Below, piece after piece: positions 1 to 64,000 of a stretch of 64,000 nt of DNA. The stretch's first letter is position 1; every line of letters starts with the position of its first letter. The stretch comes from Caulobacter radicis. Its GTDB lineage: Bacteria; Pseudomonadota; Alphaproteobacteria; Caulobacterales; Caulobacteraceae. Position numbers and translations under genes: made by a program. A model generated the notes under the pieces. The model was not told the origin of the DNA and did no database searches. It worked only from the letters and a program-made list of their open reading frames with translations. The DNA lies in contig NZ_QDKO01000006.1 of NCBI RefSeq assembly GCF_003094615.1, positions 1 to 64,000 on the forward strand, in the 5' to 3' direction.

Positions 1-637
1 GCGCCGGAGCGGCGCCTTCGGCCGGGGCGGCGCCTTCAGCGGCGGGAGCCGCGGCCGCGTCGGCGGCCGGAGCGGCCGCGGCGGCGGGCTTCGGAGCCGG
101 CACCGGCAGGGTCGATCCCAGGCTGTGCAGATAGGCGATGATGGCGATGCGGTCTTCCTGCTTCTTCAGGCCCGCGAAGGTCATCTTGGTGCCCGAGATA
201 TACTTGCCCGGCGCCTTCAGGAACTGGTCGACGTGGTCGTAGTCCCAAACGGGGTTCTGGCCGCCGAAGTCGGTCATCGAGCCCGAATAGCCAAAGCCCG
301 GGTGGGTGCCCGGCTTCTTGCCCAGGGTGCCGAAGAGGTTGGGGCCGGTGCCGTTGGCGCCGCCAGAGGTGAAGGTGTGGCACGAGGCGCACTTGGCCGA
401 GACGGCCTTGCCGGCCTCGATGTTGGCCGGCAGCAGCAGGACCGAACCCCAGTCGGGCGGAACCTCGGCGGCCGCGGCGCCCTCGCCGCCGGTGTCTTCC
501 TGGACGGCGATCGCGTAGCCGGGCTTTTCGACTTCGTGCTTCTTGAAGACGATGTCGGAGGCCTCGCGCAGACCGAAGATGACCAGACCGGTCAGAAGCA
601 CGCCGCCGAAAATCTTGTTGAACGTAAGGTCGCTCAT
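1..637 (-). CDS. Membrane-anchored class I cytochrome c (C-terminus outside window)
   Basis: The reverse-strand frame opens at the ATG at 637 and runs off the left edge without a stop, so the gene is partial. Residues 9-22 form an uncleaved N-terminal membrane anchor. The haem-binding CxxCH motif lies at C83, C86, H87, and a later GTKM segment supplies the likely axial methionine. This is the layout of CycM-type cytochromes that carry electrons between the bc1 complex and the aa3 oxidase on the periplasmic face. The visible C-terminus is an Ala/Pro/Glu-rich low-complexity tail. It is transcribed divergently from kdsB. The class is firm; the exact redox partner is inferred. Confidence 0.88.
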   Translation of the reverse strand, partial: MSDLTFNKIFGGVLLTGLVIFGLREASDIVFKKHEVEKPGYAIAVQEDTGGEGAAAAEVPPDWGSVLLLPANIEAGKAVSAKCASCHTFTSGGANGTGPNLFGTLGKKPGTHPGFGYSGSMTDFGGQNPVWDYDHVDQFLKAPGKYISGTKMTFAGLKKQEDRIAIIAYLHSLGSTLPVPAPKPAAAAAPAADAAAAPAAEGAAPAEGAAPA

Positions 638-806
638 CTCAGCCTTGTCAGCCTCTTTATTGACCCGTCTTGCGTGGACGGAGCCGATTTATGAGCGCGG
701 GTCCCCCCATGGTCTCCCCACGCGCGTGTTGCGCTCCGGTCTCTGACACGCTACCGCCCCGTGCGCAACCCGGGCGAACCGCGTTTCGCCTTCCAGACGT
801 GACACC

Positions 807-1541
807 ATGAACCCGATCGTCCTCATCCCCGCCCGCATGGCGGCCACCCGCCTGCCCAACAAGCCGCTGGCCGATATCGGCGGCCTGCCGATGATCGTGC
901 GCGTGCTGCGCCAGGCGCAGGCGGCGAACATCGGCCCGGTGGCCGTGGCCGCCGGCGATCCCGAGATCGTGGCCGCGGTGGAAGCCGCCGGCGGCCGCGC
1001 CGTGCTGACCGACCCGGCCCTGCCCTCGGGCTCGGACCGCATCCTGGCGGCGCTGGCGGTGCTCGATCCGGCCGGCGCCCACGACGTGGTCATCAACCTG
1101 CAGGGCGACATGCCGTTCGTCGACCCGGCCGTGCTTTCCGCCTGCGCCGGCCAGCTGGCCGCCCACGCCGACGCCGACATCGCCACCGTGGTCGCGCCGG
1201 AAGCCACAAGCGCCGACCGCGCCAACCCCGACGTGGTCAAGGCCGTGCTGGCCATGGATCCCGAAGGCCAAAGCGGTCGCGCCCTCTATTTCACCCGCTC
1301 GACGCTCTACGGCGACGCCCCCGTCTGGCGCCATATCGGCATCTACGGCTATCGCCGCGCCGCGCTGGAGGCCTTCAACGCCGCCGCGCCGTCGCCTCTG
1401 GAGCTGCGCGAAAAGCTCGAGCAGCTGCGCGCCATGGAGCTGGGCCTGACCATCCGCGCGGCGGTGGCGGACGAGGCTCCGATCTCCGTCGACAATCCGT
1501 CCGACCTGCAGGCCGCCCGCGACCACGCCGAAAAGAACTGA
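807..1541 (+). CDS. kdsB: 3-deoxy-manno-octulosonate cytidylyltransferase (CMP-Kdo synthetase)
   Basis: The 244-residue protein has the family's usual length. It activates Kdo with CTP to CMP-Kdo for lipopolysaccharide inner-core synthesis in the cytoplasm. The N-terminal nucleotide-binding segment (IPARMAATRLPNKPL) and the NLQGDMPFVDP metal/nucleotide motif near residue 97 are typical of the KdsB/IspD-like nucleotidyltransferase fold. The gene ends 8 bp before pheA, so the two are probably cotranscribed although the pathways are unrelated. No strong Shine-Dalgarno sequence precedes the ATG, but the N-terminus aligns with the family start. Confidence 0.93.
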   Translation: MNPIVLIPARMAATRLPNKPLADIGGLPMIVRVLRQAQAANIGPVAVAAGDPEIVAAVEAAGGRAVLTDPALPSGSDRILAALAVLDPAGAHDVVINLQGDMPFVDPAVLSACAGQLAAHADADIATVVAPEATSADRANPDVVKAVLAMDPEGQSGRALYFTRSTLYGDAPVWRHIGIYGYRRAALEAFNAAAPSPLELREKLEQLRAMELGLTIRAAVADEAPISVDNPSDLQAARDHAEKN

Positions 1542-1549
1542 AGACCGCT

Positions 1550-2398
1550 ATGAGCACCCTCAAGACCATCGCCTTCCAGGGCGAACTCGGCGCCAACAGC
1601 CACGAGGCGTGCCGCACCTATTTCCCCGATTACCAGGTCCTGCCCTGCGCCACCTTCGAGGAGGCGTTCGAGGCCATCAAGACCGGCGCGGCCCAACTGG
1701 GCATGATCCCGATCGAGAACTCGATCGCCGGCCGCGTCGCCGACGTCCACCACCTGCTGCCCGCCTCGGGCCTGAAGATCATCGGCGAGCGCTTCAAGCC
1801 GATCCGCTTCCAGCTGATGGTCAACAAGGGCGTCACGCTGGACAGCGTCAAGACCGCCGTCTCGATGCCGATCGCGCTGTCCCAGTGCCGGCACAGCCTC
1901 AAGCGCCTGGGCCTCTCGACCGAGGGCGCGGGCGACACCGCCGGCGCGGCCAAGGCCCTGGCGGCCAAGCCCGACCCGACCCGCGCCGCCGTCGCGCCCG
2001 CCCTGGCCGCCGAGATCTACGACCTCGACATCCTGGCCCGCGACATCGAGGACGAACGCCACAACACCACCCGCTTCCTGGTGATGACCGCCGACCCGGC
2101 CCCGCCGGCCCCGTCGTTCACCCACCGCTGCGTGACCAGCTTCGTGTTCCGGGTGCGCAACCTGCCGGCCGCGCTCTACAAGGCGCTGGGCGGCTTCGCC
2201 ACCAACGGCGTCAACATGACCAAGCTGGAAAGCTACATGGAGAACGGCGCCTTCACGGCCACCTTCTTCTACGCCGAGGTCGACGGCCGCCCCGAGGACC
2301 GCAGCCTCGCTTTGGCCTTCGACGAGCTGAAGTTCTTCTCCGAGCGCTTCGAGATCCTGGGCGTCTATCCCGCCGATCCATTCCGCGACGGAAAGTAG
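1550..2398 (+). CDS. pheA: Prephenate dehydratase with C-terminal ACT domain
   Basis: The 282-residue enzyme decarboxylates and dehydrates prephenate to phenylpyruvate in phenylalanine synthesis. The N-terminal periplasmic-binding-like catalytic lobes begin with IAFQGELGANSHEA. The conserved TTRFLVM segment (about residues 176-182) contains the catalytic Thr-Arg-Phe. An ACT domain (about 195-275) carries the Phe-sensing region around LESYMENGAFTATFF, where the family usually has ESRP, so feedback sensitivity may differ. This is the monofunctional form without chorismate mutase, common in Alphaproteobacteria. It follows kdsB by 8 bp. Confidence 0.94.
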   Translation: MSTLKTIAFQGELGANSHEACRTYFPDYQVLPCATFEEAFEAIKTGAAQLGMIPIENSIAGRVADVHHLLPASGLKIIGERFKPIRFQLMVNKGVTLDSVKTAVSMPIALSQCRHSLKRLGLSTEGAGDTAGAAKALAAKPDPTRAAVAPALAAEIYDLDILARDIEDERHNTTRFLVMTADPAPPAPSFTHRCVTSFVFRVRNLPAALYKALGGFATNGVNMTKLESYMENGAFTATFFYAEVDGRPEDRSLALAFDELKFFSERFEILGVYPADPFRDGK

Positions 2399-2433
2399 CG
2401 CGGGTTCCCACCCCTTCCTTTTCGCCCCCATCA

Positions 2434-2573
2434 CTCCCGTCATTCCCGCCCTTGTGGCGGGACCCCCTCTGTCAGCCGCAAAGGCGGGAGGGGCGGACTG
2501 CCAAGCAGTCCGCTGGCGCTTCACGTGCGGGAGGAACCAGGGCTTCCCGCCACAGGGGCGGGAATGACGGGAG
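2434..2573. repeat. Nested intergenic inverted repeat downstream of pheA
   Basis: Two 29-bp arms (2434-2462 and 2545-2573) are reverse complements with a single mismatch. Each arm contains CCCGTCATTCCCGCC. Between them is a second perfect hairpin, with 9-bp arms GCGGACTGC at 2493-2501 and GCAGTCCGC at 2505-2513. The gap lies between two same-strand genes and has no poly-T tract, so this looks like a dispersed intergenic palindrome and not an intrinsic terminator. Confidence 0.75.
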
Positions 2574-2635
2574 GATGGGGTGCGGAGCACATAGCCCGCC
2601 TTCTCCCCTCCCCCGTTCCGCCCTATCCTGGCGAC

Positions 2636-4045
2636 ATGACCAAGCCCGTTCCCGCAGATGTCGTCTCCCGCCTGAAGTCCGTGCTGGGCGAGGGCGGATG
2701 GAGCCAGGATCCCGAGCGGCTGGCGCCCAAGCTGGTCGAATGGCGCGGGCGCTGGAAGGGCGAGACGCCGCTGCTGGTCACCCCGCGCACCACCGCCGAG
2801 GTCGCCGCCGTGATCGGGATCTGCGCCGCGCAGGGCGTGGCGATCACCCCGCAGGGCGGCAACACCGGCCTGGTCGCCGGCCAGATCCCGCAGGGCGAGA
2901 TCCTGCTGTCGACCGAGAAGCTGCGCGCCGTTCGCGACGTCGACGCCCTGGACGACGTGATGGTGCTGGAGGCCGGCGTCACCCTTTACGAGGCTCACCA
3001 ACAGGCCGCCGCCATCGGCCGCCGCTTCACCGTGGGCGTGGCCTCGGAAGGCTCGTGCACCATCGGCGGCCTGATCTCGACCAACGCCGGCGGCACGGCC
3101 GTGCTGCGCTACGGCATGATGCGCGAGCAGGTGCTTGGCATCGAGGCCGTGCTGCCCAACGGCGAGATCTGGAACGGGCTGAAGCGCCTGCGCAAGGACA
3201 ACACCGGCTATGATCTCAAGCAGCTGCTGATCGGCGCCGAGGGCACGTTGGGGGTCGTCACCGCCGCGGCCCTGAAGCTGCACGCGCCGTTGGCCTCGCG
3301 GGCCGTGGCGATCGTCGGCCTCTCCTCGCCCGCCGAGGCCATCCAGCTGCTCGCCCGCGCCAAGGACGAGACCGGCGGCGCGGTCGAGGCCTTCGAGCTG
3401 ATGGGCCGCCTGGGCTTCGCCCTCACCGTCAGGAACGTGCCAGGCCTGCGTGATCCTCTGCCCACGGAGCATCCCTGGTACGTGCTGATCGAGATCGCCA
3501 GCGGCGAGCCGGGCGCGGCCGAGGCGGCGCTGGAGCGCCTGCTGGCCGGCGCCCTGGAAAGCGGCCTGATCGCCGACGCGGCCGTGGCCCAGACGGAAAC
3601 CCAGATGAAGGCCTTCTGGCACATCCGCGAAGGTCACTCCGCCGGCCAGAAGCCCGAGGGCGCGGTTTGGAAGCACGACGTCTCGGTGCCGGTCTCCAAG
3701 ATCCCCGACTTCATCGGCCAGGCCGACGCGGCGATCGAGAAGGCCTTCCCCGGAACCCGCATCGTCGCCTTCGGCCACGTGGGCGACGGCAACGTCCATT
3801 ACGATGTGCTGAAACCCCAAGGCGGCGACGACGACGCCCATGACGCGGCCCGCGAGGCCGGCGCCCACATCGTCCACGACATCGCCGCCGGCTTCCACGG
3901 CTCGATCAGCGCCGAGCACGGCCTGGGCGCGATGAAGTCGGTCGAGGCCCTGGCCTACAAGGACCCCGTCGAGGTCGCCGCCCTGCGCGCCATCCGCGCC
4001 GCGCTGGATCCGCAGCGGATCATGAACCCGCGGGTGCTGTTCTAG
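2636..4045 (+). CDS. FAD-linked D-2-hydroxyacid dehydrogenase (D-2-hydroxyglutarate/D-lactate type)
   Basis: The 469-residue protein has an N-terminal VAO-type FAD-binding domain with the phosphate-binding segment QGGNTGL near residue 81. Its C-terminal oxidase domain ends with the EHGLG motif and the helix RAALDPQRIMNPRVLF. The GHVGDGNVH segment supplies metal-binding histidines seen in D-2-hydroxyglutarate and D-lactate dehydrogenases. It should oxidise a D-2-hydroxyacid and pass electrons to a flavoprotein or quinone. The start at 2636 is chosen because upstream codons lie in the intergenic inverted repeat. Sequence alone does not separate hydroxyglutarate from lactate specificity. It converges on the next gene with a 4-bp overlap. 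Confidence 0.85.
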   Translation: MTKPVPADVVSRLKSVLGEGGWSQDPERLAPKLVEWRGRWKGETPLLVTPRTTAEVAAVIGICAAQGVAITPQGGNTGLVAGQIPQGEILLSTEKLRAVRDVDALDDVMVLEAGVTLYEAHQQAAAIGRRFTVGVASEGSCTIGGLISTNAGGTAVLRYGMMREQVLGIEAVLPNGEIWNGLKRLRKDNTGYDLKQLLIGAEGTLGVVTAAALKLHAPLASRAVAIVGLSSPAEAIQLLARAKDETGGAVEAFELMGRLGFALTVRNVPGLRDPLPTEHPWYVLIEIASGEPGAAEAALERLLAGALESGLIADAAVAQTETQMKAFWHIREGHSAGQKPEGAVWKHDVSVPVSKIPDFIGQADAAIEKAFPGTRIVAFGHVGDGNVHYDVLKPQGGDDDAHDAAREAGAHIVHDIAAGFHGSISAEHGLGAMKSVEALAYKDPVEVAALRAIRAALDPQRIMNPRVLF

Positions 4046-4359
4046 GCGGCGTCGGCCGCGGCCGCCTTGGCCTTGCGGCGGGCGAAATAGACGGCGATCA
4101 GCGACAGCACCGCGCCGGCCGGGATGGTCGATTTCAGGAAGCCGCCGGCCTGGCCGGGGCCCAGGATGTTGACCGCGAAGGGCACGAAGCCCCACTGGCC
4201 GGTGGACGGCTGCATCCAGAAGGCGCCGACGCCCACGAAGCACAGCACGGCCCAGATGAGGCGCAGCTTCAGCGCGCGGGTGCGGGCCACGAAATAGAGG
4301 GCCACGATCATCGGCAGCGGCCAGGCCAGGGCGGCCGCGAGGGCGAGGGTCTCGTTCAT
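4042..4359 (-). CDS. Small three-helix membrane protein, function unknown
   Basis: I do not recognise the family. The 105-residue protein has three predicted transmembrane segments (about 8-26, 33-50 and 76-93) and a basic, Ala/Lys-rich cytoplasmic C-terminus. Its stop overlaps the stop of the convergent FAD oxidase gene by 4 bp. It is downstream of, and probably cotranscribed with, the secreted protein at 4406-4897, from which it is separated by 46 bp. Confidence 0.7.
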   Translation of the reverse strand: MNETLALAAALAWPLPMIVALYFVARTRALKLRLIWAVLCFVGVGAFWMQPSTGQWGFVPFAVNILGPGQAGGFLKSTIPAGAVLSLIAVYFARRKAKAAAADAA

Positions 4360-4405
4360 CCCGCCTTCCTAGCGGCCGGCGCGCGAAAGAAAAGGGCGGC
4401 CTGCG

Positions 4406-4897
4406 TCACGGCTTGGCGGCCGCCCCCTGGAGGTCGCCGTCGCGGTAGGTCGACAGGCGTTCGAAATACACCGAACAGATGCCGGCCTGCGGGCTGAACA
4501 TCTGGCGGATGCGGGTCTGGCGGGGCTCGTCGTGCCAGATGAACAGAAAGAACAGGACCTGGTCGGAGACCACCAGCGGCTTGCCGCGCTGGCGCAGGAT
4601 GGCGTCGCCGACCACCTTGCAGGATTGGGCGGGCAGCTTGACCCCGACGCGCTCGAGGCCCGCGGGTCCGTAGTAGAGCTCCGCCTTGCCCTTCACGCCT
4701 TCCAGCATGAACGGCCCGGCGCTCTTGACCTGGCCGACGTCCATTTTCTCGCCGAACTTGACCGGCTTCAGGTCCGGCATGGCGGCCTGGGCCTGCTCGG
4801 GCGTCATGCCCCACTCGGTGGCCTCCCAGCCGGCGAGGGCCGCCCCGGGCGCGAGGCCCAGGACGAAGGCGAGGACGAAGCCGAGGAAAAGGCGCAT
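4406..4897 (-). CDS. Exported protein of unknown function
   Basis: The start at 4897 is preferred because GGAG precedes it by about 6 bases and the N-terminus MRLFLGFVLAFVLGLAPGAALA is a good Sec signal peptide. An upstream in-frame ATG at 4951 would bury it. The mature protein of about 140 residues begins GWEATEWGM and contains a single pair of cysteines that could form a disulphide. I cannot assign a family; the WGMT segment after signal cleavage is common in small periplasmic proteins of unknown function. It reads in the same direction as the winged-helix regulator upstream. Confidence 0.68.
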   Translation of the reverse strand: MRLFLGFVLAFVLGLAPGAALAGWEATEWGMTPEQAQAAMPDLKPVKFGEKMDVGQVKSAGPFMLEGVKGKAELYYGPAGLERVGVKLPAQSCKVVGDAILRQRGKPLVVSDQVLFFLFIWHDEPRQTRIRQMFSPQAGICSVYFERLSTYRDGDLQGAAAKP

Positions 4898-4952
4898 GCG
4901 AGAACTCCGTTGCCCCCACAAGACCCATGCCTGCAAAGCTTGGCAATACACC

Positions 4953-5252
4953 TCAGATCTCCGGCACGCCCGCCATCATCGCCTTCAGCGCCGCCAGGTG
5001 CCCTTTCAGCGCCTTGCGGCCGGCGACGGTCAGCGAGGCCCAGGTGCGCACCCGGCCGTCGGAAGGGGTCTTGGCGACCTTGAGGTAGCCGGCCTCCTCC
5101 AGCGTCTTGAAGTGCTTGGAAAGCACCGACTCCGAGACGTCCAGCGCCTCGCGCAGGGTGGAAAAGTCGATGGTGTCGACACCGGCCAGCATGCAGCAGA
5201 TCTGCAGGCGGTTGGGAGCGTGGATCACGGGATCGAGGGCGGCGGCGCTCAA
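4953..5252 (-). CDS. Winged-helix transcriptional regulator (HTH_34 / MarR-ArsR-like)
   Basis: The 99-residue protein is a single winged helix. Its recognition region reads LREALDVSESVLSKHFKTLE, followed by a wing containing DGRVRTWASLT. This architecture matches small one-domain regulators that usually control an adjacent membrane protein. The start is a TTG at 5252 that overlaps the stop of the upstream membrane gene as TTGA, indicating translational coupling; no ATG is available. The pair lies behind three tandem palindromes at 5730-5796, which I infer to be its autoregulatory operator. There is no obvious ligand domain. Confidence 0.82.
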   Translation of the reverse strand: MSAAALDPVIHAPNRLQICCMLAGVDTIDFSTLREALDVSESVLSKHFKTLEEAGYLKVAKTPSDGRVRTWASLTVAGRKALKGHLAALKAMMAGVPEI

Positions 5253-5737
5253 AGCGAGCCGCCGTCGCGCAGGTCGCGGCGGAACGCGGCCTCCCAGACA
5301 AAACCGCCGATGGTGACGATCACCGCGATGGTCGCGCCGACCACCAGCGGCCCGGCGGCCAGGCCGTGCTCGCGGGTCAGCCAGGCCGAGCCCAGGACCG
5401 ACAGCGCGGTCAGCACCGCCAGGACGACCGACACCCAGCGCGTGCGGCCGGCGCGATAGCCGTTGATCCACAGGCCGGTGCGGCGCTTGTAGGCGCGCAC
5501 CAGCAGCAGCAGGCCGACCACGAACACCAGGTAGGCGCCGAGCATCAGCGGGACCGCCTGGCCCTGGACCGCCACGAGGCCGCCGGCCAGCAGCCCCAGC
5601 GCCGGGTGATACCAGATCGGCGCCCGGGCGCGGCGCGCGAGGTCGGCGTTGGCGGCCTCGACCTCGGCCAGCATGCGGGCGGCCTCGGCCGGATCGATCG
5701 AAGAGGTGGGGCTCACGGGCGCTTCCTTGCTTTCCAT
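5249..5737 (-). CDS. Membrane protein cotranscribed with winged-helix regulator
   Basis: The 162-residue protein begins with a soluble segment of about 45 residues that includes a short acidic helix. Two hydrophobic hairpins follow: about 46-60 with 63-80, and 101-117 with 122-145. It overlaps the regulator at 4953-5252 by 4 bp. This membrane-protein/HTH_34 pairing recurs in Alphaproteobacteria, but no biochemical role is known to me. The ATG at 5737 lies inside the first operator palindrome, so repressor binding would also obstruct the translation start region of the DNA. Confidence 0.72.
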   Translation of the reverse strand: MESKEAPVSPTSSIDPAEAARMLAEVEAANADLARRARAPIWYHPALGLLAGGLVAVQGQAVPLMLGAYLVFVVGLLLLVRAYKRRTGLWINGYRAGRTRWVSVVLAVLTALSVLGSAWLTREHGLAAGPLVVGATIAVIVTIGGFVWEAAFRRDLRDGGSL

Positions 5738-5796
5738 ACCGGAAAGCTATCGATCACTTTCCATATCGGCAAGCATAAACTTTCCACGATGGAAAG
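5730..5796 (-). promoter_or_regulatory. Three tandem 17-bp palindromes, putative operator
   Basis: The sites are CTTTCC-N5-GGAAAG at 5730-5746, CTTTCC-N5-GGCAAG at 5757-5773 and CTTTCC-N5-GGAAAG at 5780-5796. Two are perfect and the middle one has a single mismatch. Spacings of 27 and 23 bp put the centres roughly two helical turns apart. They lie immediately upstream of the membrane protein/regulator operon. A dimeric winged-helix repressor binding its own promoter is the natural reading, but this is inferred. Confidence 0.72.
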
Positions 5797-5905
5797 TAAT
5801 CGGGCGCGAGGCGCATGTGCGGCTGGTCACATCTTGAAGTTGAAGGCGTGATACCATCCCCGTCGACATCCCAAGGGCCCGGCGCCCAAGCCATCGGAGG
5901 CGACC

Positions 5906-7063
5906 ATGCCGCAGACCGCCGCGACCAGCCTGACCCTGCAGCAGCAGGCCTTCTGCCTGTCGTGGCTGTCGAACGCCGCCTCCGACAAGGTCGACACCCT
6001 GGCCAATCTGGAGGCCCATGTGCGCCAGTCGGTCCAGGCCTTCCTGACCGACAACGCCGGCAAGATCGCCGACTGGTCGATCGCCTGGGGCCCCGTCGCG
6101 TCGAGCCACGAGGGCGCCGACCCGACCGCGCTCTACTACGCCGACAACATGCTCTACGCGGCCGCCGCCACGGTAGCCGGCGCGCCCTGCCTGGTGGTGG
6201 CCATGGCCGGCACCAACGAGGACGACGCCTATGACTGGCTGACGGAAGACTTCTCGATCGTCCGCCAAGTCGACTGGCCCTACGGCAACGGCGGCTTCGA
6301 CGGCGCGCCCTCGCCGAAGATCTCGCACGCCACGGCGACCGGGATCGCCGCCTTGCTGGCGCTGCGCGATCCCCAGGCCGGCGGCATCCAGGCCTTCGTG
6401 ACCAGCTGGACCAAGGCCAACCCCGGCGGGACGGTGATCTTCACCGGTCACAGCCTGGGCGGGGCGCTGTCGCCCAGCCTGGCCATGGCCGCCATCGGCC
6501 AGAACGGCGGCCCGTTCGTGGGCGCCACCGCCCTGACCCTGCCCAGCGCCGGCCCGACGCCGGGCAATCCCGACTTCGCCGCGCTCTACACCCACTTCTT
6601 CCCGGCTCCGGCCCCGGACTCGGCGCAAGGCGGTCCGGTCCCGTTCAACACCGACCTGGTCAACGCCCACGACATCGTGCCCACGGCCTGGAACGACGTG
6701 AAGCTGACGGGCTTCTTCACCAACACCGGCGACATCGCCTTCAAGCTGGCCATGGACGCCCTGCTGGCCTCGCTGGACGGTCTGGCCCACGGCCTGATCG
6801 GCTTCAACACCTACCAGCCGATCGCCCACCAGACCTTCGCGGCCGATCCGCCCGACGTCGACTACGACAGCCTGCAAGGCTATTTCGGCCTGATCGTCGC
6901 CAACCACCTGGCGGCCTATCCGACCTATGTCGGCGTCGACGACGCGCTCACCGACACCACCGCGGCCATGACCCGCGCCACGCTGCGTCAGGTCCAGACC
7001 CACGCCAAGCGCCTGACGGCGGCGGCCAAGAACCAGGGCGCGGTCGCCCAGGCGGCTCAATAG
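5906..7063 (+). CDS. Class 3 lipase family protein
   Basis: The 385-residue protein has the lipase_3 nucleophile elbow TGHSLGG with the catalytic serine at about S183. The likely catalytic aspartate is D256, in NAHDIVP. The early segment VVAMAGTNEDDAYDWLTED resembles the oxyanion region of fungal-type lipases. No signal peptide is visible, so it is cytoplasmic or exported by a non-Sec route. A GGAGG Shine-Dalgarno lies 5 bases before the ATG. It is divergent from the membrane-protein/regulator operon. Hydrolysis of acyl esters is well supported; the natural substrate is unknown. Confidence 0.82.
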   Translation: MPQTAATSLTLQQQAFCLSWLSNAASDKVDTLANLEAHVRQSVQAFLTDNAGKIADWSIAWGPVASSHEGADPTALYYADNMLYAAAATVAGAPCLVVAMAGTNEDDAYDWLTEDFSIVRQVDWPYGNGGFDGAPSPKISHATATGIAALLALRDPQAGGIQAFVTSWTKANPGGTVIFTGHSLGGALSPSLAMAAIGQNGGPFVGATALTLPSAGPTPGNPDFAALYTHFFPAPAPDSAQGGPVPFNTDLVNAHDIVPTAWNDVKLTGFFTNTGDIAFKLAMDALLASLDGLAHGLIGFNTYQPIAHQTFAADPPDVDYDSLQGYFGLIVANHLAAYPTYVGVDDALTDTTAAMTRATLRQVQTHAKRLTAAAKNQGAVAQAAQ

Positions 7064-7099
7064 GGTTCTTGCCCTCGGCCATTGCTCGGCCATATAAGA

Positions 7100-7118
7100 C
7101 ATATACGAAACGTATATG
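7100..7118 (+). promoter_or_regulatory. Perfect 19-bp palindrome upstream of ParD-like gene
   Basis: CATATACG and CGTATATG are perfect 8-bp arms around an AAA spacer, in an AT-rich pocket of otherwise GC-rich DNA. The site ends 13 bp before the ATG of the ParD-like gene, the usual position of an antitoxin autoregulatory operator. Confidence 0.72.
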
Positions 7119-7131
7119 CGAGAGCGAGGCC

Positions 7132-7347
7132 ATGGGCATCGTCAACATCGAGGACGAGCTGCACGAGCAGCTGCGCCGGGCCAGCAAGGCCTCGTACCGG
7201 TCGATCAACGGCCAGGCGGCCTTCTGGATCAGGATCGGCATGCTCAGCGAGCTGAACCCCGGCCTGACCTTCCAGGAACTGGTGGCCCGCGAGCTGAAGG
7301 AGGCTGGCGTCGACGCCCCCGGCCTGCCGGCGACCACCAGCGCATGA
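7132..7347 (+). CDS. ParD-like antitoxin-family DNA-binding protein
   Basis: The 71-residue protein has a ribbon-helix-helix layout: a short beta strand (GIVNIEDELHEQL), then helices containing ASKASYRSINGQAAFWIRIG. This resembles the ParD-like family (PF11903) by recollection. An upstream in-frame codon at 7069 would place the palindromic operator inside the coding region, so the ATG at 7132 is preferred. Its stop overlaps the start of a methionine aminopeptidase gene as ATGA, and no ParE-type toxin is present. It probably represses its own operon through the palindrome at 7100-7118. Whether it also binds the downstream enzyme is unknown. Confidence 0.78.
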   Translation: MGIVNIEDELHEQLRRASKASYRSINGQAAFWIRIGMLSELNPGLTFQELVARELKEAGVDAPGLPATTSA

Positions 7348-8090
7348 CGATCGACAACGAGGACCAGCTGGACAAGCTGCGCGCGGTCGGCGCCCTGGTG
7401 GCCCGCACCCTGACGGCCATGGGCGCGGCGCTGGAACCGGGCATGACCACCCGCGAACTGGACGGCATCGGCCGCGCCCTGCTGGAGAAGGACGGCGCCC
7501 GCTCGGCCCCGGAACTGACCTACGACTTTCCCGGCGCGACCTGCATCTCGGTGGGGCCCGACTGCGCCCACGGCATTCCCGGCGACACGGTGATCAAGGC
7601 CGGCGACCTGATCAATATCGACGTCTCGGCCGAGCTGGACGGCTATTTCGGCGACACCGGGGCCAGCTTCTCGGTGCCGCCTACAGCTAAGCGCATCGAG
7701 CGCCTGTGCCGCGACGGCCGGCGGGCCATGTGGGCCGGCATCCGCGCGGTGCGGCCCGGCGGCCGGCTAAACGAGATCGGCCGTCAGATCGAGGCTTTCG
7801 CCGACAAGAACGGCTACAGCCTGGTGCGCAACCTCGCCAGCCATGGCGTCGGCCGTTCGCTGCACGACGCCCCCAAGGAGATCCCCACCTGGCATGAGCC
7901 GCGCGACCGGCGGGTGATCACCGAGGGCCTCGTCTTCACCATCGAACCGTTCCTGTCGCTCGGCGCCGACTGGGTCGAGGAGCTTGACGACGGCTGGACC
8001 CTGCGCCCGCCGGGCCGCGAGGCCACGGTGCAGTACGAGCACACCCTGGTGGCCACCCGGAACGGACCGCTGGTGCTGACGCTGGCCTGA
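7344..8090 (+). CDS. map: Type I methionine aminopeptidase
   Basis: The 248-residue enzyme removes initiator methionine from nascent proteins. All residues expected of an active dinuclear-metal site are present: H76 (HGIPGD), D93 (NIDVS), D104 (GDTG), H167 (SHGVG), E201 (TIEPF) and E232 (QYEHT). They match the spacing of E. coli MetAP-I (79, 97, 108, 171, 204, 235). The gene overlaps the ParD-like gene by 4 bp, so the two are translationally coupled. Being in a regulated antitoxin-like operon, it may be a second, conditional MetAP and not the housekeeping copy; the window cannot show that. Confidence 0.93.
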   Translation: MTIDNEDQLDKLRAVGALVARTLTAMGAALEPGMTTRELDGIGRALLEKDGARSAPELTYDFPGATCISVGPDCAHGIPGDTVIKAGDLINIDVSAELDGYFGDTGASFSVPPTAKRIERLCRDGRRAMWAGIRAVRPGGRLNEIGRQIEAFADKNGYSLVRNLASHGVGRSLHDAPKEIPTWHEPRDRRVITEGLVFTIEPFLSLGADWVEELDDGWTLRPPGREATVQYEHTLVATRNGPLVLTLA

Positions 8091-8134
8091 ACGGGGGCGG
8101 ACAAATTGCCCGCATAGCCTCTCTCCCCGTAAAT

Positions 8135-8230
8135 TCCCCGCGAAGGCGGGGACCCAAGCTGACTTTCAGGATCGACCAGATACCGCGCCGAGACCCCCGG
8201 ACTCGGCTTGGATCCCCGCCTTCGCGGGGA
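8135..8230. repeat. Intergenic inverted repeat, 25-bp arms
   Basis: The arms at 8135-8159 and 8206-8230 are reverse complements with one mismatch. Each arm contains its own short hairpin (CCCCGC-GAAG-GCGGGG type). This fills the gap between map and yaaA. No T-tract follows, so it is more likely a dispersed repeat than a terminator. Confidence 0.72.
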
Positions 8231-8319
8231 TGCTCGGCGGAGAAGCGATCTACCTTAAGGGTCGGCTCCTCAGCCCCCGGTGCTGGCGAAGCGAGACCAA
8301 AGCCTCTATCTGCACCCCC

Positions 8320-9087
8320 ATGCTGATGGTCATCTCTCCCGCCAAGTCGCTAGACTTCACCGCCCCGGATCAGGTGCTGCCCCTGACCACCCCGGCCCTG
8401 AAGCCGCAGATCGCGGAACTGGCCAAGGTCACCCGCAAGCTGACTGCGGCCGACCTGCGTCGGCTGATGCACATCTCCGAGAAGCTGGCCGACCTGAACC
8501 GCGAGCGGTTCCAGCATTTCGACCCGGAGGTCGAGGATGGGCTCCAGGCCGTGATCGCCTTCAACGGCGACGTCTATGCGGGCCTGGCCGCGCGCGAACT
8601 GGATCGCCCGGCCCTGGAGTGGGCGCAAGGGGCCTTGCGCATCCTGTCGGGCCTCTACGGCGTGCTGCGGCCGCTGGACGCCTTGCAGCCCTACCGTCTG
8701 GAGATGGGCACGCGCCTGAAGACCAAGCGCGGCGCCAACCTCTACGACTTCTGGGGCGAGACCATCGCCAAGACCCTCAACGAGGCCGCCGCCGACCATG
8801 CCGACCCGACGCTGGTGAACCTGGCCAGCCAGGAGTATTTCGGCGCCGTCGACGCCAAGGCCCTGAAGCTGCCGGTCGTCACCTGCCACTTCAAGGAAGA
8901 GAAGGCCGGGGCGCTGAAGGTGTTGGGCTTCTACGCCAAGAAGGCGCGCGGCCGCATGGCCCGCTACGCCATCGAGGGCCGCGTCGAGAAGGCGCAGGAC
9001 CTGAAGGCCTTCGATCTGGACGGCTACAGCTTCCGCCCCGATCTCTCGACGGAAGCGGACTGGGTTTTCGCTCGCCCGCAGCCATAA
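8320..9087 (+). CDS. yaaA: Peroxide stress protein YaaA (DUF328)
   Basis: The 255-residue protein starts MLMVISPAKSLDF, matching the family's characteristic N-terminus, so the first of two close ATGs is used. The conserved internal block LYDFWGETIAKTLNE and the late segment VVTCHFKEEK are family landmarks. YaaA lowers intracellular unincorporated iron during peroxide stress in E. coli and binds DNA; the same role is inferred here. Its frame continues upstream into the intergenic repeat, which I exclude. Confidence 0.9.
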   Translation: MLMVISPAKSLDFTAPDQVLPLTTPALKPQIAELAKVTRKLTAADLRRLMHISEKLADLNRERFQHFDPEVEDGLQAVIAFNGDVYAGLAARELDRPALEWAQGALRILSGLYGVLRPLDALQPYRLEMGTRLKTKRGANLYDFWGETIAKTLNEAAADHADPTLVNLASQEYFGAVDAKALKLPVVTCHFKEEKAGALKVLGFYAKKARGRMARYAIEGRVEKAQDLKAFDLDGYSFRPDLSTEADWVFARPQP

Positions 9088-9140
9088 TTTCATCTATCGA
9101 TGAATTTATAAGCGCTCGCTCTTCGCGATAGCGAGCTATA

Positions 9141-9155
9141 TGCTGCAATGCAGCA
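9141..9155 (+). promoter_or_regulatory. Palindrome matching the PhaR-type consensus CTGC-N3-GCAG
   Basis: TGCTGCA-A-TGCAGCA is a perfect 15-bp palindrome containing CTGC-AAT-GCAG. PhaR repressors of polyhydroxybutyrate genes in Rhodobacter and Paracoccus are reported to bind CTGC-N3/4-GCAG. The site lies 29 bp before the chosen start of a 3-hydroxybutyrate dehydrogenase gene, a fitting target. Binding is inferred. Confidence 0.55.
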
Positions 9156-9183
9156 AGTCGGGCAGGACAGCAGGAGCGCGCCG

Positions 9184-9981
9184 ATGGCCGTGGATTTCGG
9201 GTTGCAGGGTCAAGTCGCCATCGTCACGGGCTCGACCAGCGGCATCGGGCACGCGCTCGCCGACGCCATGGCCGCCCAGGGCGTCAACATTGTGCTCAAC
9301 GGCCTGGGCGAGATGAACGCCATCGAGCGCACCCGCGCCGAGATTGCCGAAAAGCACGGCGTCGAAGTGCTGTACCATAGCGCCGACATGACCAAGCCGG
9401 TCGAGATCGCCGACATGGTGCGCGCCGCGAAAGCCGAGTTCGGCGAGCTGGACATTCTCGTGAACAACGCCGGCGTCCAGCACGTGGCCCCGGTCGACGA
9501 GTTCCCCGACGACAAGTGGGACCTGATCATCGCCATCAACCTGTCGTCGGCGTTCCACGCCGCCAAGGCGGCGCTCCCGATCATGAAGGAGCAGGGCCGC
9601 GGGCGGATCGTCAACATCGCCTCGGCGCACGGTCTGGTCGCCTCGCCCTACAAGTCGGCCTATGTCGCCGCCAAGCATGGCATCCTGGGCCTGACCAAGA
9701 CCATCGCGCTGGAGGTCGCCCAACAGGGCATCACCTGCAACGCCATCTGCCCCGGCTTCGTGAAGACCCCGCTGGTCGAGGCCCAGATCGCCGACCAGGC
9801 CAAGGCCCGCGGCATCAGCGAGGAGGCGGTGATGAAGGACGTGATCCTGGCCGCCCAGCCGACCAAGCAGTTCGTCACCGTCGAGCAGCTGGCCGGCCAG
9901 CTGCTTTACCTGGTCAGCGACCTGGGCGCCTCGGCCAACGGCGCGGCCTTCACCGTCGACGGCGGCTGGACCGCGCAGTAA
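9184..9981 (+). CDS. bdhA: 3-hydroxybutyrate dehydrogenase (short-chain dehydrogenase)
   Basis: The 265-residue classical SDR has the NAD-binding TGSTSGIG motif near residue 16 and the NNAG motif. Its catalytic Ser and Tyr-x-x-x-Lys lie in SAYVAAKHG. The late segment around AAQPTKQFVTVEQLA is characteristic of D-3-hydroxybutyrate dehydrogenases, which interconvert 3-hydroxybutyrate and acetoacetate in PHB breakdown. The ATG at 9184 has an AGGAG sequence 7 bases upstream; the in-frame ATG at 9148 lies inside the palindrome and has no such site. Confidence 0.88.
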   Translation: MAVDFGLQGQVAIVTGSTSGIGHALADAMAAQGVNIVLNGLGEMNAIERTRAEIAEKHGVEVLYHSADMTKPVEIADMVRAAKAEFGELDILVNNAGVQHVAPVDEFPDDKWDLIIAINLSSAFHAAKAALPIMKEQGRGRIVNIASAHGLVASPYKSAYVAAKHGILGLTKTIALEVAQQGITCNAICPGFVKTPLVEAQIADQAKARGISEEAVMKDVILAAQPTKQFVTVEQLAGQLLYLVSDLGASANGAAFTVDGGWTAQ

Positions 9982-10037
9982 GGCGCCTTCACGCCGGTCG
10001 GTTCAGGGGCGGATCGACAGCAGCGCTTGAGACGAAA

Positions 10038-10123
10038 CCTCGTCCTTCGACAGGCTCAGGATGAGGTTTTTGAATCACCGAGCCTGTAAGTGGTCCTCAT
10101 CCTGAGCGCGTCGAAGGACGAGG
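10038..10123. repeat. Intergenic inverted repeat, family A copy 1
   Basis: The 29-bp arms at 10038-10066 and 10095-10123 are near-perfect reverse complements built on CCTCGTCCTTCGACAGGCTC. A second copy of the same element, also an inverted pair, occurs at 42995-43078. It sits between bdhA and the patatin gene and contains no ORF or T-tract terminator. Confidence 0.8.
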
Positions 10124-10144
10124 ACCAAGCACGAAGGCCGCCCC

Positions 10145-11206
10145 ATGCCCATCGCGCCGCTGAGGAAGAAGCCCAAGGGTCCGCGCCCGATCAGCCTGGC
10201 GCTGCAGGGCGGCGGGGCGCACGGCGCCTTCGAGTGGGGCGTCATCGACCGCCTGCTGGAGGAGGAGGGCCTGGAGATCCAGGCCATCACCGCCGCCTCG
10301 GCCGGGGCCATGAACGCGGTGGCCTTCACCTCGGGCCTGATCGCCGGCGGCCGCGACGGCGCGAAAGCCGCGCTCGACGACTTCTGGAAGCAGGTCAACC
10401 GCAAGGGCGGCCGCAACGTCTTCGGCGACACCAGCATCTGGACAAGCGCTTTCGGGGGCGCGACCGACTGGATCAAGAACACGCCCGGCTGGCGGATGGC
10501 CGAGACCCTGGCTCTGTCGCTCAGCCCCTACGAGTTCAATCCGTTCAACCTGAACCCGCTGCACGACATTCTCGACGAGGCGATCGATTTCGCCGCCCTG
10601 CGCGAGCGCTCGCCGGTCAAGCTCTACATCTCGGCCACGGCGGTGCGGACCAGCAAGGCCAAGGTGTTCCGCGAGACCGAGCTGACCGCCCGCCACGTGA
10701 TGGCCAGCGCTTGCCTGCCGCAGGTGTTCCAGGCGGTCGAGATCGACGGCGAGCCCTACTGGGACGGCGGCTTCCTGGCCAACCCGCCGCTGTGGCCGCT
10801 GTTCTACGACCAGACCCCCGACGACATCCTGCTGGTCAGCCTCAACCCCTTCGTCCGCGACGAGACGCCCAAGTCGCCGGGTGAGATCATGGACCGCCTG
10901 AACGAGATCACCTTCAACGCGGCGTTGTCCTCGGAGCTTCGCGCCATCGGCTTCGTGCAGAAGCTGCTCGACGAAGGCCTCTTGAAAGACAATGCCCGGG
11001 GGCGCTATCGGCGCATGCTCGTCCACGCCATCAAGGCCGACGAGCCGCTGGCCGACCTGTCGCTGGCGTCCAAGTTCAATACCGAGTGGAGCTTTCTGAC
11101 CGACCTCAAGGCCCGCGGGCGCAAGGCGGCGGAAGACTGGCTCGGCGAGTGCATGTCCCAGGTGGGCGAGCGCTCGACGGTAGATCTGAAGTCTGGTTTC
11201 GCATGA
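10145..11206 (+). CDS. Patatin-like phospholipase
   Basis: The 353-residue protein has the patatin oxyanion loop [11 protein letters not shown] near residue 23. The nucleophile region reads [11 protein letters not shown] and the second catalytic motif is DGGFLANPP. The nucleophile elbow is A-x-S-x-G where the family normally has G-x-S-x-G; the catalytic serine and aspartate are both kept, so activity is still plausible. It lacks a signal peptide and transmembrane segments. Its stop overlaps the Nudix gene start as ATGA, so the two are coupled. The likely role is phospholipid acyl hydrolysis. Confidence 0.85.
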
Positions 11207-11634
11207 TTACCCCCGCCCCGACCCCCTCCCCCACCGCCGGCGTGATCTGCCTGCGGGGGCATGAGGTGCTGCTGATCAAGCGCGGCACGCCGCCGCGTCT
11301 GGGCCAATGGAGCCTGCCGGGCGGGCGCATCGAGTTCGGCGAGACGGCCGAGGCCGCCGCCCTGCGCGAACTGCGCGAGGAGACCGGCGTGGAAGCCCGG
11401 CTTCTGGGCCTCATTGATGTCGTCGACGGCGTCTTCACCTCGCGCGAGACCGGCGAGACCACCCGTCACTTCGTGATGTTCGACTACGCCGCCGAATGGA
11501 CCGGCGGCGAGCCCCACGCCGGCGACGACGCCGCCGACGCCCGGTTCTTCACGCGGGAGGAGGCCATGGCGGCGGTGGAATGGGACCTGACCCGCCAGGT
11601 CATCGCCCAGACCTACGACCTGTTTCGGCGATAA
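11203..11634 (+). CDS. Nudix hydrolase
   Basis: The 143-residue protein carries a complete Nudix box. It starts at GGRIEFGE, continues with the RELREETGV helix, and preserves every catalytic glutamate of GX5EX7REUXEEXGU. It hydrolyses a nucleoside diphosphate linked to another moiety; the substrate cannot be read from sequence. The frame extends upstream inside the patatin gene, but the ATG at 11203 overlapping the patatin stop by 4 bp is the natural start. Confidence 0.88.
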
Positions 11635-11770
11635 GGCGATCGCGCCCGGGCGCAAGTAATAATCGCACAAAGAAATATTCTATTTAAGGTTGCGATCGCC
11701 ACTCTCTGGACGTGATGCTTCCCCTTGCCTGGCCGCGCCCTGACGGCGACCGGCCCAAGGGGAGGCGTCG

Positions 11771-13744
11771 ATGTCCACCAAGCACTCCTGCCAGATCTAT
11801 CTCCAGAGCAACGTCGGCGATCCGACCATCGTCACGCTGTGGCACAAGAATTCCGACTACGGCATATCCAGCCAGACCTGGACGATCCCGCCCAACGGCA
11901 AGGTCGGTCCGATGACCGTGTTCTTCAACACCGGCCTCGGCTCGCTGACCGTGAAGGACTACTGGGCCGTCAAGCTGGTGGTCGAGAGCGGCACGGCCCA
12001 TGGCGTGTTCCACAGCGTCGGCTCGGACAACTGGACCGAGTGCCAGCTGCAGTCCCCCGACGCCGGGCAGTCGATCACCCTGACCGTCGACACCGGCGTC
12101 CTGAAGATCCCCCTGCCCTCGGGCGGCACGTCCGCGCAGATGCAGATGACCTCGCCGCTGGCCCAGGTCGACAACGTCTTCGTGCTGATGCTCGAGAACC
12201 ACTCGTTCGACAACATCTTCGCCTTTTCCGGCATCCCGGGGATCGTCGGCTCGTCGAGCCAGAACATGAACGAATACAAAGGCGTCCAATATTTCTGCGC
12301 CGCGCCGGCCCCGACCGCCATGCCCACCGATCCCGGGCACGAGTTCGCCGACGTCTACGAGCAGCTGTGCGGCGAGGGCGCCGTGCATAGCCCCTGGTCG
12401 AGCTACGGATCGCCCACGGCGACAGGCTTCGTGGCCAACTACGCCACCAGCACCAGCGAGCTCAAGGATCACAACCCCGCCTACCTGCCGACCCAGGCCG
12501 AGTACGGCGACATCATGCTGTGCTTCGACACGCCCAATCAGCTGCCGGTGATCTACCAGCTGGCCACCGAGTTCGCGGTCTGCGACCGCTGGTGGTCGTC
12601 GCTTCCCGGCCCCACCTGGCCCAACCGCTTCTTCGTGCACGGCGCCTCTTCGGCCGGCTGGTCGGACTCGCCGGGCGAAAGCTATATCGCCAAGTGGGAG
12701 ACCGTCAGCGGCTTCACCTATCCCAGCGGCGCCTCGATCTACGACCGGCTGAACACCGCCCACATGAACTGGCGGATCTATGTCGACGAGGAAGGCAACA
12801 CCCTGGGCGGCATTCCCCAGGTGTCGTCGCTGAAGGGGGTGACCTACAAGATCGACACCGAAGCCTTCTCCAGCTTCGCCGACGACCTGCTGGGCCCCTA
12901 CCCCTACCCCTACACCTTCATCGAGCCGAACTACGGCGACATCTATGGCGGCACCTATGTGGGCGGCTCCTCGCAGCACCCCATGGACTCGATGGCCAAG
13001 GGCGAGGCCCTGATCAAGGCGACCTACGAGGCGATCCGCAATTCGCCGGGCTGGGCGCGCAGCCTGCTGATCGTCACCTATGACGAACACGGCGGCTTTC
13101 ACGACGCCGTCACCCCCTACGGCGCAACGCCGCCGAACGACGGCTCGCCCCAGGACGTGGCGATCAACTCGGGCGGCTTCCTGTTCGACCGATACGGCGT
13201 GCGGGTGCCGGCCGTGATCGTCTCGCCGCTGATCCCGAAGGCCTCGGTGAGCCATACCCAGTACGATCACGCCTCGGTGCCGGCCACGCTGGAGGCCCTG
13301 TGGGGCCTGCCGTACATGACGTCCCGCGACCAGCACGCCAGCACCGTGCTGCCGCTGCTGTCGCTGGCCACCGCGCGCACCGACTGCCCGGTGACGCTGA
13401 ACGATCCGGCGCCCGAGGCGGTGGCCGCTTCGGCGAGCCCCGCGCCGATGTCGGCCGAGGTCGCGGCTCAGCCCCTGCCTGGCGCCGGCAACACCATCGG
13501 CTTCCTGCACATCATGGCCAAGACCGACCTGGCCCTGGCCAATGGCGACCCGGCCGCGGGCGCGGCGATCCAGGCCCGGGTGGCGGCGATCAAGACCCGG
13601 GGCGAGGCCGAGGCTTACGCCGCCGAGGTGGCCGCCAAGGCCGCCGCCGCGCGGGCCGGCGTCGAAAAGACGAAAGCCGCCGCCGCGGCCTTCGCCTCGC
13701 CCAAGCCGCCGGAGGTGATTTCTGGACCCGAAAGTCCAGAATAA
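11771..13744 (+). CDS. Phosphoesterase (phospholipase C / acid phosphatase family) with extra N-terminal domain
   Basis: The 657-residue protein contains a PF04185-type phosphoesterase core that begins near residue 134 with VFVLMLENHSFDNIF. It continues through DRWWSSLPGPTWPNRFFVHG and TYDEHGGFHD, matching non-haemolytic phospholipase C and acid phosphatases. About 120 residues ahead of the core look like a beta-sandwich of unknown family, and the last 80 residues are an Ala-rich helical tail. No Sec, Tat or lipoprotein signal is visible, unusual for this normally exported family. The GGGGAGG sequence just upstream supports the start at 11771. Confidence 0.8.
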   Translation: MSTKHSCQIYLQSNVGDPTIVTLWHKNSDYGISSQTWTIPPNGKVGPMTVFFNTGLGSLTVKDYWAVKLVVESGTAHGVFHSVGSDNWTECQLQSPDAGQSITLTVDTGVLKIPLPSGGTSAQMQMTSPLAQVDNVFVLMLENHSFDNIFAFSGIPGIVGSSSQNMNEYKGVQYFCAAPAPTAMPTDPGHEFADVYEQLCGEGAVHSPWSSYGSPTATGFVANYATSTSELKDHNPAYLPTQAEYGDIMLCFDTPNQLPVIYQLATEFAVCDRWWSSLPGPTWPNRFFVHGASSAGWSDSPGESYIAKWETVSGFTYPSGASIYDRLNTAHMNWRIYVDEEGNTLGGIPQVSSLKGVTYKIDTEAFSSFADDLLGPYPYPYTFIEPNYGDIYGGTYVGGSSQHPMDSMAKGEALIKATYEAIRNSPGWARSLLIVTYDEHGGFHDAVTPYGATPPNDGSPQDVAINSGGFLFDRYGVRVPAVIVSPLIPKASVSHTQYDHASVPATLEALWGLPYMTSRDQHASTVLPLLSLATARTDCPVTLNDPAPEAVAASASPAPMSAEVAAQPLPGAGNTIGFLHIMAKTDLALANGDPAAGAAIQARVAAIKTRGEAEAYAAEVAAKAAAARAGVEKTKAAAAAFASPKPPEVISGPESPE

Positions 13745-13791
13745 GACATTGAAATTTATACGCTTGTCGAACCAGAGCTTCGGTGAGACGC

Positions 13792-13846
13792 TTTCCTCGT
13801 GACCGGCAGCCTCGACGTCAGAGCGCGGCGCCGGCTCACGAGGAAA
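13792..13846. repeat. Imperfect inverted repeat before small membrane protein gene
   Basis: TTTCCTCGTGACCGGC at 13792-13807 pairs with GCCGGCTCACGAGGAAA at 13830-13846 with a one-base bulge. The repeat ends eight bases before the start of the 46-residue ORF, so the stem would sit in its 5' leader. It could be an operator or a translation-control hairpin. Confidence 0.6.
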
Positions 13847-13854
13847 CGAGAGAG

Positions 13855-13995
13855 ATGACCCCGCAAGACATCGTGGGCCTGGCCCCGCCGCGCGGACTTC
13901 TGGCGATGATCGCGCTGATGCTGTCGGCCATGGCCGCCTGCTTCTGGACCCCGGAGCTGGACCCCGAACGCATTCTCGACGACGAGCGCCGCTGA
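13855..13995 (+). CDS. Small single-span membrane protein (46 aa)
   Basis: The predicted peptide MTPQDIVGLAPPRGLLAMIA and what follows contains one hydrophobic segment (about 14-30), then an acidic, charged C-terminus ending in DDERR. The ATG follows a purine-rich AGAGAG stretch. Codon usage has the neighbours' strong GC3 bias, supporting real coding. No family is recognised. The start at 13855 is preferred over the in-frame ATG at 13783 because the latter would run through the inverted repeat. Confidence 0.5.
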   Translation: MTPQDIVGLAPPRGLLAMIALMLSAMAACFWTPELDPERILDDERR

Positions 13996-14000
13996 GGCGC

Positions 14001-15074
14001 TTAAGGCTTGTAGTTCCCCCAGCCCCAGCAGCCGGGGCGCGGCGCGCCGGCCAGCCCTTCGCCGTCGACGCACAGCAGGCCCGCGCCCGGCCCCACGCCG
14101 CCTGGCGGCGAGATCCAGGTCACCACCCCGTCCTCCACCCCGACCAGGGCCACGTCGCGCTTGTCGGAGAGATTGCGGCTCTTCCAGCCGCCCAGGTCGA
14201 CGGTCAGCACGCCATAATCCGGTCGCGTCGAACCGTGCCAGCGCAGGCCGTCCTGGTCGCGCGCGAAGGCCTTGGGGTCCCGCGGCAGGCGCTGGCCCAC
14301 GCTCATCCCCGCCAAGGTCGCCGCCCCTCGCTCGCGCGCCCGTTCCCGATCGCGGTTCATGGCCGGCAGCTTCACCGCGAACGGCAGCAGGGCCAGGCCC
14401 TGCATGTCGCTGTTGCTCAGCCCCGGACGCCTAGCGGCAGGCGCGATGGCCAGCGGCCGCGGCCCCGGCGCGCAGGCCGCCGACAGCCGGTCGGCCGGAT
14501 CCGCCGCGTCCTTCGACCAGCGTCCGAGAAAGCCCCGCCCGTCCTCCAGCGGCAACTGGCCGAAGGCCGGCGCGAACGGCGAGGGCCGGCTCTGGCGGAC
14601 CCACCGCTCATGGGCCTTGCGATCCTCGATCGGCGGGGCGGGCGAGCGGGGCCCCGCCGGCGTCCGCACCGGCCTCAGCACCGCCGCCAGCCGTCCGTCG
14701 TGGAACACCAGGACCGGATCGCCCTTTCCCGGTTCACCGGAACCCGAAGCCAGCCGCGAGCGACAGATCGGGGCTTCCGGGTCGAGGGGCCCGTCGCCAT
14801 AGGTGCGCCAGACGGCCTGCTGGCGCAGCCGCCTGGGATCGGCGACCAACTGGTCGAGCGTGAAATAGACGTCCGTTCCGTCGCTGCCCGCGACCTCGAA
14901 GCCGCGCGTCAGGGGCGTCTGCGCCGGCGCGCCGGTCAGGCGGGCCCGCACCTCGACGGGGGACAGCCCGATCAGGTCGCCGACCGCCGCCTCGCCGGCC
15001 GCGGCCTGCGACGGCCCGACCGCAAGAGCCAACAGTCCGGCCAGCAGCGCCGACAATCCGATCCGCCTGCTCAT
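14001..15074 (-). CDS. Exported protein of unknown function
   Basis: The 357-residue protein starts MSRRIGLSALLAGLLALAVG, a Sec signal peptide with probable cleavage after AAA. The mature part begins with a segment like a small SmpA/OmlA-style repeat (DLIGLSPVEVRARLTGAP) and includes two short Cys-containing stretches near the C-terminus. I cannot assign a function. The reading frame is open further upstream to 15323, but that part overlaps the divergent nitronate monooxygenase leader and lacks a plausible signal, so the start at 15074 is chosen. Confidence 0.68.
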   Translation of the reverse strand: MSRRIGLSALLAGLLALAVGPSQAAAGEAAVGDLIGLSPVEVRARLTGAPAQTPLTRGFEVAGSDGTDVYFTLDQLVADPRRLRQQAVWRTYGDGPLDPEAPICRSRLASGSGEPGKGDPVLVFHDGRLAAVLRPVRTPAGPRSPAPPIEDRKAHERWVRQSRPSPFAPAFGQLPLEDGRGFLGRWSKDAADPADRLSAACAPGPRPLAIAPAARRPGLSNSDMQGLALLPFAVKLPAMNRDRERARERGAATLAGMSVGQRLPRDPKAFARDQDGLRWHGSTRPDYGVLTVDLGGWKSRNLSDKRDVALVGVEDGVVTWISPPGGVGPGAGLLCVDGEGLAGAPRPGCWGWGNYKP

Positions 15075-15258
15075 GCCAGCCTCCCAGATCCAACCCTGGG
15101 AGGAAAACACGGCCAAGGCTCGCCCGCCACCGAAAAGTGAGTGAACAATCACACTCGATCTGTGAGGCGCCGTCGCGGAAGGATTGCGGCGGCCGGCGTC
15201 GGGCGCACACTCGCCGCCAAGGCCCCGCCGAAGGGCCGCAACGATAGGGAGACCCGCC

Positions 15259-16224
15259 ATGGCCCTGCGCACGCCGCTGTGCGACCTGCTGCACGTCGAG
15301 CATCCGATCCTGCTGGCCGGCATGGGCGGGGTGTCCTACGCCCCACTGGCGGCGGCGGTCTCCAGCGCCGGCGGCTATGGCGTGCTGGGCATGGCCGGGA
15401 CCTCGCCGAACTTCATCCGCCAGCAGATGCGCCAGGTGCGCGCGCTCACCGACAGGCCGTTCGGCGTCGACCTGCTGGCCGCCACGCCCGACGCCCTGAC
15501 CGCCAGTGTCGACGTCATCATCGAGGAGGGCGCCAGCGCCTTCGTCGCCGGCCTGGGCGTGCCCTCGCCGATCATCGCGCGGCTGCACGCGGCGGGCCTG
15601 AAGGTGATGGTGGTCTGCGGCACGGTGCGCCATGCCCAGAAGGCGCGCGACGCCGGCTGCGACGCGGTGATCTGCCAGGGCGGCGAAGGCGGCGGCCACA
15701 CGGGCCTGGTCGGGACCCTGCCGCTGGTGGCCCAGGCGGTCGAGGCGGTCGACATCCCGGTGATCGCGGCCGGCGGCCTGCATGACGGCCGGGGCCTGGC
15801 CGCCGCCCTGGCCCTGGGCGCCCAGGGCGTCTGGATGGGCACCCGCTTCATCGCCAGCGTCGAGGCCCATGCCGGCGAGGTCTATCGCGACGCCGTGCTG
15901 GCCGCCCGCGACGAGGACACCGTCCGCACCCGCTGCTACTCGGGCAAGCCCATGCGGGTGCGCGCCAACCCTTACGTCGACGACTGGGAGACCCGGCCGG
16001 GCGAGATCCAGCCCTTCCCCTTGCAGGCCATGGCCAGCGTCCAGGCCGGTGTGCTGGGCGGCATCGGCGGCCAGACCGAGGGCCTGGATCCCGACCGCTC
16101 GTGCCTGGCCATGGGCCAGAGCGCCGGCGGCATCCGCCAGGTTCTGCCGGCTGGGCGGATCGTCGCCGACCTGGTCGCCGAGGCCGAAGCGGCCATCCGC
16201 CGCAGCGCGGCGCTGGTGGCCTGA
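15259..16224 (+). CDS. Nitronate monooxygenase (2-nitropropane dioxygenase family)
   Basis: The 321-residue TIM-barrel flavoprotein has the signature GGEGGGHTG at about residue 140. This includes the histidine used for proton abstraction from nitronates. The FMN-binding segment IAAGGLHDGRGLAAALALGA follows. It oxidises alkyl nitronates with oxygen, a detoxification reaction. The ATG at 15259 begins MALRTPLCDLLHVEHPI, typical of the family. It is divergent from the secreted protein gene. Confidence 0.87.
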   Translation: MALRTPLCDLLHVEHPILLAGMGGVSYAPLAAAVSSAGGYGVLGMAGTSPNFIRQQMRQVRALTDRPFGVDLLAATPDALTASVDVIIEEGASAFVAGLGVPSPIIARLHAAGLKVMVVCGTVRHAQKARDAGCDAVICQGGEGGGHTGLVGTLPLVAQAVEAVDIPVIAAGGLHDGRGLAAALALGAQGVWMGTRFIASVEAHAGEVYRDAVLAARDEDTVRTRCYSGKPMRVRANPYVDDWETRPGEIQPFPLQAMASVQAGVLGGIGGQTEGLDPDRSCLAMGQSAGGIRQVLPAGRIVADLVAEAEAAIRRSAALVA

Positions 16225-16261
16225 GGGGAGCTGAGCGCGACGCCGTCCAACACCCTCAAGT

Positions 16262-16412
16262 CGTCATCCCGGCCGGAGCGCGCAGCGCGGAGAGCCGGGA
16301 CCCAGGGGCCGCCGCAGTGCGCCAGCCGCTGTCTGGCTGGGTGATCTGGGCGCCGCGCCCAGTCCCCTGGGTCCTGGGTCTACGGCGCTTTGCGCCTTCG
16401 CCCGGGATGACG
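16262..16412. repeat. Intergenic inverted repeat, family B (CGTCATCCCGG arms)
   Basis: CGTCATCCCGG at 16262-16272 and CCGGGATGACG at 16402-16412 enclose a second imperfect pairing of CCGGGACCCAGGGG with CCCCTGGGTCC. The same 11-bp arms recur as a compact hairpin at 21708-21737. It occupies the gap between two convergent genes. Confidence 0.7.
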
Positions 16413-16435
16413 ATGGAGTGTAGTGGGGACGAGCC

Positions 16436-17440
16436 TCACCGCCCCGACGACAGCACCGTCAGATGCTTGCCGGTCGTGTCGGGCAGCACCGGCGACTGGG
16501 TGGCCAGGATCGTCGTGCCGGGGACGATCACCGTGCGCACCGCCGTGCGGAAGCCGTCGGGCATCCTGGTCTTGGCCATCAGGTCGGGGTCGAGCGGCCG
16601 GTCGGCTTCTTCCTCGTGGCCGGGCGCGCCGACATAGGCCCAGCGCGGCACCCCGTCCTTGACGCCGGTGCAGACCAGGACGTGGGTCTGGAAGTCCTCG
16701 TCAGGGAAGACGACGCCGGCGCGGCCGATCTCGACGCCGTTGCGCAGCACCACCGCCCGGTGGTCGCTGCGCGAGGCGATGATCGTGACCGGCCCGGCCG
16801 GCGAGGCCTCCGGCGTCCAGCGCCAGTCCTCGCCATAGGGCGGCGGCTCGGCCCCCAGATCGAAGCCGGCGTTCATCGGCATGCCCAGAACTCCGGCGGC
16901 GCTGGGCATGTCGGCGGGCGGGTCGCCGGCCTTGCCGACCACGATCACCGTGCCGCCCATCGGCGTGATCCCGAACAGCAGCTTGGCGAAGCCCATCGGC
17001 AGGTGCACGCAGCCATGGCTTTCCGGATAGCCCGGCAGGCCGCCGGCGTGCAGCGCCACCCCGTCCCAGGTCAGCCGCTGCTGATAGGGCATGGGGGCGC
17101 TGTTATAGAGGCTGGACCGGTGGTCGGCGTCCTTCTGCAGGATCGTGAACACCCCGGTCGGCGTCTCGTGGCCCTCCTTGCCGCTGGACACCGTCGAGAC
17201 GGCGATGCGCACGCCGTTGCGATAGACCGTGGCCAGCTGCCGCGACAGGTCGACATGCACCACGACCGGCCCCTTGGGCGCGATCTGCGGGGCCCACACC
17301 CATTGGCCGGGCTTGAGGCTCTCGCCCGTGCGGGCCAGTTCCACCGCCGAGCTGGCCTTGGCGCCCTGGGCCAGGGCCGCGCCGGGCGCCAGCACGCCGG
17401 CGGCCAGGACGAAGCCGAGTTCGCGTCTCGAAAGGCTCAT
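16436..17440 (-). CDS. L,D-transpeptidase family protein, Tat-type signal
   Basis: The 334-residue protein has a YkuD-type catalytic domain. The active-site segment is ESHGCVHLP with the nucleophile C144, and H131 and H142 nearby. The family usually has SHGCxR; here the last position is histidine. The N-terminus MSLSRRELGF followed by a hydrophobic stretch looks like a twin-arginine signal. A second poorly conserved domain of about 150 residues follows the catalytic part. It should form or remodel meso-DAP cross-links or attach proteins to peptidoglycan in the periplasm. Its start overlaps the stop of the upstream PliG-like gene by 4 bp. Confidence 0.85.
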   Translation of the reverse strand: MSLSRRELGFVLAAGVLAPGAALAQGAKASSAVELARTGESLKPGQWVWAPQIAPKGPVVVHVDLSRQLATVYRNGVRIAVSTVSSGKEGHETPTGVFTILQKDADHRSSLYNSAPMPYQQRLTWDGVALHAGGLPGYPESHGCVHLPMGFAKLLFGITPMGGTVIVVGKAGDPPADMPSAAGVLGMPMNAGFDLGAEPPPYGEDWRWTPEASPAGPVTIIASRSDHRAVVLRNGVEIGRAGVVFPDEDFQTHVLVCTGVKDGVPRWAYVGAPGHEEEADRPLDPDLMAKTRMPDGFRTAVRTVIVPGTTILATQSPVLPDTTGKHLTVLSSGR

Positions 17441-17832
17441 CTGGCGGCGATGGTCAGGGTGTAGGCGGCGGTCTCGTTGCGGCGCGCGGCGTTGCGCATC
17501 AGGTAGACCTGCACGGTGTAGTCGCCGCTGGACGGGATCTTCACCGTGGCGCTGGCGCCCGAGGTCGAGCCGACGAACAGCGCCGCGTCCGCGCCGGGGG
17601 CGGTGATGTTGAAATAGGCCGAGGCGTTGGTCGGCTTGAAGTCGACCTTCAGGGTCTGGCCGGCGGCGACCCCGACCTTGTAGTTCACGGACGCATAGCC
17701 CTTGATCGAGCCCTTGATGGTCTTGGACGAGGTTCCCTTGGCGAAATGCACCGTCTCGGTGCGGGGAGCGTCCTGCGCCATGGCGGGAACGGCGGCGAGC
17801 AGGCAGAGGGCGGCGAGCGTGCGGGCGAGCAT
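17437..17832 (-). CDS. Exported PliG-like protein (possible g-type lysozyme inhibitor)
   Basis: The 131-residue precursor has a Sec signal ending in AVPAMA-Q. The mature domain of about 110 residues is a beta-sandwich. It has a segment I associate with periplasmic g-type lysozyme inhibitors: the near-C-terminal VYLMRNAARRNE after a GDYTV turn. The assignment is by recollection of that motif and is moderate. Translational coupling to an L,D-transpeptidase supports a cell-wall protection role. Alternative: a generic pre-peptidase C-terminal-like domain. Confidence 0.6.
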   Translation of the reverse strand: MLARTLAALCLLAAVPAMAQDAPRTETVHFAKGTSSKTIKGSIKGYASVNYKVGVAAGQTLKVDFKPTNASAYFNITAPGADAALFVGSTSGASATVKIPSSGDYTVQVYLMRNAARRNETAAYTLTIAAR

Positions 17833-17944
17833 GTCGATCTCCTGGGCGGCGAAGGCCTCAAAGCGAGGATAGGTTGAGCCCCGGGCTAGGCGCAATCGCA
17901 CGAACCACCGATAGTCGGCGCATTCCACAGTCTGGAGCTTGCCC

Positions 17945-18961
17945 GTGCGCGTCGCCGTGTTTTCGACCAAGGCCTATGACCGTCGCTTCCTGGATCGGGC
18001 CAATGCCGCCGGCGCTCACGCCATCGACTATTTCGAGGCCCGGCTGGACGTGACCACCGCCGCCCTGGCGGCCGGCTACCCGGCGGTCTGCGTGTTCGTC
18101 AACGATCGGCTGGACGCGGCGGCGCTGAGGATCCTGGCGGCGGGCGGCACGCGGGCGGTGGCCCTTCGCTGCGCCGGCTACAACAATGTCGACCTGGCGC
18201 AGGCCGAGCGCCTTGGAATCACGGTCGTGCGGGTGCCGGCCTATTCGCCCGAGGCCGTGGCCGAGTTCACCGTCGGCCTGCTGCTGGCGCTCGACCGCAA
18301 CATCGCCCGCGCCTGGGGCCGGGTGCGCGAGAACAACTTCGCCCTCGACGGCCTGATGGGCCGCAACCTGTCGAGCCGCGCAGTCGGGGTGATCGGCACG
18401 GGCAGGATCGGCGCCCTGGTGGCCAGGACCCTGCGACTGGGCTTCAACTGCCGCGTGCTGGCCAGCGACGTGGCGCAGGACCCCGAGCTGGTCGCCATCG
18501 GCGTGGAATACGTGGCTCGCGAAGCCCTGCTGCGCCAGGCCGACATCGTCACCCTGCACTGCCCGCTGACGCCGCAGACACGCTACCTGATCGACGCGGC
18601 CGCCATCGCCGCGGCCCGCGACGGCCTGACCATCGTCAACACCAGCCGCGGCGCGCTGATCGACACCGCCGCCCTGATCGACGGCCTCAAGAGCCGCAAG
18701 ATCGGCGGGGTGGCGCTGGACGTCTACGAGCAGGAGGCCGACCTGTTCTTCGAGGACCTGTCGAACGAAATCGTCCAGGACGACGTCTTCCAGCGCCTGC
18801 TGACCTTTCCCAACGTGCTGATCACCGGCCACCAGGCCTTCCTCACCGAGGAGGCCCTGTCGGCCATCGCGCAGACCACGCTCGCCAGCCTCTCCGAGAT
18901 CGAAGCCGGCCAGGCGCCGGCCAACCAGGTGACGGCGCAGCTGGTCCGGCCGGCGGGCTGA
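17945..18961 (+). CDS. ldhA: D-lactate dehydrogenase / 2-hydroxyacid dehydrogenase
   Basis: The 338-residue NAD-dependent enzyme of the D-isomer-specific 2-hydroxyacid dehydrogenase family has the GTGRIG nucleotide-binding motif near residue 153. The catalytic Arg is in NTSRGALID and the catalytic His in TGHQAFLT. The ending and the segment YEQEADLFFED are typical of fermentative LdhA, which reduces pyruvate to D-lactate. The GTG at 17945 is chosen as start because GGAG lies 7 bases upstream; the TTG at 17939 would be only one base from it. MRVAVFSTKAYDRRFL then matches the family's N-terminus. Confidence 0.9.
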   Translation: MRVAVFSTKAYDRRFLDRANAAGAHAIDYFEARLDVTTAALAAGYPAVCVFVNDRLDAAALRILAAGGTRAVALRCAGYNNVDLAQAERLGITVVRVPAYSPEAVAEFTVGLLLALDRNIARAWGRVRENNFALDGLMGRNLSSRAVGVIGTGRIGALVARTLRLGFNCRVLASDVAQDPELVAIGVEYVAREALLRQADIVTLHCPLTPQTRYLIDAAAIAAARDGLTIVNTSRGALIDTAALIDGLKSRKIGGVALDVYEQEADLFFEDLSNEIVQDDVFQRLLTFPNVLITGHQAFLTEEALSAIAQTTLASLSEIEAGQAPANQVTAQLVRPAG

Positions 18962-18967
18962 TCGGCG

Positions 18968-19777
18968 ATGGACCGGTTCTTCAACCAGGAATCCCTGATC
19001 GTCATCGCCGTGGCCCTGTTCGCGCTGCTGGTCGCCGCGCGCGAGGGCGCCTCCTGGCTGGCGCGGCGGCTGGCGGGCGAGCGCCACGTGGTCAGCGAGC
19101 CCGGCTATGTGCTGTCAGGGGTGCTGGGCCTGCTGGCGCTGCTGATCGCCTTCACCTTCGGCCTGGCGCTGGACCGCTACGAGACCCGCTACAACCTGCT
19201 GGTGGCCGAAGCCGCCGCCCTGAACACCGCCGACATGCGGGTGCGGCTGCTGGACCAGCCGGCGTCGGGGCGTCTGGTCGAACTGGTCCGCGCCTATGCC
19301 GAGGCGCGCCTGGCCTATGGCGAGGCCGACGCCGCCCACAAGAACCCCTTCGCCGAGCAGTCGGCGCGGCTGCGCAAGGAGATCCAGGCCGAGACCCTGC
19401 GCGCGGCCCGCAACGTGCGCGACCGGCCCTTCGCGCCGCTGGTGGTGCAGGGCGTCAACGACGCCCTGGCCGTCGGCGTCGAGCGCGAGGCGGCCCACAA
19501 CGCCCCGCTGCCGACCACGGTGATCATGGTGCTGGTGGTCTATGCCGTCGTGGTGGCCGCCGTGCTCGGCTACACCCTCCCGGCCCCGCACCATCAGCAC
19601 CGGCTGGTGTCGGGCCTGCTGTTCCTGCTGCTGACCCTGGCCATGACGCTGATCCTGGATCTGGACCGGGCCCGCAGCGGCTCGATCCGCATCGACCAGG
19701 GACCGATGCAGCGCCTGGTGCGGTCGCTGGAGCACGCCCCGCCGCCCGCCCAGCGCGTGGTGACCCAGCCGCATTGA
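18968..19777 (+). CDS. DUF4239 (bestrophin-like) membrane protein
   Basis: The 269-residue protein has four hydrophobic segments, two near the N-terminus (about 8-22 and 44-60) and two near the C-terminus (about 180-196 and 208-226). They flank a soluble helical region of about 110 residues. This is the DUF4239 layout, a family distantly related to bestrophin channels but functionally uncharacterised. It starts 6 bp after ldhA and is likely cotranscribed with it. Ion-channel activity is only a guess. Confidence 0.72.
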   Translation: MDRFFNQESLIVIAVALFALLVAAREGASWLARRLAGERHVVSEPGYVLSGVLGLLALLIAFTFGLALDRYETRYNLLVAEAAALNTADMRVRLLDQPASGRLVELVRAYAEARLAYGEADAAHKNPFAEQSARLRKEIQAETLRAARNVRDRPFAPLVVQGVNDALAVGVEREAAHNAPLPTTVIMVLVVYAVVVAAVLGYTLPAPHHQHRLVSGLLFLLLTLAMTLILDLDRARSGSIRIDQGPMQRLVRSLEHAPPPAQRVVTQPH

Positions 19778-19929
19778 ACCGCCCGGCCGCTCTTGAGCGT
19801 TTCGCGCAAAAACGTGCGGCGACACTGAAGCCATGGGTTGAAGCTGGGCCAGATTGGGTCTTTTCTGGCGACCGTACCCGGCATCGACCGGCGCGAGACG
19901 TCCTTCCTCCCTTTCCGCAGGAGTCGCCA

Positions 19930-20592
19930 ATGGACCGCCGCAAGCTTCTCACCTTCGGCCTGCTGGCCGTCCTGCCCGGCCTGGCCCACGCCCAGGGCCA
20001 CGGCAACCATGGCCCCGGCGGTCAAGGTCCCGGACAAGGCGCCCCCGGCGGCCAGGGACCTGGCGGACAACGTCCCGGCCAAGGCTCGGGTCCCGGATCG
20101 GGCGGCGGCCGTCCTCCGGGACAAGGCTCCGGCCAGGGTCCCGGACAGGGGCAGGGTCCCGGCCATGGGCCCGGACACCCCGGCGGCGGAGGCTCGCAGC
20201 CCGGCCGTCCCGGCGGCGGCTCGCCGTCGCGCCCGCCGACCACCCGCCCCCCGACCACCCGTCCGCCATCCGGACACCGCCCGCCGGGTCGCCCCGGCCC
20301 CAACCCGCCGATGGGGCCCCACCGTCCCGGCGCGGGCCGCCCCTCCGGCTTCCGTCCGATCCAGGGCGGCCGCTGGCGCTATCCGCCGGGCCAGCGCTAT
20401 CGCCGCTGGGCCATCGGCGGGATCCTGCCGGGCCTGTTCCTGTCGTCGGGCTACATCTTCGACGACTACTGGCGCCTGGGCCTGGGCGGCCCGCCCTACG
20501 GCTATCACTGGGTGCGGTACGGACCCGACCTGTTGCTGGTCGAGTGGCGCACCGGCCGCGTCGTCGACGTGATCTACGGCGCCTTCTACTGA
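19930..20592 (+). CDS. RcnB-family periplasmic protein with Gly/Pro/Gln-rich region
   Basis: The 220-residue precursor starts MDRRKLLTFGLLAVLPGLAHA, a signal peptide preceded by AGGAG. Residues 25-150 are a low-complexity stretch of GPGQG and PP repeats. The last 65 residues carry the RcnB-like domain, including WRLGLGGPPYGYHWVRYG and a C-terminal VVDVIYGAFY. RcnB modulates nickel/cobalt efflux in E. coli, but in Alphaproteobacteria this domain occurs in many proteins of unknown role. The in-frame start at 19774 is rejected since it overlaps the upstream gene and hides the signal. Confidence 0.78.
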   Translation: MDRRKLLTFGLLAVLPGLAHAQGHGNHGPGGQGPGQGAPGGQGPGGQRPGQGSGPGSGGGRPPGQGSGQGPGQGQGPGHGPGHPGGGGSQPGRPGGGSPSRPPTTRPPTTRPPSGHRPPGRPGPNPPMGPHRPGAGRPSGFRPIQGGRWRYPPGQRYRRWAIGGILPGLFLSSGYIFDDYWRLGLGGPPYGYHWVRYGPDLLLVEWRTGRVVDVIYGAFY

Positions 20593-20615
20593 TCGCCTCC
20601 AACCGGGAGACCTCG

Positions 20616-21146
20616 ATGAACAGGACGACGAGGGCCGCCGTGGCGGCCGTCGCGGGCCTCAGCGTGCTGGCGACCTCGCTGGCCGCCGCCGCCCAGCCCC
20701 GCGACCTGATCGGCGCCCGCGCCGGCCAGGGCGAGAACAGCCTGCGCTCGCGCGGCTACCAGCTCGATCACACCGACGGCGGCGTGCAGTATTGGTGGCA
20801 CCCGGGCAACCGCGAATGCATCAACCTGTTCGTCGACGACGGCCGCTACGACACCATCGACCGACGGCCTTCCGCGGAATGCAACGCGGGCAAGGGCGGC
20901 AAGAAGGACAATACCGGGGCCATCGTCGCCGGGGCCCTGGCCATCGGCATCCTGGCCGCGGCCGCCGCCTCGTCGAAGAAGAAGCACGAAGACGACCGCT
21001 ACCGGGACGACGACGACCGCCGCCGCGATCCGCCCTACTCCCCGGCCCGTGGCGTCGACTGCTATCCCTCGCAACGGGCCTGCTACGAGCGCGGACGCGG
21101 CTATTCGCCGTCGTGGACGTCGCGCGAATTCGGCTACCGCTACTAG
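20616..21146 (+). CDS. Exported protein of unknown function with charged C-terminus
   Basis: The 176-residue protein has an N-terminal signal peptide (cleavage near AAAAQ). A segment rich in aromatic residues follows (YQLDHTDGGVQYWWHPGNRE), carrying one of its four cysteines. Next come a central hydrophobic segment (about 107-120) and a highly charged Lys/Asp/Arg linker. This layout is common in small alphaproteobacterial cell-envelope proteins with no assigned role. It follows the RcnB-like gene by 23 bp and precedes a lipoprotein gene by 18 bp, suggesting one envelope operon. Confidence 0.7.
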   Translation: MNRTTRAAVAAVAGLSVLATSLAAAAQPRDLIGARAGQGENSLRSRGYQLDHTDGGVQYWWHPGNRECINLFVDDGRYDTIDRRPSAECNAGKGGKKDNTGAIVAGALAIGILAAAAASSKKKHEDDRYRDDDDRRRDPPYSPARGVDCYPSQRACYERGRGYSPSWTSREFGYRY

Positions 21147-21164
21147 AGCCCGGAGGACGAGATC

Positions 21165-21692
21165 ATGCACACCCTCCGCACCCTGACCTTCGCCCTGGCC
21201 GCGACCGCCCTGGTCGCCGGCTGCGCGCCCAAGCCCGACGCCAAGACCGACGCCGCCGCCGCGCCCGCGCCCGTGGGCAAGGACGCCGCCCGCCAGGAGA
21301 CCGGCGCGCTGCTGGCCGACCTGATGACGCCGACCTTCACGGTCGAGCAGCAGGGCCGGATCCTCAACATGGGCTACTTCATGGCCGCCTCGTCGCTGTG
21401 CCCCGACCTTGAGGTCGATCCGCTGAAGATGGGCCGGGCCGTCGACGCCGTCCTGACCCTGGGCCCGCCCGAACAGACCGACGCCGAAAAGGCCCACCAG
21501 CGCGACGCGGTGATCATGTTCCTCGGTATGGCCAGCGGGGCGATGATCGGCTCGCACGCCGACGACAAGACCCAGTTCTGCGAGGACGCGGCCAAGGTGA
21601 AGGGCGGCGCCCCCGAGACCCACCTGTTCGCCGCCGGAAAGCCGAGCGATCCGTCGACCGCGCCGGTGCCGGAAACCCCGGCCAAGCCGTAA
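21165..21692 (+). CDS. Lipoprotein of unknown function
   Basis: The 175-residue protein has a lipobox (LVAGC) with the acylated cysteine at residue 20, so it should be a membrane-anchored lipoprotein. The mature protein has an Ala/Pro-rich linker, a helical region of about 110 residues and a Pro-rich tail ending in PETPAKP. No family is recognised. A GGAGGA sequence precedes the ATG. It is the last gene of a three-gene envelope cluster. Confidence 0.7.
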   Translation: MHTLRTLTFALAATALVAGCAPKPDAKTDAAAAPAPVGKDAARQETGALLADLMTPTFTVEQQGRILNMGYFMAASSLCPDLEVDPLKMGRAVDAVLTLGPPEQTDAEKAHQRDAVIMFLGMASGAMIGSHADDKTQFCEDAAKVKGGAPETHLFAAGKPSDPSTAPVPETPAKP

Positions 21693-21707
21693 AGAACCAA
21701 ACTCGCT

Positions 21708-21737
21708 CGTCATCCCGGGCCTACGGCCGGGATGACG
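21708..21737. terminator. Strong hairpin between convergent genes (family B repeat)
   Basis: CGTCATCCCGG (21708-21718) and CCGGGATGACG (21727-21737) form a perfect 11-bp stem with an 8-nt loop. It lies between the lipoprotein gene and the convergent CPBP-like gene, a position suited to bidirectional termination. The lack of a long T-tract makes intrinsic termination uncertain. The same arms occur at 16262-16412. Confidence 0.5.
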
Positions 21738-21757
21738 ACTTTGCGGGTGTGGATGCC

Positions 21758-22561
21758 TCACGGCTGCAGGATCACCACCAGCACGGCGGCGATCAGCACC
21801 AGCCCCTCCACCCCATGGATGACCACCGCCAGCCAGTTGGAGCGGAAGGCCTGGGCCGGCAGGGCGTAGCAGAGGCAGCTGATCACCAGGCCCGGCATCA
21901 GCCAGAACTTGTGCACGTGATAGGCGGAAAACAGCAGGCCGTTGCCCAGCCACGCCCACCGCCCCCAGGCCCGTTCCATGCGCGGCAGCAGCACGCCATG
22001 GAACAGCAGCGCCTCGCCCAGGCCGTAGTTGAACAGGCTGGAGATGAGGGCGAGTCCCAGGATATCCCACCGCCCTCGCGCCTGCGGCGTGATCAGGTGC
22101 TCGATCATCGCGAAAGGCGGCGCAAGGGCGGCCAGTCGCTCGCCCAGTGGCGTGGCCTGGAACAGCAGGGTGGCGGCCTCGTCGCCCAGGAAGCCCAGGG
22201 CGACGAACAGCGGGACCAGCAGGAAGGCGCCCAGAAACGGCCTCCCCGTCGAGCGCCAGACCGGCGGCGTCAGCCACAGCCGCCGGCGAAGCTCGGACCA
22301 GGCCAGGCGCACGCCTTCCAGCTTCAGCACCACCAGCGACAAGACGAGCTGCCAGGCCATGCCCAGCACCATCATGCGCCAGAAGACCAGGCCCGGCAGC
22401 GGATCGCCGGGCGCCATCAGCCGGGGCGCGACGATCCAGGCCAGAACCGCCATCGGCGCCGTGGCCGCCAGCCAGATCAGCAGGATCGCCGCCGTCCGGC
22501 CGACGGCGACCAGCCGCGCCGGCACGCCGGGCGAGATCAGGGTCGCGTGCACGGGGATCAT
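21758..22561 (-). CDS. CPBP-family-like integral membrane protein with degenerate active site
   Basis: The 267-residue protein has about eight hydrophobic segments. The region GEALLFHGVLLPRME followed by LLFSAYHVHKFW resembles the CPBP (CAAX protease and bacteriocin-processing) motifs. However, the usual double glutamate is E-A and the arginine position is not clearly kept, so proteolytic activity is doubtful. The ATG at 22561 lies 2 bp after the stop of the MipA/OmpV gene, indicating cotranscription. The long upstream continuation of the frame is antisense shadow. Confidence 0.68.
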   Translation of the reverse strand: MIPVHATLISPGVPARLVAVGRTAAILLIWLAATAPMAVLAWIVAPRLMAPGDPLPGLVFWRMMVLGMAWQLVLSLVVLKLEGVRLAWSELRRRLWLTPPVWRSTGRPFLGAFLLVPLFVALGFLGDEAATLLFQATPLGERLAALAPPFAMIEHLITPQARGRWDILGLALISSLFNYGLGEALLFHGVLLPRMERAWGRWAWLGNGLLFSAYHVHKFWLMPGLVISCLCYALPAQAFRSNWLAVVIHGVEGLVLIAAVLVVILQP

Positions 22562-22563
22562 GC

Positions 22564-23364
22564 CTAGAACCGGCGGACCAGGCCGACGAAGCCGGCCGCG
22601 GCGCTCTTCTTGGCCACCAGGGGGCTCTTGGTGATGTCGTCGTCGAACAGCTCGACCTCGGCGGCGGCGATGACATAGACCCGCTCGCCGATCCGGTAGC
22701 GGGCCTGCGCGCCCAGCGACGGCACGACCACCCCGCCCGACGGCGCGCCGCGCGTGCGGCCGAACTCGTAGGCGCGGGCCGCCCCGACCTCGTCGGCCTT
22801 CAGGCCATAGAGCCAGGTAGCGAGCTTCTTGTCCTTCCACGACAGGCCGGCCATGGCCTCCAGCGTCAGCCGCTCGGTCGGCGCGGCCGCCAGGGTCAGG
22901 TCGAGATTGACCTCCTGGCCCCTGGTCTCGCCGGAGACATCGGCCAGGTATTCCAGGCTGACCGTGGCCGGGCCGAAGGCGGCGCTGGCCCGGCCGCCGA
23001 CATCGACGCCGACGTCGCGCTCGAGGAAGGCGTAGTCACGGGTCTCCTTCGGATCGACCAGCTGGAAGCGCGGCGAGATCCGACCCTCCAGCGTGAAGCG
23101 GTCGGTCCCGTAGGCCTTGACCGCCAGGCCGTTCAGGTCGGCGGTGATGCGACTGTCCTGGTAGAAGAACAGCGGCAGCACGCCGGTCCCGGTCTTGTCC
23201 TTGGCGCTCTCATAAGGATTGGAGGCGGCGTAGGCGCCAGCCCCCAGCAGGAACAGCCGCTCGGGCTTCTCCTCGGCGCGGGCGGCCTGGGCGCGAGCGG
23301 AAGGGGCGAAGGCGACCAGCAGGCAGCCGGCCAGCAGGGCGGCGCCGCACAGGCGATCGATCAT
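22564..23364 (-). CDS. MipA/OmpV family outer-membrane protein
   Basis: The 266-residue precursor has a Sec signal ending SARAQ and a beta-barrel pattern of alternating hydrophobic strands. Family landmarks are the early YAASNPYES segment and the terminal phenylalanine after LVRR, typical of outer-membrane insertion signals. MipA/OmpV proteins are scaffolds or porins of the outer membrane whose expression often depends on an adjacent regulator. It precedes the CPBP-like gene by 2 bp and follows a membrane-embedded AraC regulator by 129 bp. Confidence 0.8.
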   Translation of the reverse strand: MIDRLCGAALLAGCLLVAFAPSARAQAARAEEKPERLFLLGAGAYAASNPYESAKDKTGTGVLPLFFYQDSRITADLNGLAVKAYGTDRFTLEGRISPRFQLVDPKETRDYAFLERDVGVDVGGRASAAFGPATVSLEYLADVSGETRGQEVNLDLTLAAAPTERLTLEAMAGLSWKDKKLATWLYGLKADEVGAARAYEFGRTRGAPSGGVVVPSLGAQARYRIGERVYVIAAAEVELFDDDITKSPLVAKKSAAAGFVGLVRRF

Positions 23365-23493
23365 GACGGTTCTCTTTCGGAACGTGGGGAGGACGTCTCG
23401 ACCCTGGCCCGAGCAGCGGCGGGCGTCGTCCGAACGGGCAGGCCCGGAGCCGCGAGGCGTCCGACCCTGCCGGTCAGGACATGGATGGCGGGG

Positions 23494-24630
23494 TCAGGCG
23501 GCCGGGCGGAAGGCGCTGGGCGGCCGGCCGGCGTGCTTCTTGACGGCGGCGTTGAAGGTCGAGCGCGAGTTGAAGCCGACCTCGTAGGCGATGGCCAGGA
23601 TCGGCTCGTCGGAGGCGCCGATGCGCGTCACCGCCTCCTCGACCCGCCAGCGATTGACGTAGTCGAAGAAGCTCTGGCCCAGGTGCTCGTTCAGCACCTG
23701 CGACAGGTGGTTGGGCGTGACGCCGATGCGGCCCGCAAGCCCACTGAGCGACAGCAGCGGATCGCGATAGAGGGCGCCGGTGCGCATGACCTGCTCCAGG
23801 CGGGCGGCGATCTCGACCTGGCGCGCATCGGGCAGGGCCGAGCGAGCGTACTTGCCGGCGGCCGGCAGCGTCTGCGGCGTCTCGGTCTGGGGCGTGTAGA
23901 TCGGCTTCTGCGACAGGCCAAACAGGCCGATGGCGACGGTCCAGGCCAGTTCGACCGCGGCGGCGGCGGCGTCCAGCCAGCCCTCGTGCGCGGCGCCGGC
24001 GGCCAGGGCCGACTTCACCGCTCCCCAGATCCAGGCGGCCAGCATCACCAGCAGCAGCGCCCGCAGCCAGCTCAGCGTGCGGTCCTCCAGGTTGGAAAAG
24101 AGGTCGCGCACCCGGCGAACATGGCGGCTCATCACGGCGAAGGCGGCGGCGAGATAACCCAGGGTCACGGCCAGGAACAACGCCACGAAGGCCAGCTGCA
24201 GCGGTCCGGCCAGAGGGTCGGCCTGCGCGCCCGCGCCGGTATAGACCGCCAGCCGCGTCGAGACCGGCAGCAGGAAGAACGGCAGGACCAGCAGCATGGC
24301 GACGCCCGCCGGCCAGCCGATGCGCGCGACGCGGCCCACGGTCCAGCCCCGCTCCGGATCGCCGGTCATGGCCAGCACATAGGCCAGGATCGCCGGCCCC
24401 AGGCCCAGCGAGGTGGTCCACAGGATCCCCGTCGCCCAGGGGGCGGCCGCATAGGCGCCGGCGCGGTCGAGCATCAGGTCCAGGCCCGACAGGGCGCTGA
24501 GCAGCAGGAAAACCGCAAGCGCGGTGGAGGGGGCCGTGCGCCAGTCGCGGCGCAGGCCGAGCTGCGCGGCCGCGAACAACCCCACGCCGGCCGCCGCCGA
24601 GGCCAGGATCAGCACCACAGTGTCGGCCAT
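23494..24630 (-). CDS. AraC-family regulator with N-terminal seven-helix membrane domain
   Basis: The 378-residue protein has about seven transmembrane segments in its first 235 residues. A C-terminal AraC/XylS DNA-binding domain (about 265-375) follows, including GRIGVTPNHLSQVLNEHLGQ and the second helix-turn-helix around FNSRSTFNAAVKKHAGRPPS. This architecture implies a one-component sensor that reads a signal in or across the membrane and acts directly on DNA. The downstream MipA/OmpV and CPBP-like genes are the probable targets. The start at 24630 is chosen after a GAGGGGGAG sequence. Confidence 0.85.
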   Translation of the reverse strand: MADTVVLILASAAAGVGLFAAAQLGLRRDWRTAPSTALAVFLLLSALSGLDLMLDRAGAYAAAPWATGILWTTSLGLGPAILAYVLAMTGDPERGWTVGRVARIGWPAGVAMLLVLPFFLLPVSTRLAVYTGAGAQADPLAGPLQLAFVALFLAVTLGYLAAAFAVMSRHVRRVRDLFSNLEDRTLSWLRALLLVMLAAWIWGAVKSALAAGAAHEGWLDAAAAAVELAWTVAIGLFGLSQKPIYTPQTETPQTLPAAGKYARSALPDARQVEIAARLEQVMRTGALYRDPLLSLSGLAGRIGVTPNHLSQVLNEHLGQSFFDYVNRWRVEEAVTRIGASDEPILAIAYEVGFNSRSTFNAAVKKHAGRPPSAFRPAA

Positions 24631-24708
24631 GCTCCCCCTCGCCCGGATGAAAACGGCGCGGAGAGTGTCGCGTAACGCCGGTAGACGCAATCGCCGGGAG
24701 AGTGGAGG

Positions 24709-25470
24709 CTAGTCCTTGATCTCGGGCAGCAGCCGCTCGAAGTGCGCCTCGACCTGGCCGTAGCACTCGCAGGCGCGGCGTTCGAGCTTGCGGCGATCGA
24801 GGATCTCCACCCGGCCGCGGCGGGTCTGGATGATCCCGTCGGCCTGCAGCACCTTGGCCGCGGCGGTGACGGTGGTGCGCTGCACGCCCATCATGTCGGC
24901 CAGCGCCTCCTGGGTCAGGCGCACCACGTCCTCGCCCGAGCGGTCGTGCGCCGACAGCAGCCAGCGGCAGCAGCGCTGCTCGATGGTGTGCAGGGCGTTG
25001 CAGGCCACCGACTGCATCATCTGGGCGATCATGGCGTCGGCGTAGCGGGTGAAGAGGTCGCCCATGCCCGGAAAGCGCTGGCGCATCTCGTCCAGGCGCG
25101 CGGTCGGCACCACGAAGGCCGGTCCAGGGACCTGCACTACCGCGCGGCCGTAGGCGGGCTTCAGCCCGCCGCTGACGATGCCGCCCAGCGCGCCTTCCCA
25201 GCCGACGGTGGCGGCCTCGACCTCGCGGCCCTCGGCGGTGACCACCAGGAGGGCGACCATGGTCGGCCGGCACGGCAAATAGGTGTTGCGCACGTCCTCG
25301 CCGACATCGAACAGCACCTGTCCCCGCGCCAGGGCGGTCAGGGACAGGCCGGTCTTCAGCGCGGCGCGCGCCTCGTCTGACAGGGCCAGCAGCAGGCGAT
25401 TGCCGGCATAGGCCTGGGTGACCCGCTCGGCGCGGGCGTCTCGTTCGTTCAGTTCTGCGGAGTCGGCCAT
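24709..25470 (-). CDS. Crp/Fnr family transcriptional regulator
   Basis: The protein has an N-terminal cyclic-nucleotide-binding-like beta-barrel (about 25-140), a dimerisation helix around QMMQSVACNALHTIEQRCCR and a Crp-type HTH (LTQEALADMMGVQRTTVTAA). The FNR N-terminal Cys cluster is absent, so it is not an FNR-like iron-sulphur sensor. Several cysteines occur around the dimerisation helix and near the C-terminus. The ligand is unknown. The start could be 25470 or 25482, twelve bases apart; neither has a strong Shine-Dalgarno sequence. No target is evident. Confidence 0.85.
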   Translation of the reverse strand: MADSAELNERDARAERVTQAYAGNRLLLALSDEARAALKTGLSLTALARGQVLFDVGEDVRNTYLPCRPTMVALLVVTAEGREVEAATVGWEGALGGIVSGGLKPAYGRAVVQVPGPAFVVPTARLDEMRQRFPGMGDLFTRYADAMIAQMMQSVACNALHTIEQRCCRWLLSAHDRSGEDVVRLTQEALADMMGVQRTTVTAAAKVLQADGIIQTRRGRVEILDRRKLERRACECYGQVEAHFERLLPEIKD

Positions 25471-25540
25471 GGCGGCATCCAACGGCGGCGCTTGCTCACC
25501 GTTAAAGCGCGCGGAGGCCGCCTTTCGTTGCGTGAAGCCT

Positions 25541-25750
25541 TCAGCTCAGCAGGGTGGGCCTGTGCAGCTGCCCGGTTTCGTCCTGCAAGTGCATGCGCAC
25601 CGGCAGGCCAAGGCCCGTCGCCTGCTCGGCCAGCCGGACGGCCGCGCGTTCGGCTTCGTGGCGGTTGCGGTAGGCCCCGAACCGGAGCTGGTCGCCGATG
25701 ATGGTCCACCGGTCGCCCACCTGGACGACGCCGTAATGCACTTCGGCCAT
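25541..25750 (-). CDS. Small conserved hypothetical protein (69 aa)
   Basis: The start at 25750 is preceded by GGGAGGA at good spacing, and the much longer upstream frame is discarded. The protein reads as a compact alpha/beta domain beginning MAEVHYGVVQVGDRWTIIGD. The middle segment YRNRHEAERAAVRLAEQA resembles DUF2188-like domains, which have no known function. It is divergent from the TIGR02301 gene across the structured region at 25804-25894. Confidence 0.65.
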   Translation of the reverse strand: MAEVHYGVVQVGDRWTIIGDQLRFGAYRNRHEAERAAVRLAEQATGLGLPVRMHLQDETGQLHRPTLLS

Positions 25751-25803
25751 GACACGTCCTCCCTTCTGCGCTGTCGGAGTGGTCGTTTCTCGCCGCCCCT
25801 GAC

Positions 25804-25894
25804 TTATCCACAGCCTGACGCCGATCCTTGTTGATAGCAAGGCCCTGAAGAGTCGAAGTTTCGACTCCAAAAGGGCAAGCGCGGCTGTGGATGA
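25804..25894. other. Structured intergenic region bracketed by DnaA-box-like sequences
   Basis: A perfect DnaA box TTATCCACA lies at 25804-25812, and TGTGGATGA (box with one mismatch, opposite strand) at 25886-25894. The flanking arms ATCCACAGCC and GGCTGTGGAT pair over 10 bp. Inside are two more hairpins, CCTTG-N7-CAAGG and AGTCGAA-GT-TTCGACT (25851-25866). No ORF is convincing here. It could be a regulatory DnaA site, an sRNA or both. Confidence 0.5.
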
Positions 25895-25961
25895 ATACGG
25901 CGCCGCTCGCCCCGTGCGGGCGTGGCGATGACAGGCCGCGCCCTTGCGGCGATAATGGCGC

Positions 25962-26408
25962 ATGCTTCGCGCGCGCGCCCTCGTCCCGGCCCTGGCGGCC
26001 CTGCTGCTGACCGCTCCGGCGGCTTTGTCGGCGCACGCCCAGGAACGCGAGCCGGCCGACCGCCAGCGCCTGCTCGACCTGGCCTATGCGCTGGGCCAGA
26101 GCCACGCCCTGCGCCAGGCCTGCGAAGGCGCGGGCGACCAGTTCTGGCGCGCGCGGATGATGCGCCTGATCGATGTCGAGGCGGCCGATACGACCTTCAA
26201 CGACAGGCTGCGCGACCGCTTCAACGGCGGCTTCGCGGCCAGCCAGGCCGGCCATCCGGAAGGCTGCTCCCCCGAGAGCCGCCGGGCCGAACGCCAGGCC
26301 GCCCAGCGCGGCCGCGCCCTCGCCTCCAAGCTGTCGCAGACAGTGGTGTTCAACGAGCCCGTGCAAGCTTCGCCGGATTCCGTGGCGGACGGGCGAGGGG
26401 CGCGCTAA
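25962..26408 (+). CDS. TIGR02301-family exported protein
   Basis: The 148-residue precursor begins [20 protein letters not shown], a Sec signal. The mature helical domain carries the family pattern [17 protein letters not shown], followed by [10 protein letters not shown] and a conserved single cysteine in EGCSPES. TIGR02301 is a small family largely confined to Alphaproteobacteria, of unknown function. It ends 68 bp before the stomatin-like gene and could be part of the same transcript. Confidence 0.78.
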
Positions 26409-26476
26409 CCTCGCCTCATGGGCGCAGGCGACCGGCGGCGAGGGCCGCGGGGCCGGCCCGTTCGGGAGGCGTAGAC

Positions 26477-27448
26477 TTGGCCGCTTATCTGGTTCCCCTG
26501 GTCCTGCTCGTGCTGGCGATCCTGCTGGTCGTCAACGTCATCAAGATCGTGCCGCAGGGCCGCGAGTTCACCGTCGAGCGTTTCGGCCGCTACACCCGCA
26601 CGCTCAAGCCCGGCATCAGCATCCTGACCCCCTTCGTCGAGACCATCGGCCGACGGGTGAACATGATGGAGCAGGTGCTCGACGTCCCCAAGCAGGAGGT
26701 CATCACCAAGGACAACGTATCGGTGACCGTCGACGCCATCGTCTTCATCCAGGTGATGGACGCCTCGGCCGCGGCCTATCGGGTCGACAACCTGATCTAC
26801 GCCATCACCCAGCTGGCCCAGACCAACCTGCGCACCGTGGTCGGCTCGATGGAGCTGGACGAGGTGCTCTCCCAGCGCGACCACATCAACTCGCGCCTGC
26901 TGGCCACGATCGACGACGCCACCGGCCCCTGGGGCGTCAAGGTCGCCCGCATCGAGATCAAGGACCTGACGCCGCCGGCCGACATCACCAACGCCATGGC
27001 CCGCCAGATGAAGGCCGAGCGCGAGCGCCGCGCCGTGATCACCGAGGCCGAGGGCGAGAAGCAGGCCCAGATCGCCCGCGCCGAGGGCGCCAAGCAGTCG
27101 GCCATCCTGCAGGCCGAGGGCCGCCGCGAGGCCGCCTACCGCGACGCCGAGGCCCGCGAGCGCGAAGCCGAGGCCGAGGCCAAGGCCACCGCCTTCGTGT
27201 CGGAGGCCATCGCCCGCGGCGACGTCAACGCCATCAACTACTTCGTGGCCCAGAAATACGTCGAGGCGTTCGGCGACCTGGCCCGCTCGCCCAACGCCAA
27301 GACCGTGATCGTGCCGGCCGACTTCGCCGGCATCACCGGCACGGTGGCCGGGGTCGGCGAACTGATCCGCTCGCTGGGCGGACCGGACGCCACCCCGCCC
27401 GTGCGCTCCGCGGCCGTGCCGACCAGCACGCCGCGCAAGGGAGGCTGA
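26477..27448 (+). CDS. SPFH/stomatin-like membrane protease-associated protein (QmcA type)
   Basis: The 323-residue protein has one N-terminal transmembrane helix (about 4-20), an SPFH/band 7 domain (about 25-190) and a long Glu/Ala/Arg-rich coiled coil (about 190-250) that drives oligomerisation. The only good start is a TTG at 26477 preceded by GGGAGG, giving [15 protein letters not shown] as the anchor. Stomatin/QmcA proteins form membrane microdomain scaffolds and pair with NfeD partners. The nfeD-like gene follows by 4 bp here, supporting the assignment. Confidence 0.9.
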
Positions 27449-27452
27449 GGCC

Positions 27453-27917
27453 ATGACCGGCCTGATCGACTTCTACGTCAACCATCCCTTCTGGCTGTGG
27501 CTGTCGGCGGCGGCCGTGTTCCTGGCGATCGAGGTGGGCACGGGCACCGGCTGGCTGCTATGGCCGGCCGCCTCGGCGGCCGCCGTGGGGGTCGTGGCCC
27601 TGCTGCTGCCGACCAACCTGCCGGTGGAGATCGCCCTCTTCGCCGTGCTGACCATCGCCAGCACCTACTTCGCCCGCCGCTTCCTGCGGCCGGCCCTGGC
27701 CGGACCCGATCCCGACCTCAACGATCCCACCCTGCGCCTGCTCGGCCGCCCGGCCGAGGTGGTCGCCGCCTTCGAGAACGGCCGCGGCCGGGTGTTCGTC
27801 GACGGCAAGGAATGGGCCGCCCAGACGGAGGGCGAGGCCGAGGGCGAGACCGCCCCAGAGGCCGGGACGCGGGTCTCGGTGGTGGGCGTGCACGGCGCGG
27901 TGCTGACGGTTCGCTGA
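27453..27917 (+). CDS. NfeD-family membrane protein
   Basis: The 154-residue protein has three transmembrane segments (about 12-28, 30-48 and 52-68), then a C-terminal OB-fold domain (about 85-154) ending in a strand VVGVHGAVLTVR. This is the short NfeD type that works with stomatin-like proteins in membrane organisation and quality control. It starts 4 bp after the stomatin-like gene, so the two are coupled. Confidence 0.88.
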   Translation: MTGLIDFYVNHPFWLWLSAAAVFLAIEVGTGTGWLLWPAASAAAVGVVALLLPTNLPVEIALFAVLTIASTYFARRFLRPALAGPDPDLNDPTLRLLGRPAEVVAAFENGRGRVFVDGKEWAAQTEGEAEGETAPEAGTRVSVVGVHGAVLTVR

Positions 27918-28070
27918 AGAACCGGCGGCGCCTTTTTGCGTTTCGCGCGTTGTGGGTCGGCGTAAGCTGAAGCTTCACGTCGGCTTGCACTCGTGGGTCG
28001 CTATGTCGTCCAGCGGACGGCGGAGGCGGCCAGACTGTGCTGTATCTCAAGGGCGCCCATAGGAACGGCC

Positions 28071-29927
28071 ATGCTCGACGCCTTCTACGCCGATCCGTCA
28101 AAGCGCGTCTCCGGCCGCGCGACCACCTCGGACGACGACCTCGCCGACATCGAATTCCTGCACGGCATCAGCGTCGAGCTGATCGGCGAGCACGATCGCC
28201 TGGAGCTGTACGGCAAGATCGTCGACGCGGCCGTGTCGATCACCCGCTCGCAGTTCGGGACCATGCAGCTGCTGTGCCCGCAGGGCGACCCGTCGGGCCA
28301 TGGCGGGGAACTACAGCTTCTGGCCTATCGCGGACTGCCGCCGGAAGCCGTCGCGTTCTGGGGCTGGGTGACCCCTTCGGCCCACAGCAGCTGCACCCTG
28401 GCGCTGCGCTCGGGCCGGCGCGCGGTCATCCCCGACTATGAGGACTGGGACGAGATCGCCGGCACCGAGGACCTGCAGGCCTTCCGCCGCACCGGCATCC
28501 GCGCGGCCCAGACGACGCCGCTGCGGTCTCGCGACGGCAGCCTGCTGGGCATGATCTCGACCCATTGGAGCCAGGCCCACAACCCCTCCGAACGGGATCT
28601 TCGCCTGCTCGACATCCTGGCGCGGCAGGCCGCCGACCTGCTGGAGCGGACCATCGCCGAAGAGGCTCTGCGTGCGCGCGAACGGGAACTGGCCAGCACC
28701 GTCACCGCCCTGCGCGCCGCCGAGGGCGAGCTGCGCCAACTCAACGAGACGCTGGAAACCCATGTCCAGGAGCGCACCAACGCGCTGCTGGCCGCCGAGG
28801 GCCAGGTCCGCCAGATGCAGAAGCTGGAAGCCATCGGCCAGCTGACCGGCGGAGTGGCGCACGACTTCAACAACCTGCTGACCGTCATCCGTTCGTCGGC
28901 CGAACTGCTGCGCCGCCCCTCGCTGCCCGAGGCCAAGCGCGAGCGCTACCTGGATGCGATCGCCGAGACCGCCGACCGCGCCGCCAAGCTCACCGCGCAG
29001 CTGCTGGCCTTCGCCCGCCGCCAGACCCTGAAGCCGACCACCTTCGACGTCGGCGCGCGGATCGCCAGCGTCGCCGACATGCTGGGCGCCATCGTCGGCG
29101 GCCGCATCCGCCTGACCGTCGAGCCCAGCCTGGCCCCGTGTTTCGTGGAGGCCGACGCCAGTCAGTTCGAGACCGCCCTGGTCAACATGGCGGTGAACGC
29201 GCGCGACGCCATGGACGGCGACGGCGACCTCGTCATCCGCGCCTACGAGGCCGCGTCGCTGCCGGCGCTGCGCGGGCAAGGCGGCCACGAAGGGCCGTTC
29301 GTCGCCGTCTCGATCACCGACACCGGCTCTGGCATGTCGCCCCGGGTGCTGGATCAGATCTTCGAGCCGTTCTTCACCACCAAGGACGTCGGCAAGGGCA
29401 CCGGCCTTGGCCTGTCGCAGGTGTTCGGCTTCGCCAAGCAGTCGGGCGGCGACGTAGACGTCGAAAGCCTGGAGGGCGAAGGCTCGACCTTCACGCTGTA
29501 CCTGCCGCAGGTCGACGCCCCGGCCGAGGCGGCCGCCGCCGACGCCGTGGAGACGGCCGCCGACGAACACGGCGCCATCCTCATCGTCGAGGACAACGCC
29601 GAAGTCGGCGACTTCGCGCGCCAGCTGCTGGAGGACCTGGGCTACGAGACCTGCCTCGTCGCCAACGGCCAGCGCGCCATCGCCGTGCTGGAGGAACGCG
29701 GCGACGCCTTCGACTACGTCTTCACCGACGTTGTCATGCCCGGCATCAGCGGCCTGGAGCTGGCCCGGCGCATCCGCAGCCGCTGGCCCGGCCTGCCGGT
29801 GGTGCTGACCAGCGGCTACAGCCAGGTGCTGGCCGACGACGCCCACCACGGCTTCCCAGTGCTGCAAAAGCCCTATGCGATCGGCGAGCTGGGACGCATG
29901 CTCCGTTCGGCCCGCCGTTCCAGCTGA
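28071..29927 (+). CDS. GAF-domain hybrid histidine kinase
   Basis: The 618-residue soluble protein has a GAF domain (about 25-185) and a short coiled coil. The HisKA domain has its phosphoacceptor at H264 in [12 protein letters not shown]. The HATPase domain carries N, G1 and G2 boxes including SITDTGSGM and [11 protein letters not shown]-terminal receiver domain has phospho-acceptor D553 in [10 protein letters not shown]. It belongs to the class whose own receiver is the first phosphorylation target. No membrane segment or separate response regulator is adjacent. The ATG at 28071 follows AGGAA; the GTG at 27993 is rejected as lacking one. Confidence 0.9.
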
Positions 29928-30000
29928 CGACTGCTGACAGATCCGGGCGCGGCGGCAGGCTAGTCCGGCCGCTGTCCAGAGCCAGTCCGACGGAGTCCCG

Positions 30001-30360
30001 ATGAAGAGATCGCTTTGCGCGCTGGCCGGCGCGGCCCTGCTGGGCATGAACGCCGGCGCGGCGCTCGCCCAGGACCTCTATATCGGCACGGTGGACGTCC
30101 AGAAGGACCAGGTAATCCTCACCCGCTGCGATCTCGCCGCCAACCGCTACGTCCTGCGCGACCGCGACGGCGAGCAGGAAAAGCCGGTCGCCAAGCTGCG
30201 CGAGAGCCTCAAGACCTTGAAGGCGCCGGTCTATGTCGAGGTGATCGGCCAGTATGTCGAGATCGAGGGCGAAGACGGTAACGCCCTGGACGTCATCGCC
30301 CTGGAGGGGCTGAAGGCGGGCAAGTCGTGTCACCTGGCCGACGCCCTGGGATCGAACTAG
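30001..30360 (+). CDS. Small exported protein of unknown function
   Basis: The 119-residue precursor has a signal peptide ending in ALAQ. The mature domain of about 95 residues begins [20 protein letters not shown] and appears as a small beta-rich fold with two cysteines, C41 and C112. I do not recognise the family. It stands alone between the histidine kinase and the ABC exporter genes. Confidence 0.65.
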
Positions 30361-30439
30361 GCGCATCGCTCGCCACTGGCGCTTTACGCCGCGCGCCCCC
30401 ATCTGGGCGCGGACCGCACGGACGAGAGGGAACAGACGG

Positions 30440-31362
<923 letters not shown>

Positions 31363-31366
<4 letters not shown>

Positions 31367-32124
31367 ACATCCACGCCGTCGCCGCCATCTATCGCTTCGA
31401 GATGGCGCGGACCTTCCGCACCCTGTTGCAGAGCATCGCTTCGCCGGTGCTGTCGACCTCGCTCTATTTCGTCGTCTTCGGCGCGGCCATCGGCTCGCGC
31501 ATGACCGCCGTCGACGGCGTGCCCTACGGCGCGTTCATCGTGCCGGGCCTGATCATGCTGTCGATCCTGACCGAGAGCCTGTCGAACGCCTCGTTCGGCA
31601 TCTACATGCCCAAGTGGTCGGGGACGATCTACGAGGTGCTGTCGGCCCCCGTCTCGCCGTTCGAGATCGTGCTGGGCTATGTCGGCGCGGCGGCCAGCAA
31701 GTCCCTGATGCTGGGCGTCATCATCCTGGCCACGGCGCGCCTGTTCGTGCCGTTCGAGATCCAGCACCCGCTGTTCATGGCCGCCTTCCTGGTGCTGACC
31801 GCGGTGACGTTCAGCCTGTTCGGCTTCATCCTGGGCATCTGGGCCGACAGCTTCGAGAAGCTGCAGATCGTGCCGCTGCTGGTGATCACGCCCCTGACCT
31901 TCCTGGGCGGCAGCTTCTATTCGATCGACATGCTGCCGGGCGTGTGGCGGACGATCTCGCTGTTCAACCCGGTGGTCTACCTGGTCAGCGGCTTCCGCTG
32001 GAGCTTCTTCGGCACCTCGGACGTCGGCGTCGGCGTCAGCCTGGCGGCCACCTGCGGCGTGCTGGTGCTGTGCCTGGCGATCATCGCCTGGGTCTTCAAG
32101 ACCGGCTACCGCCTGAAGAACTGA
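31363..32124 (+). CDS. ABC-2 type transporter permease
   Basis: The 253-residue protein has six transmembrane segments and the ABC-2 membrane family pattern, including [16 protein letters not shown] and the later [14 protein letters not shown] segment near the C-terminal helices. Together with the upstream ATPase, with which it overlaps by ATGA, it should form a dimeric exporter in the inner membrane. It converges with a TetR gene 3 bp away. Confidence 0.9.
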
Positions 32125-32127
32125 CGG

Positions 32128-32706
32128 CTAGCCGAACAGCGCGGCGATGATGTCTCGATAGGCCCGCTCCATCGCCGCCGGCGCGGCGGTGGAGCCGCGC
32201 GCCCCGCGCAGTTGCAGACCGTCGAGGATCAGGCCGAGGAAGGCGATGCGGGCGACCAGGTCATCGTCGGTCCAGCCCGGCTTGCGGAACGGCGCCAGGG
32301 CCTGCACGCCGCGCTCCAGTTGGGCCGTCTCGACGAGGTGGACCACCTGCGCGACCACCGCGTTGCGCTCGGCCTCGGCCAGGATCTCGAGATCCAGGGC
32401 CGCCACCTTGCTGTCGCGGGCCTGCCTCAGCGCGGAGGGCGCGTCGCGCAGCAGGGTCTCCAGCACCGGTTCGCCCTGGGTGTGGTTCTCGAACGGATCG
32501 AGCACCTTGCGGGCCCGGGCCTCGGCGACCGCGCCGATGATGGCGTCCTTGTTCTCGAAGTGGCGATAGACCTGCCCGACGCTCAAGCCCGCGCCACGGG
32601 CGATCTGGTCCATGGTGGTGGAGTGGAAGCCCGACGTCTGGGCGCGCTCGGTGGCGGCGATGAGGATGTCGCGCCGCTGCGCGGAAGCCTTGCGCTCTCG
32701 CTCCAC
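32128..32706 (-). CDS. TetR/AcrR family transcriptional regulator
   Basis: The 192-residue protein has a TetR-type N-terminal HTH, seen in ARGAGLSVGQVYRHFENKDA, then a helical ligand domain. The start is a GTG at 32706 with a GGAGG-like sequence upstream. It converges with the ABC exporter and does not lie divergently in front of it, so that exporter may or may not be its target. No palindrome stands out in its own 110-bp upstream gap. Confidence 0.86.
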   Translation of the reverse strand: MERERKASAQRRDILIAATERAQTSGFHSTTMDQIARGAGLSVGQVYRHFENKDAIIGAVAEARARKVLDPFENHTQGEPVLETLLRDAPSALRQARDSKVAALDLEILAEAERNAVVAQVVHLVETAQLERGVQALAPFRKPGWTDDDLVARIAFLGLILDGLQLRGARGSTAAPAAMERAYRDIIAALFG

Positions 32707-32817
32707 CTCGCCCCTCCCCTACGCCGATCCACACACGCGCCGGCCGGGCCGGGCGCGAGCCGATCCTACAAGCGTTCGACAGCGGGTGAAATGCGTTGCG
32801 CCCGGCGTGTGTCGGGA

Positions 32818-33330
32818 TCAGTCGGCGGCGCCGCGCTCGATCCTGACCAGGTCCAGCACCCCGACGATCTGGCGGGCCCGCCAGTTGCTGAACAGGAAGG
32901 ACAGCGGGCCGATCGCCAGGGTCACGACCACCGCGACGACGTTGGTCATGTTCTCGCGCACGAAGGTGCCCAGGTCGTCGCCGACGATCTCGGCCACCAG
33001 GGCCGTCACCGACACCGGCACGGTCAGGTAGGTGATGACCACGGCCCGCAGCATCTGCTCCTGCCGCCGGGCGTTCAGCGCCGCCAGGGCCGCCACCGCG
33101 TCGAAGGTCTTGTCGTCGACGCCCTTGAACAGGTCGAGCGCGCGCAGGGTCGAGGGATTCCTGCGGAAGCCGCTGACGAAGTCGACACCCAGATAGCCCC
33201 AGGCGCCGGGCGTGTAGAACCACGATGGAATGAAGGTCCAGCAGGAGAAGTCGCTCTTGAGCCTGCGCCACAGGTCCCAGAACGCCGGCTCCCGCGCGGT
33301 GGCCGTCTCGACCGGTTCCTTCGCCTCCAT
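32818..33330 (-). CDS. Membrane protein of unknown function
   Basis: The 170-residue protein has a long N-terminal amphipathic portion rich in aromatics (FWDLWRRLKSDFSCWTFIPS) and two transmembrane segments (about 98-115 and 130-148). I cannot name the family. It lies between the TetR and Sua5/TsaC genes, all on the same strand, but the gaps are large enough for separate promoters. Confidence 0.68.
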   Translation of the reverse strand: MEAKEPVETATAREPAFWDLWRRLKSDFSCWTFIPSWFYTPGAWGYLGVDFVSGFRRNPSTLRALDLFKGVDDKTFDAVAALAALNARRQEQMLRAVVITYLTVPVSVTALVAEIVGDDLGTFVRENMTNVVAVVVTLAIGPLSFLFSNWRARQIVGVLDLVRIERGAAD

Positions 33331-33393
33331 ACGCGCCCCATCAACCCAGACTAGAGATTCGCGCCGACCCTAGCCGGGGCCGCGTGGTCTTGC

Positions 33394-34383
33394 CTACCCC
33401 ACGAACCCGGCCGCGCGGCGCAGGCGATCGTTGATGGCCTCGCCCAGGCCCTCGTCGGGGATCGGCGCCACGGCTATGGCCGCCGGCGCGGTGCGGTCGG
33501 CCGCCCGCAGGTAGGAAAAGAGATTGGCGGCGGCCTGCGCCAGATCGCCCGTGGGGCTGAGGTTGAACACCCCCTCCCCCTCCGGCCACGGCCCAAAGGC
33601 CAGGAAAGCCTCGCCGGCGTCCGGCGCCTGGGCGTTGATCCGCACCGGGGCGTCGGGGGCGTAGTGCAGGGCCAGGCGCCCGGGCGAGCGCTTGGCGTCG
33701 TCGTCGGCCTCGGCGAGCGGCCCGACCACCGCTTCCAGCTGGGCGCGGGTGACGGCGCCGGGGCGCAGCAGGCGCACGGGGCCGTCGAGCACGGCGACGA
33801 CAGTGGACTCCAGGCCGACCTGGCAGGGCCCGCCGTCGAGCACGGCCGCGCACTTGTCGCCCGTCTCGGCGAAAGCGTCGTCGAAGGTGGTGGGGCTGGG
33901 ACGGCCCGATCGATTGGCCGAGGGGGCCACCACCGGTCCGCCGAACGTGGCCAGCACGGCGCGGGCCAGCGGGTGACCGGGCACGCGGATGGCCACGGTC
34001 TCCAGCCCCGCGCGGGCCAGGTCGCAGACGGCCGAAGGATCGGCGATCGGGGCGACGATGGTCAGGGGGCCGGGCCAGAAGGCTTGCGCCAGGGCTCGCG
34101 CACGATCGTCGAAGGCGGCGATGCTCGCTGCGGTGTCCAGGTCGGCGACGTGGGCGATCAGCGGGTTGAAGCGCGGACGCCCCTTGGCCTCGAAGATCGC
34201 CGCCACGGCCGCGGGGTCGGACGCATCCGCCCCGAGGCCATAGACGGTTTCGGTGGGCAGCAGGACGAGGCCCCCGCTGGCGAGGGCCTGCGCCGCGCGG
34301 GCTACTTCTTCTTGGCCGCCATTTTCGCGGTGAGCGCGAAGCTCACCTTGATCTTGGCCGGTATCTGATCCGTCGACGCCCAT
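33394..34383 (-). CDS. L-threonylcarbamoyladenylate synthase (Sua5/YwlC type); start uncertain
   Basis: The protein carries the YrdC domain, recognisable from GGLVLLPTETVYGLGADA and the later VAPSANRSGRPSPTTF. A Sua5-type C-terminal domain follows. It makes threonylcarbamoyl-AMP from threonine, bicarbonate and ATP for t6A37 tRNA modification. The only in-frame ATG lies at 34383 and would overlap the b561-YceI gene by 82 bp, adding about 25 non-family residues. The true start may be a non-standard codon near 34300. The enzyme call is firm; the N-terminus is not. Confidence 0.85.
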   Translation of the reverse strand: MGVDGSDTGQDQGELRAHRENGGQEEVARAAQALASGGLVLLPTETVYGLGADASDPAAVAAIFEAKGRPRFNPLIAHVADLDTAASIAAFDDRARALAQAFWPGPLTIVAPIADPSAVCDLARAGLETVAIRVPGHPLARAVLATFGGPVVAPSANRSGRPSPTTFDDAFAETGDKCAAVLDGGPCQVGLESTVVAVLDGPVRLLRPGAVTRAQLEAVVGPLAEADDDAKRSPGRLALHYAPDAPVRINAQAPDAGEAFLAFGPWPEGEGVFNLSPTGDLAQAAANLFSYLRAADRTAPAAIAVAPIPDEGLGEAINDRLRRAAGFVG

Positions 34384-35657
34384 TCGCCCTGTCCAACCCC
34401 GAACGCGGTCCGGTCGAGGGTGGTTACACCGCGAGCCTTGGCCGTGTCGCCGTCGATCTTCAGGCTGAAGGGCAGGCTGAGAGGCTTTTTCACGCCGCGC
34501 AGGTTCAGCGTCCCGTCGGCCACGAAGCGGCCCTCGGCGGTCTTGCGGAACTTGGTCGCGGTGAAGGTCGCCTTGGGCGAGGCCGAGGTGTTGAAGAAGT
34601 CGGGGCCCTGCAGGCTCTCGTCGCGCTGGCCGTCGCCCGTGCCGGCCGAGGCCAGGTCGACGCTGACGGTCAGCTTCGAACGGTCCAGCGCCTCCGGCGA
34701 GAACAGGATATCGGCGGTCCAGCGGCTGAACGTCCCGTGGATCGGGGTGTCGGCCCAGGCCAGGTCGAAGTCGAGGTGCGAGCCCTTCTGCACGGTCCAG
34801 GCGACCGGGTCCTTCAGGGCGCTGTCGGCGGGCGGCTCGGTGGTTTCAGCCGGCGTGGCCTGCGGCGCGGGACCGGCCGTCGGCGCGACCGGCGCGGCGG
34901 CCGCCGGCGCCTCGTCCGGCAGGGCCAGGTCGTCGGCGCTGCTTTCGGCCGGCGCGGGCTGCGGCGCCTTGGCCTTGGCGGGGGTGTAGAGATAGCCGGC
35001 GGCGACCACGGCCGCGAAACCGGCGGCGGCCAGCCACAGGCGCGGCTCCTTCAGGCCCGGCTTGGCGCCGGCGGCCATGTGGCCGAACACCTCGTCGCGG
35101 TCGAGGATCTGGTGCTTGGCCACCGCGCCAAGGTGCAGGGCCAGCAGCACGTAGGTGAACTTGACCAGCACGCTGTGGCCGATGTGGCCAAAGTCGTTCC
35201 AGGCGTCCTTGGCCCCGGCGGCCAGCTCCGGCAGGCCCGGAATGTGCGGCCAGGGAATGGCGCCGTAGAGGACGGTCGGGATGTTGATGCGGCTGGTCGA
35301 GGCGATGATCCAGCCGGTCAGGGGCAGGCCGATCATGATCACGTAGAAGCCGACGTGCACGGCGCTGGCGGCCAGCTTTTCCCAGGTCGGCTGGCCGGCC
35401 GGGGCCGGCGGCGACTTGTGGGTGAATTTCCACAGCAGGCGCGCGACGCTGAGCACCAGGATGGTGATGCCGATCGACTTGTGCAGCTGGAAGAGGGCGA
35501 AGGTCTCCGCGCCCTTGGGGCCGTCGTCGGCCCGCCAGCCCAGGATCACCTGGAAGATCAGAGCGGCGGCGATCAGCCAGTGCAGGATGATCGCCACCGT
35601 CGAATAACGGGATGGGCCCGCCGCCGAGGCGGGCTTGGAAAGCGTCTCGGCGGTCAT
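34302..35657 (-). CDS. Cytochrome b561 domain fused to YceI-like domain
   Basis: The 451-residue protein is a fusion. Residues 15-205 are a four-helix di-haem cytochrome b561 domain whose haem-ligand histidines are visible in ILHWLI, LHKSIG, VHVGFY and GHSVL. After a proline/alanine-rich linker (about 228-280), residues 285-451 form a YceI-like beta-barrel lipocalin fold that normally binds isoprenoid quinones. The design suggests an electron-transfer device coupled to a lipid/quinone pocket. A separate free YceI gene lies 23 bp upstream on the same transcript. Confidence 0.88.
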   Translation of the reverse strand: MTAETLSKPASAAGPSRYSTVAIILHWLIAAALIFQVILGWRADDGPKGAETFALFQLHKSIGITILVLSVARLLWKFTHKSPPAPAGQPTWEKLAASAVHVGFYVIMIGLPLTGWIIASTSRINIPTVLYGAIPWPHIPGLPELAAGAKDAWNDFGHIGHSVLVKFTYVLLALHLGAVAKHQILDRDEVFGHMAAGAKPGLKEPRLWLAAAGFAAVVAAGYLYTPAKAKAPQPAPAESSADDLALPDEAPAAAAPVAPTAGPAPQATPAETTEPPADSALKDPVAWTVQKGSHLDFDLAWADTPIHGTFSRWTADILFSPEALDRSKLTVSVDLASAGTGDGQRDESLQGPDFFNTSASPKATFTATKFRKTAEGRFVADGTLNLRGVKKPLSLPFSLKIDGDTAKARGVTTLDRTAFGVGQGEWASTDQIPAKIKVSFALTAKMAAKKK

Positions 35658-35680
35658 AGGCCGTCCCTTAGCTCAGGATC

Positions 35681-36304
35681 TTACTTCTTCGGATTGAATT
35701 CGGCTTCGATCGCCAGGTCGACGTCGTCCGAGACCATCGGCACCAGGTGGGTGAAGCCGAACTCCGAGCGCTTGATCTTGCCGGCGGCCGAGAAGCCCAT
35801 GATCTGCGAGCCGAACGGGGTCTTGGCGAAGCCGTTGTAGGTGACGTCCAGGGTCACCGGCTTGGTCACGCCGCGGAAGGTCAGGTCGCCGGTCAGCTTG
35901 CCCTTGCCGGGCGAGGTCTGCTCGATCTTGGTCGAGACGAAGGTGATCGTCGGATACTTGGCCGAGTCGAAGAACTTCGGATCGTCCGAGATTTCCTTGT
36001 TGAAGTTGGGCAGGCCGGTGTCGACCGACTTCGGATCGACGGTGATCGACACCTTCGAGGCGGTCGGGTTGGCCGGGTCGTAGGCGTACGAGCCGTCGAG
36101 GCCCGACAGGCGGAAGGTGTAGTTCGAGGTGCCGAAGTGCTTCACGCGCAGGGTCAGGCTGGCGTGGCGCTTGTCCAGGGCCCAGGTCCCGGCCGGAGCG
36201 GCGGCGGGATCCGTCGCCGGTTGCGCCAGGGCGGCGACCGGGGCCGCGAGGGGAGCGGCGAGAAGGGCGCCGGCCAGAATGGCGTAGGCGAAGGGGCGAG
36301 CCAT
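35681..36304 (-). CDS. YceI family periplasmic protein
   Basis: The 207-residue precursor has a Sec signal and a YceI beta-barrel domain. Recognisable segments are LDKRHASLTLRVKHFG, VDTGLPNFNKEISDDPKFFD and TFRGVTKPVTLDVTYNG. YceI proteins bind isoprenoids or quinone-like lipids in the periplasm. The ATG at 36304 has a GGAG upstream; an in-frame upstream start at 36337 lies outside the signal. It is the first gene of a pair with the b561-YceI fusion. Confidence 0.88.
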   Translation of the reverse strand: MARPFAYAILAGALLAAPLAAPVAALAQPATDPAAAPAGTWALDKRHASLTLRVKHFGTSNYTFRLSGLDGSYAYDPANPTASKVSITVDPKSVDTGLPNFNKEISDDPKFFDSAKYPTITFVSTKIEQTSPGKGKLTGDLTFRGVTKPVTLDVTYNGFAKTPFGSQIMGFSAAGKIKRSEFGFTHLVPMVSDDVDLAIEAEFNPKK

Positions 36305-36500
36305 GGTCTCAGATCTCCAAACTGACAAAACTGTCATAGTGACGGTTGCTGATTACCCCGACTTAGGAACTTCACCGTCCAGTTGAAGGGGCGTCTCCTC
36401 ACGAAGCCGTGATCGACAGGCGGTCCTTGGCGCGATTGGCCGCGCGATCTAAACAGGGATCACATACCCCAACCCGACGCTTGAACAGATCGGCCCCCGC

Positions 36501-38249
36501 ATGACTTTCCGCGCCCCCGTCCGCGACCTCGCCTTCGCCTTGCGCCATGTGGCCGACTTCGGCCGGCTGGCCGACGCCTATCCCGAGGCCGACGCCGACA
36601 CGGTCGACGCCGTGCTGGAGGCCTCGGGCGTGTTCGCCTCGGAAGTGCTGGCCCCGATCAACCGCCAGGGCGACCTGGTGGGCGCCAAGCTGGAAAACGG
36701 CGTGGTGCGCAGCGCGCCTGGCTTCGCCGACGCCTACAAGGCCTTCGCCGAGGCCGGCTGGACCAGCCTGGCGGCCGCGCCCGAGCATGGCGGCCAAGGC
36801 CTGCCCAAGGCGCTGGAAATCGCCACGCTGGAGATGGTGCAGGCCGCCAACATGGCCTTCGGCCTGTGCCCGATGCTGAGCCTGGGCGCGATCGAGGCCC
36901 TGGCCCTGCACGGGACCGAGCGCCACAAGAACGTGTTCCTGCCCAAGCTGGTCTCGGGCGAATGGACCGGCACCATGAACCTGACCGAGCCGCAGGCCGG
37001 CTCGGACCTGGCGGCCCTGACCACCATGGCCACGCCGGACGGCCAGGGCGGCTACACCCTGTCGGGCCAGAAGATCTTCATCACCTGGGGCGACCACGAC
37101 GCGACGGACAACATCGTCCACCTGGTGCTGGCCCGCACGCCCGACGCCCCTCCCGGCGTGAAGGGGATCTCGCTGTTCCTGGCCTCCAAGGTGCTGGTCG
37201 ACGACGACGGCAAGATGGGCGCCGGCAACGACGTTCGCGTCGGCGGTCTCGAACATAAGTTGGGCATCCACGGCTCGCCCACCTGCGTGATGCTGTTCGA
37301 AGGCGCCAAGGCCGAGCTGGTCGGCAAGCTGCACCAGGGCGTGGCCCACATGTTCACGATGATGAACGCCGCCCGCCTGCAGGTCGGGGCGCAAGGCACC
37401 GCCATCGCCGAGCGCGCCTACCAGCAGGCCCTGAACTTTTCCCTCGAGCGCGTGCAGGGCCGCTCGGCCTGGACGGGCGCCTATCCCTCGCGTCTGTTCG
37501 ACCATCCGGACGTGCGCCGCACTCTGCTGCTGATGAAGGCCAAGATCGAGGCCGCCCGCGGCATCTGCCTGTCGACCGCCGTCGCCGCCGACCTGGCCCA
37601 CGCGGCCGCCGACGAGGAGACCCGCGCGGCCGCCAAGCTGCGTGAGGAACTGCTGACCCCGATCGCCAAGGCCTGGTCGACCGACGTCGGCGTCGAGGTC
37701 GCCTCGCTGGGCGTGCAGATCCACGGCGGCATGGGCTTCATCGAGGAAACCGGCGCGGCCCAGCACTATCGCGACGCCCGCATCACCCCGATCTACGAGG
37801 GCACCAACGGCATCCAGGCCATCGACCTGATCGGCCGCAAGCTCGGTTTGGCCGACGGCCAGGCCGTGGCCGACCTGATGGACGACATCCGCGACACCAT
37901 CGAGGCCCTGAAGGCCGCCGACGCTTCGCTGACCCCGGTCGCCGGCCGCCTGGAAGCCGCGCTGAACGCCGCCGCCTCGGCCACCGCCTGGCTGGTCGAG
38001 CGCCGCGCCCGCGCCATGCCCGACGCCCTCTCGGGCGCCACGGCCTACCTCAAGCTGCTGGGCGACACGGTCGGCGGCTGGATGCTGGCCAAGGGCGCCC
38101 TGGCCCCGGAAGCCGAGGCCCTGCGCGGCCAGCTGCTGCGGGTCTATGCCGAAAGCGTCCTGGCCCAGGTCCCTGGCCAGCTGGCCGCGGTGACCCTGGG
38201 CGACGCCGATATCGTGGCGGTGACGCCCGAAGCGCTGGGGGTTCACTAA
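36501..38249 (+). CDS. Acyl-CoA dehydrogenase (DmdC-like subfamily, 582 aa)
   Basis: The protein is longer than classical acyl-CoA dehydrogenases because of an extra C-terminal helical domain. The FAD/substrate signature is NLTEPQAGSDLAAL. The catalytic glutamate lies in PIYEGTNGIQAIDL, near residue 434. This larger subfamily includes 3-methylmercaptopropionyl-CoA dehydrogenase and uncharacterised members acting on other acyl-CoAs. The substrate cannot be decided from sequence. No fatty-acid oxidation partner gene is adjacent. Confidence 0.9.
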   Translation: MTFRAPVRDLAFALRHVADFGRLADAYPEADADTVDAVLEASGVFASEVLAPINRQGDLVGAKLENGVVRSAPGFADAYKAFAEAGWTSLAAAPEHGGQGLPKALEIATLEMVQAANMAFGLCPMLSLGAIEALALHGTERHKNVFLPKLVSGEWTGTMNLTEPQAGSDLAALTTMATPDGQGGYTLSGQKIFITWGDHDATDNIVHLVLARTPDAPPGVKGISLFLASKVLVDDDGKMGAGNDVRVGGLEHKLGIHGSPTCVMLFEGAKAELVGKLHQGVAHMFTMMNAARLQVGAQGTAIAERAYQQALNFSLERVQGRSAWTGAYPSRLFDHPDVRRTLLLMKAKIEAARGICLSTAVAADLAHAAADEETRAAAKLREELLTPIAKAWSTDVGVEVASLGVQIHGGMGFIEETGAAQHYRDARITPIYEGTNGIQAIDLIGRKLGLADGQAVADLMDDIRDTIEALKAADASLTPVAGRLEAALNAAASATAWLVERRARAMPDALSGATAYLKLLGDTVGGWMLAKGALAPEAEALRGQLLRVYAESVLAQVPGQLAAVTLGDADIVAVTPEALGVH

Positions 38250-38251
38250 AA

Positions 38252-38386
38252 GATCCTCCCCCTCTGGGGGAGGCGATCGCGCAGCGATCGGTGGGGGGAG
38301 TGGCTACGAAATCGGCCAGCGCATGGTCGGCTGAAAACGTCCCCCCTCCGGCCTTCGGCCGCCTCCCCCATCGGGGGAGGTTCCGA
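38252..38386. repeat. Intergenic inverted repeat, family C (CCTCCCCC type)
   Basis: Opposed GC-rich arms (GATCCTCCCCC near 38252 and GGGGGAGG near 38378), with a GCGATCGC-containing stem between, form a large imperfect palindrome between convergent genes. Related C/G-run sequences occur at 41503-41625, 43950-44000, 50350-50402 and 63145-63170. Each has a distinct core, so they form a loose family of intergenic elements. Confidence 0.55.
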
Positions 38387-38396
38387 AGGCTTGGAT

Positions 38397-39155
38397 CTAA
38401 TGCCCCCTCGCCAGCATCCACACGGCCATCGCAACCATCATCACGTTCTCGGTCAGCGAGATGAAGCCCAGCGGCACGTTGCTGTCGCCGCCGACGCAGG
38501 CGCATTTCAGGTCGCGCTTGTCGATATAGACGGCCTTGAACACCGACACCGCGCCGATGCCGCCGATCACCAGGGCCAGCGGCGCGGAGAACCAGGTCAG
38601 CGCCCCGGCCGTCATCAGCACGCCCGCCAGGCCTTCGGCGAACGGATAGACGTAGCCGTACGGAACCCAGCGCTTGGCCAGCAGGTCGTAGCCCAAAAAC
38701 ATCGACGAGAAGCTCTCGACGTCGCGCAGCTTCTGGATGGCCAGCACCACCATCGAGAAGCTGATGAACCACTCCACCGCCCGGCCCGTGAAGGGCGTCC
38801 CGTCCACGGCGTAGGTCGCCGCCAGGGCCATCAGGGCGGTCATGGCGAAGAGGGCGATCACCGGCGTATAGGTCTTGGCCTTGGGATCGCGGGGCTTGGC
38901 GCCGAACCAGCGACGCAGGTCGTCGAACCCGCCGATCCGCTCGCCGCCGACGAAGACCTGCGGCGTGGTCTTCACGCCATGCTCGGCCTTGAAGGCGTCG
39001 GTGGCCTCGCGCGTGGTCAGGTGATGGTCCTCGACCTCGTAGCCCTTGGACCGCAGCAGATGCCTGGCCTTCAGCCCGTACGGACAGACGTGCTTGTCCA
39101 TCACCATGCGGTAGAGGACGGCCTTCTTGGGGGCGGTGGAAGCGGCGGACGTCAC
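38397..39155 (-). CDS. Glutaredoxin-MauE/DoxX fusion membrane protein
   Basis: The 252-residue protein has an N-terminal glutaredoxin domain (about 12-85) with the active-site motif CPYG and the cis-Pro segment VKTTPQVFVG. A MauE/DoxX-like four-helix membrane domain follows and contains a conserved CACVGG near the C-terminus. It probably relays reducing equivalents across or within the membrane. The start is taken as the GTG at 39155, with AAGGAG six bases upstream. The ATG at 39191 lies inside the predicted -10 element and would not be transcribed. It is divergent from the MerR gene. Confidence 0.8.
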   Translation of the reverse strand: MTSAASTAPKKAVLYRMVMDKHVCPYGLKARHLLRSKGYEVEDHHLTTREATDAFKAEHGVKTTPQVFVGGERIGGFDDLRRWFGAKPRDPKAKTYTPVIALFAMTALMALAATYAVDGTPFTGRAVEWFISFSMVVLAIQKLRDVESFSSMFLGYDLLAKRWVPYGYVYPFAEGLAGVLMTAGALTWFSAPLALVIGGIGAVSVFKAVYIDKRDLKCACVGGDSNVPLGFISLTENVMMVAMAVWMLARGH

Positions 39156-39189
39156 GGCGGTCTCCTTGTACGCGAGCGGGACCGGGCTC

Positions 39190-39220
39190 ATATGAGTTCC
39201 GTACCATGGTACGGAGTCAA
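39190..39220 (-). promoter_or_regulatory. MerR-type promoter/operator with 19-bp spacer
   Basis: Reading leftward, TTGACT (39215-39220) and TCATAT (39190-39195) are separated by 19 bp, the overlong spacer typical of MerR-regulated promoters. The spacer holds the perfect palindrome CCGTACCATGGTACGG (39199-39214). The arrangement closely matches the classic mer promoter (TTGACTCCGTAC...GTACGGAA). It should drive the glutaredoxin-MauE gene under the MerR-type protein encoded divergently. Confidence 0.75.
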
Positions 39221-39223
39221 GCG

Positions 39224-39640
39224 ATGGCGACGACAAACGGCGCGACGACGATCGCCGGCCTGGCCCGGGCCGGCGGCGTGGGCGTTGAAACGGTGCGCTA
39301 CTACCAGCGCCGGGGCCTTCTGGAGACGCCGGAGCGCGGCGAGGGTTCCGGGCTTTCGGGCGGCGTGCGGCGCTATGGCGACGAGGCGGTGAGGCGGCTG
39401 CGCTTCATCCGTTCGGCCCAGGCCGCCGGCTTCACCCTCGAGCAGATCGGCGAGCTTCTGGCGCTCGACGCCGGCGAGGACCGGGTGCGGGCGCGGCAGC
39501 TGGCCCGCGAGCGCATCACCGACCTCGACCGCAAGATCGAGGAGCTGCAGGCCGCCCGCGCGGGCCTCTCGCGCCTGCTCCACGCTTGCGGCGCCGACGA
39601 CCATGGACCCTGTCCCATCATCGCCGCGTTCGAGACCTGA
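39224..39640 (+). CDS. MerR-family metal-type transcriptional regulator
   Basis: The 138-residue protein has the MerR HTH (GVGVETVRYYQRRGLLETPE) and a long dimerisation helix. The C-terminal loop C122-GADDHGP-C130-PII has the CX7C spacing of the Cu(I) sensor CueR, not the CX8C of MerR. The helix cysteine that gives MerR its Hg(II) site (Cys82) is replaced by R88. The ATG at 39224 is used since GGAG precedes it; the ATG at 39206 sits within the operator. It should activate the divergent glutaredoxin-MauE gene by DNA distortion. Confidence 0.83.
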   Translation: MATTNGATTIAGLARAGGVGVETVRYYQRRGLLETPERGEGSGLSGGVRRYGDEAVRRLRFIRSAQAAGFTLEQIGELLALDAGEDRVRARQLARERITDLDRKIEELQAARAGLSRLLHACGADDHGPCPIIAAFET

Positions 39641-39701
39641 GCGGAGAAACCCGCCGCCCCCGATTGCCTCCCGCCCTCCAGACGCCATATCCCTTGCTGT
39701 C

Positions 39702-41492
39702 ATGAACGCGCCCTTCAAGCCCGACGCCCTCCCCGAGTGGAACCTCGCCGACCTCTATGCCGGCCGCGAGGACCCCAAGATCGAAACCGACCTGGCCGCC
39801 GCCAAGGCCGCCAACGACGAACTGGCCTCGCTGGAGGGCATGTTCCTGGAAGCGCGCGGCGAGCCGGCGCGCCTGGGCAAGCTGCTAGATCGCGGCATCC
39901 TGCTCTACGAGGAGGCCGTCAACGGCCTGTGGGGCGTAGGCGCGTATGCCGGCCTGGCCGCCTCGACCGCCCGCGACGACCCGGCCTGGGCCAAGTTCGA
40001 GGCCGACCTGCGCGCCCGCTCCTCGCAGATCGCCGCCGAAAGCCTGTTCTTCTCGCTGGAGCTGAACCAGCTGGAGGACGCCGAACTGAACGCGGCGCTG
40101 GAGGCCCACGAGCCGACCCGCCGCTGGACGCCATGGCTGCGCCGCCTGCGCCTGTCGCGCCCGCACGAACTGTCGGCCGAGCTGGAACGCTACATCGTCG
40201 ACCGCGGCCCGGCCGTGGCCAACTGGGTGCGGCTCTATGACGAGACCCTGGCCAAACTGAGCGCGAAGGTCGGCAAGGAACAGCTGACCCTGCCCGAGGC
40301 GCTGAACCGCCTGTCCGACCCCGACGTGCGCCGCCGCAAGGCCGCCGCCGACGGCCTGGCCCAGGCCCTTTCCGAGCGCGCCTCCACCCAGGCCCTGGTG
40401 ATGAATACCCTGGCCTTCGAAAAGCAGGTCGAGGACCGCTGGCGGCGCTATGACGACCCGGCCCACTCGCGCCACCTTGCCAACGAGGTCGACGCCGACG
40501 CCGTCGACGCCCTGGAAGCGGCCGTGGTCGAGGCCTATCCGCGCCTGTCGCACCGCTATTATGCGCTGAAGGCCAAGGCCATGGGCCGCAAGACCCTGGA
40601 CTACTGGGACCGCAACGCCCCGCTCGACGCCACCCAGCCGCGCACCTATCCCTGGTCGGAGGCCAAGGACGTTGTGCTGGAAAGCTTCCAGGCCCTGGCC
40701 CCGAAGTTCGCCGACACGGCCGAAACCTTCTTCGCCCAGCCCTGGATCGACGCCCGCCCGCGGGCCGGCAAGCAGTCGGGCGCCTATTCGCACCCGGTGA
40801 CGGCCGACCGCCATCCGTACGTCTTCATGAACTACATGGGCGAGCGGCGCGACGTGCTGACCCTGGCTCACGAGCTGGGCCACGCCGTGCACCAGACCCT
40901 GTGCGCGCCGCTGGGCACCCTGCTAGCCGACACGCCGCTGACCCTGGCCGAGACGGCCTCGATCTTCGGCGAGGGCCTGGTGTTCGACCGCCTGCTGGCC
41001 GAAGCCACGCCCGCCGACCGCAAGGGGCTCCTGGCCGGCAAGATCGAGGACGGGCTCAACACCGTGGTCCGCCAGATCGCCTTCCACCGCTTCGAGCGCA
41101 GGTTCCACGCCGCTCGCCAGGACGGCGAGCTGTCGCCCGACCAGATCGGCGCGCTGTGGATGGAGACCATGGCCGAGAGCCTGGGCCCCGCCGTCGTGCT
41201 CAACGAGGGCTACGAGCACTACTGGGCCTATGTCAGCCACTTCGTGCACGCGCCGTTCTACGTCTACGCCTACGCGTTCGGCGACCTCCTGGTGCGCGGC
41301 CTGATGGAGAAGCGCCGCGAGGATCCGGAAAGCTTCGCGCCGCTCTACGAGGAGCTGCTCGCCGCCGGCGGCACCCGGACCTATGTCGAGGCGCTGAAGC
41401 CCTTCGGCCTCAATCCCCGCGACAAGGCCTTCTGGGCGGCGGGCTGCCGGCAGCTGGAGCGGCTGATCGACGAGTTCGAGGCGCTGGTGTGA
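39702..41492 (+). CDS. pepF: M3 family oligoendopeptidase F
   Basis: The 596-residue zinc metallopeptidase has the catalytic HExxH in LAHELGHAVHQ (about residue 390). The third ligand glutamate is in TASIFGEGLVF. This is the M3B oligoendopeptidase layout, and it cleaves short peptides in the cytoplasm. The start MNAPFKPDALPEWNLADLY is typical; the in-frame upstream codon at 39603 overlaps the MerR gene and is rejected. Confidence 0.9.
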   Translation: MNAPFKPDALPEWNLADLYAGREDPKIETDLAAAKAANDELASLEGMFLEARGEPARLGKLLDRGILLYEEAVNGLWGVGAYAGLAASTARDDPAWAKFEADLRARSSQIAAESLFFSLELNQLEDAELNAALEAHEPTRRWTPWLRRLRLSRPHELSAELERYIVDRGPAVANWVRLYDETLAKLSAKVGKEQLTLPEALNRLSDPDVRRRKAAADGLAQALSERASTQALVMNTLAFEKQVEDRWRRYDDPAHSRHLANEVDADAVDALEAAVVEAYPRLSHRYYALKAKAMGRKTLDYWDRNAPLDATQPRTYPWSEAKDVVLESFQALAPKFADTAETFFAQPWIDARPRAGKQSGAYSHPVTADRHPYVFMNYMGERRDVLTLAHELGHAVHQTLCAPLGTLLADTPLTLAETASIFGEGLVFDRLLAEATPADRKGLLAGKIEDGLNTVVRQIAFHRFERRFHAARQDGELSPDQIGALWMETMAESLGPAVVLNEGYEHYWAYVSHFVHAPFYVYAYAFGDLLVRGLMEKRREDPESFAPLYEELLAAGGTRTYVEALKPFGLNPRDKAFWAAGCRQLERLIDEFEALV

Positions 41493-41502
41493 GCGAAGTC
41501 GC

Positions 41503-41625
41503 CCTAGAGATCCTCCCCCCCGAAGGGGGAGGTGTCGGCGCAGCCGACGGAGGGGGAAGTTCGGCCGGCGGGGAAATCACTCCCCCCTCCGGCGCTTCGC
41601 GCCACCTCGCCCTTCAGGGGGAGGA
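41503..41625. repeat. Intergenic GC-rich inverted repeat, family C
   Basis: GATCCTCCCC near 41510 and GGGGGAGGATC near 41616 form the outer arms, with inner matches between CTCCCCCCTCCGG and related runs. The element fills the gap between pepF and the ABC1 kinase gene. See also 38252-38386. Confidence 0.5.
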
Positions 41626-41630
41626 TCTAG

Positions 41631-42977
41631 ATGTCTGACCCCGAACGCGACCGCCTCTCGGGCCGCCTGGCCCGCTTCGCCAAGGTCGGGGCGGGCCTGT
41701 CGGGTGCGGCCGTCAGCTACGGCGCCAATCGCGTCTTCGCCGGCGACGACGCCGACGCCCGCAACGCCAAGGCCCTGAAGGCGGCGCTGGGGAACCTGAA
41801 GGGCCCGCTGATGAAGGCGGCCCAGATGTTCGCCACGGTGCCCGACCTGTTGCCGCCGGAGTTCGCCAAGGAGCTGGCCGAGCTTCAGACCAACGCCCCG
41901 GCCATGGGCTGGCCGTTCGTCCGCCGGCGGATGGCCGCCGAGCTGGGCGCCGACTGGGCCAGCAAGTTCCAGAGCTTCGAGCACGAAGCCGCCGCGGCCG
42001 CGTCGCTGGGCCAGGTGCACCGCGCCGTCGCGCCCGACGGCCGACGGCTGGCGGTGAAGCTCCAGTATCCCGATATGCAGAGCGCCGTCGAAAGCGACCT
42101 TGGCCAGCTGCGCGCCCTGGTCGGCCTGTTCAGGAAGATGGACGGCTCGATCGACCCCACGCAGATGATCGAGGAGGTCGGCGACCGCCTGCGCGAGGAG
42201 CTGGACTACGACCGCGAGGCCCGGATGATGGCGGTCTATGGCGGCTTCTTCGCCGGCCGCGACGACATCCGCACGCCGCAGCCGGTCCGCGAGCTTTCCA
42301 CCAAACGCCTGCTGTCCATGACCTGGCTCGACGGCCAAGGGCTGATGGCCTTCAAGACCGCCCCCCAGGAAACCCGCGACCGCATCGCCGCCCTGCTTTT
42401 CGAGGCCTGGTGGGGTCCGATGACCCATATCGGCGTCATCCACGGCGACCCGCACCTGGGCAACTACACCTTCGGCGGGGAAGGCGCGGCGCACCTCAAC
42501 CTGCTCGACTTCGGCTGCATCCGGGTGTTCCCGCCGCGCTTCGTGGGCGGGGTGGTGCGGCTCTACCGCGCCCTGTCCGAAGACGACCGGACAGGCCAGG
42601 TCGAGGCCTATCGCAGCTGGGGCTTCACCAACCTCACCGACGAACTCGTGGACGTGCTGAACGTCTGGGCGCGGTTCATCTACGGCCCGCTGCTCGACGA
42701 TCGCGTGCGCACCGTGGCCGACGACGTGCCGCCCGGCGAGTACGGCCGACGCGAGGCCTTCAAGGTGCGCCAGGCGCTCAAATCGGTCGGCGGCATCGTC
42801 ATCCCGCGCGAGTTCGTGTTCATGGACCGCGCCGCCATCGGCCTGGGCGCGGCCTTCCTGCACCTGGGCGCCCGCCACAACTGGCGCGCCCTGTTCGAGG
42901 CCTCGCTGGAGGGCTTCTCGGAGGAAGGGCTGGCGGAGCGGCAGAAGGCCGTGCTGGGAGCGGCTGGGCTTAGCTGA
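41631..42977 (+). CDS. ABC1/AarF (UbiB) family atypical kinase
   Basis: The 448-residue protein has the ADCK/UbiB signature: the KxGQ-like motif LMKAAQMFA at about residue 61 and the family's AASLGQVHRA loop near residue 122. Kinase-like catalytic residues follow, including HGDPHLGNYTF and LLDFGCIR. Members support ubiquinone synthesis and mitochondrial-type membrane lipid homeostasis. It lacks the two C-terminal transmembrane helices typical of UbiB proper, so it is placed in the wider ABC1 family. A repeat element separates it from pepF. Confidence 0.88.
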   Translation: MSDPERDRLSGRLARFAKVGAGLSGAAVSYGANRVFAGDDADARNAKALKAALGNLKGPLMKAAQMFATVPDLLPPEFAKELAELQTNAPAMGWPFVRRRMAAELGADWASKFQSFEHEAAAAASLGQVHRAVAPDGRRLAVKLQYPDMQSAVESDLGQLRALVGLFRKMDGSIDPTQMIEEVGDRLREELDYDREARMMAVYGGFFAGRDDIRTPQPVRELSTKRLLSMTWLDGQGLMAFKTAPQETRDRIAALLFEAWWGPMTHIGVIHGDPHLGNYTFGGEGAAHLNLLDFGCIRVFPPRFVGGVVRLYRALSEDDRTGQVEAYRSWGFTNLTDELVDVLNVWARFIYGPLLDDRVRTVADDVPPGEYGRREAFKVRQALKSVGGIVIPREFVFMDRAAIGLGAAFLHLGARHNWRALFEASLEGFSEEGLAERQKAVLGAAGLS

Positions 42978-42994
42978 GTCGAACGCGGAACCGC

Positions 42995-43078
42995 CCTCGT
43001 CCTTCGACAAGCTCAGGATGAGGGCTATTGCAGACCGCCGAGTAGAAAACCTCTTCCTGAGCCTGTCGAAGGACGAGG
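42995..43078. repeat. Intergenic inverted repeat, family A copy 2
   Basis: Arms at 42995-43023 and 43050-43078 pair like the copy at 10038-10123 and share the core CTCGTCCTTCGAC. It lies just upstream of the pirin gene, with the RBS of that gene beginning 11 bases after the second arm. Confidence 0.78.
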
Positions 43079-43099
43079 TTTTCGGGCCAAGGAGTGACC

Positions 43100-43948
43100 A
43101 TGACCCGCACCATCGCCCGCCTGCACGGCGCCTATCGCGACGACATCGGCGATCTGACCACCCGCCGCCCCCTGCCCGGTCCGGCGATCGGCCAGCTGGA
43201 TCCGTTCCTGTTCCTCAACCATCACGGCCCGCAGGTCTACCGCCCCGGCAATCACGGCCTGCCGTTCGGCCCCCACCCGCATCGCGGCTTCGAGACCGTG
43301 ACCTTCATCCTCGAGGGCCAGCTGTCGCACCTGGACAGCGGCGGCCACGAGAGCGTCATCGATGCGGGCGGCGTGCAGTGGATGACGGCCGGCAGCGGCC
43401 TGGTGCACGCCGAGCTGTCGCCCGAGGCTTTCAAGAAAAGCGGCGGGCCGCTGGAGATCCTGCAGCTGTGGGTCAACCTGCCCAGCCGCCTGAAGATGAC
43501 CGCTCCGCGCTATATCGGCCTGCAGGCGCCCGACATCCCCAAGATCGAGAAGGACGGCGCGACCATCGAACTGATCTCGGGCGAGGCGGACGGCGTGACG
43601 GGCCCGATCGCGTCGCTGACCGGCGTGGCCATGAGCGTCGTGCGGCTGGAGCCCGGCGCGACCCTGTCGCTGCCGATCCCATCCGGGCGTGCGGTGTTCC
43701 TCTATGTGGTGCGCGGCGCGGTCATGATCGGCGACAAGACGGCGGGCGCCTTCAACCTGGTGGAGCTGACCGACGGCGACGGGCTGGACCTGGCCTCGGC
43801 CGACGGCGCGGTGCTGCTGCTGGGCCACGCCGACCCGATCCGCGAGCCGGTCGTCTCGCACGGACCGTTCGTGATGACGACGCGCGAAGAAATCGTCCAG
43901 GCGATCCAGGACTACCAGGCGGGCAAGTTCGGCGAGGTGAGGGCGTAG
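43100..43948 (+). CDS. Pirin family protein
   Basis: The 282-residue bicupin protein has the pirin N-terminal metal-site segment [18 protein letters not shown] and a following [11 protein letters not shown] strand. Pirins bind iron and some have quercetinase activity; in bacteria, links to redox control of pyruvate metabolism have been reported for some members. The ATG at 43100 follows AAGGAG by 5 bases, better than the GTG at 43094. No regulatory gene is adjacent. Confidence 0.9.
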
Positions 43949-44039
43949 GCTCCCTCCCCTCTCCGTCGACTTCGCCGACACCTCTCCCATGGGAAGAGGG
44001 TCTTGCGGCCTCATTCAAACGGCCGTTAGACTTCATCCC

Positions 44040-44513
44040 ATGTCCGATGACCTGACCGAGGCCCAGAGCGCCGCCATCCCGCCCGGCTACGCCCAGCTGA
44101 ACTGGACGCGGGGCTTTGGCCGACAGATCGGACCACTGTACGAGCGCGCCGACGGGCTCGGCGAGGCCACGCTGGGTTTCCGGGTCGAAGAGCACCACAC
44201 CAACGGCCTGGGCAATTGCCACGGCGGCATGCTGATGAGCTTCGCCGACATGGCCTGGGGCCGGCTGATCTCGCTCAAGAAGTCCTATTCCTGGGTCACG
44301 GTGCGGCTGATGACCGATTTCCTGTCGGGCGCGCAGTTGGGCGAATTCGTCGAGGGCCGGGGCGAATTGCTGGCTGAAGAGGACGGGATCTTCACCGTGC
44401 GCGGCCGCATCTGGACCGGCGAACGCACCCTGATGACCGGCACGGGCGTCTTCAAGGCGCTCGGCCCCCGCAAGCCTCGCCCCGGCGAGATCGCCTTCCG
44501 CGAGGAGGCCTGA
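44040..44513 (+). CDS. PaaI-like hotdog-fold thioesterase
   Basis: The 157-residue hotdog protein has the substrate-binding segment [20 protein letters not shown] and a family ending. It likely hydrolyses aromatic or medium-chain acyl-CoA esters. The ATG at 44040 gives [17 protein letters not shown]; the frame continues upstream into the repeat, which I exclude. The next gene starts 2 bp later, so this begins a three-gene operon with an alpha/beta hydrolase and a glycosyltransferase. Confidence 0.82.
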
Positions 44514-44515
44514 GC

Positions 44516-45439
44516 ATGGCCGACGACCAGACCCTGACCGCCTCGCTGCTCGGCCCGTTCAACGGCGAGCCCCCGCCCGCCCCGGCCTGGTTCGAAGCGA
44601 CCATGGCTGTCGAACCCGAGCGTTCGACCATCGAGGTCGAGGGAACGCCCATCGAGCTTTTGACCTGGGGCGAGGTCGGCAAGCCGGGCCTGCTGTTCCT
44701 GCACGGCAACGGCGCCCACGCCGACTGGTGGAGCTTCATCGCGCCGTTCTTCGCCAAGGACTGGCGGGTGGCGGCGATCTCCTGGGCCGGCATGGGCGGC
44801 AGCGGCTGGCGGCAGGCCTACAGCGCCGACACCTTCGCGGCCGAGGCCTTCGCCGCCGTGCAGGCCGCTGGGCTGGAGGCCGGCGGGGTGAAGCCGATCT
44901 TCGTGGGCCACTCGTTCGGCGGCTTTCCGACCCTGTTCTGCGCCGCCCGCCACCCCGAGCGCCTGCGCGGGGCGATCCTGGTCGACACCTCGATCCAGCC
45001 GCCGGAAAAGCGCTGGAAGGGTCCCCCGCCGCGTTCGGGCTTCGGGACCAAGGTCTATCCGACCCTGGAGGAGGCCCTGACGCGTTTTCGCCTGGCGCCG
45101 CCGCAGCCCTGCGAGAACCTCTACATCGCCGACTACATCGCCCGCCGCTCGCTGAAACAGGTCGAGGGCGGCTGGACCTGGAAGTTCGACCCGGCCATCT
45201 GGCAGCGGTTCTCGATGCCCGACCTGGGCCAGCTTCTGAGCGAGATCGCCTGCCCCGCCGCGCTGATGTGGGGCGAGCGGTCCGGGCTTATGCACGCCGA
45301 GACCTTGGACTATATGATCGCCCAAATGCCCAAGGACGTGCTGCGCTTGCCCATTCCCGACGCCGACCACCACGTGATGCTCGACCAGCCCCTGGCCTTC
45401 GTCGCCGGGCTCCGCGGACTTCTGGCCGCCTGGGCATGA
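44516..45439 (+). CDS. Alpha/beta hydrolase
   Basis: The 307-residue protein has an alpha/beta hydrolase fold with the oxyanion segment FLHGNGAHADWW, the nucleophile elbow FVGHSFGG and a histidine in a late PDADHHVMLDQ segment. Substrate specificity is not apparent. It lies 2 bp after the thioesterase gene and overlaps the following glycosyltransferase by 4 bp, so these three act from one transcript. Confidence 0.84.
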   Translation: MADDQTLTASLLGPFNGEPPPAPAWFEATMAVEPERSTIEVEGTPIELLTWGEVGKPGLLFLHGNGAHADWWSFIAPFFAKDWRVAAISWAGMGGSGWRQAYSADTFAAEAFAAVQAAGLEAGGVKPIFVGHSFGGFPTLFCAARHPERLRGAILVDTSIQPPEKRWKGPPPRSGFGTKVYPTLEEALTRFRLAPPQPCENLYIADYIARRSLKQVEGGWTWKFDPAIWQRFSMPDLGQLLSEIACPAALMWGERSGLMHAETLDYMIAQMPKDVLRLPIPDADHHVMLDQPLAFVAGLRGLLAAWA

Positions 45440-46434
45440 CCCTGGATCCCGCCGTTCCGGCCGAGGCGGGCCGGGGCCTCGTCATGGTCTACATGCCCGA
45501 CCGGGGCGTGGGGGACCTGACCTGGCACCTGCCCACCCTGCGCGCCATCGCCGCCCAGACGCCGGAAAAGACCGTGCTGCTGGCCGCCCGCCCGTCGAGC
45601 CGCGCCCGCGACCTCCTGGGCGCGGAGACCTGCATCACGGCCATCGACTATCTGGAATACCGCTCGGGGACCTGGAGGAACCTGCAGGAGATCCGCGATT
45701 TCCATGCCCTCTGCCGCGCCCGCCGGCCGCGGGCGGTGTGGATCCTCGAGAAGATCGACCGCCCCGCCATCGGCGCGGCCCTGGCCGGCGTGCCCGACCG
45801 GCGGGGCTTTGGCATGGGACACGCCCAGCAGCGCTGGCTGACCCACGGCCCCTACCTGCCCAAGGCCATGCGCCCGGCCCATCGCATCGACAAGCTGGCC
45901 GCCTTCGAGGCCGCCCACGGCCTGGCGGTGACCAGCCGCGAGCCGGCCATGAACCCCACCCGGACGGCGCTGGAAACGGTGGACGCCCGCTTCGGGGCCC
46001 TGCCCCGGCCATGGGTCGTCTATGGCGTCGGCGCCAGCGAGGCGCGCCGCATGTGGCCGCTGGACGGCTTCGCCGCCCTCAGCGCCGCGCTCGCCGACAA
46101 GGGCGGCACGCGCTTCTGGCTGGGCGGCTTCGAGGACAAGGCCAGGGTCGACGCCCTGCTGGCGGCCGGCTCGCCCGACGGCGTCACCGAACTCAATGTC
46201 TGCGACCTCAAGTTCGACGTCGGTTCGGCGCTGATGGCGCGGGCGGACCTTTTCGTCGGCAACAATTCCGGACCGATGAACCTCTCGGCCGCGGTGGGGA
46301 CGACGACCCTTGGCCTGTTCGGGCCCGATCCGCTGCTGGACTATTCACGCCACCTGCACACCCTGGCGACCGACGACCTGTCGCGGCTGGACGCGGCGAG
46401 CGTGGCCGTCCGCGCGCGGGCGCTGCTGGGCTGA
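45436..46434 (+). CDS. Glycosyltransferase family 9 (heptosyltransferase-like)
   Basis: The 332-residue GT-B enzyme carries the ADP-heptose-type signature near the C-terminus, FVGNNSGPMNLSAAVGT, followed by LGLFGPD. The N-terminal domain starts with a strand-loop VYMPDRGVGDLTWHLP. Family members add heptose to the LPS core. The organism's Kdo gene kdsB lies elsewhere in the window, but this gene sits with unrelated hydrolases, so the acceptor is uncertain. The start overlaps the upstream stop by 4 bp. Confidence 0.85.
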   Translation: MTLDPAVPAEAGRGLVMVYMPDRGVGDLTWHLPTLRAIAAQTPEKTVLLAARPSSRARDLLGAETCITAIDYLEYRSGTWRNLQEIRDFHALCRARRPRAVWILEKIDRPAIGAALAGVPDRRGFGMGHAQQRWLTHGPYLPKAMRPAHRIDKLAAFEAAHGLAVTSREPAMNPTRTALETVDARFGALPRPWVVYGVGASEARRMWPLDGFAALSAALADKGGTRFWLGGFEDKARVDALLAAGSPDGVTELNVCDLKFDVGSALMARADLFVGNNSGPMNLSAAVGTTTLGLFGPDPLLDYSRHLHTLATDDLSRLDAASVAVRARALLG

Positions 46435-46536
46435 AGGCGATCGCCCCTCGTTTGCGGCATGGCGACGCCCCGGCTTGAGCCCCGCGCCGGGGTTGCTATA
46501 CCGTTGATCAGGGAAAAATCCAGGAGACCCCCGCCG

Positions 46537-46776
46537 ATGGGCAACCAAGCGTCCGACTACCACCGCGGTGAAATGGACATCCACGAACAGGCCGCCACCT
46601 ACGACGCCTTCGGCAAGATGACCAAGTGGGGCTCGCTCGCCATCGCCGTGCTGGTCACCTTCTTCACCCTGCTGTTCTGCACCCCGGCCGGCTTCATCGC
46701 CTCGGCCGGCGTGGCCGTCGTGATGACCGCCCTGGGCATTGTGTTCCTTCGGGAAAAGGCCGCCCCGGCTCACTGA
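46537..46776 (+). CDS. aa3-type cytochrome c oxidase subunit IV
   Basis: The 79-residue peptide has a charged N-terminus containing the conserved DYHRGEMDIHEQAATYDAF and two membrane segments. This matches the short bacterial aa3-oxidase subunit IV family found in Alphaproteobacteria. It associates with the aa3 cytochrome oxidase, whose main subunits are not in this window. A GGAG sequence lies about 11 bases before the ATG. It is followed by about 200 bp of non-coding DNA before pntA. Confidence 0.85.
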   Translation: MGNQASDYHRGEMDIHEQAATYDAFGKMTKWGSLAIAVLVTFFTLLFCTPAGFIASAGVAVVMTALGIVFLREKAAPAH

Positions 46777-46872
46777 CACCGGTAGACATCGGCAATTTTT
46801 TGCGCCCGATGCGTGGACAATCCTCGACAAAGGGCAAGAACCTCCCCTAAAGAGCGCTCCAAGCTGCTGGAG

Positions 46873-46911
46873 CGACGTTCGACGAAAGTGTTAGCTTTTC
46901 GTCGAACGTCG
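46873..46911 (+). promoter_or_regulatory. Perfect 15-bp inverted repeat upstream of pnt operon
   Basis: CGACGTTCGACGAAA (46873-46887) and TTTCGTCGAACGTCG (46897-46911) are exact reverse complements around a 9-nt loop. Each arm itself contains a short palindrome, TTCGACGAA or TTCGTCGAA. It lies 77 bp before the pntA start in a 212-bp gap between oxidase subunit IV and pntA, so it could be a regulatory hairpin, an operator or a terminator. No T-run follows. Confidence 0.6.
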
Positions 46912-46988
46912 TTTCAACTTTGGGATCTTGGGCCGCTGCGAAACGCGCCGGTTCGGAGAGCGAACAACGCTCCGGGGGAGGTATGCCG

Positions 46989-48125
46989 ATGGCCGTCATC
47001 GCCGTCACGAAAGAGACCCGCGCAAGCGAGACGCGGGTCGCCGCGACGCCCGAGACCGTCAAGAAACTGACCGCCGCCGGCTTCTCGGTGGTGGTAGAGG
47101 CCGGCGCCGGAACCGCCGCCTCCTACCTCGACGCCGACTACGAGGCGGCCGGGGCCAAGCTCGCCAAGACCGCCAAGGACGCGATCAAGGACGCCGACGT
47201 CCTGTTCAAGGTCCGCGCGCCCGAGGCCGCCGAGATCGCGGCCCTGAAAAGCGGCGCGATCGTCGCGGCCGCCCTCAATCCCTACCAGGACAAGGACACG
47301 CTGAACGCCCTGGCCAAGGCCGGCGCCAGCGCCGTCGCCATGGAATTCATCCCGCGCATCACGCGGGCCCAGGTGATGGACATGCTGTCGTCCCAGGCCA
47401 ACCTCGCCGGCTATCGCGCCGTGATCGAGGGCGCCGAGGCCTATGGCAAGGCCCTGCCGATGATGATGACCGCCGCCGGCACCGTCGCCGCGGCCAAGGT
47501 GTTCATCATGGGCGTGGGCGTGGCCGGCCTGCAGGCCATCGCCACCGCCCGCCGCCTGGGCGCCGTGGTGACCGCCACCGACGTGCGCCCCGCCACCAAG
47601 GAGCAGGTCGAGAGCCTGGGCGCCAAGTTCCTGGCCGTCGAGGACGAGGAGTTCAAGAACGCCCAGACCGCCGGCGGCTACGCCAAGGAGATGTCGGCCG
47701 AGTACCAGGCCAAGCAGGCCGAACTGGTCTCCAGCCACATCGCCAAGCAGGACATCGTCATCACCACCGCCCTGATCCCGGGCCGCCCGGCGCCCAAGCT
47801 GGTCAGCGCCGCCCAGGTGGCGTCGATGAAGGCCGGCTCGATCCTGGTCGATCTGGCCATCGAGCAGGGCGGCAATGTCGAGGGCGCCAAGCTGAACGAG
47901 ACCGTGGTGACCGCCAACGGCGCCAAGATCCTCGGCCACGCCAACCTGCCCGGCCGCATCGCCGCCGACGCCTCGGCGCTCTATTCGCGCAACCTGTTCG
48001 CGCTCTCGTCCCTGTTCCTGAACAAGGAAGGCGCGTTCGAGCCCAATTTCGAGGACGAGATCCTGCAGGCCGCCGTCGTCACCCGCGGCGGCGAGATCGT
48101 CCACCCGAACCTGAAGACCGCCTAA
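46989..48125 (+). CDS. pntA: NAD(P) transhydrogenase subunit alpha, part 1
   Basis: The 378-residue protein is domain I of proton-translocating transhydrogenase, related to alanine dehydrogenase. It binds NAD(H), seen in the GVGVAGLQAIATARRLGA Rossmann motif near residue 177. The separate part 2 and pntB follow, as is usual for the split-alpha form in Alphaproteobacteria. The ATG at 46989 has GGGGGAGG at about 7 bases; the nearby ATG at 46983 is too close to it. The complex uses the proton gradient to make NADPH. Confidence 0.93.
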   Translation: MAVIAVTKETRASETRVAATPETVKKLTAAGFSVVVEAGAGTAASYLDADYEAAGAKLAKTAKDAIKDADVLFKVRAPEAAEIAALKSGAIVAAALNPYQDKDTLNALAKAGASAVAMEFIPRITRAQVMDMLSSQANLAGYRAVIEGAEAYGKALPMMMTAAGTVAAAKVFIMGVGVAGLQAIATARRLGAVVTATDVRPATKEQVESLGAKFLAVEDEEFKNAQTAGGYAKEMSAEYQAKQAELVSSHIAKQDIVITTALIPGRPAPKLVSAAQVASMKAGSILVDLAIEQGGNVEGAKLNETVVTANGAKILGHANLPGRIAADASALYSRNLFALSSLFLNKEGAFEPNFEDEILQAAVVTRGGEIVHPNLKTA

Positions 48126-48148
48126 CCGGCATAGAAAGGGAGGCTCCC

Positions 48149-48475
48149 ATGGAAGCCGTCGACCCCACCGTGTTCCGCCTGGCGATCTTCGTGCTCGCCA
48201 TCTTCGTCGGCTACTACGTGGTCTGGAGCGTGACGCCCGCGCTGCACACCCCGCTGATGGCCGTGACCAACGCCATCTCGTCGGTGATCATCGTCGGCGC
48301 CTTGCTGGCGGCCGCCGCGCATGGCGCGTCGGGTGCGCCCGACGCCGGTTCGGTGTGGATCTCCAAGGGGGCCGGCGCGATCGCCGCGGCCTTCGCGGCG
48401 GTCAACATCTTCGGCGGCTTCCTCGTCACCCAGCGGATGCTGGCCATGTACAAGAAGAAGGACAAGGCCAAATGA
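48149..48475 (+). CDS. pntA2: NAD(P) transhydrogenase subunit alpha, part 2
   Basis: The 108-residue membrane protein has three transmembrane segments (about 9-27, 43-60 and 73-92) that form part of domain II, the proton path. Typical residues include TNAISSVIIVGALL. It begins 23 bp after part 1 with a GGGAGG sequence, and its stop overlaps the next gene's ATG. The gene symbol is used loosely, as numbering varies among genomes. Confidence 0.88.
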   Translation: MEAVDPTVFRLAIFVLAIFVGYYVVWSVTPALHTPLMAVTNAISSVIIVGALLAAAAHGASGAPDAGSVWISKGAGAIAAAFAAVNIFGGFLVTQRMLAMYKKKDKAK

Positions 48476-48783
48476 GCGAGGCCTCGCCGCTTCTGACGGC
48501 GGCGCTCATGGGCGCCGCCTTCGGGCTGGGGTTCTTCTTCCTGCTGTTCGCCCTCTGGGCCAGCGGCAAGAGCCCCTTCGTCCAGCGCTGCGGCGAAATG
48601 GTGGTTTCTCTACTCTATCTCGCCGGGATCGCCACCCAGGCCTGGAACGCCCGCGAAGGCGAACAGTCCGACCTCTGGCGCCTGGCCACGCTGGCCGTGC
48701 TGCTCACCTCGGCCGTGACGACCTTCCGCTTCTTCAAGGCGCTCCGGCGCGGCGACGACGCCGACGCCGGACTCGCTCGATGA
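48472..48783 (+). CDS. Small membrane protein inserted in the pnt operon
   Basis: The 103-residue protein has three hydrophobic segments (about 10-28, 42-56 and 71-82). It overlaps the preceding part-2 gene by 4 bp (ATGA) and leads into the 20-codon ORF at 48780. It is not one of the three standard pnt products. I do not recognise the family. Its place inside the operon suggests a transhydrogenase accessory role, which is inferred only from context. Confidence 0.7.
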   Translation: MSEASPLLTAALMGAAFGLGFFFLLFALWASGKSPFVQRCGEMVVSLLYLAGIATQAWNAREGEQSDLWRLATLAVLLTSAVTTFRFFKALRRGDDADAGLAR

Positions 48784-48842
48784 CCGACAACAACGCGGCG
48801 CGGCCGCAAACCATAATAACGCTCTCAGGGGGCAAGGCCTGA
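48780..48842 (+). CDS. 20-codon mini-ORF bridging to pntB
   Basis: The ORF begins MTDNNAARPQ. Its ATG overlaps the upstream stop by 4 bp (ATGA), and its own stop TGA ends one base before the pntB ATG (TGACATG). The spacing to both neighbours is too neat to ignore and could couple pntB translation to the upstream gene. There is no protein-level evidence, and it may simply be a coupling leader. Confidence 0.4.
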   Translation: MTDNNAARPQTIITLSGGKA

Positions 48843-48843
48843 C

Positions 48844-50262
48844 ATGAACGCCAATCTCGCCGCCATCCTCTATCTCGTCTCGGGGGTGCTGTTCATCCTG
48901 GCGCTGCGGGGGCTGTCCAGCCCCGAGACCAGCCGCAAGGGCAACACCTACGGCATGGTCGGCATGGCCATCGCCGTGGTCACCACCCTGGCCACGCTGT
49001 GGAGCCAGGGCGCGCTGGACGCCGTGACCCTGGGCCTGATCGTCGGCGGCGTCGCCGTCGGCGGCGGCGTGGGCGCGGTGATCGCCCGCAAGGTGCCGAT
49101 GACCTCGATGCCGCAGCTCGTGGCCGCCTTCCACTCGCTGGTCGGCATGGCCGCCTGCCTCGTGGCCGTGGCCGCCATCTACACGCCGGCCGCCTACGGC
49201 ATCGTCGGCGAGGACGGGCATATCCACCTCAACAGCCTGATCGAGCTGTCGCTGGGCCTGGCCATCGGCGCCATCACCTTCACCGGCTCGGTCATCGCCT
49301 TCGCCAAGCTGAACGGCAACATGGGCGGCGCGCCGATCCTGCTGCCGGCCCGCCACCTGCTGAACATCGTGATCGCCCTGGCCATCGTCGCCCTGATCGT
49401 GGCGCTGGTCGTCACCGGCGGCCAGGCCAAGTGGGCCTTCTGGGGCATCTTCGCCCTGTCCCTGCTGATCGGCGTCACCCTGATCATCCCGATCGGCGGA
49501 GCCGACATGCCGGTCGTGGTGTCGATGCTGAACAGCTATTCGGGCTGGGCCGCGGCGGCGCTGGGCTTCACGCTCGAGAACACCACCCTGATCATCACCG
49601 GCGCCCTGGTCGGCAGCTCGGGCGCGATCCTGTCCTACATCATGTGCAAGGGCATGAACCGCAGTTTCGTCTCGGTGATCCTGGGCGGCTTCGGCGCCGA
49701 CGCCGCGGCGGCCGGCGCCGGCGGCAAGGTCGAGACGCGCCCCGTCAAACAGGGCTCGGCCGACGACGCGGCCTTCATCATGAAGAACGCCAGCAAGGTG
49801 ATCATCGTCCCGGGCTACGGCATGGCCGTCTCCCAGGCCCAGCACGCCCTGCGCGAAATGGCCGACAAGCTGAAGGAAGAGGGCGTGGAGGTGAAGTACG
49901 CCATCCACCCCGTCGCCGGCCGCATGCCGGGCCACATGAACGTGCTGCTGGCGGAAGCGAACGTCCCCTACGACGAGGTGTTCGAGCTGGAGGACATCAA
50001 CTCGGAATTCTCGACGGCGGATGTCGCCTTCGTGATCGGCGCCAACGACGTCACCAACCCGGCCGCCAAGACCGACCCGACCAGCGCCATCTTCGGCATG
50101 CCGATCCTGGACGTCGAGAAGGCCCGCACCGTCCTCTTCGTCAAGCGCGGCATGTCCTCGGGCTATGCCGGCGTGGAGAACGAGCTGTTCTTCAAGGACA
50201 ACACGATGATGCTGTTCGCCGACGCCAAGAAGATGGTCGAAGGCATCGTCAAGGGCCTCTGA
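48844..50262 (+). CDS. pntB: NAD(P) transhydrogenase subunit beta
   Basis: The 472-residue protein has about nine transmembrane segments in its first 270 residues. A C-terminal NADP(H)-binding Rossmann domain follows, marked by VIIVPGYGMAVSQAQHALRE and by NDVTNPAAKTDP. With the two alpha proteins it forms the full proton-translocating transhydrogenase of the inner membrane. A strong intrinsic terminator follows the stop, ending the operon. Confidence 0.94.
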   Translation: MNANLAAILYLVSGVLFILALRGLSSPETSRKGNTYGMVGMAIAVVTTLATLWSQGALDAVTLGLIVGGVAVGGGVGAVIARKVPMTSMPQLVAAFHSLVGMAACLVAVAAIYTPAAYGIVGEDGHIHLNSLIELSLGLAIGAITFTGSVIAFAKLNGNMGGAPILLPARHLLNIVIALAIVALIVALVVTGGQAKWAFWGIFALSLLIGVTLIIPIGGADMPVVVSMLNSYSGWAAAALGFTLENTTLIITGALVGSSGAILSYIMCKGMNRSFVSVILGGFGADAAAAGAGGKVETRPVKQGSADDAAFIMKNASKVIIVPGYGMAVSQAQHALREMADKLKEEGVEVKYAIHPVAGRMPGHMNVLLAEANVPYDEVFELEDINSEFSTADVAFVIGANDVTNPAAKTDPTSAIFGMPILDVEKARTVLFVKRGMSSGYAGVENELFFKDNTMMLFADAKKMVEGIVKGL

Positions 50263-50280
50263 GCCCGCCACGCTCCCGAC

Positions 50281-50320
50281 GAACGAAAGCCCCGGTCGCA
50301 AGGCCGGGGCTTTTTCGTTC
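50281..50320 (+). terminator. Intrinsic terminator after pntB
   Basis: The stem AAAGCCCCGG (50286-50295) pairs with CCGGGGCTTT (50304-50313) around an 8-nt loop and runs into TTTTT. The outer GAACG/CGTTC flanks extend it. It lies 24 bp after the pntB stop. Confidence 0.85.
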
Positions 50321-50402
50321 CTTCTAGCTTCCAGGACGCTGAACCCCTTCAGCCGCTCCCCTCTCCGTCGACTTTGCCGGCGCCTCTCCCACAGGGAGAG
50401 GA

Positions 50403-50437
50403 TCCAAAAGCAAAGGCCCCGGTTTTCACCGGGGCCT
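50403..50437 (-). terminator. Intrinsic terminator for the UrcA-family gene
   Basis: AGGCCCCGG (50414-50422) pairs with CCGGGGCCT (50429-50437) with a 6-nt loop. Read leftward it is followed by TTTGCTTTT, so it suits the reverse-strand UrcA gene that ends 32 bp away. Confidence 0.75.
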
Positions 50438-50468
50438 CCGCGGCGGATCGATCGGCATGGATGGCGCT

Positions 50469-50819
50469 TCAGAAAGCCGCCACCGCCACCGGGGTCGCGC
50501 GGCCGGCCGAGGCCAGGGCCTTGCGCTGCTTGACCGAGAGCTTGTCGTTGATCTCGGCGCGAACCTCGAGCGAGCAGGCGCGGCGCGACAGCAGGTCCAG
50601 GCGTTCCTTCATGGCGCGGGCGCGGCAGAAGCGCTTGGTGGCGTCGGTGGCGCGGGCGTCGAACTCGGCGGCGTCGGCCGGGTCGGCCAGGTTCAGGTCG
50701 CCGACCCGCACGGTCACCTGGCGCTCGCCGGCGTGGGCGGCCTGGGTGATGCCGATCAGCGGCACCGCCGCCAGGGTCAGGGTCGCGATCGTGGTGAGGC
50801 TGATCATGAACTTGCGCAT
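50469..50819 (-). CDS. UrcA family protein
   Basis: The 116-residue precursor has a Sec signal and the UrcA core, seen in VRVGDLNLADPADAAEFDAR followed by a helix containing C89 and a second Cys in SRRACSLEVRAEIN. UrcA proteins are exported, frequent in Caulobacterales and Sphingomonadales, and have no known function. The ATG at 50819 lies next to a large AT-rich gap (50820-51197). Confidence 0.83.
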   Translation of the reverse strand: MRKFMISLTTIATLTLAAVPLIGITQAAHAGERQVTVRVGDLNLADPADAAEFDARATDATKRFCRARAMKERLDLLSRRACSLEVRAEINDKLSVKQRKALASAGRATPVAVAAF

Positions 50820-51197
50820 CTGGGTCTTCCCTCTGTTCCCGGGCGCGTCCGCCGCGCCTCCATGAACAAAGGTGTACTGAATGATACTTGAAGAGTCCCG
50901 TTAAGTGTCGTTCATGACTCCATATTCATAGTATTGCTTGCATTTAATATTCTAAAATTCGCGTAATGTTTGACAAATTCGCGACATCGCAAAGCCGAGC
51001 TCTCGACGACGCCACGGTGCAGCTGCCGCCTTTCCGCCCGATCGGTCTGGCAAAGAGCCGCGTTCACGATCGCGAAAGGCCAAGTCTGTAAGGACGTCGC
51101 CGGTCGCGCAGCCTGCCGACCGGCAGGCCCAACACCCTATGCCGGGGCTGCGCCACGAGGCGCCCCAGCATCCGACCGACCCACGAGGTTCCGCTCC
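50820..51197. other. Non-coding gap with AT-rich segment
   Basis: About 380 bp separate the UrcA and M23 peptidase genes. Positions 50870-50980 are strikingly AT-rich for this genome and should hold the UrcA promoter. A small hairpin GCCTGCC-N4-GGCAGGC lies at 51111-51128. I find no tRNA, no convincing small ORF and no poly-T terminator. Confidence 0.5.
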
Positions 51198-51989
51198 TTG
51201 GCGCCAGACACTCCGGCCCCGTACGCTCGCAACTACGCCATGGCGCTAACGCTCGGCTTCGCCGTGGCGCTCGCCGCCGCGTCCGTGCCGGCCGCCCGCG
51301 CCCTGGCCGACCTGATCGCGCCGGCGCCGATCGCCGAGCCAATGGCCGCCTCGCCCGCGACGCCGCAGCCGGCCCCGCCGCCTCCGCCCGCCTACGCCTT
51401 CGACGCCCCCCTGCCCGGCCGCGAGATCGCCTCGCCCTTCGGCCTGCGCCAACTGCCATGGGAGGAAGGCGGCCGCCTGCACGAGGGCGTCGACATCGCC
51501 GCCCCCTCCGGCACGGCGGTGAAGGTCGCCGCCGACGGCATCGTCGCCCGCACCGGGACCGACCCTGGCTATGGCCGCTTCGTCGAGGTCCGGCACAAGG
51601 ACGGCTTCTCCACGCTCTATGCCCACCTGGGCCGCAACCTCGGCATGAAGAAGGGCGTCTACGTCAAGCGCGGCACGCCGATCGCCGTCGTCGGCGACAG
51701 CGGCCGCTCGACCGGCTCGCACCTGCATTTCGAGATCAGCCGCAAGGGCCGGCCGCTCAATCCCGCCCACTTCCTGGACAAGACCTTCGCCAGCGCCGAC
51801 GACCTGCCGCTGAAGGCCGCCGCTCGCGTGCCGCGCAAGGTGCGCCTGGCCCACGTCTCGCGCTGGCCCGAGGGCATGAAGGAAAAGGTCGCGGCCCGCC
51901 GCGCCGGCAAGGGTCTCTCGAACGGCGGCCAGGCTGTCCGCGGCGAAGACGGCCGGGTGCGCGTGCGGATCGAGGTCGCCGCCAGCTAG
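51198..51989 (+). CDS. M23 family metallopeptidase (LytM-type)
   Basis: The protein has an N-terminal signal/anchor, a Pro/Ala-rich linker and a peptidase M23 domain (about 75-190). Zinc ligands lie in LHEGVDIAAP (H and D) and in the HLHFE motif. It should cleave peptidoglycan cross-bridges, or regulate a cognate hydrolase, in the periplasm. The TTG at 51198 is favoured because GAGG precedes it and it adds a positive residue before the hydrophobic stretch; the ATG at 51240 is the alternative. It converges with the holin-like gene by 4 bp. Confidence 0.85.
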   Translation: MAPDTPAPYARNYAMALTLGFAVALAAASVPAARALADLIAPAPIAEPMAASPATPQPAPPPPPAYAFDAPLPGREIASPFGLRQLPWEEGGRLHEGVDIAAPSGTAVKVAADGIVARTGTDPGYGRFVEVRHKDGFSTLYAHLGRNLGMKKGVYVKRGTPIAVVGDSGRSTGSHLHFEISRKGRPLNPAHFLDKTFASADDLPLKAAARVPRKVRLAHVSRWPEGMKEKVAARRAGKGLSNGGQAVRGEDGRVRVRIEVAAS

Positions 51990-52342
51990 TCGCGCTGGGA
52001 GCCTTCGCCCAGCAGCAGATGACCAAACCAGCTGACGACGCCGATCACGATCGTCCCGAGGATCCCGGCCCAGAAGCCGCTGACCGCCAGACCCGGCAGG
52101 ATGTAGGCCACCAGGCCCAGCATCGCCGCGTTCACCACCAGCAGGAACAGCCCCAGCGTCAGCAGGGTGATCGGCAGGGTCAGCAACACCACGACCGGGC
52201 GCACCACCGCGTTCACCAGCCCCAGCAGCAGGGCGGCGATGGCGATCGTCTGCCAGCCGGCGGCATGGATGCCGGGCACGATGCGCGAGGCCAGCCACAG
52301 GCCAAGACCCGCGAACAGCGCGCGCAAGAGAAAGCCAGTCAT
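51986..52342 (-). CDS. Phage holin family 4 (PF04020) membrane protein
   Basis: The 118-residue protein has four hydrophobic segments and the family's characteristic LLLGLVNAVVRPVVVLLTLP region. Despite the name, most bacterial members are chromosomal proteins of unknown role and are not tied to phage. Its stop overlaps the stop of the convergent M23 gene by 4 bp. No phage gene is nearby. Confidence 0.85.
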   Translation of the reverse strand: MTGFLLRALFAGLGLWLASRIVPGIHAAGWQTIAIAALLLGLVNAVVRPVVVLLTLPITLLTLGLFLLVVNAAMLGLVAYILPGLAVSGFWAGILGTIVIGVVSWFGHLLLGEGSQRD

Positions 52343-52551
52343 CTGGAAGCTCCCCGAAGTCGGCGCCGACCCTGACGCCCGCGAAAGATGCAGACAAGCC
52401 CCGTTCGCGTCCCAGCATGCGAAATGTCGACAAGACGACGGTGAGCCTGTTCAATGACGCGTACTGTTCAGCAACGGCCTAGGCCGCATGGAGCCGCCGC
52501 CGTGACCACAGCTTCCCTTTCGCGCGTCAACGTATCGGACCTGCCCACGGC

Positions 52552-54684
52552 ATGACCGCCGCGCCGACACCTGAACAGATACAGGCCTGCGACCGCGAAC
52601 AGATCCACATCCCCGGCGCGATCCAGCCGCACGGCGTGCTGCTGGCCCTCGACCGCGACAGCCTGACCGTGCGCATGGCGGCCGGCGACGTCGCCGGGCT
52701 GCTTGAGGTCGACGCCTGGCTCGGCCGGTCGATGGGCGCCCTGGTCGGCGACGAACTGGCCGCGCAGGCGGCCGCCATCTCCAATTCCCGCCCGGCCGGC
52801 GGCTTCATCGGCGTGCTGCATCGCGGCGGCCGCAACCTCGACCTCAGCGCCACGGTGCAGGGCGACCTGGTGCTGCTGGAGATCGAACCGGGCCTGGAGC
52901 GGCCGATGGCCGGCTCGCAGATCCTGGCTCACCTGGAGGCCGCCGCCGCCGCCTTCGAGCGCTGCCCGGGCCTGAAGACGCTGTACGACCGCGCGGCGCT
53001 GGAGTTTCGCCGCCTGACCGGCTTCGACCGGGTGATGATCTACCGCTTCGGCGACGACGACGCCGGCGAGGTGGTCGGCGAGGACCGCGCCCATCACCTC
53101 AAGAGCTTCCTCAACCACCGCTTCCCCGGCTCGGACATCCCCAGGCAGGCCCGCGCGCTCTATGTGCGCAACCTGGTGCGGGTGATCCCCGACTGCGCCT
53201 ACGCGCCCGCCCCGCTGGAGCCCGCGCCGGAAACGCCGCTCGACATGAGCGATCTTGCCCTGCGCAGCGTCTCACCGGTGCACATGCAGTACATGCGCAA
53301 CATGGGCGTGGCCGCCTCGGCCTCGGTGTCGATCGTCAAGGACGGCCGCCTGTGGGGCCTGGTGGCCTGCCACCACGACAGCCCACGCCTGCTGCCCTAC
53401 GAGATCCGCGCCGCCTGCCGCGCCCTGGCCGGGGGCCTGGCTCGCCAGATCAAGGCCAAGGAAGAGGCCGAGACCTGGCGCGAGAAGCTGCGGCTGCGCG
53501 CCCTGGGCGACGACCTGGCCGCCGTGCTGGCCCAGTCCGACGTCGGCGACCAGGCGCTGGAGGAACACGCCGCCGACCTGGTCGCCCTGGGCGAGGCCGA
53601 CGGCGTGGCGGTGTTCCGCGACGACCGCATCGAGACGGCCGGCAAGACCCCGCCGCACACGGCCCTGGCCATGCTGCGCGACTGGCTGCTGGACGTCGAC
53701 GCCGGCGGGGTGATCGCCACCGACCGCAGCGAGACGGTGTTTCCCGGCGCCGGCGCCTTCAAGAGCTGGGCCTCGGGCCTGATGGGGGTGGTGATCGAGC
53801 GCGCGCCGCTGCTGGCCGTGCTGTGGACCCGCGCCGAGGAGGTCGAGGTCGTGCGCTGGGCCGGCGATCCCTACCGCACCGCCAAGGCGGCCGGCGGCGA
53901 CGGGGCCCTGACGCCTCGCGCCTCGTTCGACGCCTGGACCGAGACCGTGCGCGGCCGCTCGCGCCCCTGGAGCAGTTCGCAGACCGAAGCCGCCCTGCGG
54001 CTGCGCCAGGACCTCCTGGATCTGCGTCGCGCCCGTCGCACGGCCGAGCTGAACAGCCAGCTGCGCGCCACGCTCGACGACAAGGACGACCTGCTGCGGC
54101 AGAAGGATTTTCTTCTCCGCGAGGTGAACCACCGGGTGCAGAACAGCCTGGCCCTGGCCGCCGGCTTCCTGACCATCCAGATGAAGGCCATCGAGGATCC
54201 GGCCGCCCGCGCGCCGCTGGAGGAGGCCAGCCGCCGCCTAACCGCCGTGGGCCTGGTGCACCGCCGGCTCTATCGCGGCGACCAGCTGGAGACCGTGTCG
54301 CTCGACCGCTACCTGGTGGAACTGGCCGAGGAGCTGGTGGAGTCCCTGGGCCAGGAATGGGCGCGGATGATCCGCGTCGACGCCGCCCCGGCCACCGTCT
54401 CGACCGACAAGGCCGTGACCATCGGCCTGGTGGTCACCGAACTGGTGATCAATGCGGTGAAGTACGCCTATGGCGGCCGGCCGGGCCGGGTCGACATCGG
54501 CCTCACCGAACAGGGCGGCCGGGTGCGCATCTCGGTCGCCGACCAGGGCGGCGGCAAGCAGGGCCCCCGCGTCGGCTTCGGCAGCAAGATGATGGACGCC
54601 ATGGTCCGGCAGCTGGCCGGAACCCTGGCCTATCACGACAACAGTCCCGGCGTGCGGGCCGAACTGGACGCGCCGGCGGGGTGA
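52552..54684 (+). CDS. Bacteriophytochrome histidine kinase (PAS-GAF-PHY-HisKA_2-HATPase)
   Basis: The 710-residue protein has an N-terminal PAS domain whose C13 is in place for covalent biliverdin attachment. A GAF domain with the FPGSDIPRQAR segment and SPVHMQYMRNMGV histidine region follows, then a PHY domain. The C-terminal kinase is of the HisKA_2 type with phosphoacceptor H527 in EVNHRVQNSL and an ATP-binding domain containing VVTELVINAVKYAYGG. It should be a red/far-red light sensor. No haem oxygenase and no response regulator is adjacent. Confidence 0.92.
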   Translation: MTAAPTPEQIQACDREQIHIPGAIQPHGVLLALDRDSLTVRMAAGDVAGLLEVDAWLGRSMGALVGDELAAQAAAISNSRPAGGFIGVLHRGGRNLDLSATVQGDLVLLEIEPGLERPMAGSQILAHLEAAAAAFERCPGLKTLYDRAALEFRRLTGFDRVMIYRFGDDDAGEVVGEDRAHHLKSFLNHRFPGSDIPRQARALYVRNLVRVIPDCAYAPAPLEPAPETPLDMSDLALRSVSPVHMQYMRNMGVAASASVSIVKDGRLWGLVACHHDSPRLLPYEIRAACRALAGGLARQIKAKEEAETWREKLRLRALGDDLAAVLAQSDVGDQALEEHAADLVALGEADGVAVFRDDRIETAGKTPPHTALAMLRDWLLDVDAGGVIATDRSETVFPGAGAFKSWASGLMGVVIERAPLLAVLWTRAEEVEVVRWAGDPYRTAKAAGGDGALTPRASFDAWTETVRGRSRPWSSSQTEAALRLRQDLLDLRRARRTAELNSQLRATLDDKDDLLRQKDFLLREVNHRVQNSLALAAGFLTIQMKAIEDPAARAPLEEASRRLTAVGLVHRRLYRGDQLETVSLDRYLVELAEELVESLGQEWARMIRVDAAPATVSTDKAVTIGLVVTELVINAVKYAYGGRPGRVDIGLTEQGGRVRISVADQGGGKQGPRVGFGSKMMDAMVRQLAGTLAYHDNSPGVRAELDAPAG

Positions 54685-54686
54685 GG

Positions 54687-55049
54687 TCAGCCGGCGATCG
54701 CCGGCTCCGGACCATAGCCGTTGGAACGCGTCTGGCCTGGAACCATGGCCAGCACCACCAGACCGACCAGGCCGACGAACGGGACCAGCACCCCGAGCAG
54801 CAGCCACCAGGCCGAAAGATCGAGGTCGTGCAGGCGACGGCACGCGCCCGCCAGGGCGACCGCGACGGCGACCACGCCCATGCCGATGGCGACGGTGTCG
54901 AAAACCAGAAGCGCGGCCTGCTGGCCGCCGCCCATCCCCATCATGGTCAGGGGCGCTCCGAACAGGCCAAGACCCGGGATCACCAGCCACGCCGTGCGGA
55001 GGAAGTCGACCCGGTCGCCGCGGCCCTTGAAGTCGAACCAGCCCTTCAT
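54687..55049 (-). CDS. DUF805 membrane protein
   Basis: The 120-residue protein begins MKGWFDFKGRGDRVDFLRTA, the DUF805 N-terminal pattern. Three membrane segments follow, with a conserved RRLHDLDLSAWW between the second and third. The function of DUF805 is unknown. The upstream in-frame ATG at 55097 is rejected because it adds no conserved sequence. It is divergent from rpoH across the tandem palindromes at 55191-55228. Confidence 0.83.
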   Translation of the reverse strand: MKGWFDFKGRGDRVDFLRTAWLVIPGLGLFGAPLTMMGMGGGQQAALLVFDTVAIGMGVVAVAVALAGACRRLHDLDLSAWWLLLGVLVPFVGLVGLVVLAMVPGQTRSNGYGPEPAIAG

Positions 55050-55190
55050 GTCGCCCCCTCTTGAGCCGCACCGACCGGCGCAACCTGTAATTGCCACAAG
55101 GGATCGCTAGCGCCGAACGCTTTGTTCCACAAGGCCGGAGATCGAAGCCCCGACTCCGATCGCTCCTTTCGAACCCGCTTGCAATTTTGA

Positions 55191-55228
55191 GAATGATCGT
55201 TCATTTTTTTGAGAATGAACGTTCATTC
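55191..55228. promoter_or_regulatory. Tandem TetR-type palindromes upstream of rpoH
   Basis: GAATGAACGTTCATTC at 55213-55228 is a perfect 16-bp palindrome. GAATGATCGTTCATTT at 55191-55206 is the same with two changes. Their starts are 22 bp apart, about two helical turns. Such tandem sites are typical targets of TetR-family repressors. They lie in the 330-bp gap between the divergent DUF805 gene and rpoH, and could act on either. Confidence 0.65.
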
Positions 55229-55379
55229 CGCCATCGAAATGTCCAATACCTGAGCCAGGGTGTCGGACATTACAAATGCGTTATCGCTCTTACCTTCGCC
55301 GCAACCCGTACCTATCTCACCCATTCGAAAGTGGGCTCCGGACGCCAGGTTGGCGCCCAGTCCAGGGGATGTTGAACTC

Positions 55380-56267
55380 ATGGCTGTGAATTCCTTGTCG
55401 GTGATGTCGCCGGACGGCGGCCTGTCGCGCTACCTGACCGAAATCCGCAAGTTCCCGATGCTGGCGAAGGACGAGGAGTTCATGCTCGCCCAGCGCTGGA
55501 AAGAGCATCAGGACAGCGACGCCGCGCACAAGATGGTCACCAGCCACCTGCGCCTCGTGGCCAAGATCGCCATGGGCTATCGCGGCTACGGCCTGCCGAT
55601 CGGCGAAGTGATCTCCGAAGGCAATGTCGGCCTGATGCAGGCGGTCAAGAAGTTCGAGCCCGAGAAGGGCTTCCGCCTGGCCACCTACGCCATGTGGTGG
55701 ATCCGCGCCTCGATCCAGGAATACATCCTGCGCTCGTGGTCGCTGGTGAAGATGGGCACGACGGCCGCGCAGAAGAAGCTGTTCTTCAACCTGCGCAAGG
55801 CCAAGAGCCAGATCAGCGCCTTCGAGGACGGCGACCTGCGCCCCGAACAGGTCAGCGCCATCGCCACCAAGCTGGGCGTGCTGGACAGCGAGGTCATCTC
55901 GATGAACCGCCGCCTGTCGGGCCCCGACGCCTCGCTGAACGCGCCGCTGCGCGCCGACGGCGAAAGCGAGTGGCAGGACTGGCTGGCCGACGACGAGCAG
56001 GTCTCGCAGGAGACCATCGTCGCCGAGAACGAGGAAAAGTCGCTGCGCATGACCCTCCTGGAGGAGGCCATGGTCGAGCTGACCGACCGCGAGCGGCACA
56101 TCCTGACCGAGCGCCGCCTGAAGGACGACCCGACCACGCTCGAAGACCTGGCCGCCCAGTACGGCGTCAGCCGCGAACGGGTCCGCCAGATCGAGGTGCG
56201 CGCCTTCGAAAAGCTGCAGAAGTCCATGCGCGAGGCGGCCGTCGCCAAGAACATGGTCGAGGCGTAA
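55380..56267 (+). CDS. rpoH: RNA polymerase sigma factor RpoH (sigma-32)
   Basis: The 295-residue protein matches the Caulobacter heat-shock sigma factor in length and N-terminus (MAVNSLSVMSPDGGLSRYLT). Region 2 is SHLRLVAKIAMGYRGYGLPI through YAMWWIRASIQEYIL. The RpoH box is QKKLFFNLRKAK, and the region 4 HTH is YGVSRERVRQIE. It directs transcription of heat-shock genes. The frame is open upstream to 55260, but the conserved start is at 55380 after a GGGG-type site. A terminator follows. Confidence 0.96.
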   Translation: MAVNSLSVMSPDGGLSRYLTEIRKFPMLAKDEEFMLAQRWKEHQDSDAAHKMVTSHLRLVAKIAMGYRGYGLPIGEVISEGNVGLMQAVKKFEPEKGFRLATYAMWWIRASIQEYILRSWSLVKMGTTAAQKKLFFNLRKAKSQISAFEDGDLRPEQVSAIATKLGVLDSEVISMNRRLSGPDASLNAPLRADGESEWQDWLADDEQVSQETIVAENEEKSLRMTLLEEAMVELTDRERHILTERRLKDDPTTLEDLAAQYGVSRERVRQIEVRAFEKLQKSMREAAVAKNMVEA

Positions 56268-56290
56268 CAGCCTCCAACCTGCTAAGAGAA

Positions 56291-56324
56291 CGGCCGTCGC
56301 GACACTGTCGCGGCGGCCTTTTCG
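56291..56324 (+). terminator. Intrinsic terminator after rpoH
   Basis: GGCCGTCGCGAC (56292-56303) and GTCGCGGCGGCC (56307-56318) form a 12-bp stem with one mismatch and a 3-nt loop, followed by TTTT. Confidence 0.82.
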
Positions 56325-56438
56325 TATCGAGAGCGTCGCCAAGCCGTCACAAACGGCCTTTTCCTCGCCGCCGACGCGCTCTAAGAGCCTCGCCTCCGAT
56401 TTTTCCGGCGTCTTGCCGCCCCAATTCAAAGACTTCCC

Positions 56439-56921
56439 ATGACCCGTCACGAACTGAAGACCTGGCCGCAGTATTTCGCCGCCGTGCGCTCGGGCAAGAA
56501 GCGCTTCGAGATCCGCCGCAACGACCGCGAATTCAAGGTCGGCGACGTGCTGGTGCTGCGCGAGTTCGATCCCGAACAGGACGTCTATACCGGCCAGGTC
56601 GAAGAGCGTCAGATCACCTTCCTGCTGTCGGAAGAAGACTACGGCGTCATCCACGGCTTCGTGGCCATCGGCTTCGGCGACGTGGTGCACCACCCCGAAG
56701 CGCCGGAAGATCATCCGCTGACCGCCGCCGAACTGGCCGAGTGGCACGAGACCGCCGCCGCCAACGCCGCCCTGCGCGGCGAAGAGGCCCGCCGGGTGTC
56801 GAAGTCCTACGTGGCCACCAACATGAGCGTCGCCGCCGACCGCCACGGCGCGGTGGCCGATCTCGCCGAGAGCGACGCGGCCTTCCACGCCGCCGCCGCG
56901 CGGATCGTGCGCAAGGGCTGA
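56439..56921 (+). CDS. DUF3850 / ASCH-like domain protein
   Basis: The 160-residue protein begins with the DUF3850 pattern: LKTWPQYFAAVRSGKKRFEI, then RRNDREFKVGDVLVLREFD and later GFVAIGFGD. The ASCH/PUA-like fold binds RNA or nucleotide ligands in other members, and some appear in phage or RNA-modification contexts. The last 50 residues are a helical extension. No partner gene is adjacent. Confidence 0.8.
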   Translation: MTRHELKTWPQYFAAVRSGKKRFEIRRNDREFKVGDVLVLREFDPEQDVYTGQVEERQITFLLSEEDYGVIHGFVAIGFGDVVHHPEAPEDHPLTAAELAEWHETAAANAALRGEEARRVSKSYVATNMSVAADRHGAVADLAESDAAFHAAAARIVRKG

Positions 56922-56937
56922 GGACGGACGGGCGGGG

Positions 56938-57348
56938 TTAGACCCCGCCCGCCAGCCAATCTTCGCAGCGCAGGCCCTCGACCCGTTCGAACTCTCCGAG
57001 GTCGCCGGTGACCACCACCAGCCCCCGGGAGCGCGCATGCCCTGCGATCAGCAGATCGTAGCCGCCTATCGATCGCCCTGATCGTTCCAGCACGGCCCGG
57101 ATGTCCGCGGCGTGATCCGCCGCGGATGCGTCGAAGGACAAGACCTCCAGGCGCGCCGCGAACTGCTCCACGGCATTCCGATGATGCTCCGGCCGCGCGG
57201 ACTTGGCTGCGCCATGCAACAGCTCGGTCAGGACGATCGTCGAGATGCACAGGGCGTCGGCATTCAGGTTGAAGCGATCGCGCAGGCCCACCGGCCGATC
57301 CCTGAGCACGTGGATGCACAGGTTCGTGTCGAGCATGTAGCGCAGCAT
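56938..57348 (-). CDS. vapC: VapC-family PIN-domain toxin
   Basis: The 136-residue PIN domain protein has the acidic catalytic residues in MLDTNLCIHVL, in the TELLHG helix and in GGYDLLIAGHA, then a final TGD-containing strand. VapC toxins are ribonucleases acting on tRNA or rRNA. The gene begins in the stop codon of the upstream vapB and is coupled to it by a one-base overlap. Confidence 0.9.
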   Translation of the reverse strand: MLRYMLDTNLCIHVLRDRPVGLRDRFNLNADALCISTIVLTELLHGAAKSARPEHHRNAVEQFAARLEVLSFDASAADHAADIRAVLERSGRSIGGYDLLIAGHARSRGLVVVTGDLGEFERVEGLRCEDWLAGGV

Positions 57349-57569
57349 CAGAAGCTTTCACGCTTCTGCGGTGCGGGCTGGTCGCGTTCTCCGAGATCAA
57401 TGCTCGGCCCGACAAAGAAATCATCCCAAGCTGCGTCCGCGGGCACGATCACGCGCCGCTTTCCCTCGCGCAGCACCGTCACCGAGCGCACTCCTTCGGG
57501 AAAGGCCACATCCTTCGGCAGGCGGACCGCCTGGGATCGGTTGGACTGAAAAAGGGTCGTTCGGACCAT
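57348..57569 (-). CDS. vapB: VapB-family (AbrB-type) antitoxin
   Basis: The 73-residue protein has a swapped-hairpin AbrB DNA-binding domain beginning MVRTTLFQSNRSQAVRLPKD and a C-terminal tail that would wrap around VapC. The start at 57569 has GGAG 8 bases upstream. The ATG at 57590 lies inside the operator palindrome and is rejected. With the complex partner it should autoregulate through the 23-bp palindrome. Confidence 0.88.
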   Translation of the reverse strand: MVRTTLFQSNRSQAVRLPKDVAFPEGVRSVTVLREGKRRVIVPADAAWDDFFVGPSIDLGERDQPAPQKRESF

Positions 57570-57579
57570 GGCGGACTCC

Positions 57580-57602
57580 GGGATATACATTCAGTATATC
57601 CC
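57580..57602 (-). promoter_or_regulatory. Palindromic operator of vapBC
   Basis: GGGATATAC and GTATATCCC are perfect 9-bp arms separated by 5 bp. The element sits 10 bp upstream of the vapB start, the expected position for a VapBC-bound operator. Confidence 0.72.
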
Positions 57603-57618
57603 GACTTCCCACTGACGC

Positions 57619-58494
57619 CTACCGCCCTTCCCGCACTGCCCGGACGCCCGCCAGGATCGCCTCGACCACGAAGCCGGGGTCCTCATGCGGCAGGCCGTGG
57701 CCCGCCGTTGGCGCGATGGTCTGGGTCGAGCGGGACGACAGCGACAGGAACCGCTTCTGCAGATCCTGGGTCACCGCCTCCAGTTCGACCGCCAGGGGCT
57801 CGCCCAGCTCCGGAACCATCCGCCATTTCGGACTGTGGGTGGCCACCACCACCGGCTTGTCGCCGAGCGATTGCAACGCCCGCGCCTGGGCGCTGCTGGC
57901 GGCGAAGTCGAGGTTTTCGGGATTGAGGCTGGGATCGCGCGGCATCTGCGTGAGAAAGCCTCGGGCGTCGGTGATCGACCTGGGTTCGCCGGGCGTCGCG
58001 GCCGGCAGCGTCGCCAGCCACGCCGTCATCTGATCGGGATGGGTCGAGGAGACCAGCACCAGACCGGCCGTCCGCTCCGGATAGCGGGCGGCGAAGACCT
58101 GGGCGTGCAGGCCGCCGATCGAGTGCCCGGCCAGCAGGTACGGTGGCGCGACCCCGGCCGCGCGCAGCGCCGCATCGAGGTCGGCGGCCGCGTCGGCGCT
58201 GGTGCGTGGCCCGCCCCTTGGCGCCGGATCGCTGGCGCCAAGGCCGGCGCGGTCGGACAGGCAGATCCTGGTCGCCTCCGAGACCCGGGCGGCGATGCGG
58301 CGCCAGGCCTCATCCTCGACCGACGCACTTCCCATGCCGGCGTCGACGACCACGGTCGGCGCGCCCTGGCCCTGGCAGTCCAGCCGGATCATCCGCCCGC
58401 CGCCGACGTCGAAACGGCCGTCCTGGGCGAGGGCCGGGCCGGCGGTCGCCGCCGACAGCGCGACGATCAGTCCGAGCGCCCGCCGAACATCCAT
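57619..58494 (-). CDS. Exported alpha/beta hydrolase
   Basis: The 291-residue precursor starts MDVRRALGLIVALSAATAGP, a Sec signal. The fold has the oxyanion segment VDAGMGSASVEDEAW, the nucleophile elbow LAGHSIGG and the catalytic histidine in PTAGHGLPHED. It starts 2 bp after the MFS transporter stop, suggesting that they are cotranscribed. The long in-frame continuation upstream is the antisense or out-of-frame shadow of the MFS gene. Confidence 0.83.
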   Translation of the reverse strand: MDVRRALGLIVALSAATAGPALAQDGRFDVGGGRMIRLDCQGQGAPTVVVDAGMGSASVEDEAWRRIAARVSEATRICLSDRAGLGASDPAPRGGPRTSADAAADLDAALRAAGVAPPYLLAGHSIGGLHAQVFAARYPERTAGLVLVSSTHPDQMTAWLATLPAATPGEPRSITDARGFLTQMPRDPSLNPENLDFAASSAQARALQSLGDKPVVVATHSPKWRMVPELGEPLAVELEAVTQDLQKRFLSLSSRSTQTIAPTAGHGLPHEDPGFVVEAILAGVRAVREGR

Positions 58495-58496
58495 GA

Positions 58497-59813
58497 TCAC
58501 ACCCCGCCCTCGTCGCCGCGCTCGAGCCCCGCGATGGTCGCCTCGTCGGCGGCGTCGGCGTCGCTGACCTTGCGCAGCACGGCCTGGCGCAGAGCATAGA
58601 CCAGCATGGCCGCCAGGATCAGGGCGTTGAGCACGAACGGCGCCCAGCGCACGGCCTCGTAGAGCAGCACGAACAGCGGGGCGACCACGACGTTGAGGCC
58701 GTTGATGGCGGCGATGGCCCCGGCCGCGCCGGCCTGGTCCTTGGCGTCGACCGACAGCGAGGCGCCGGCCGTGAAGCCCGGCCGCGCGAAGCCGTAGCCC
58801 AGGGACGAGACCGCGTAGCCGATGGCGACCGCCGCATAGTCCGGCGCGAAGGCGACGACCACGTTGCCCAGCGCCGCCACCGCCACGCCCCAGCGCATCA
58901 GCTCGCGCGGGCCCATCGAGAACATCCGGATCAGGCCCCATTGGGCCAGCAGGCCGGCCACCGCTCCCGCCGCCATGGCCAGGGTGATGAAGCCCTGGGC
59001 CTTGACCGGCGCGACGCCCAGCTTGTCGATGATCAAGAAGCCCAGGGTCTGGGTCTGTGCCGTCTGGCAGGTGGCCACCAGGAAGCCGAACAGCAGGAAG
59101 GGGGCCAGGCGGGGGTCGCGCCACAGGCTGTCGCCCCGCCGCAGCGACGGAAAGGCCAGGCGCGCGCGCGGCTGCGGCTCGCCGGCCGTGACGGGGGGCG
59201 TGGTCTCGTCCAGGCCGCGCTTGACGATCCACATCATCACCGCCGCCAGGCCGGCGAAAGCGAACATCGGTCCGGCCAGCCCCACCACCGGCAGCACGAA
59301 CAGCGGCGCCAGCAGCGGCCCGACCACCGTGCCCAGGCCGAAGGCGCCGGCCAGGGTGGCCATGGCCTGCGTGCGTTCTTCCCGTTTCGTCCGGTCGGCC
59401 AGATAGGCCTGGGTGGCCGGATTGGCGGCCGAGCCGAACAGGCCAAACAGCGCCCGCGCCAGCAGGAACAGCACGAACACCACCATCGGCGGCATGAGCT
59501 GGTGCAGCCCCGCGCTGACCACGAAGGCGCACAGGGTCATCGACACGCAGAACCCGCCCAGGCCCAGCAGGATCAACGGCTTTCGCCCCCGCACGTCCGA
59601 CCGCTTGGCCCAGAACGGCGAGGAGATCGCCCACAGCAGGGCCGACAGCGAGAAGATCGCCGCCACCATGGCGTCGGGGATGCCGATCTGGCGGCCGATG
59701 GCGGGCAGCACCGACAGCATGCCCGTATTGCCCAGCGCCGTGGCCGCCGACACCCCGAACAGGATGGCGAAGGCCCGCCGGTTGACCTGTTGATCTTGAG
59801 CGGCGGCAGACAT
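58497..59813 (-). CDS. MFS transporter
   Basis: The 438-residue protein has about 12 transmembrane segments. The motif between helices 2 and 3, FWAKRSDVRGRKPLIL, is the MFS signature of the drug:H+ antiporter group. An RxxGxxxGPLL-like motif C near residue 153 (FGLGTVVGPLLAPL) supports export function. The substrate is not evident. The ATG at 59813 gives MSAAAQDQQVNRRAFAIL; the upstream in-frame extension is rejected. Confidence 0.87.
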   Translation of the reverse strand: MSAAAQDQQVNRRAFAILFGVSAATALGNTGMLSVLPAIGRQIGIPDAMVAAIFSLSALLWAISSPFWAKRSDVRGRKPLILLGLGGFCVSMTLCAFVVSAGLHQLMPPMVVFVLFLLARALFGLFGSAANPATQAYLADRTKREERTQAMATLAGAFGLGTVVGPLLAPLFVLPVVGLAGPMFAFAGLAAVMMWIVKRGLDETTPPVTAGEPQPRARLAFPSLRRGDSLWRDPRLAPFLLFGFLVATCQTAQTQTLGFLIIDKLGVAPVKAQGFITLAMAAGAVAGLLAQWGLIRMFSMGPRELMRWGVAVAALGNVVVAFAPDYAAVAIGYAVSSLGYGFARPGFTAGASLSVDAKDQAGAAGAIAAINGLNVVVAPLFVLLYEAVRWAPFVLNALILAAMLVYALRQAVLRKVSDADAADEATIAGLERGDEGGV

Positions 59814-59973
59814 CGAACAAACGTTAGAGGGGGTTTGCGCCCAGGGGAAGGCCCCGCTTTCATCCGCGCGGCGCCGCGCCATCCGGTCGCGGATTCGCAG
59901 GCCCGGCCCGATACCTTGGATTAAGCATTAACGGCGATGATGCCGGCTGAAATCCCCGGGGCTCCCTGACGTC

Positions 59974-60843
59974 ATGTTCCAGATCATCGGCATCGTGCTG
60001 CTCTTCGCACTCGTGTTCGGCAGCTACCTGATGGGCGGCGGCAAGATGGACGTGATCCTTCACGCCGCGCCGCACGAACTGATGGCCATCCTGGGGGCGG
60101 GCATCGCCGCCTTCCTGATCTCCAACTCGATGACGGTCATCAAGGCCACGGCCGGCGGTTTCGGCAAGATCTTCGCCGGCCCCAAGTGGAAGGCCAGCGA
60201 CTATCGGGACCTGCTGTCGCTGCTGTTCCTGCTGACCAAGACGATGAAGTCCAAGGGCGTCATCGCCCTGGAAAGCCACATCGAAAAGCCGCACGAGAGC
60301 TCGATCTTCTCGCGCTACCCCAAGATTTCGAAGGACCACTTCGCCGTCGACTTCATCTGCGACACCCTGCGGATGATGACCATGAACCTGGAGGATCCCC
60401 ACCAGGTCGAGGACGCGATGGAAAAGCAGCTCGAAAAGCACCACCACGAGGCGCTCGAGCCGGCCCACGCCCTGCAGTCGATGGCCGACGCCCTGCCGGC
60501 CCTCGGCATCGTCGCCGCCGTGCTGGGCGTCATCAAGACCATGGGCTCGATCACCGAGCCGCCGGCCGTGCTCGGCGGCATGATCGGCGGCGCCCTGGTC
60601 GGCACCTTCCTGGGCGTGTTCATGGCCTATGGCCTGGTCGGCCCGATGGCCGCCCGCCTGCAGGCCGTCGTCAACGAGGACGGCGCCTTCTACAAGATCA
60701 TCCAGGCGGTCCTCGTGGCCCACCTGCACGGCAACGCCGCCCAGATCAGCGTCGAGATCGGCCGCGGCAACGTTCCCAGCGTCCACCAGCCCAGCTTCAT
60801 CGAGCTGGAAGAGGCGCTGACCCAGATCCCGAACGAGGCCTGA
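59974..60843 (+). CDS. motA: Flagellar motor stator protein MotA
   Basis: The 289-residue protein has the four-helix stator layout with the conserved segment ALGIVAAVLGVIKTMG and GALVGTFLGVFMAYGLVGP. The cytoplasmic loop contains charged residues that interact with the rotor. It couples proton flow to flagellar rotation with MotB. No motB gene is adjacent, which is also the known arrangement in Caulobacter, where motA and motB are unlinked. Confidence 0.93.
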   Translation: MFQIIGIVLLFALVFGSYLMGGGKMDVILHAAPHELMAILGAGIAAFLISNSMTVIKATAGGFGKIFAGPKWKASDYRDLLSLLFLLTKTMKSKGVIALESHIEKPHESSIFSRYPKISKDHFAVDFICDTLRMMTMNLEDPHQVEDAMEKQLEKHHHEALEPAHALQSMADALPALGIVAAVLGVIKTMGSITEPPAVLGGMIGGALVGTFLGVFMAYGLVGPMAARLQAVVNEDGAFYKIIQAVLVAHLHGNAAQISVEIGRGNVPSVHQPSFIELEEALTQIPNEA

Positions 60844-60999
60844 TCCTCGCGCCCGATCCGTACACGTCATGATCACGCCGCCGTGATCTTTGGCTTGCAA
60901 CGGCGCGTGAAAAGCGGTTCCTTGCCTTGGTGCGGCCCGGCCTCGACGCCGGGCCGTCGCCATTTCAGGCCGCAAGGCCAGTCGCAAGGGATGCCCCCG

Positions 61000-61305
61000 A
61001 TGACCACCCAAGTCCTCCGCAAGATCCTCATCGCCGGCGCGGCCATGACCGCCCTGTCGCTGGCCGCCTGCGGCAAGAAGGACGAGGCTCCCGCCGCCGA
61101 CGACAAGGCCGCCGCCGCGGCCGCCGCCGGCGCCAGCGAAGTGACCGCCGCCGACGCCGCCGGCGCCGAGGGCCAGGCCATGGCCGACGCCAACAAGGCC
61201 GCCAGCGACGCCGCCGCCGAGCCGGACGCCGTCTCGGCCGCCGAAGCCCCGGGGACCGCCCCCGCCGCCGCCCCGGCCGAAGAGAAGAAGACCGAAGGCC
61301 ACTAA
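61000..61305 (+). CDS. Ala-rich lipoprotein of unknown function
   Basis: The 101-residue precursor has a lipobox (LAAC) with the acylated Cys at about residue 23, followed by a highly Ala/Glu/Asp-rich unstructured tail. The ATG at 61000 has AAGGGA about 9 bases upstream; the ATG at 60991 directly abuts it. The composition is typical of small alphaproteobacterial lipoproteins. A terminator-like hairpin follows. Confidence 0.65.
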   Translation: MTTQVLRKILIAGAAMTALSLAACGKKDEAPAADDKAAAAAAAGASEVTAADAAGAEGQAMADANKAASDAAAEPDAVSAAEAPGTAPAAAPAEEKKTEGH

Positions 61306-61332
61306 GGCCTTTCGATCCTTCGAAAGATCCCG

Positions 61333-61362
61333 AAGGGCCGTCCGCGAGGGCGGCCCTTCTTC
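61333..61362 (+). terminator. Intrinsic terminator-like hairpin
   Basis: AAGGGCCG (61333-61340) pairs with CGGCCCTT (61351-61358), loop of 10 nt, followed by CTTCT. It ends 12 bp before the mnmC start, so mnmC may have its own promoter upstream or read through. Confidence 0.65.
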
Positions 61363-61374
61363 TATGATGGCGCC

Positions 61375-63141
61375 ATGACTTCCGACTCTTCCCAATCCCC
61401 GCTGGTCTGGCGCGAGGACGGCCTGCCGCAGTCGCGGCTGTACGGCGACGTCTACTTCTCCAGCGCCGACGGCCTGGCCGAGACCCGGGCGGTGTTCCTG
61501 GACGGCTGCGGCCTGCCCGGCGCCTGGACCGGGCGCGACCGCTTCGTGGTCGGGGAACTGGGATTTGGCACCGGCCTCAACATCGCCGCCCAGCTGGATC
61601 TTTGGCGGCGCGAGAAGCCGGCTGGCGGTCGCCTGAACATCTTCTCGATCGAGGCCCACCCGATCACCCGCGACGAGGCCGCCCGCGCCCTGGCCGTCTG
61701 GCCGCAGCTGGGCGAGGCCGCCCAGGTGCTGCTCGATCATTGGCCGAGCCCGGCGCGGGGCTTTCACCGCATCGACCTGCCCGGTTTCGACGCCACCCTG
61801 GACCTGGCCGTCATGGACGTCTCCGAGGCCCTGGCGGCCTGGAGCGGCCAAGCCGACGCCTGGTTCCTGGACGGCTTTTCGCCGGCTCTCAATCCGGCCA
61901 TGTGGAGCGAGGAGATCCTCGCCGCCGTCGCCGCCCGCACCGCGCCCGGCGGCCGCGCCGCCACCTTCACGGTCGCCGGAGCCGTGCGCCGGGGCCTGGC
62001 CGCCGCAGGCTTTTCCTGGGAAAAGCGCCCGGGCTTCGGCCGCAAGCGCGAGCGGCTGGAGGCGACCTTCCCCGGCGACGTCGCGACGCCCCCGCGCCCG
62101 AAGAGCCTGGCGATCATCGGCGGCGGGATCGCCGCCGCTTCGCTGGCGCGCGCCGCCCGCGCCGAGGGCCTGGCGGTCACGGTGTTCGACGCCGACCAGG
62201 CCAAGGCCTCGGGCAATCCCGCCGCCCTGGTCACGCCCGCGCTCGACGCCGGCGGCGGGCCGCGCGCGGCCCTGCCCGCCCAGGCCCTGGCCCGCGCAGC
62301 CGCCCTCTACGACGCCCTGCCGGACGCGGTGCTGGCGCGCGGCGTGCTGCGCCTGGCGACCGGTCCACGCGACCCCGACCGCTTCGCCGCCGTGGCCGAA
62401 CAGGACCTGTTCGCGCCCGGTGAGATGATCGTCCTCGACGCCGACGAAGCCGGCGCGGCCCTGGGCGAGCCGGCGGCCGGCGCGCTGCGCATGAACCTGG
62501 CCCGCGTGGTCGATCCCGCCGCCGTCCTGGCCGCCTGGCGCGGCGAGGCGACCGCCGCCGAGGTTGCCCGCCTGGAGAAGGTCGAAGGCGGCTGGCGCCT
62601 GTTCGGCGCGGACGGGGCGCTGCTGGCGACCGCCGACGCCGTCGTCCTGGCGGCCGGCGCCGATCTGGCCCGCCTGTGGCCGCAGGCGCCGATCCGCCCG
62701 GTGCGCGGCCAGACCAGCTGGACCGGCCCGACCGACCTTTCCGTAACGCCCGCGGCCTTCGGCGGCTATGCGGTTCCCACGCCGGACGGCGGCGTGCTGT
62801 TCGGCGCCACCCACGACCGGGGCGAGACGGCCAGCGACCTGCGCGACGCCGACCACGACCGCAACCGGGCCGCCCTGGCCAAGGGTCGGCCGGAACTCGC
62901 CGCGCGGCTGGCCGACATGCCGCTGGACGGCCGCGCGGCCGTGCGCGCCACGACCGCCGACCACCTGCCCCTGGCCGGCCCGGTTCCGGGGGCGCCGGCG
63001 GGCCTCTACGTGCTGGGCGGCCTGGGCGGACGAGGCTTCGCCACCGCGCCGCTGCTGGCCGAACACGTGGTCGCGCTGATGCTGGCGGCGCCTTCGCCCC
63101 TGCCCCGCGACCTGGCGGCGCTGGTTGAGCCCCACAGATAG
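61375..63141 (+). CDS. mnmC: Bifunctional tRNA 5-methylaminomethyl-2-thiouridine biosynthesis protein
   Basis: The 588-residue fusion has an N-terminal SAM-dependent methyltransferase domain, with GELGFGTGLNIAA near residue 61 and WFLDGFSPALNPAMW near 163. A C-terminal FAD-dependent oxidoreductase domain contains IIGGGIAAASLA and a later GLGGRGFATAPLL. Together they convert cmnm5(s2)U34 to mnm5(s2)U34 in tRNA wobble positions. Both domains look intact. Confidence 0.92.
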   Translation: MTSDSSQSPLVWREDGLPQSRLYGDVYFSSADGLAETRAVFLDGCGLPGAWTGRDRFVVGELGFGTGLNIAAQLDLWRREKPAGGRLNIFSIEAHPITRDEAARALAVWPQLGEAAQVLLDHWPSPARGFHRIDLPGFDATLDLAVMDVSEALAAWSGQADAWFLDGFSPALNPAMWSEEILAAVAARTAPGGRAATFTVAGAVRRGLAAAGFSWEKRPGFGRKRERLEATFPGDVATPPRPKSLAIIGGGIAAASLARAARAEGLAVTVFDADQAKASGNPAALVTPALDAGGGPRAALPAQALARAAALYDALPDAVLARGVLRLATGPRDPDRFAAVAEQDLFAPGEMIVLDADEAGAALGEPAAGALRMNLARVVDPAAVLAAWRGEATAAEVARLEKVEGGWRLFGADGALLATADAVVLAAGADLARLWPQAPIRPVRGQTSWTGPTDLSVTPAAFGGYAVPTPDGGVLFGATHDRGETASDLRDADHDRNRAALAKGRPELAARLADMPLDGRAAVRATTADHLPLAGPVPGAPAGLYVLGGLGGRGFATAPLLAEHVVALMLAAPSPLPRDLAALVEPHR

Positions 63142-63183
63142 CCCTCCCCTTGATGGGGGAGGGGAGACCCGCCGCACAAAGCA

Positions 63184-63212
63184 AAAGGCCCCGGAGTTTC
63201 CTCCGGGGCCTT
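63184..63212 (-). terminator. Intrinsic terminator of the OmpA-like gene
   Basis: AAGGCCCCGGAG pairs with CTCCGGGGCCTT around a 4-nt TTTC loop. Read leftward the stem is followed by TTTTGCTTTG, so it suits the reverse-strand OmpA gene that ends 43 bp away. Confidence 0.8.
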
Positions 63213-63254
63213 CGCATTCGTCGGGAAGCCTAGAGCCTCCGTCCGACCTCGATC

Positions 63255-64000
63255 TTAGAAGTTGATCGAGATGGTCGAACGACGGTTCAGCGGTTCCTTC
63301 ACGCCGTCGCCGGTGGCGACGGCCGGGGCGGTTTCACCCTTCCAGTCGACCGCCAGGGCCGTGCCGGGCACGCCCAGCGAGACCAGACCATCGGCCACGG
63401 CCTTCGCACGACGTTCCGACAGGCGGACGTTGTACTTCGGCGAGCCCGAGGTGTCGGTGTGGCCCACGACCGTGATCTTGGTCGCGTTGCCGCCCTTGGC
63501 GTAGTCGGCGGCCTGCTGCACCACGGCCTGGGCTTCCGGCGTCAGCACGTACTGATCGAACGGGAAGTAGACCACGAACTCGCGGGCCTCATACGCCGGC
63601 GGAGGCGGCGGGGGAGGCGGCGGCGGGGGCGGAGGCGGCGGCGGCGGCGGCGGGGGAGGCGGCGGCGGGGGCGGAGGCGGGGGAGGCGGCGGCGAGACGA
63701 AGGTGTAGCGCACGCCGAGCGTGATCGACGTGTCCTTGTAGTCGCCTTCGAACTTGCCGACGTCCGTCACGGCGCCGCCGGCCGGGCCGACATTGCTCGT
63801 CACCGAACCCCAGGTGAGGTTCTTGGCCACCAGGTAGCGGCCCGTCAGGTCGATCGACCAGTTCGGGGTCACATCCCAGGCCAGACCCAGCAGGCCCTGG
63901 TAGGCGAACGCCTGATCGACGTCGTCGATGCTGGTGTTCTGGATGCGGGCGCCGCCGGCGGGAACGCCGCTCAGCTGGCCGTACACCTTGTTGTGGACCC
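63255..64000 (-). CDS. OmpA-family outer-membrane protein (N-terminus outside window)
   Basis: The frame is open through the right edge, so the N-terminus lies outside. The visible part has the last strands of a beta-barrel ending ITLGVRYTFVS and an uninterrupted run of 32 prolines (63592-63687). The OmpA peptidoglycan-binding domain (about 150 residues) follows, including VVGHTDTSGSPKYNVRLSERR and the NRRSTISI motif. It links the outer membrane to the cell wall. The internal GTG at 63986 is not a real start. The proline run is much longer than in most family members. Confidence 0.9.
   Translation of the reverse strand, partial: VHNKVYGQLSGVPAGGARIQNTSIDDVDQAFAYQGLLGLAWDVTPNWSIDLTGRYLVAKNLTWGSVTSNVGPAGGAVTDVGKFEGDYKDTSITLGVRYTFVSPPPPPPPPPPPPPPPPPPPPPPPPPPPPPPPPAYEAREFVVYFPFDQYVLTPEAQAVVQQAADYAKGGNATKITVVGHTDTSGSPKYNVRLSERRAKAVADGLVSLGVPGTALAVDWKGETAPAVATGDGVKEPLNRRSTISINF

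Follow-up and report, generated by a model that had tools for sequence, protein, structure and literature searches.

What does a MerR-family regulator sense when it stands beside a mercury-type operator, lacks the helix cysteine of MerR and faces the gene for a membrane glutaredoxin? The question is raised by a divergent gene pair in a stretch of 64,000 nucleotides of Caulobacter radicis DNA, referred to here as the window. A preliminary description of this DNA had proposed a metal- or thiol-stress circuit of a kind not well described. That proposal is supported, and comparative evidence narrows the signal to copper or another monovalent soft metal, in preference to mercury or general thiol stress. 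In the reading favoured here, to which a probability of roughly 0.6 is given, a mer-derived sensor with a CueR-like loop responds to Cu(I), Ag(I) or Au(I) and drives the membrane thiol protein encoded by grx-mauE. The regulator probably switches on the membrane glutaredoxin, and comparison with related bacteria suggests that the trigger is copper rather than mercury. The starting points are directly observed: the genes, the operator and its conservation, the regulator clade, its residues, the neighbourhoods and the exchange of one regulator for another. Features of the locus are listed in table 1.

Table 1. Features of the regulator–grx-mauE locus in the window (positions count from its first letter).
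Feature	Position	Strand	Remarks
Glutaredoxin-MauE fusion gene (grx-mauE)	38397..39155	-	252 aa, GTG start, stop included; AAGGAG site
MauE membrane domain	38409..38786	-	PF07291, residues 124-249; C218 codon 38502-38504, C220 codon 38496-38498
Glutaredoxin domain, monothiol CPYG site	38934..39098	-	PF00462, residues 20-74; C24 codon 39084-39086
-10-like hexamer TCATAT	39190..39195	-	19 bp from -35; read from sequence, family consensus
mer-type operator	39199..39220	-	-35 TTGACT (39215-39220) and CCGTAC-CATG-GTACGG dyad
GGAG ribosome-binding-like site of regulator gene	39213..39216	+	inside operator; read from sequence
MerR-family regulator gene	39224..39640	+	138 aa, ATG at 39224; matches MerR-family models
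Regulator key codons	R87 39482-39484; C122 39587-39589; C130 39611-39613	+	

Both genes lie where the preliminary description had placed them, and the Glutaredoxin and MauE Pfam domains score above cut-off. They are divergent, with the mer-type operator between them. The next genes out, for an acyl-CoA dehydrogenase and an M3 oligopeptidase, are both on the + strand, so that the fusion gene is alone on its strand. The oligopeptidase gene adjoins the fusion in 5 of 30 Caulobacter loci (own genome included), and the site is therefore not ancestral to the genus. Among the matches listed, the closest named relatives of the window fusion are those of C. zeae (98%) and C. endophyticus (95%). Between the fusion gene and that for the acyl-CoA dehydrogenase, at 38251-38390, lie palindromic stretches rich in GC, GGGGGAGG/CCTCCCCC; no second match to the central palindrome motif was found in the 64-kb window. 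Elsewhere in the window are a cytochrome b561-YceI fusion gene with a separate YceI gene alongside on the same strand (34302-36337) and a pirin-family gene (43094-43948).

Read on the - strand, the window promoter is TTGACT-CCGTACCATGGTACGGAAC-TCATAT, with a 19 bp spacer. On an E. coli mer plasmid the mer operator is TTGACTCCGTACATTGGTACGGAAG, and the two are identical across the -35 hexamer and both dyad arms, which bears out the near-classic mercury-resistance promoter (TTGACT, CCGTAC...GTACGG, 19-bp spacer) noticed earlier. The 64-kb window holds one match, with 0 mismatches, against 0.01 expected at three mismatches or fewer. The whole 5.57-Mb genome likewise holds one match with 0 mismatches, together with two sites at three mismatches. 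With a single perfect operator genome-wide, grx-mauE is the one evident target, as had been claimed from the visible sequence, and a multi-target regulon was rejected on the same count. All 106 loci with a window-type regulator carry the operator upstream of the fusion (0 mismatches in 68, one in 26, two in 10 and three in 2). Shuffled upstream regions reach three mismatches or fewer in 1 of 2120 cases, and this difference, together with the low expectation in the window, argues that the match is not due to chance. The consensus, TTGACTCCGTACcATGGTACGGA, equals the E. coli plasmid mer operator except in the middle four bases. When the same 106 upstream regions are compared with the CueR box (CCTTCC...GGAAGG), each shows at least nine mismatches. 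Among loci that have no divergent regulator, the mer-type operator occurs in 1 of 26 (L046, two mismatches); no regulator was found beside that fusion. The DNA side of the putative switch is well supported by conservation.

The regulator combines features of two sensors. Hg(II)-responsive MerR binds its metal through three ligands, Cys82, Cys117 and Cys126. The window regulator has R87 in the place of Cys82, 35 residues before C122, and retains the two loop cysteines, C122 and C130, which have seven residues between them, as in CueR. The CueR-spaced pair and the absence of the MerR helix cysteine had both been read correctly in the preliminary description. Where CueR has its selectivity residue, Ser77, the window regulator again has arginine. 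In an AlphaFold monomer R87 starts a long helix (87-124) and C122 lies near the end of that helix. The best-scoring solved relative is MerR (5crl). The score against the MerR family model TIGR02051 is 104.3 bits, below the cut-off of 150.85, and that against the CueR model TIGR02044 is 88.7 bits, below the cut-off of 147.4; the window-type regulators L013, L044 and L065, which were also scored, fall below both cut-offs as well.

In a regulator tree built without L096 and L097 (labelled CueR-like; poor or interrupted), the 90 regulators paired with the effector cluster together (SH-aLRT 95). This group lies on the Hg-MerR side with support of 94, in an assemblage that also includes one long-branch paralogue, and the CueR rows group apart (support 97). 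Because columns are few and branches long, the exact sister of the clade is unsure. The selectivity position, 35 residues before the first loop cysteine, was read in 89 of the 90 paired regulators, L056 being cut by a contig end: it is Arg in 82, His in seven and Cys in none. Arg also occurs at -33 in 83 of the 89 and at -31 in 80, and the two-cysteine loop with seven intervening residues is present in 83. In the reference rows the position is Cys in each script-readable Hg-, Zn- or Cd-type sequence ('Zn/Cd-type' being, for some rows, our own label) and Ser or Asn in CueR. According to the available parts of two papers (PMC9909328, PMC11591864), Ser77' marks monovalent sensors and Cys divalent ones; the window clade fits neither published class. 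The conserved operator, the retained loop and the lack of a selectivity cysteine support the proposal made here; the Arg or His in place of the Ser of monovalent sensors, as described in the part of PMC11591864 consulted, counts against a copper reading.

By the tests run, the regulator is neither MerR nor CueR. Membership of CueR was rejected on clade, operator, selectivity residue and score together, and membership of a mercury operon on the missing Cys82, the missing mer genes and a family score that is too low. A few related sequences deserve separate mention. In the L056 regulator a Cys adjoins the selectivity Arg (GEDRC). The own-genome paralogue L002 has Cys at the selectivity place, by a hand count of a sequence that the script did not read. 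Another, L003, is presumably SoxR-like, to judge from its cysteine pattern. No CueR-like paralogue was found among the two other MerR-family matches of the genome.

In the effector, counted over distinct sequences, C24 and G27 are present in 121 of 121 fusions, and 120 of them have C218 and likewise 120 have C220. The window fusion has no cysteines other than C24, C218 and C220. A CPYG glutaredoxin domain is followed by a MauE domain, the arrangement of SmGrx3-type proteins. A predicted model (mean pLDDT 78.5, 20-row alignment) has a glutaredoxin fold, with a Z of 11.1 to 3msz_A; in a fold search aimed at the membrane part the glutaredoxin domain filled the match list, so that the search bears on that part alone. 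The membrane part has five membrane-length or near-length helices in the model and four by hydropathy count, and the loop charges are not decisive. Five helices would place the CxC loop on the same side as the glutaredoxin, and four on the opposite side. A phage origin was considered and rejected: two phage records matched, at less than 60% identity and over at most one-third of the protein, in the glutaredoxin part. In one genome the fusion is found as two pieces in different frames (L110 and L113, residues 8-157 and 160-250), perhaps through a frameshift or an assembly error.

Fusions of this kind are widespread. A scan of named genomes gave at least 544 relatives, of which the best 80 were kept. 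The fusion is present in 22 of 385 sampled Alphaproteobacteria, 75 of 249 Caulobacteraceae genomes, 54 of 398 sampled Pseudomonadota genomes and 298 plasmid records. A divergent regulator stands at 115 of the 141 loci examined, 106 of window type and nine called CueR-like (two of them poor); the sampled loci overlap between collections (e.g. L005, L117), and these counts are not independent; the residue counts were made on distinct sequences. The search for conservation of the divergent pair, which had been put forward as a check, thus gave 106 of 141 loci with a window-type regulator, every one with the operator. The class sample of 24 loci (L090-L113, both pieces of the split fusion counted) has four window-type regulators, three called CueR-like and 17 loci with none within 1.5 kb. 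A phylum sample of 25 new loci includes 10 of window type, and the operator is present at every one of these (0-3 mismatches). Since the two samples often lack a window-type regulator, the regulator–fusion pair is one lineage of a broader effector family. The label 'none' that L001 carries in the effector tree reflects nothing more than that this locus is the window itself.

Which metal is involved is suggested by the genes nearby. In 24 of 80 loci the fusion lies near genes for a multicopper oxidase, CopB, CopC, CopD, DUF411 or a four-helix copper protein, the commonest being the oxidase, CopB and DUF411. The mer structural genes that MerR controls are missing: MerA, MerT or MerC was found near the fusion in none of the 80 loci, and the perfect operator of the own genome stands at grx-mauE. 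A pump cluster of the CusA/CzcA family is found at 16 of the 80; one representative was tested against a model, which cannot tell Cu/Ag pumps from Zn/Cd pumps. A copper marker or such a cluster is present at 36 loci, and neither was found in the examined flank of the other 44. Eight plasmid regions with the fusion were chosen rather than drawn at random, two of them being reached via a CueR match; in five the fusion lies among copper-annotated structural genes, a sixth carries an annotated cueR together with genes for a heavy-metal-associated protein and DUF305, and two have none of these. The copper-gene loci, set against the missing mer genes, and the plasmid contexts argue for copper or a monovalent soft metal.

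The Caulobacteraceae point the same way. DUF411 and the fusion occur together in 32 of 249 genomes, a mild enrichment (odds ratio 2.2, p 0.01, with no correction for relatedness). A stronger sign is their closeness on the contig: by positions read by hand, the two lie 10 kb or less apart in 15 of these 32 genomes. MerA, scored over its cut-off, accompanies the fusion in four genomes, always on a different contig. The contrast favours copper. Other observations count against it. Besides the 44 loci just mentioned, 14 of 20 wider stretches, mostly around regulator-less fusions, have no copper marker; four have the oxidase, CopB or DUF411, two have a P-type ATPase only, and a mer structural gene was found in none. 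The neighbours in the window, acyl-CoA dehydrogenase and oligopeptidase, also weigh against copper, as does the own genome, in which DUF411 was not found. That genome carries a CopB gene on another contig, and no MerA was found in it at the threshold used.

Further evidence for copper comes from the exchange of the regulator. In five Methylobacterium loci and a plasmid, the same effector is paired with a CueR-type regulator, and a CueR box with 0-2 mismatches lies upstream of it. One of these regulators (L022) passes the TIGR02044 cut-off, with 160.6 over 147.4. The CueR-paired effectors, together with the regulator-less L062, form a clade whose sister (100/96) is L044, which has a mer-type regulator of the window type. 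Four of the Methylobacterium CueR-type regulators (L022, L040, L045, L152) have Asn where Ser77 is expected, L022 among them although it passes the cut-off. Devosia L070 has a CueR box with one mismatch; no regulator was found beside it. A second substitution involves the CsoR family. In 4 of 42 loci scanned (L155, L162, L187, L191) a CsoR-family gene lies directly upstream of the fusion on the same strand, apparently as one operon with grx-mauE; the scan was a motif match, which can miss members. All four match the NCBIfam model of the copper repressor RicR best, with scores below its cut-off. The pairing of this effector with CueR and a CueR box, and the CsoR-family genes in front of it, both speak for copper.

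A mechanism can be outlined in which the metal, the binding geometry, the activation step, the topology and the effector chemistry are drawn from family knowledge and from context. (i) A dimer of the regulator would sit on the mer-type operator inside the 19-bp spacer of the grx-mauE promoter. (ii) In excess, Cu(I) (or Ag(I)/Au(I)) would be bound linearly within one protomer, between C122 and C130. (iii) R87 of the other protomer would stand where CueR has Ser77 and MerR has Cys82. (iv) The DNA would then be untwisted, allowing RNA polymerase to transcribe grx-mauE. (v) The encoded membrane protein, in which C24 forms a monothiol glutaredoxin site and C218/C220 a CxC pair in a loop, may handle copper bound to glutathione or protein, or repair thiols, at the membrane.

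Other signals have to be weighed against copper. The regulator might still be a sensor of mercury or organomercury that has lost the third cysteine, with the fusion shielding thiols from mercury. The position of its clade beside Hg-MerR, its best-scoring solved relative and its operator all fit. Even so this is improbable, because the place of Cys82 is occupied by Arg or His in every readable regulator, no MerA, MerT or MerC was found in the 80 loci, MerA and the fusion share no contig in the genomes that have both, and CueR or CsoR-family genes replace the regulator in some relatives. Much the same low likelihood attaches to a sensor of thiol oxidation or electrophiles that works through a C122-C130 disulfide or adduct, the glutaredoxin restoring membrane thiols. 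The nature of the effector speaks for it, two cysteines suffice for a disulfide, the selectivity residue matches neither known metal class, and a review table, in the part of the source available, gives heat shock as the inducing condition of SmGrx3. Neither copper-gene neighbourhoods nor exchange with CueR and CsoR-family regulators would be expected of a general thiol sensor.

The pair may instead belong to general heavy-metal islands, its signal being one divalent metal (Zn, Cd, Pb) or more than one metal. Near Methylobacterium fusions there is a Cys-type MerR, and the P-type ATPase at L045 scores best as a Zn/Cd/Hg/Pb transporter; such flanking genes count against copper, and the CusA/CzcA model is blind to the difference between the two kinds of pump. 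This is the least probable of the alternatives, given that the regulators have no Cys where divalent-type reference rows have one and that the most frequent markers are multicopper oxidase, CopB and DUF411. Copper thus remains the preferred signal. A bolder extension of the copper reading is tentative and a good deal less likely than the reading itself. The clade may represent a third selectivity class of the MerR family, in which the Ser of monovalent and the Cys of divalent sensors have given way to a basic patch, D-R-x-R-A-R, where the dimerisation helix begins. Such a site would read Cu(I)/Ag(I)/Au(I) either as an anionic bis-thiolate or bound to glutathione. The mer operator would have been kept, and the dedicated output, a three-cysteine membrane glutaredoxin, would be a new component of copper resistance.

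If correct, the copper reading gives a concrete, testable role to the SmGrx3-type proteins, a family whose function is called unknown in the available part of PMC6315971. The pair also shows a mercury-type operator and DNA-binding region serving a different sensor site. This is relevant to the evolution of selectivity in the MerR family and to possible crosstalk where real mer operons occur. The SmGrx3 architecture, the recurrence in many genomes and the conserved Arg or His at the selectivity position had escaped the preliminary description.

The effector resembles SmGrx3 (SMa0280) of Sinorhizobium meliloti, which according to the part of PMC6315971 consulted also has an N-terminal CPYG glutaredoxin and a C-terminal MauE domain. 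Fusions encoded on S. meliloti plasmids match that of the window at 73.7%. On pSymA of S. meliloti ml45 a MerR-family gene lies divergent and directly upstream of the fusion, which is assumed here to be SMa0280. The same part of that 2018 review describes SmGrx3 as having low deglutathionylation activity, no mutant phenotype and an unknown function (PMC6315971). The lack of a phenotype counts against a copper role, though no copper test is named there. The sources returned by a literature search, as far as their text was available, held nothing relevant beyond PMC6315971 and no report connecting SmGrx3 with copper or with the MerR-family gene next to it. Neither 'glutaredoxin' nor 'Caulobacter' occurs in the main text of PMC1526738.

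Hg(II)-responsive MerR of the Tn21/Tn501 type shares with the window regulator the operator, the recognition region (VETxRxYQR), the 19-bp spacer and the divergent layout. In contrast to it, the window regulator has R87 for Cys82, a loop shorter by one residue, a score below the TIGR02051 cut-off and no mer structural genes beside it. CueR shares the seven-residue spacing of the cysteine pair, the CPI after the second cysteine and, at part of the loci, the copper-gene context, and in Methylobacterium itself pairs with the same effector. Unlike CueR, the window regulator belongs to another clade, uses another operator, has Arg or His for Ser77 and scores below the TIGR02044 cut-off. CsoR-family metal repressors (PF02583), unrelated to the window regulator in fold and mechanism, are encoded at four loci immediately in front of this effector, and not beside the window pair.
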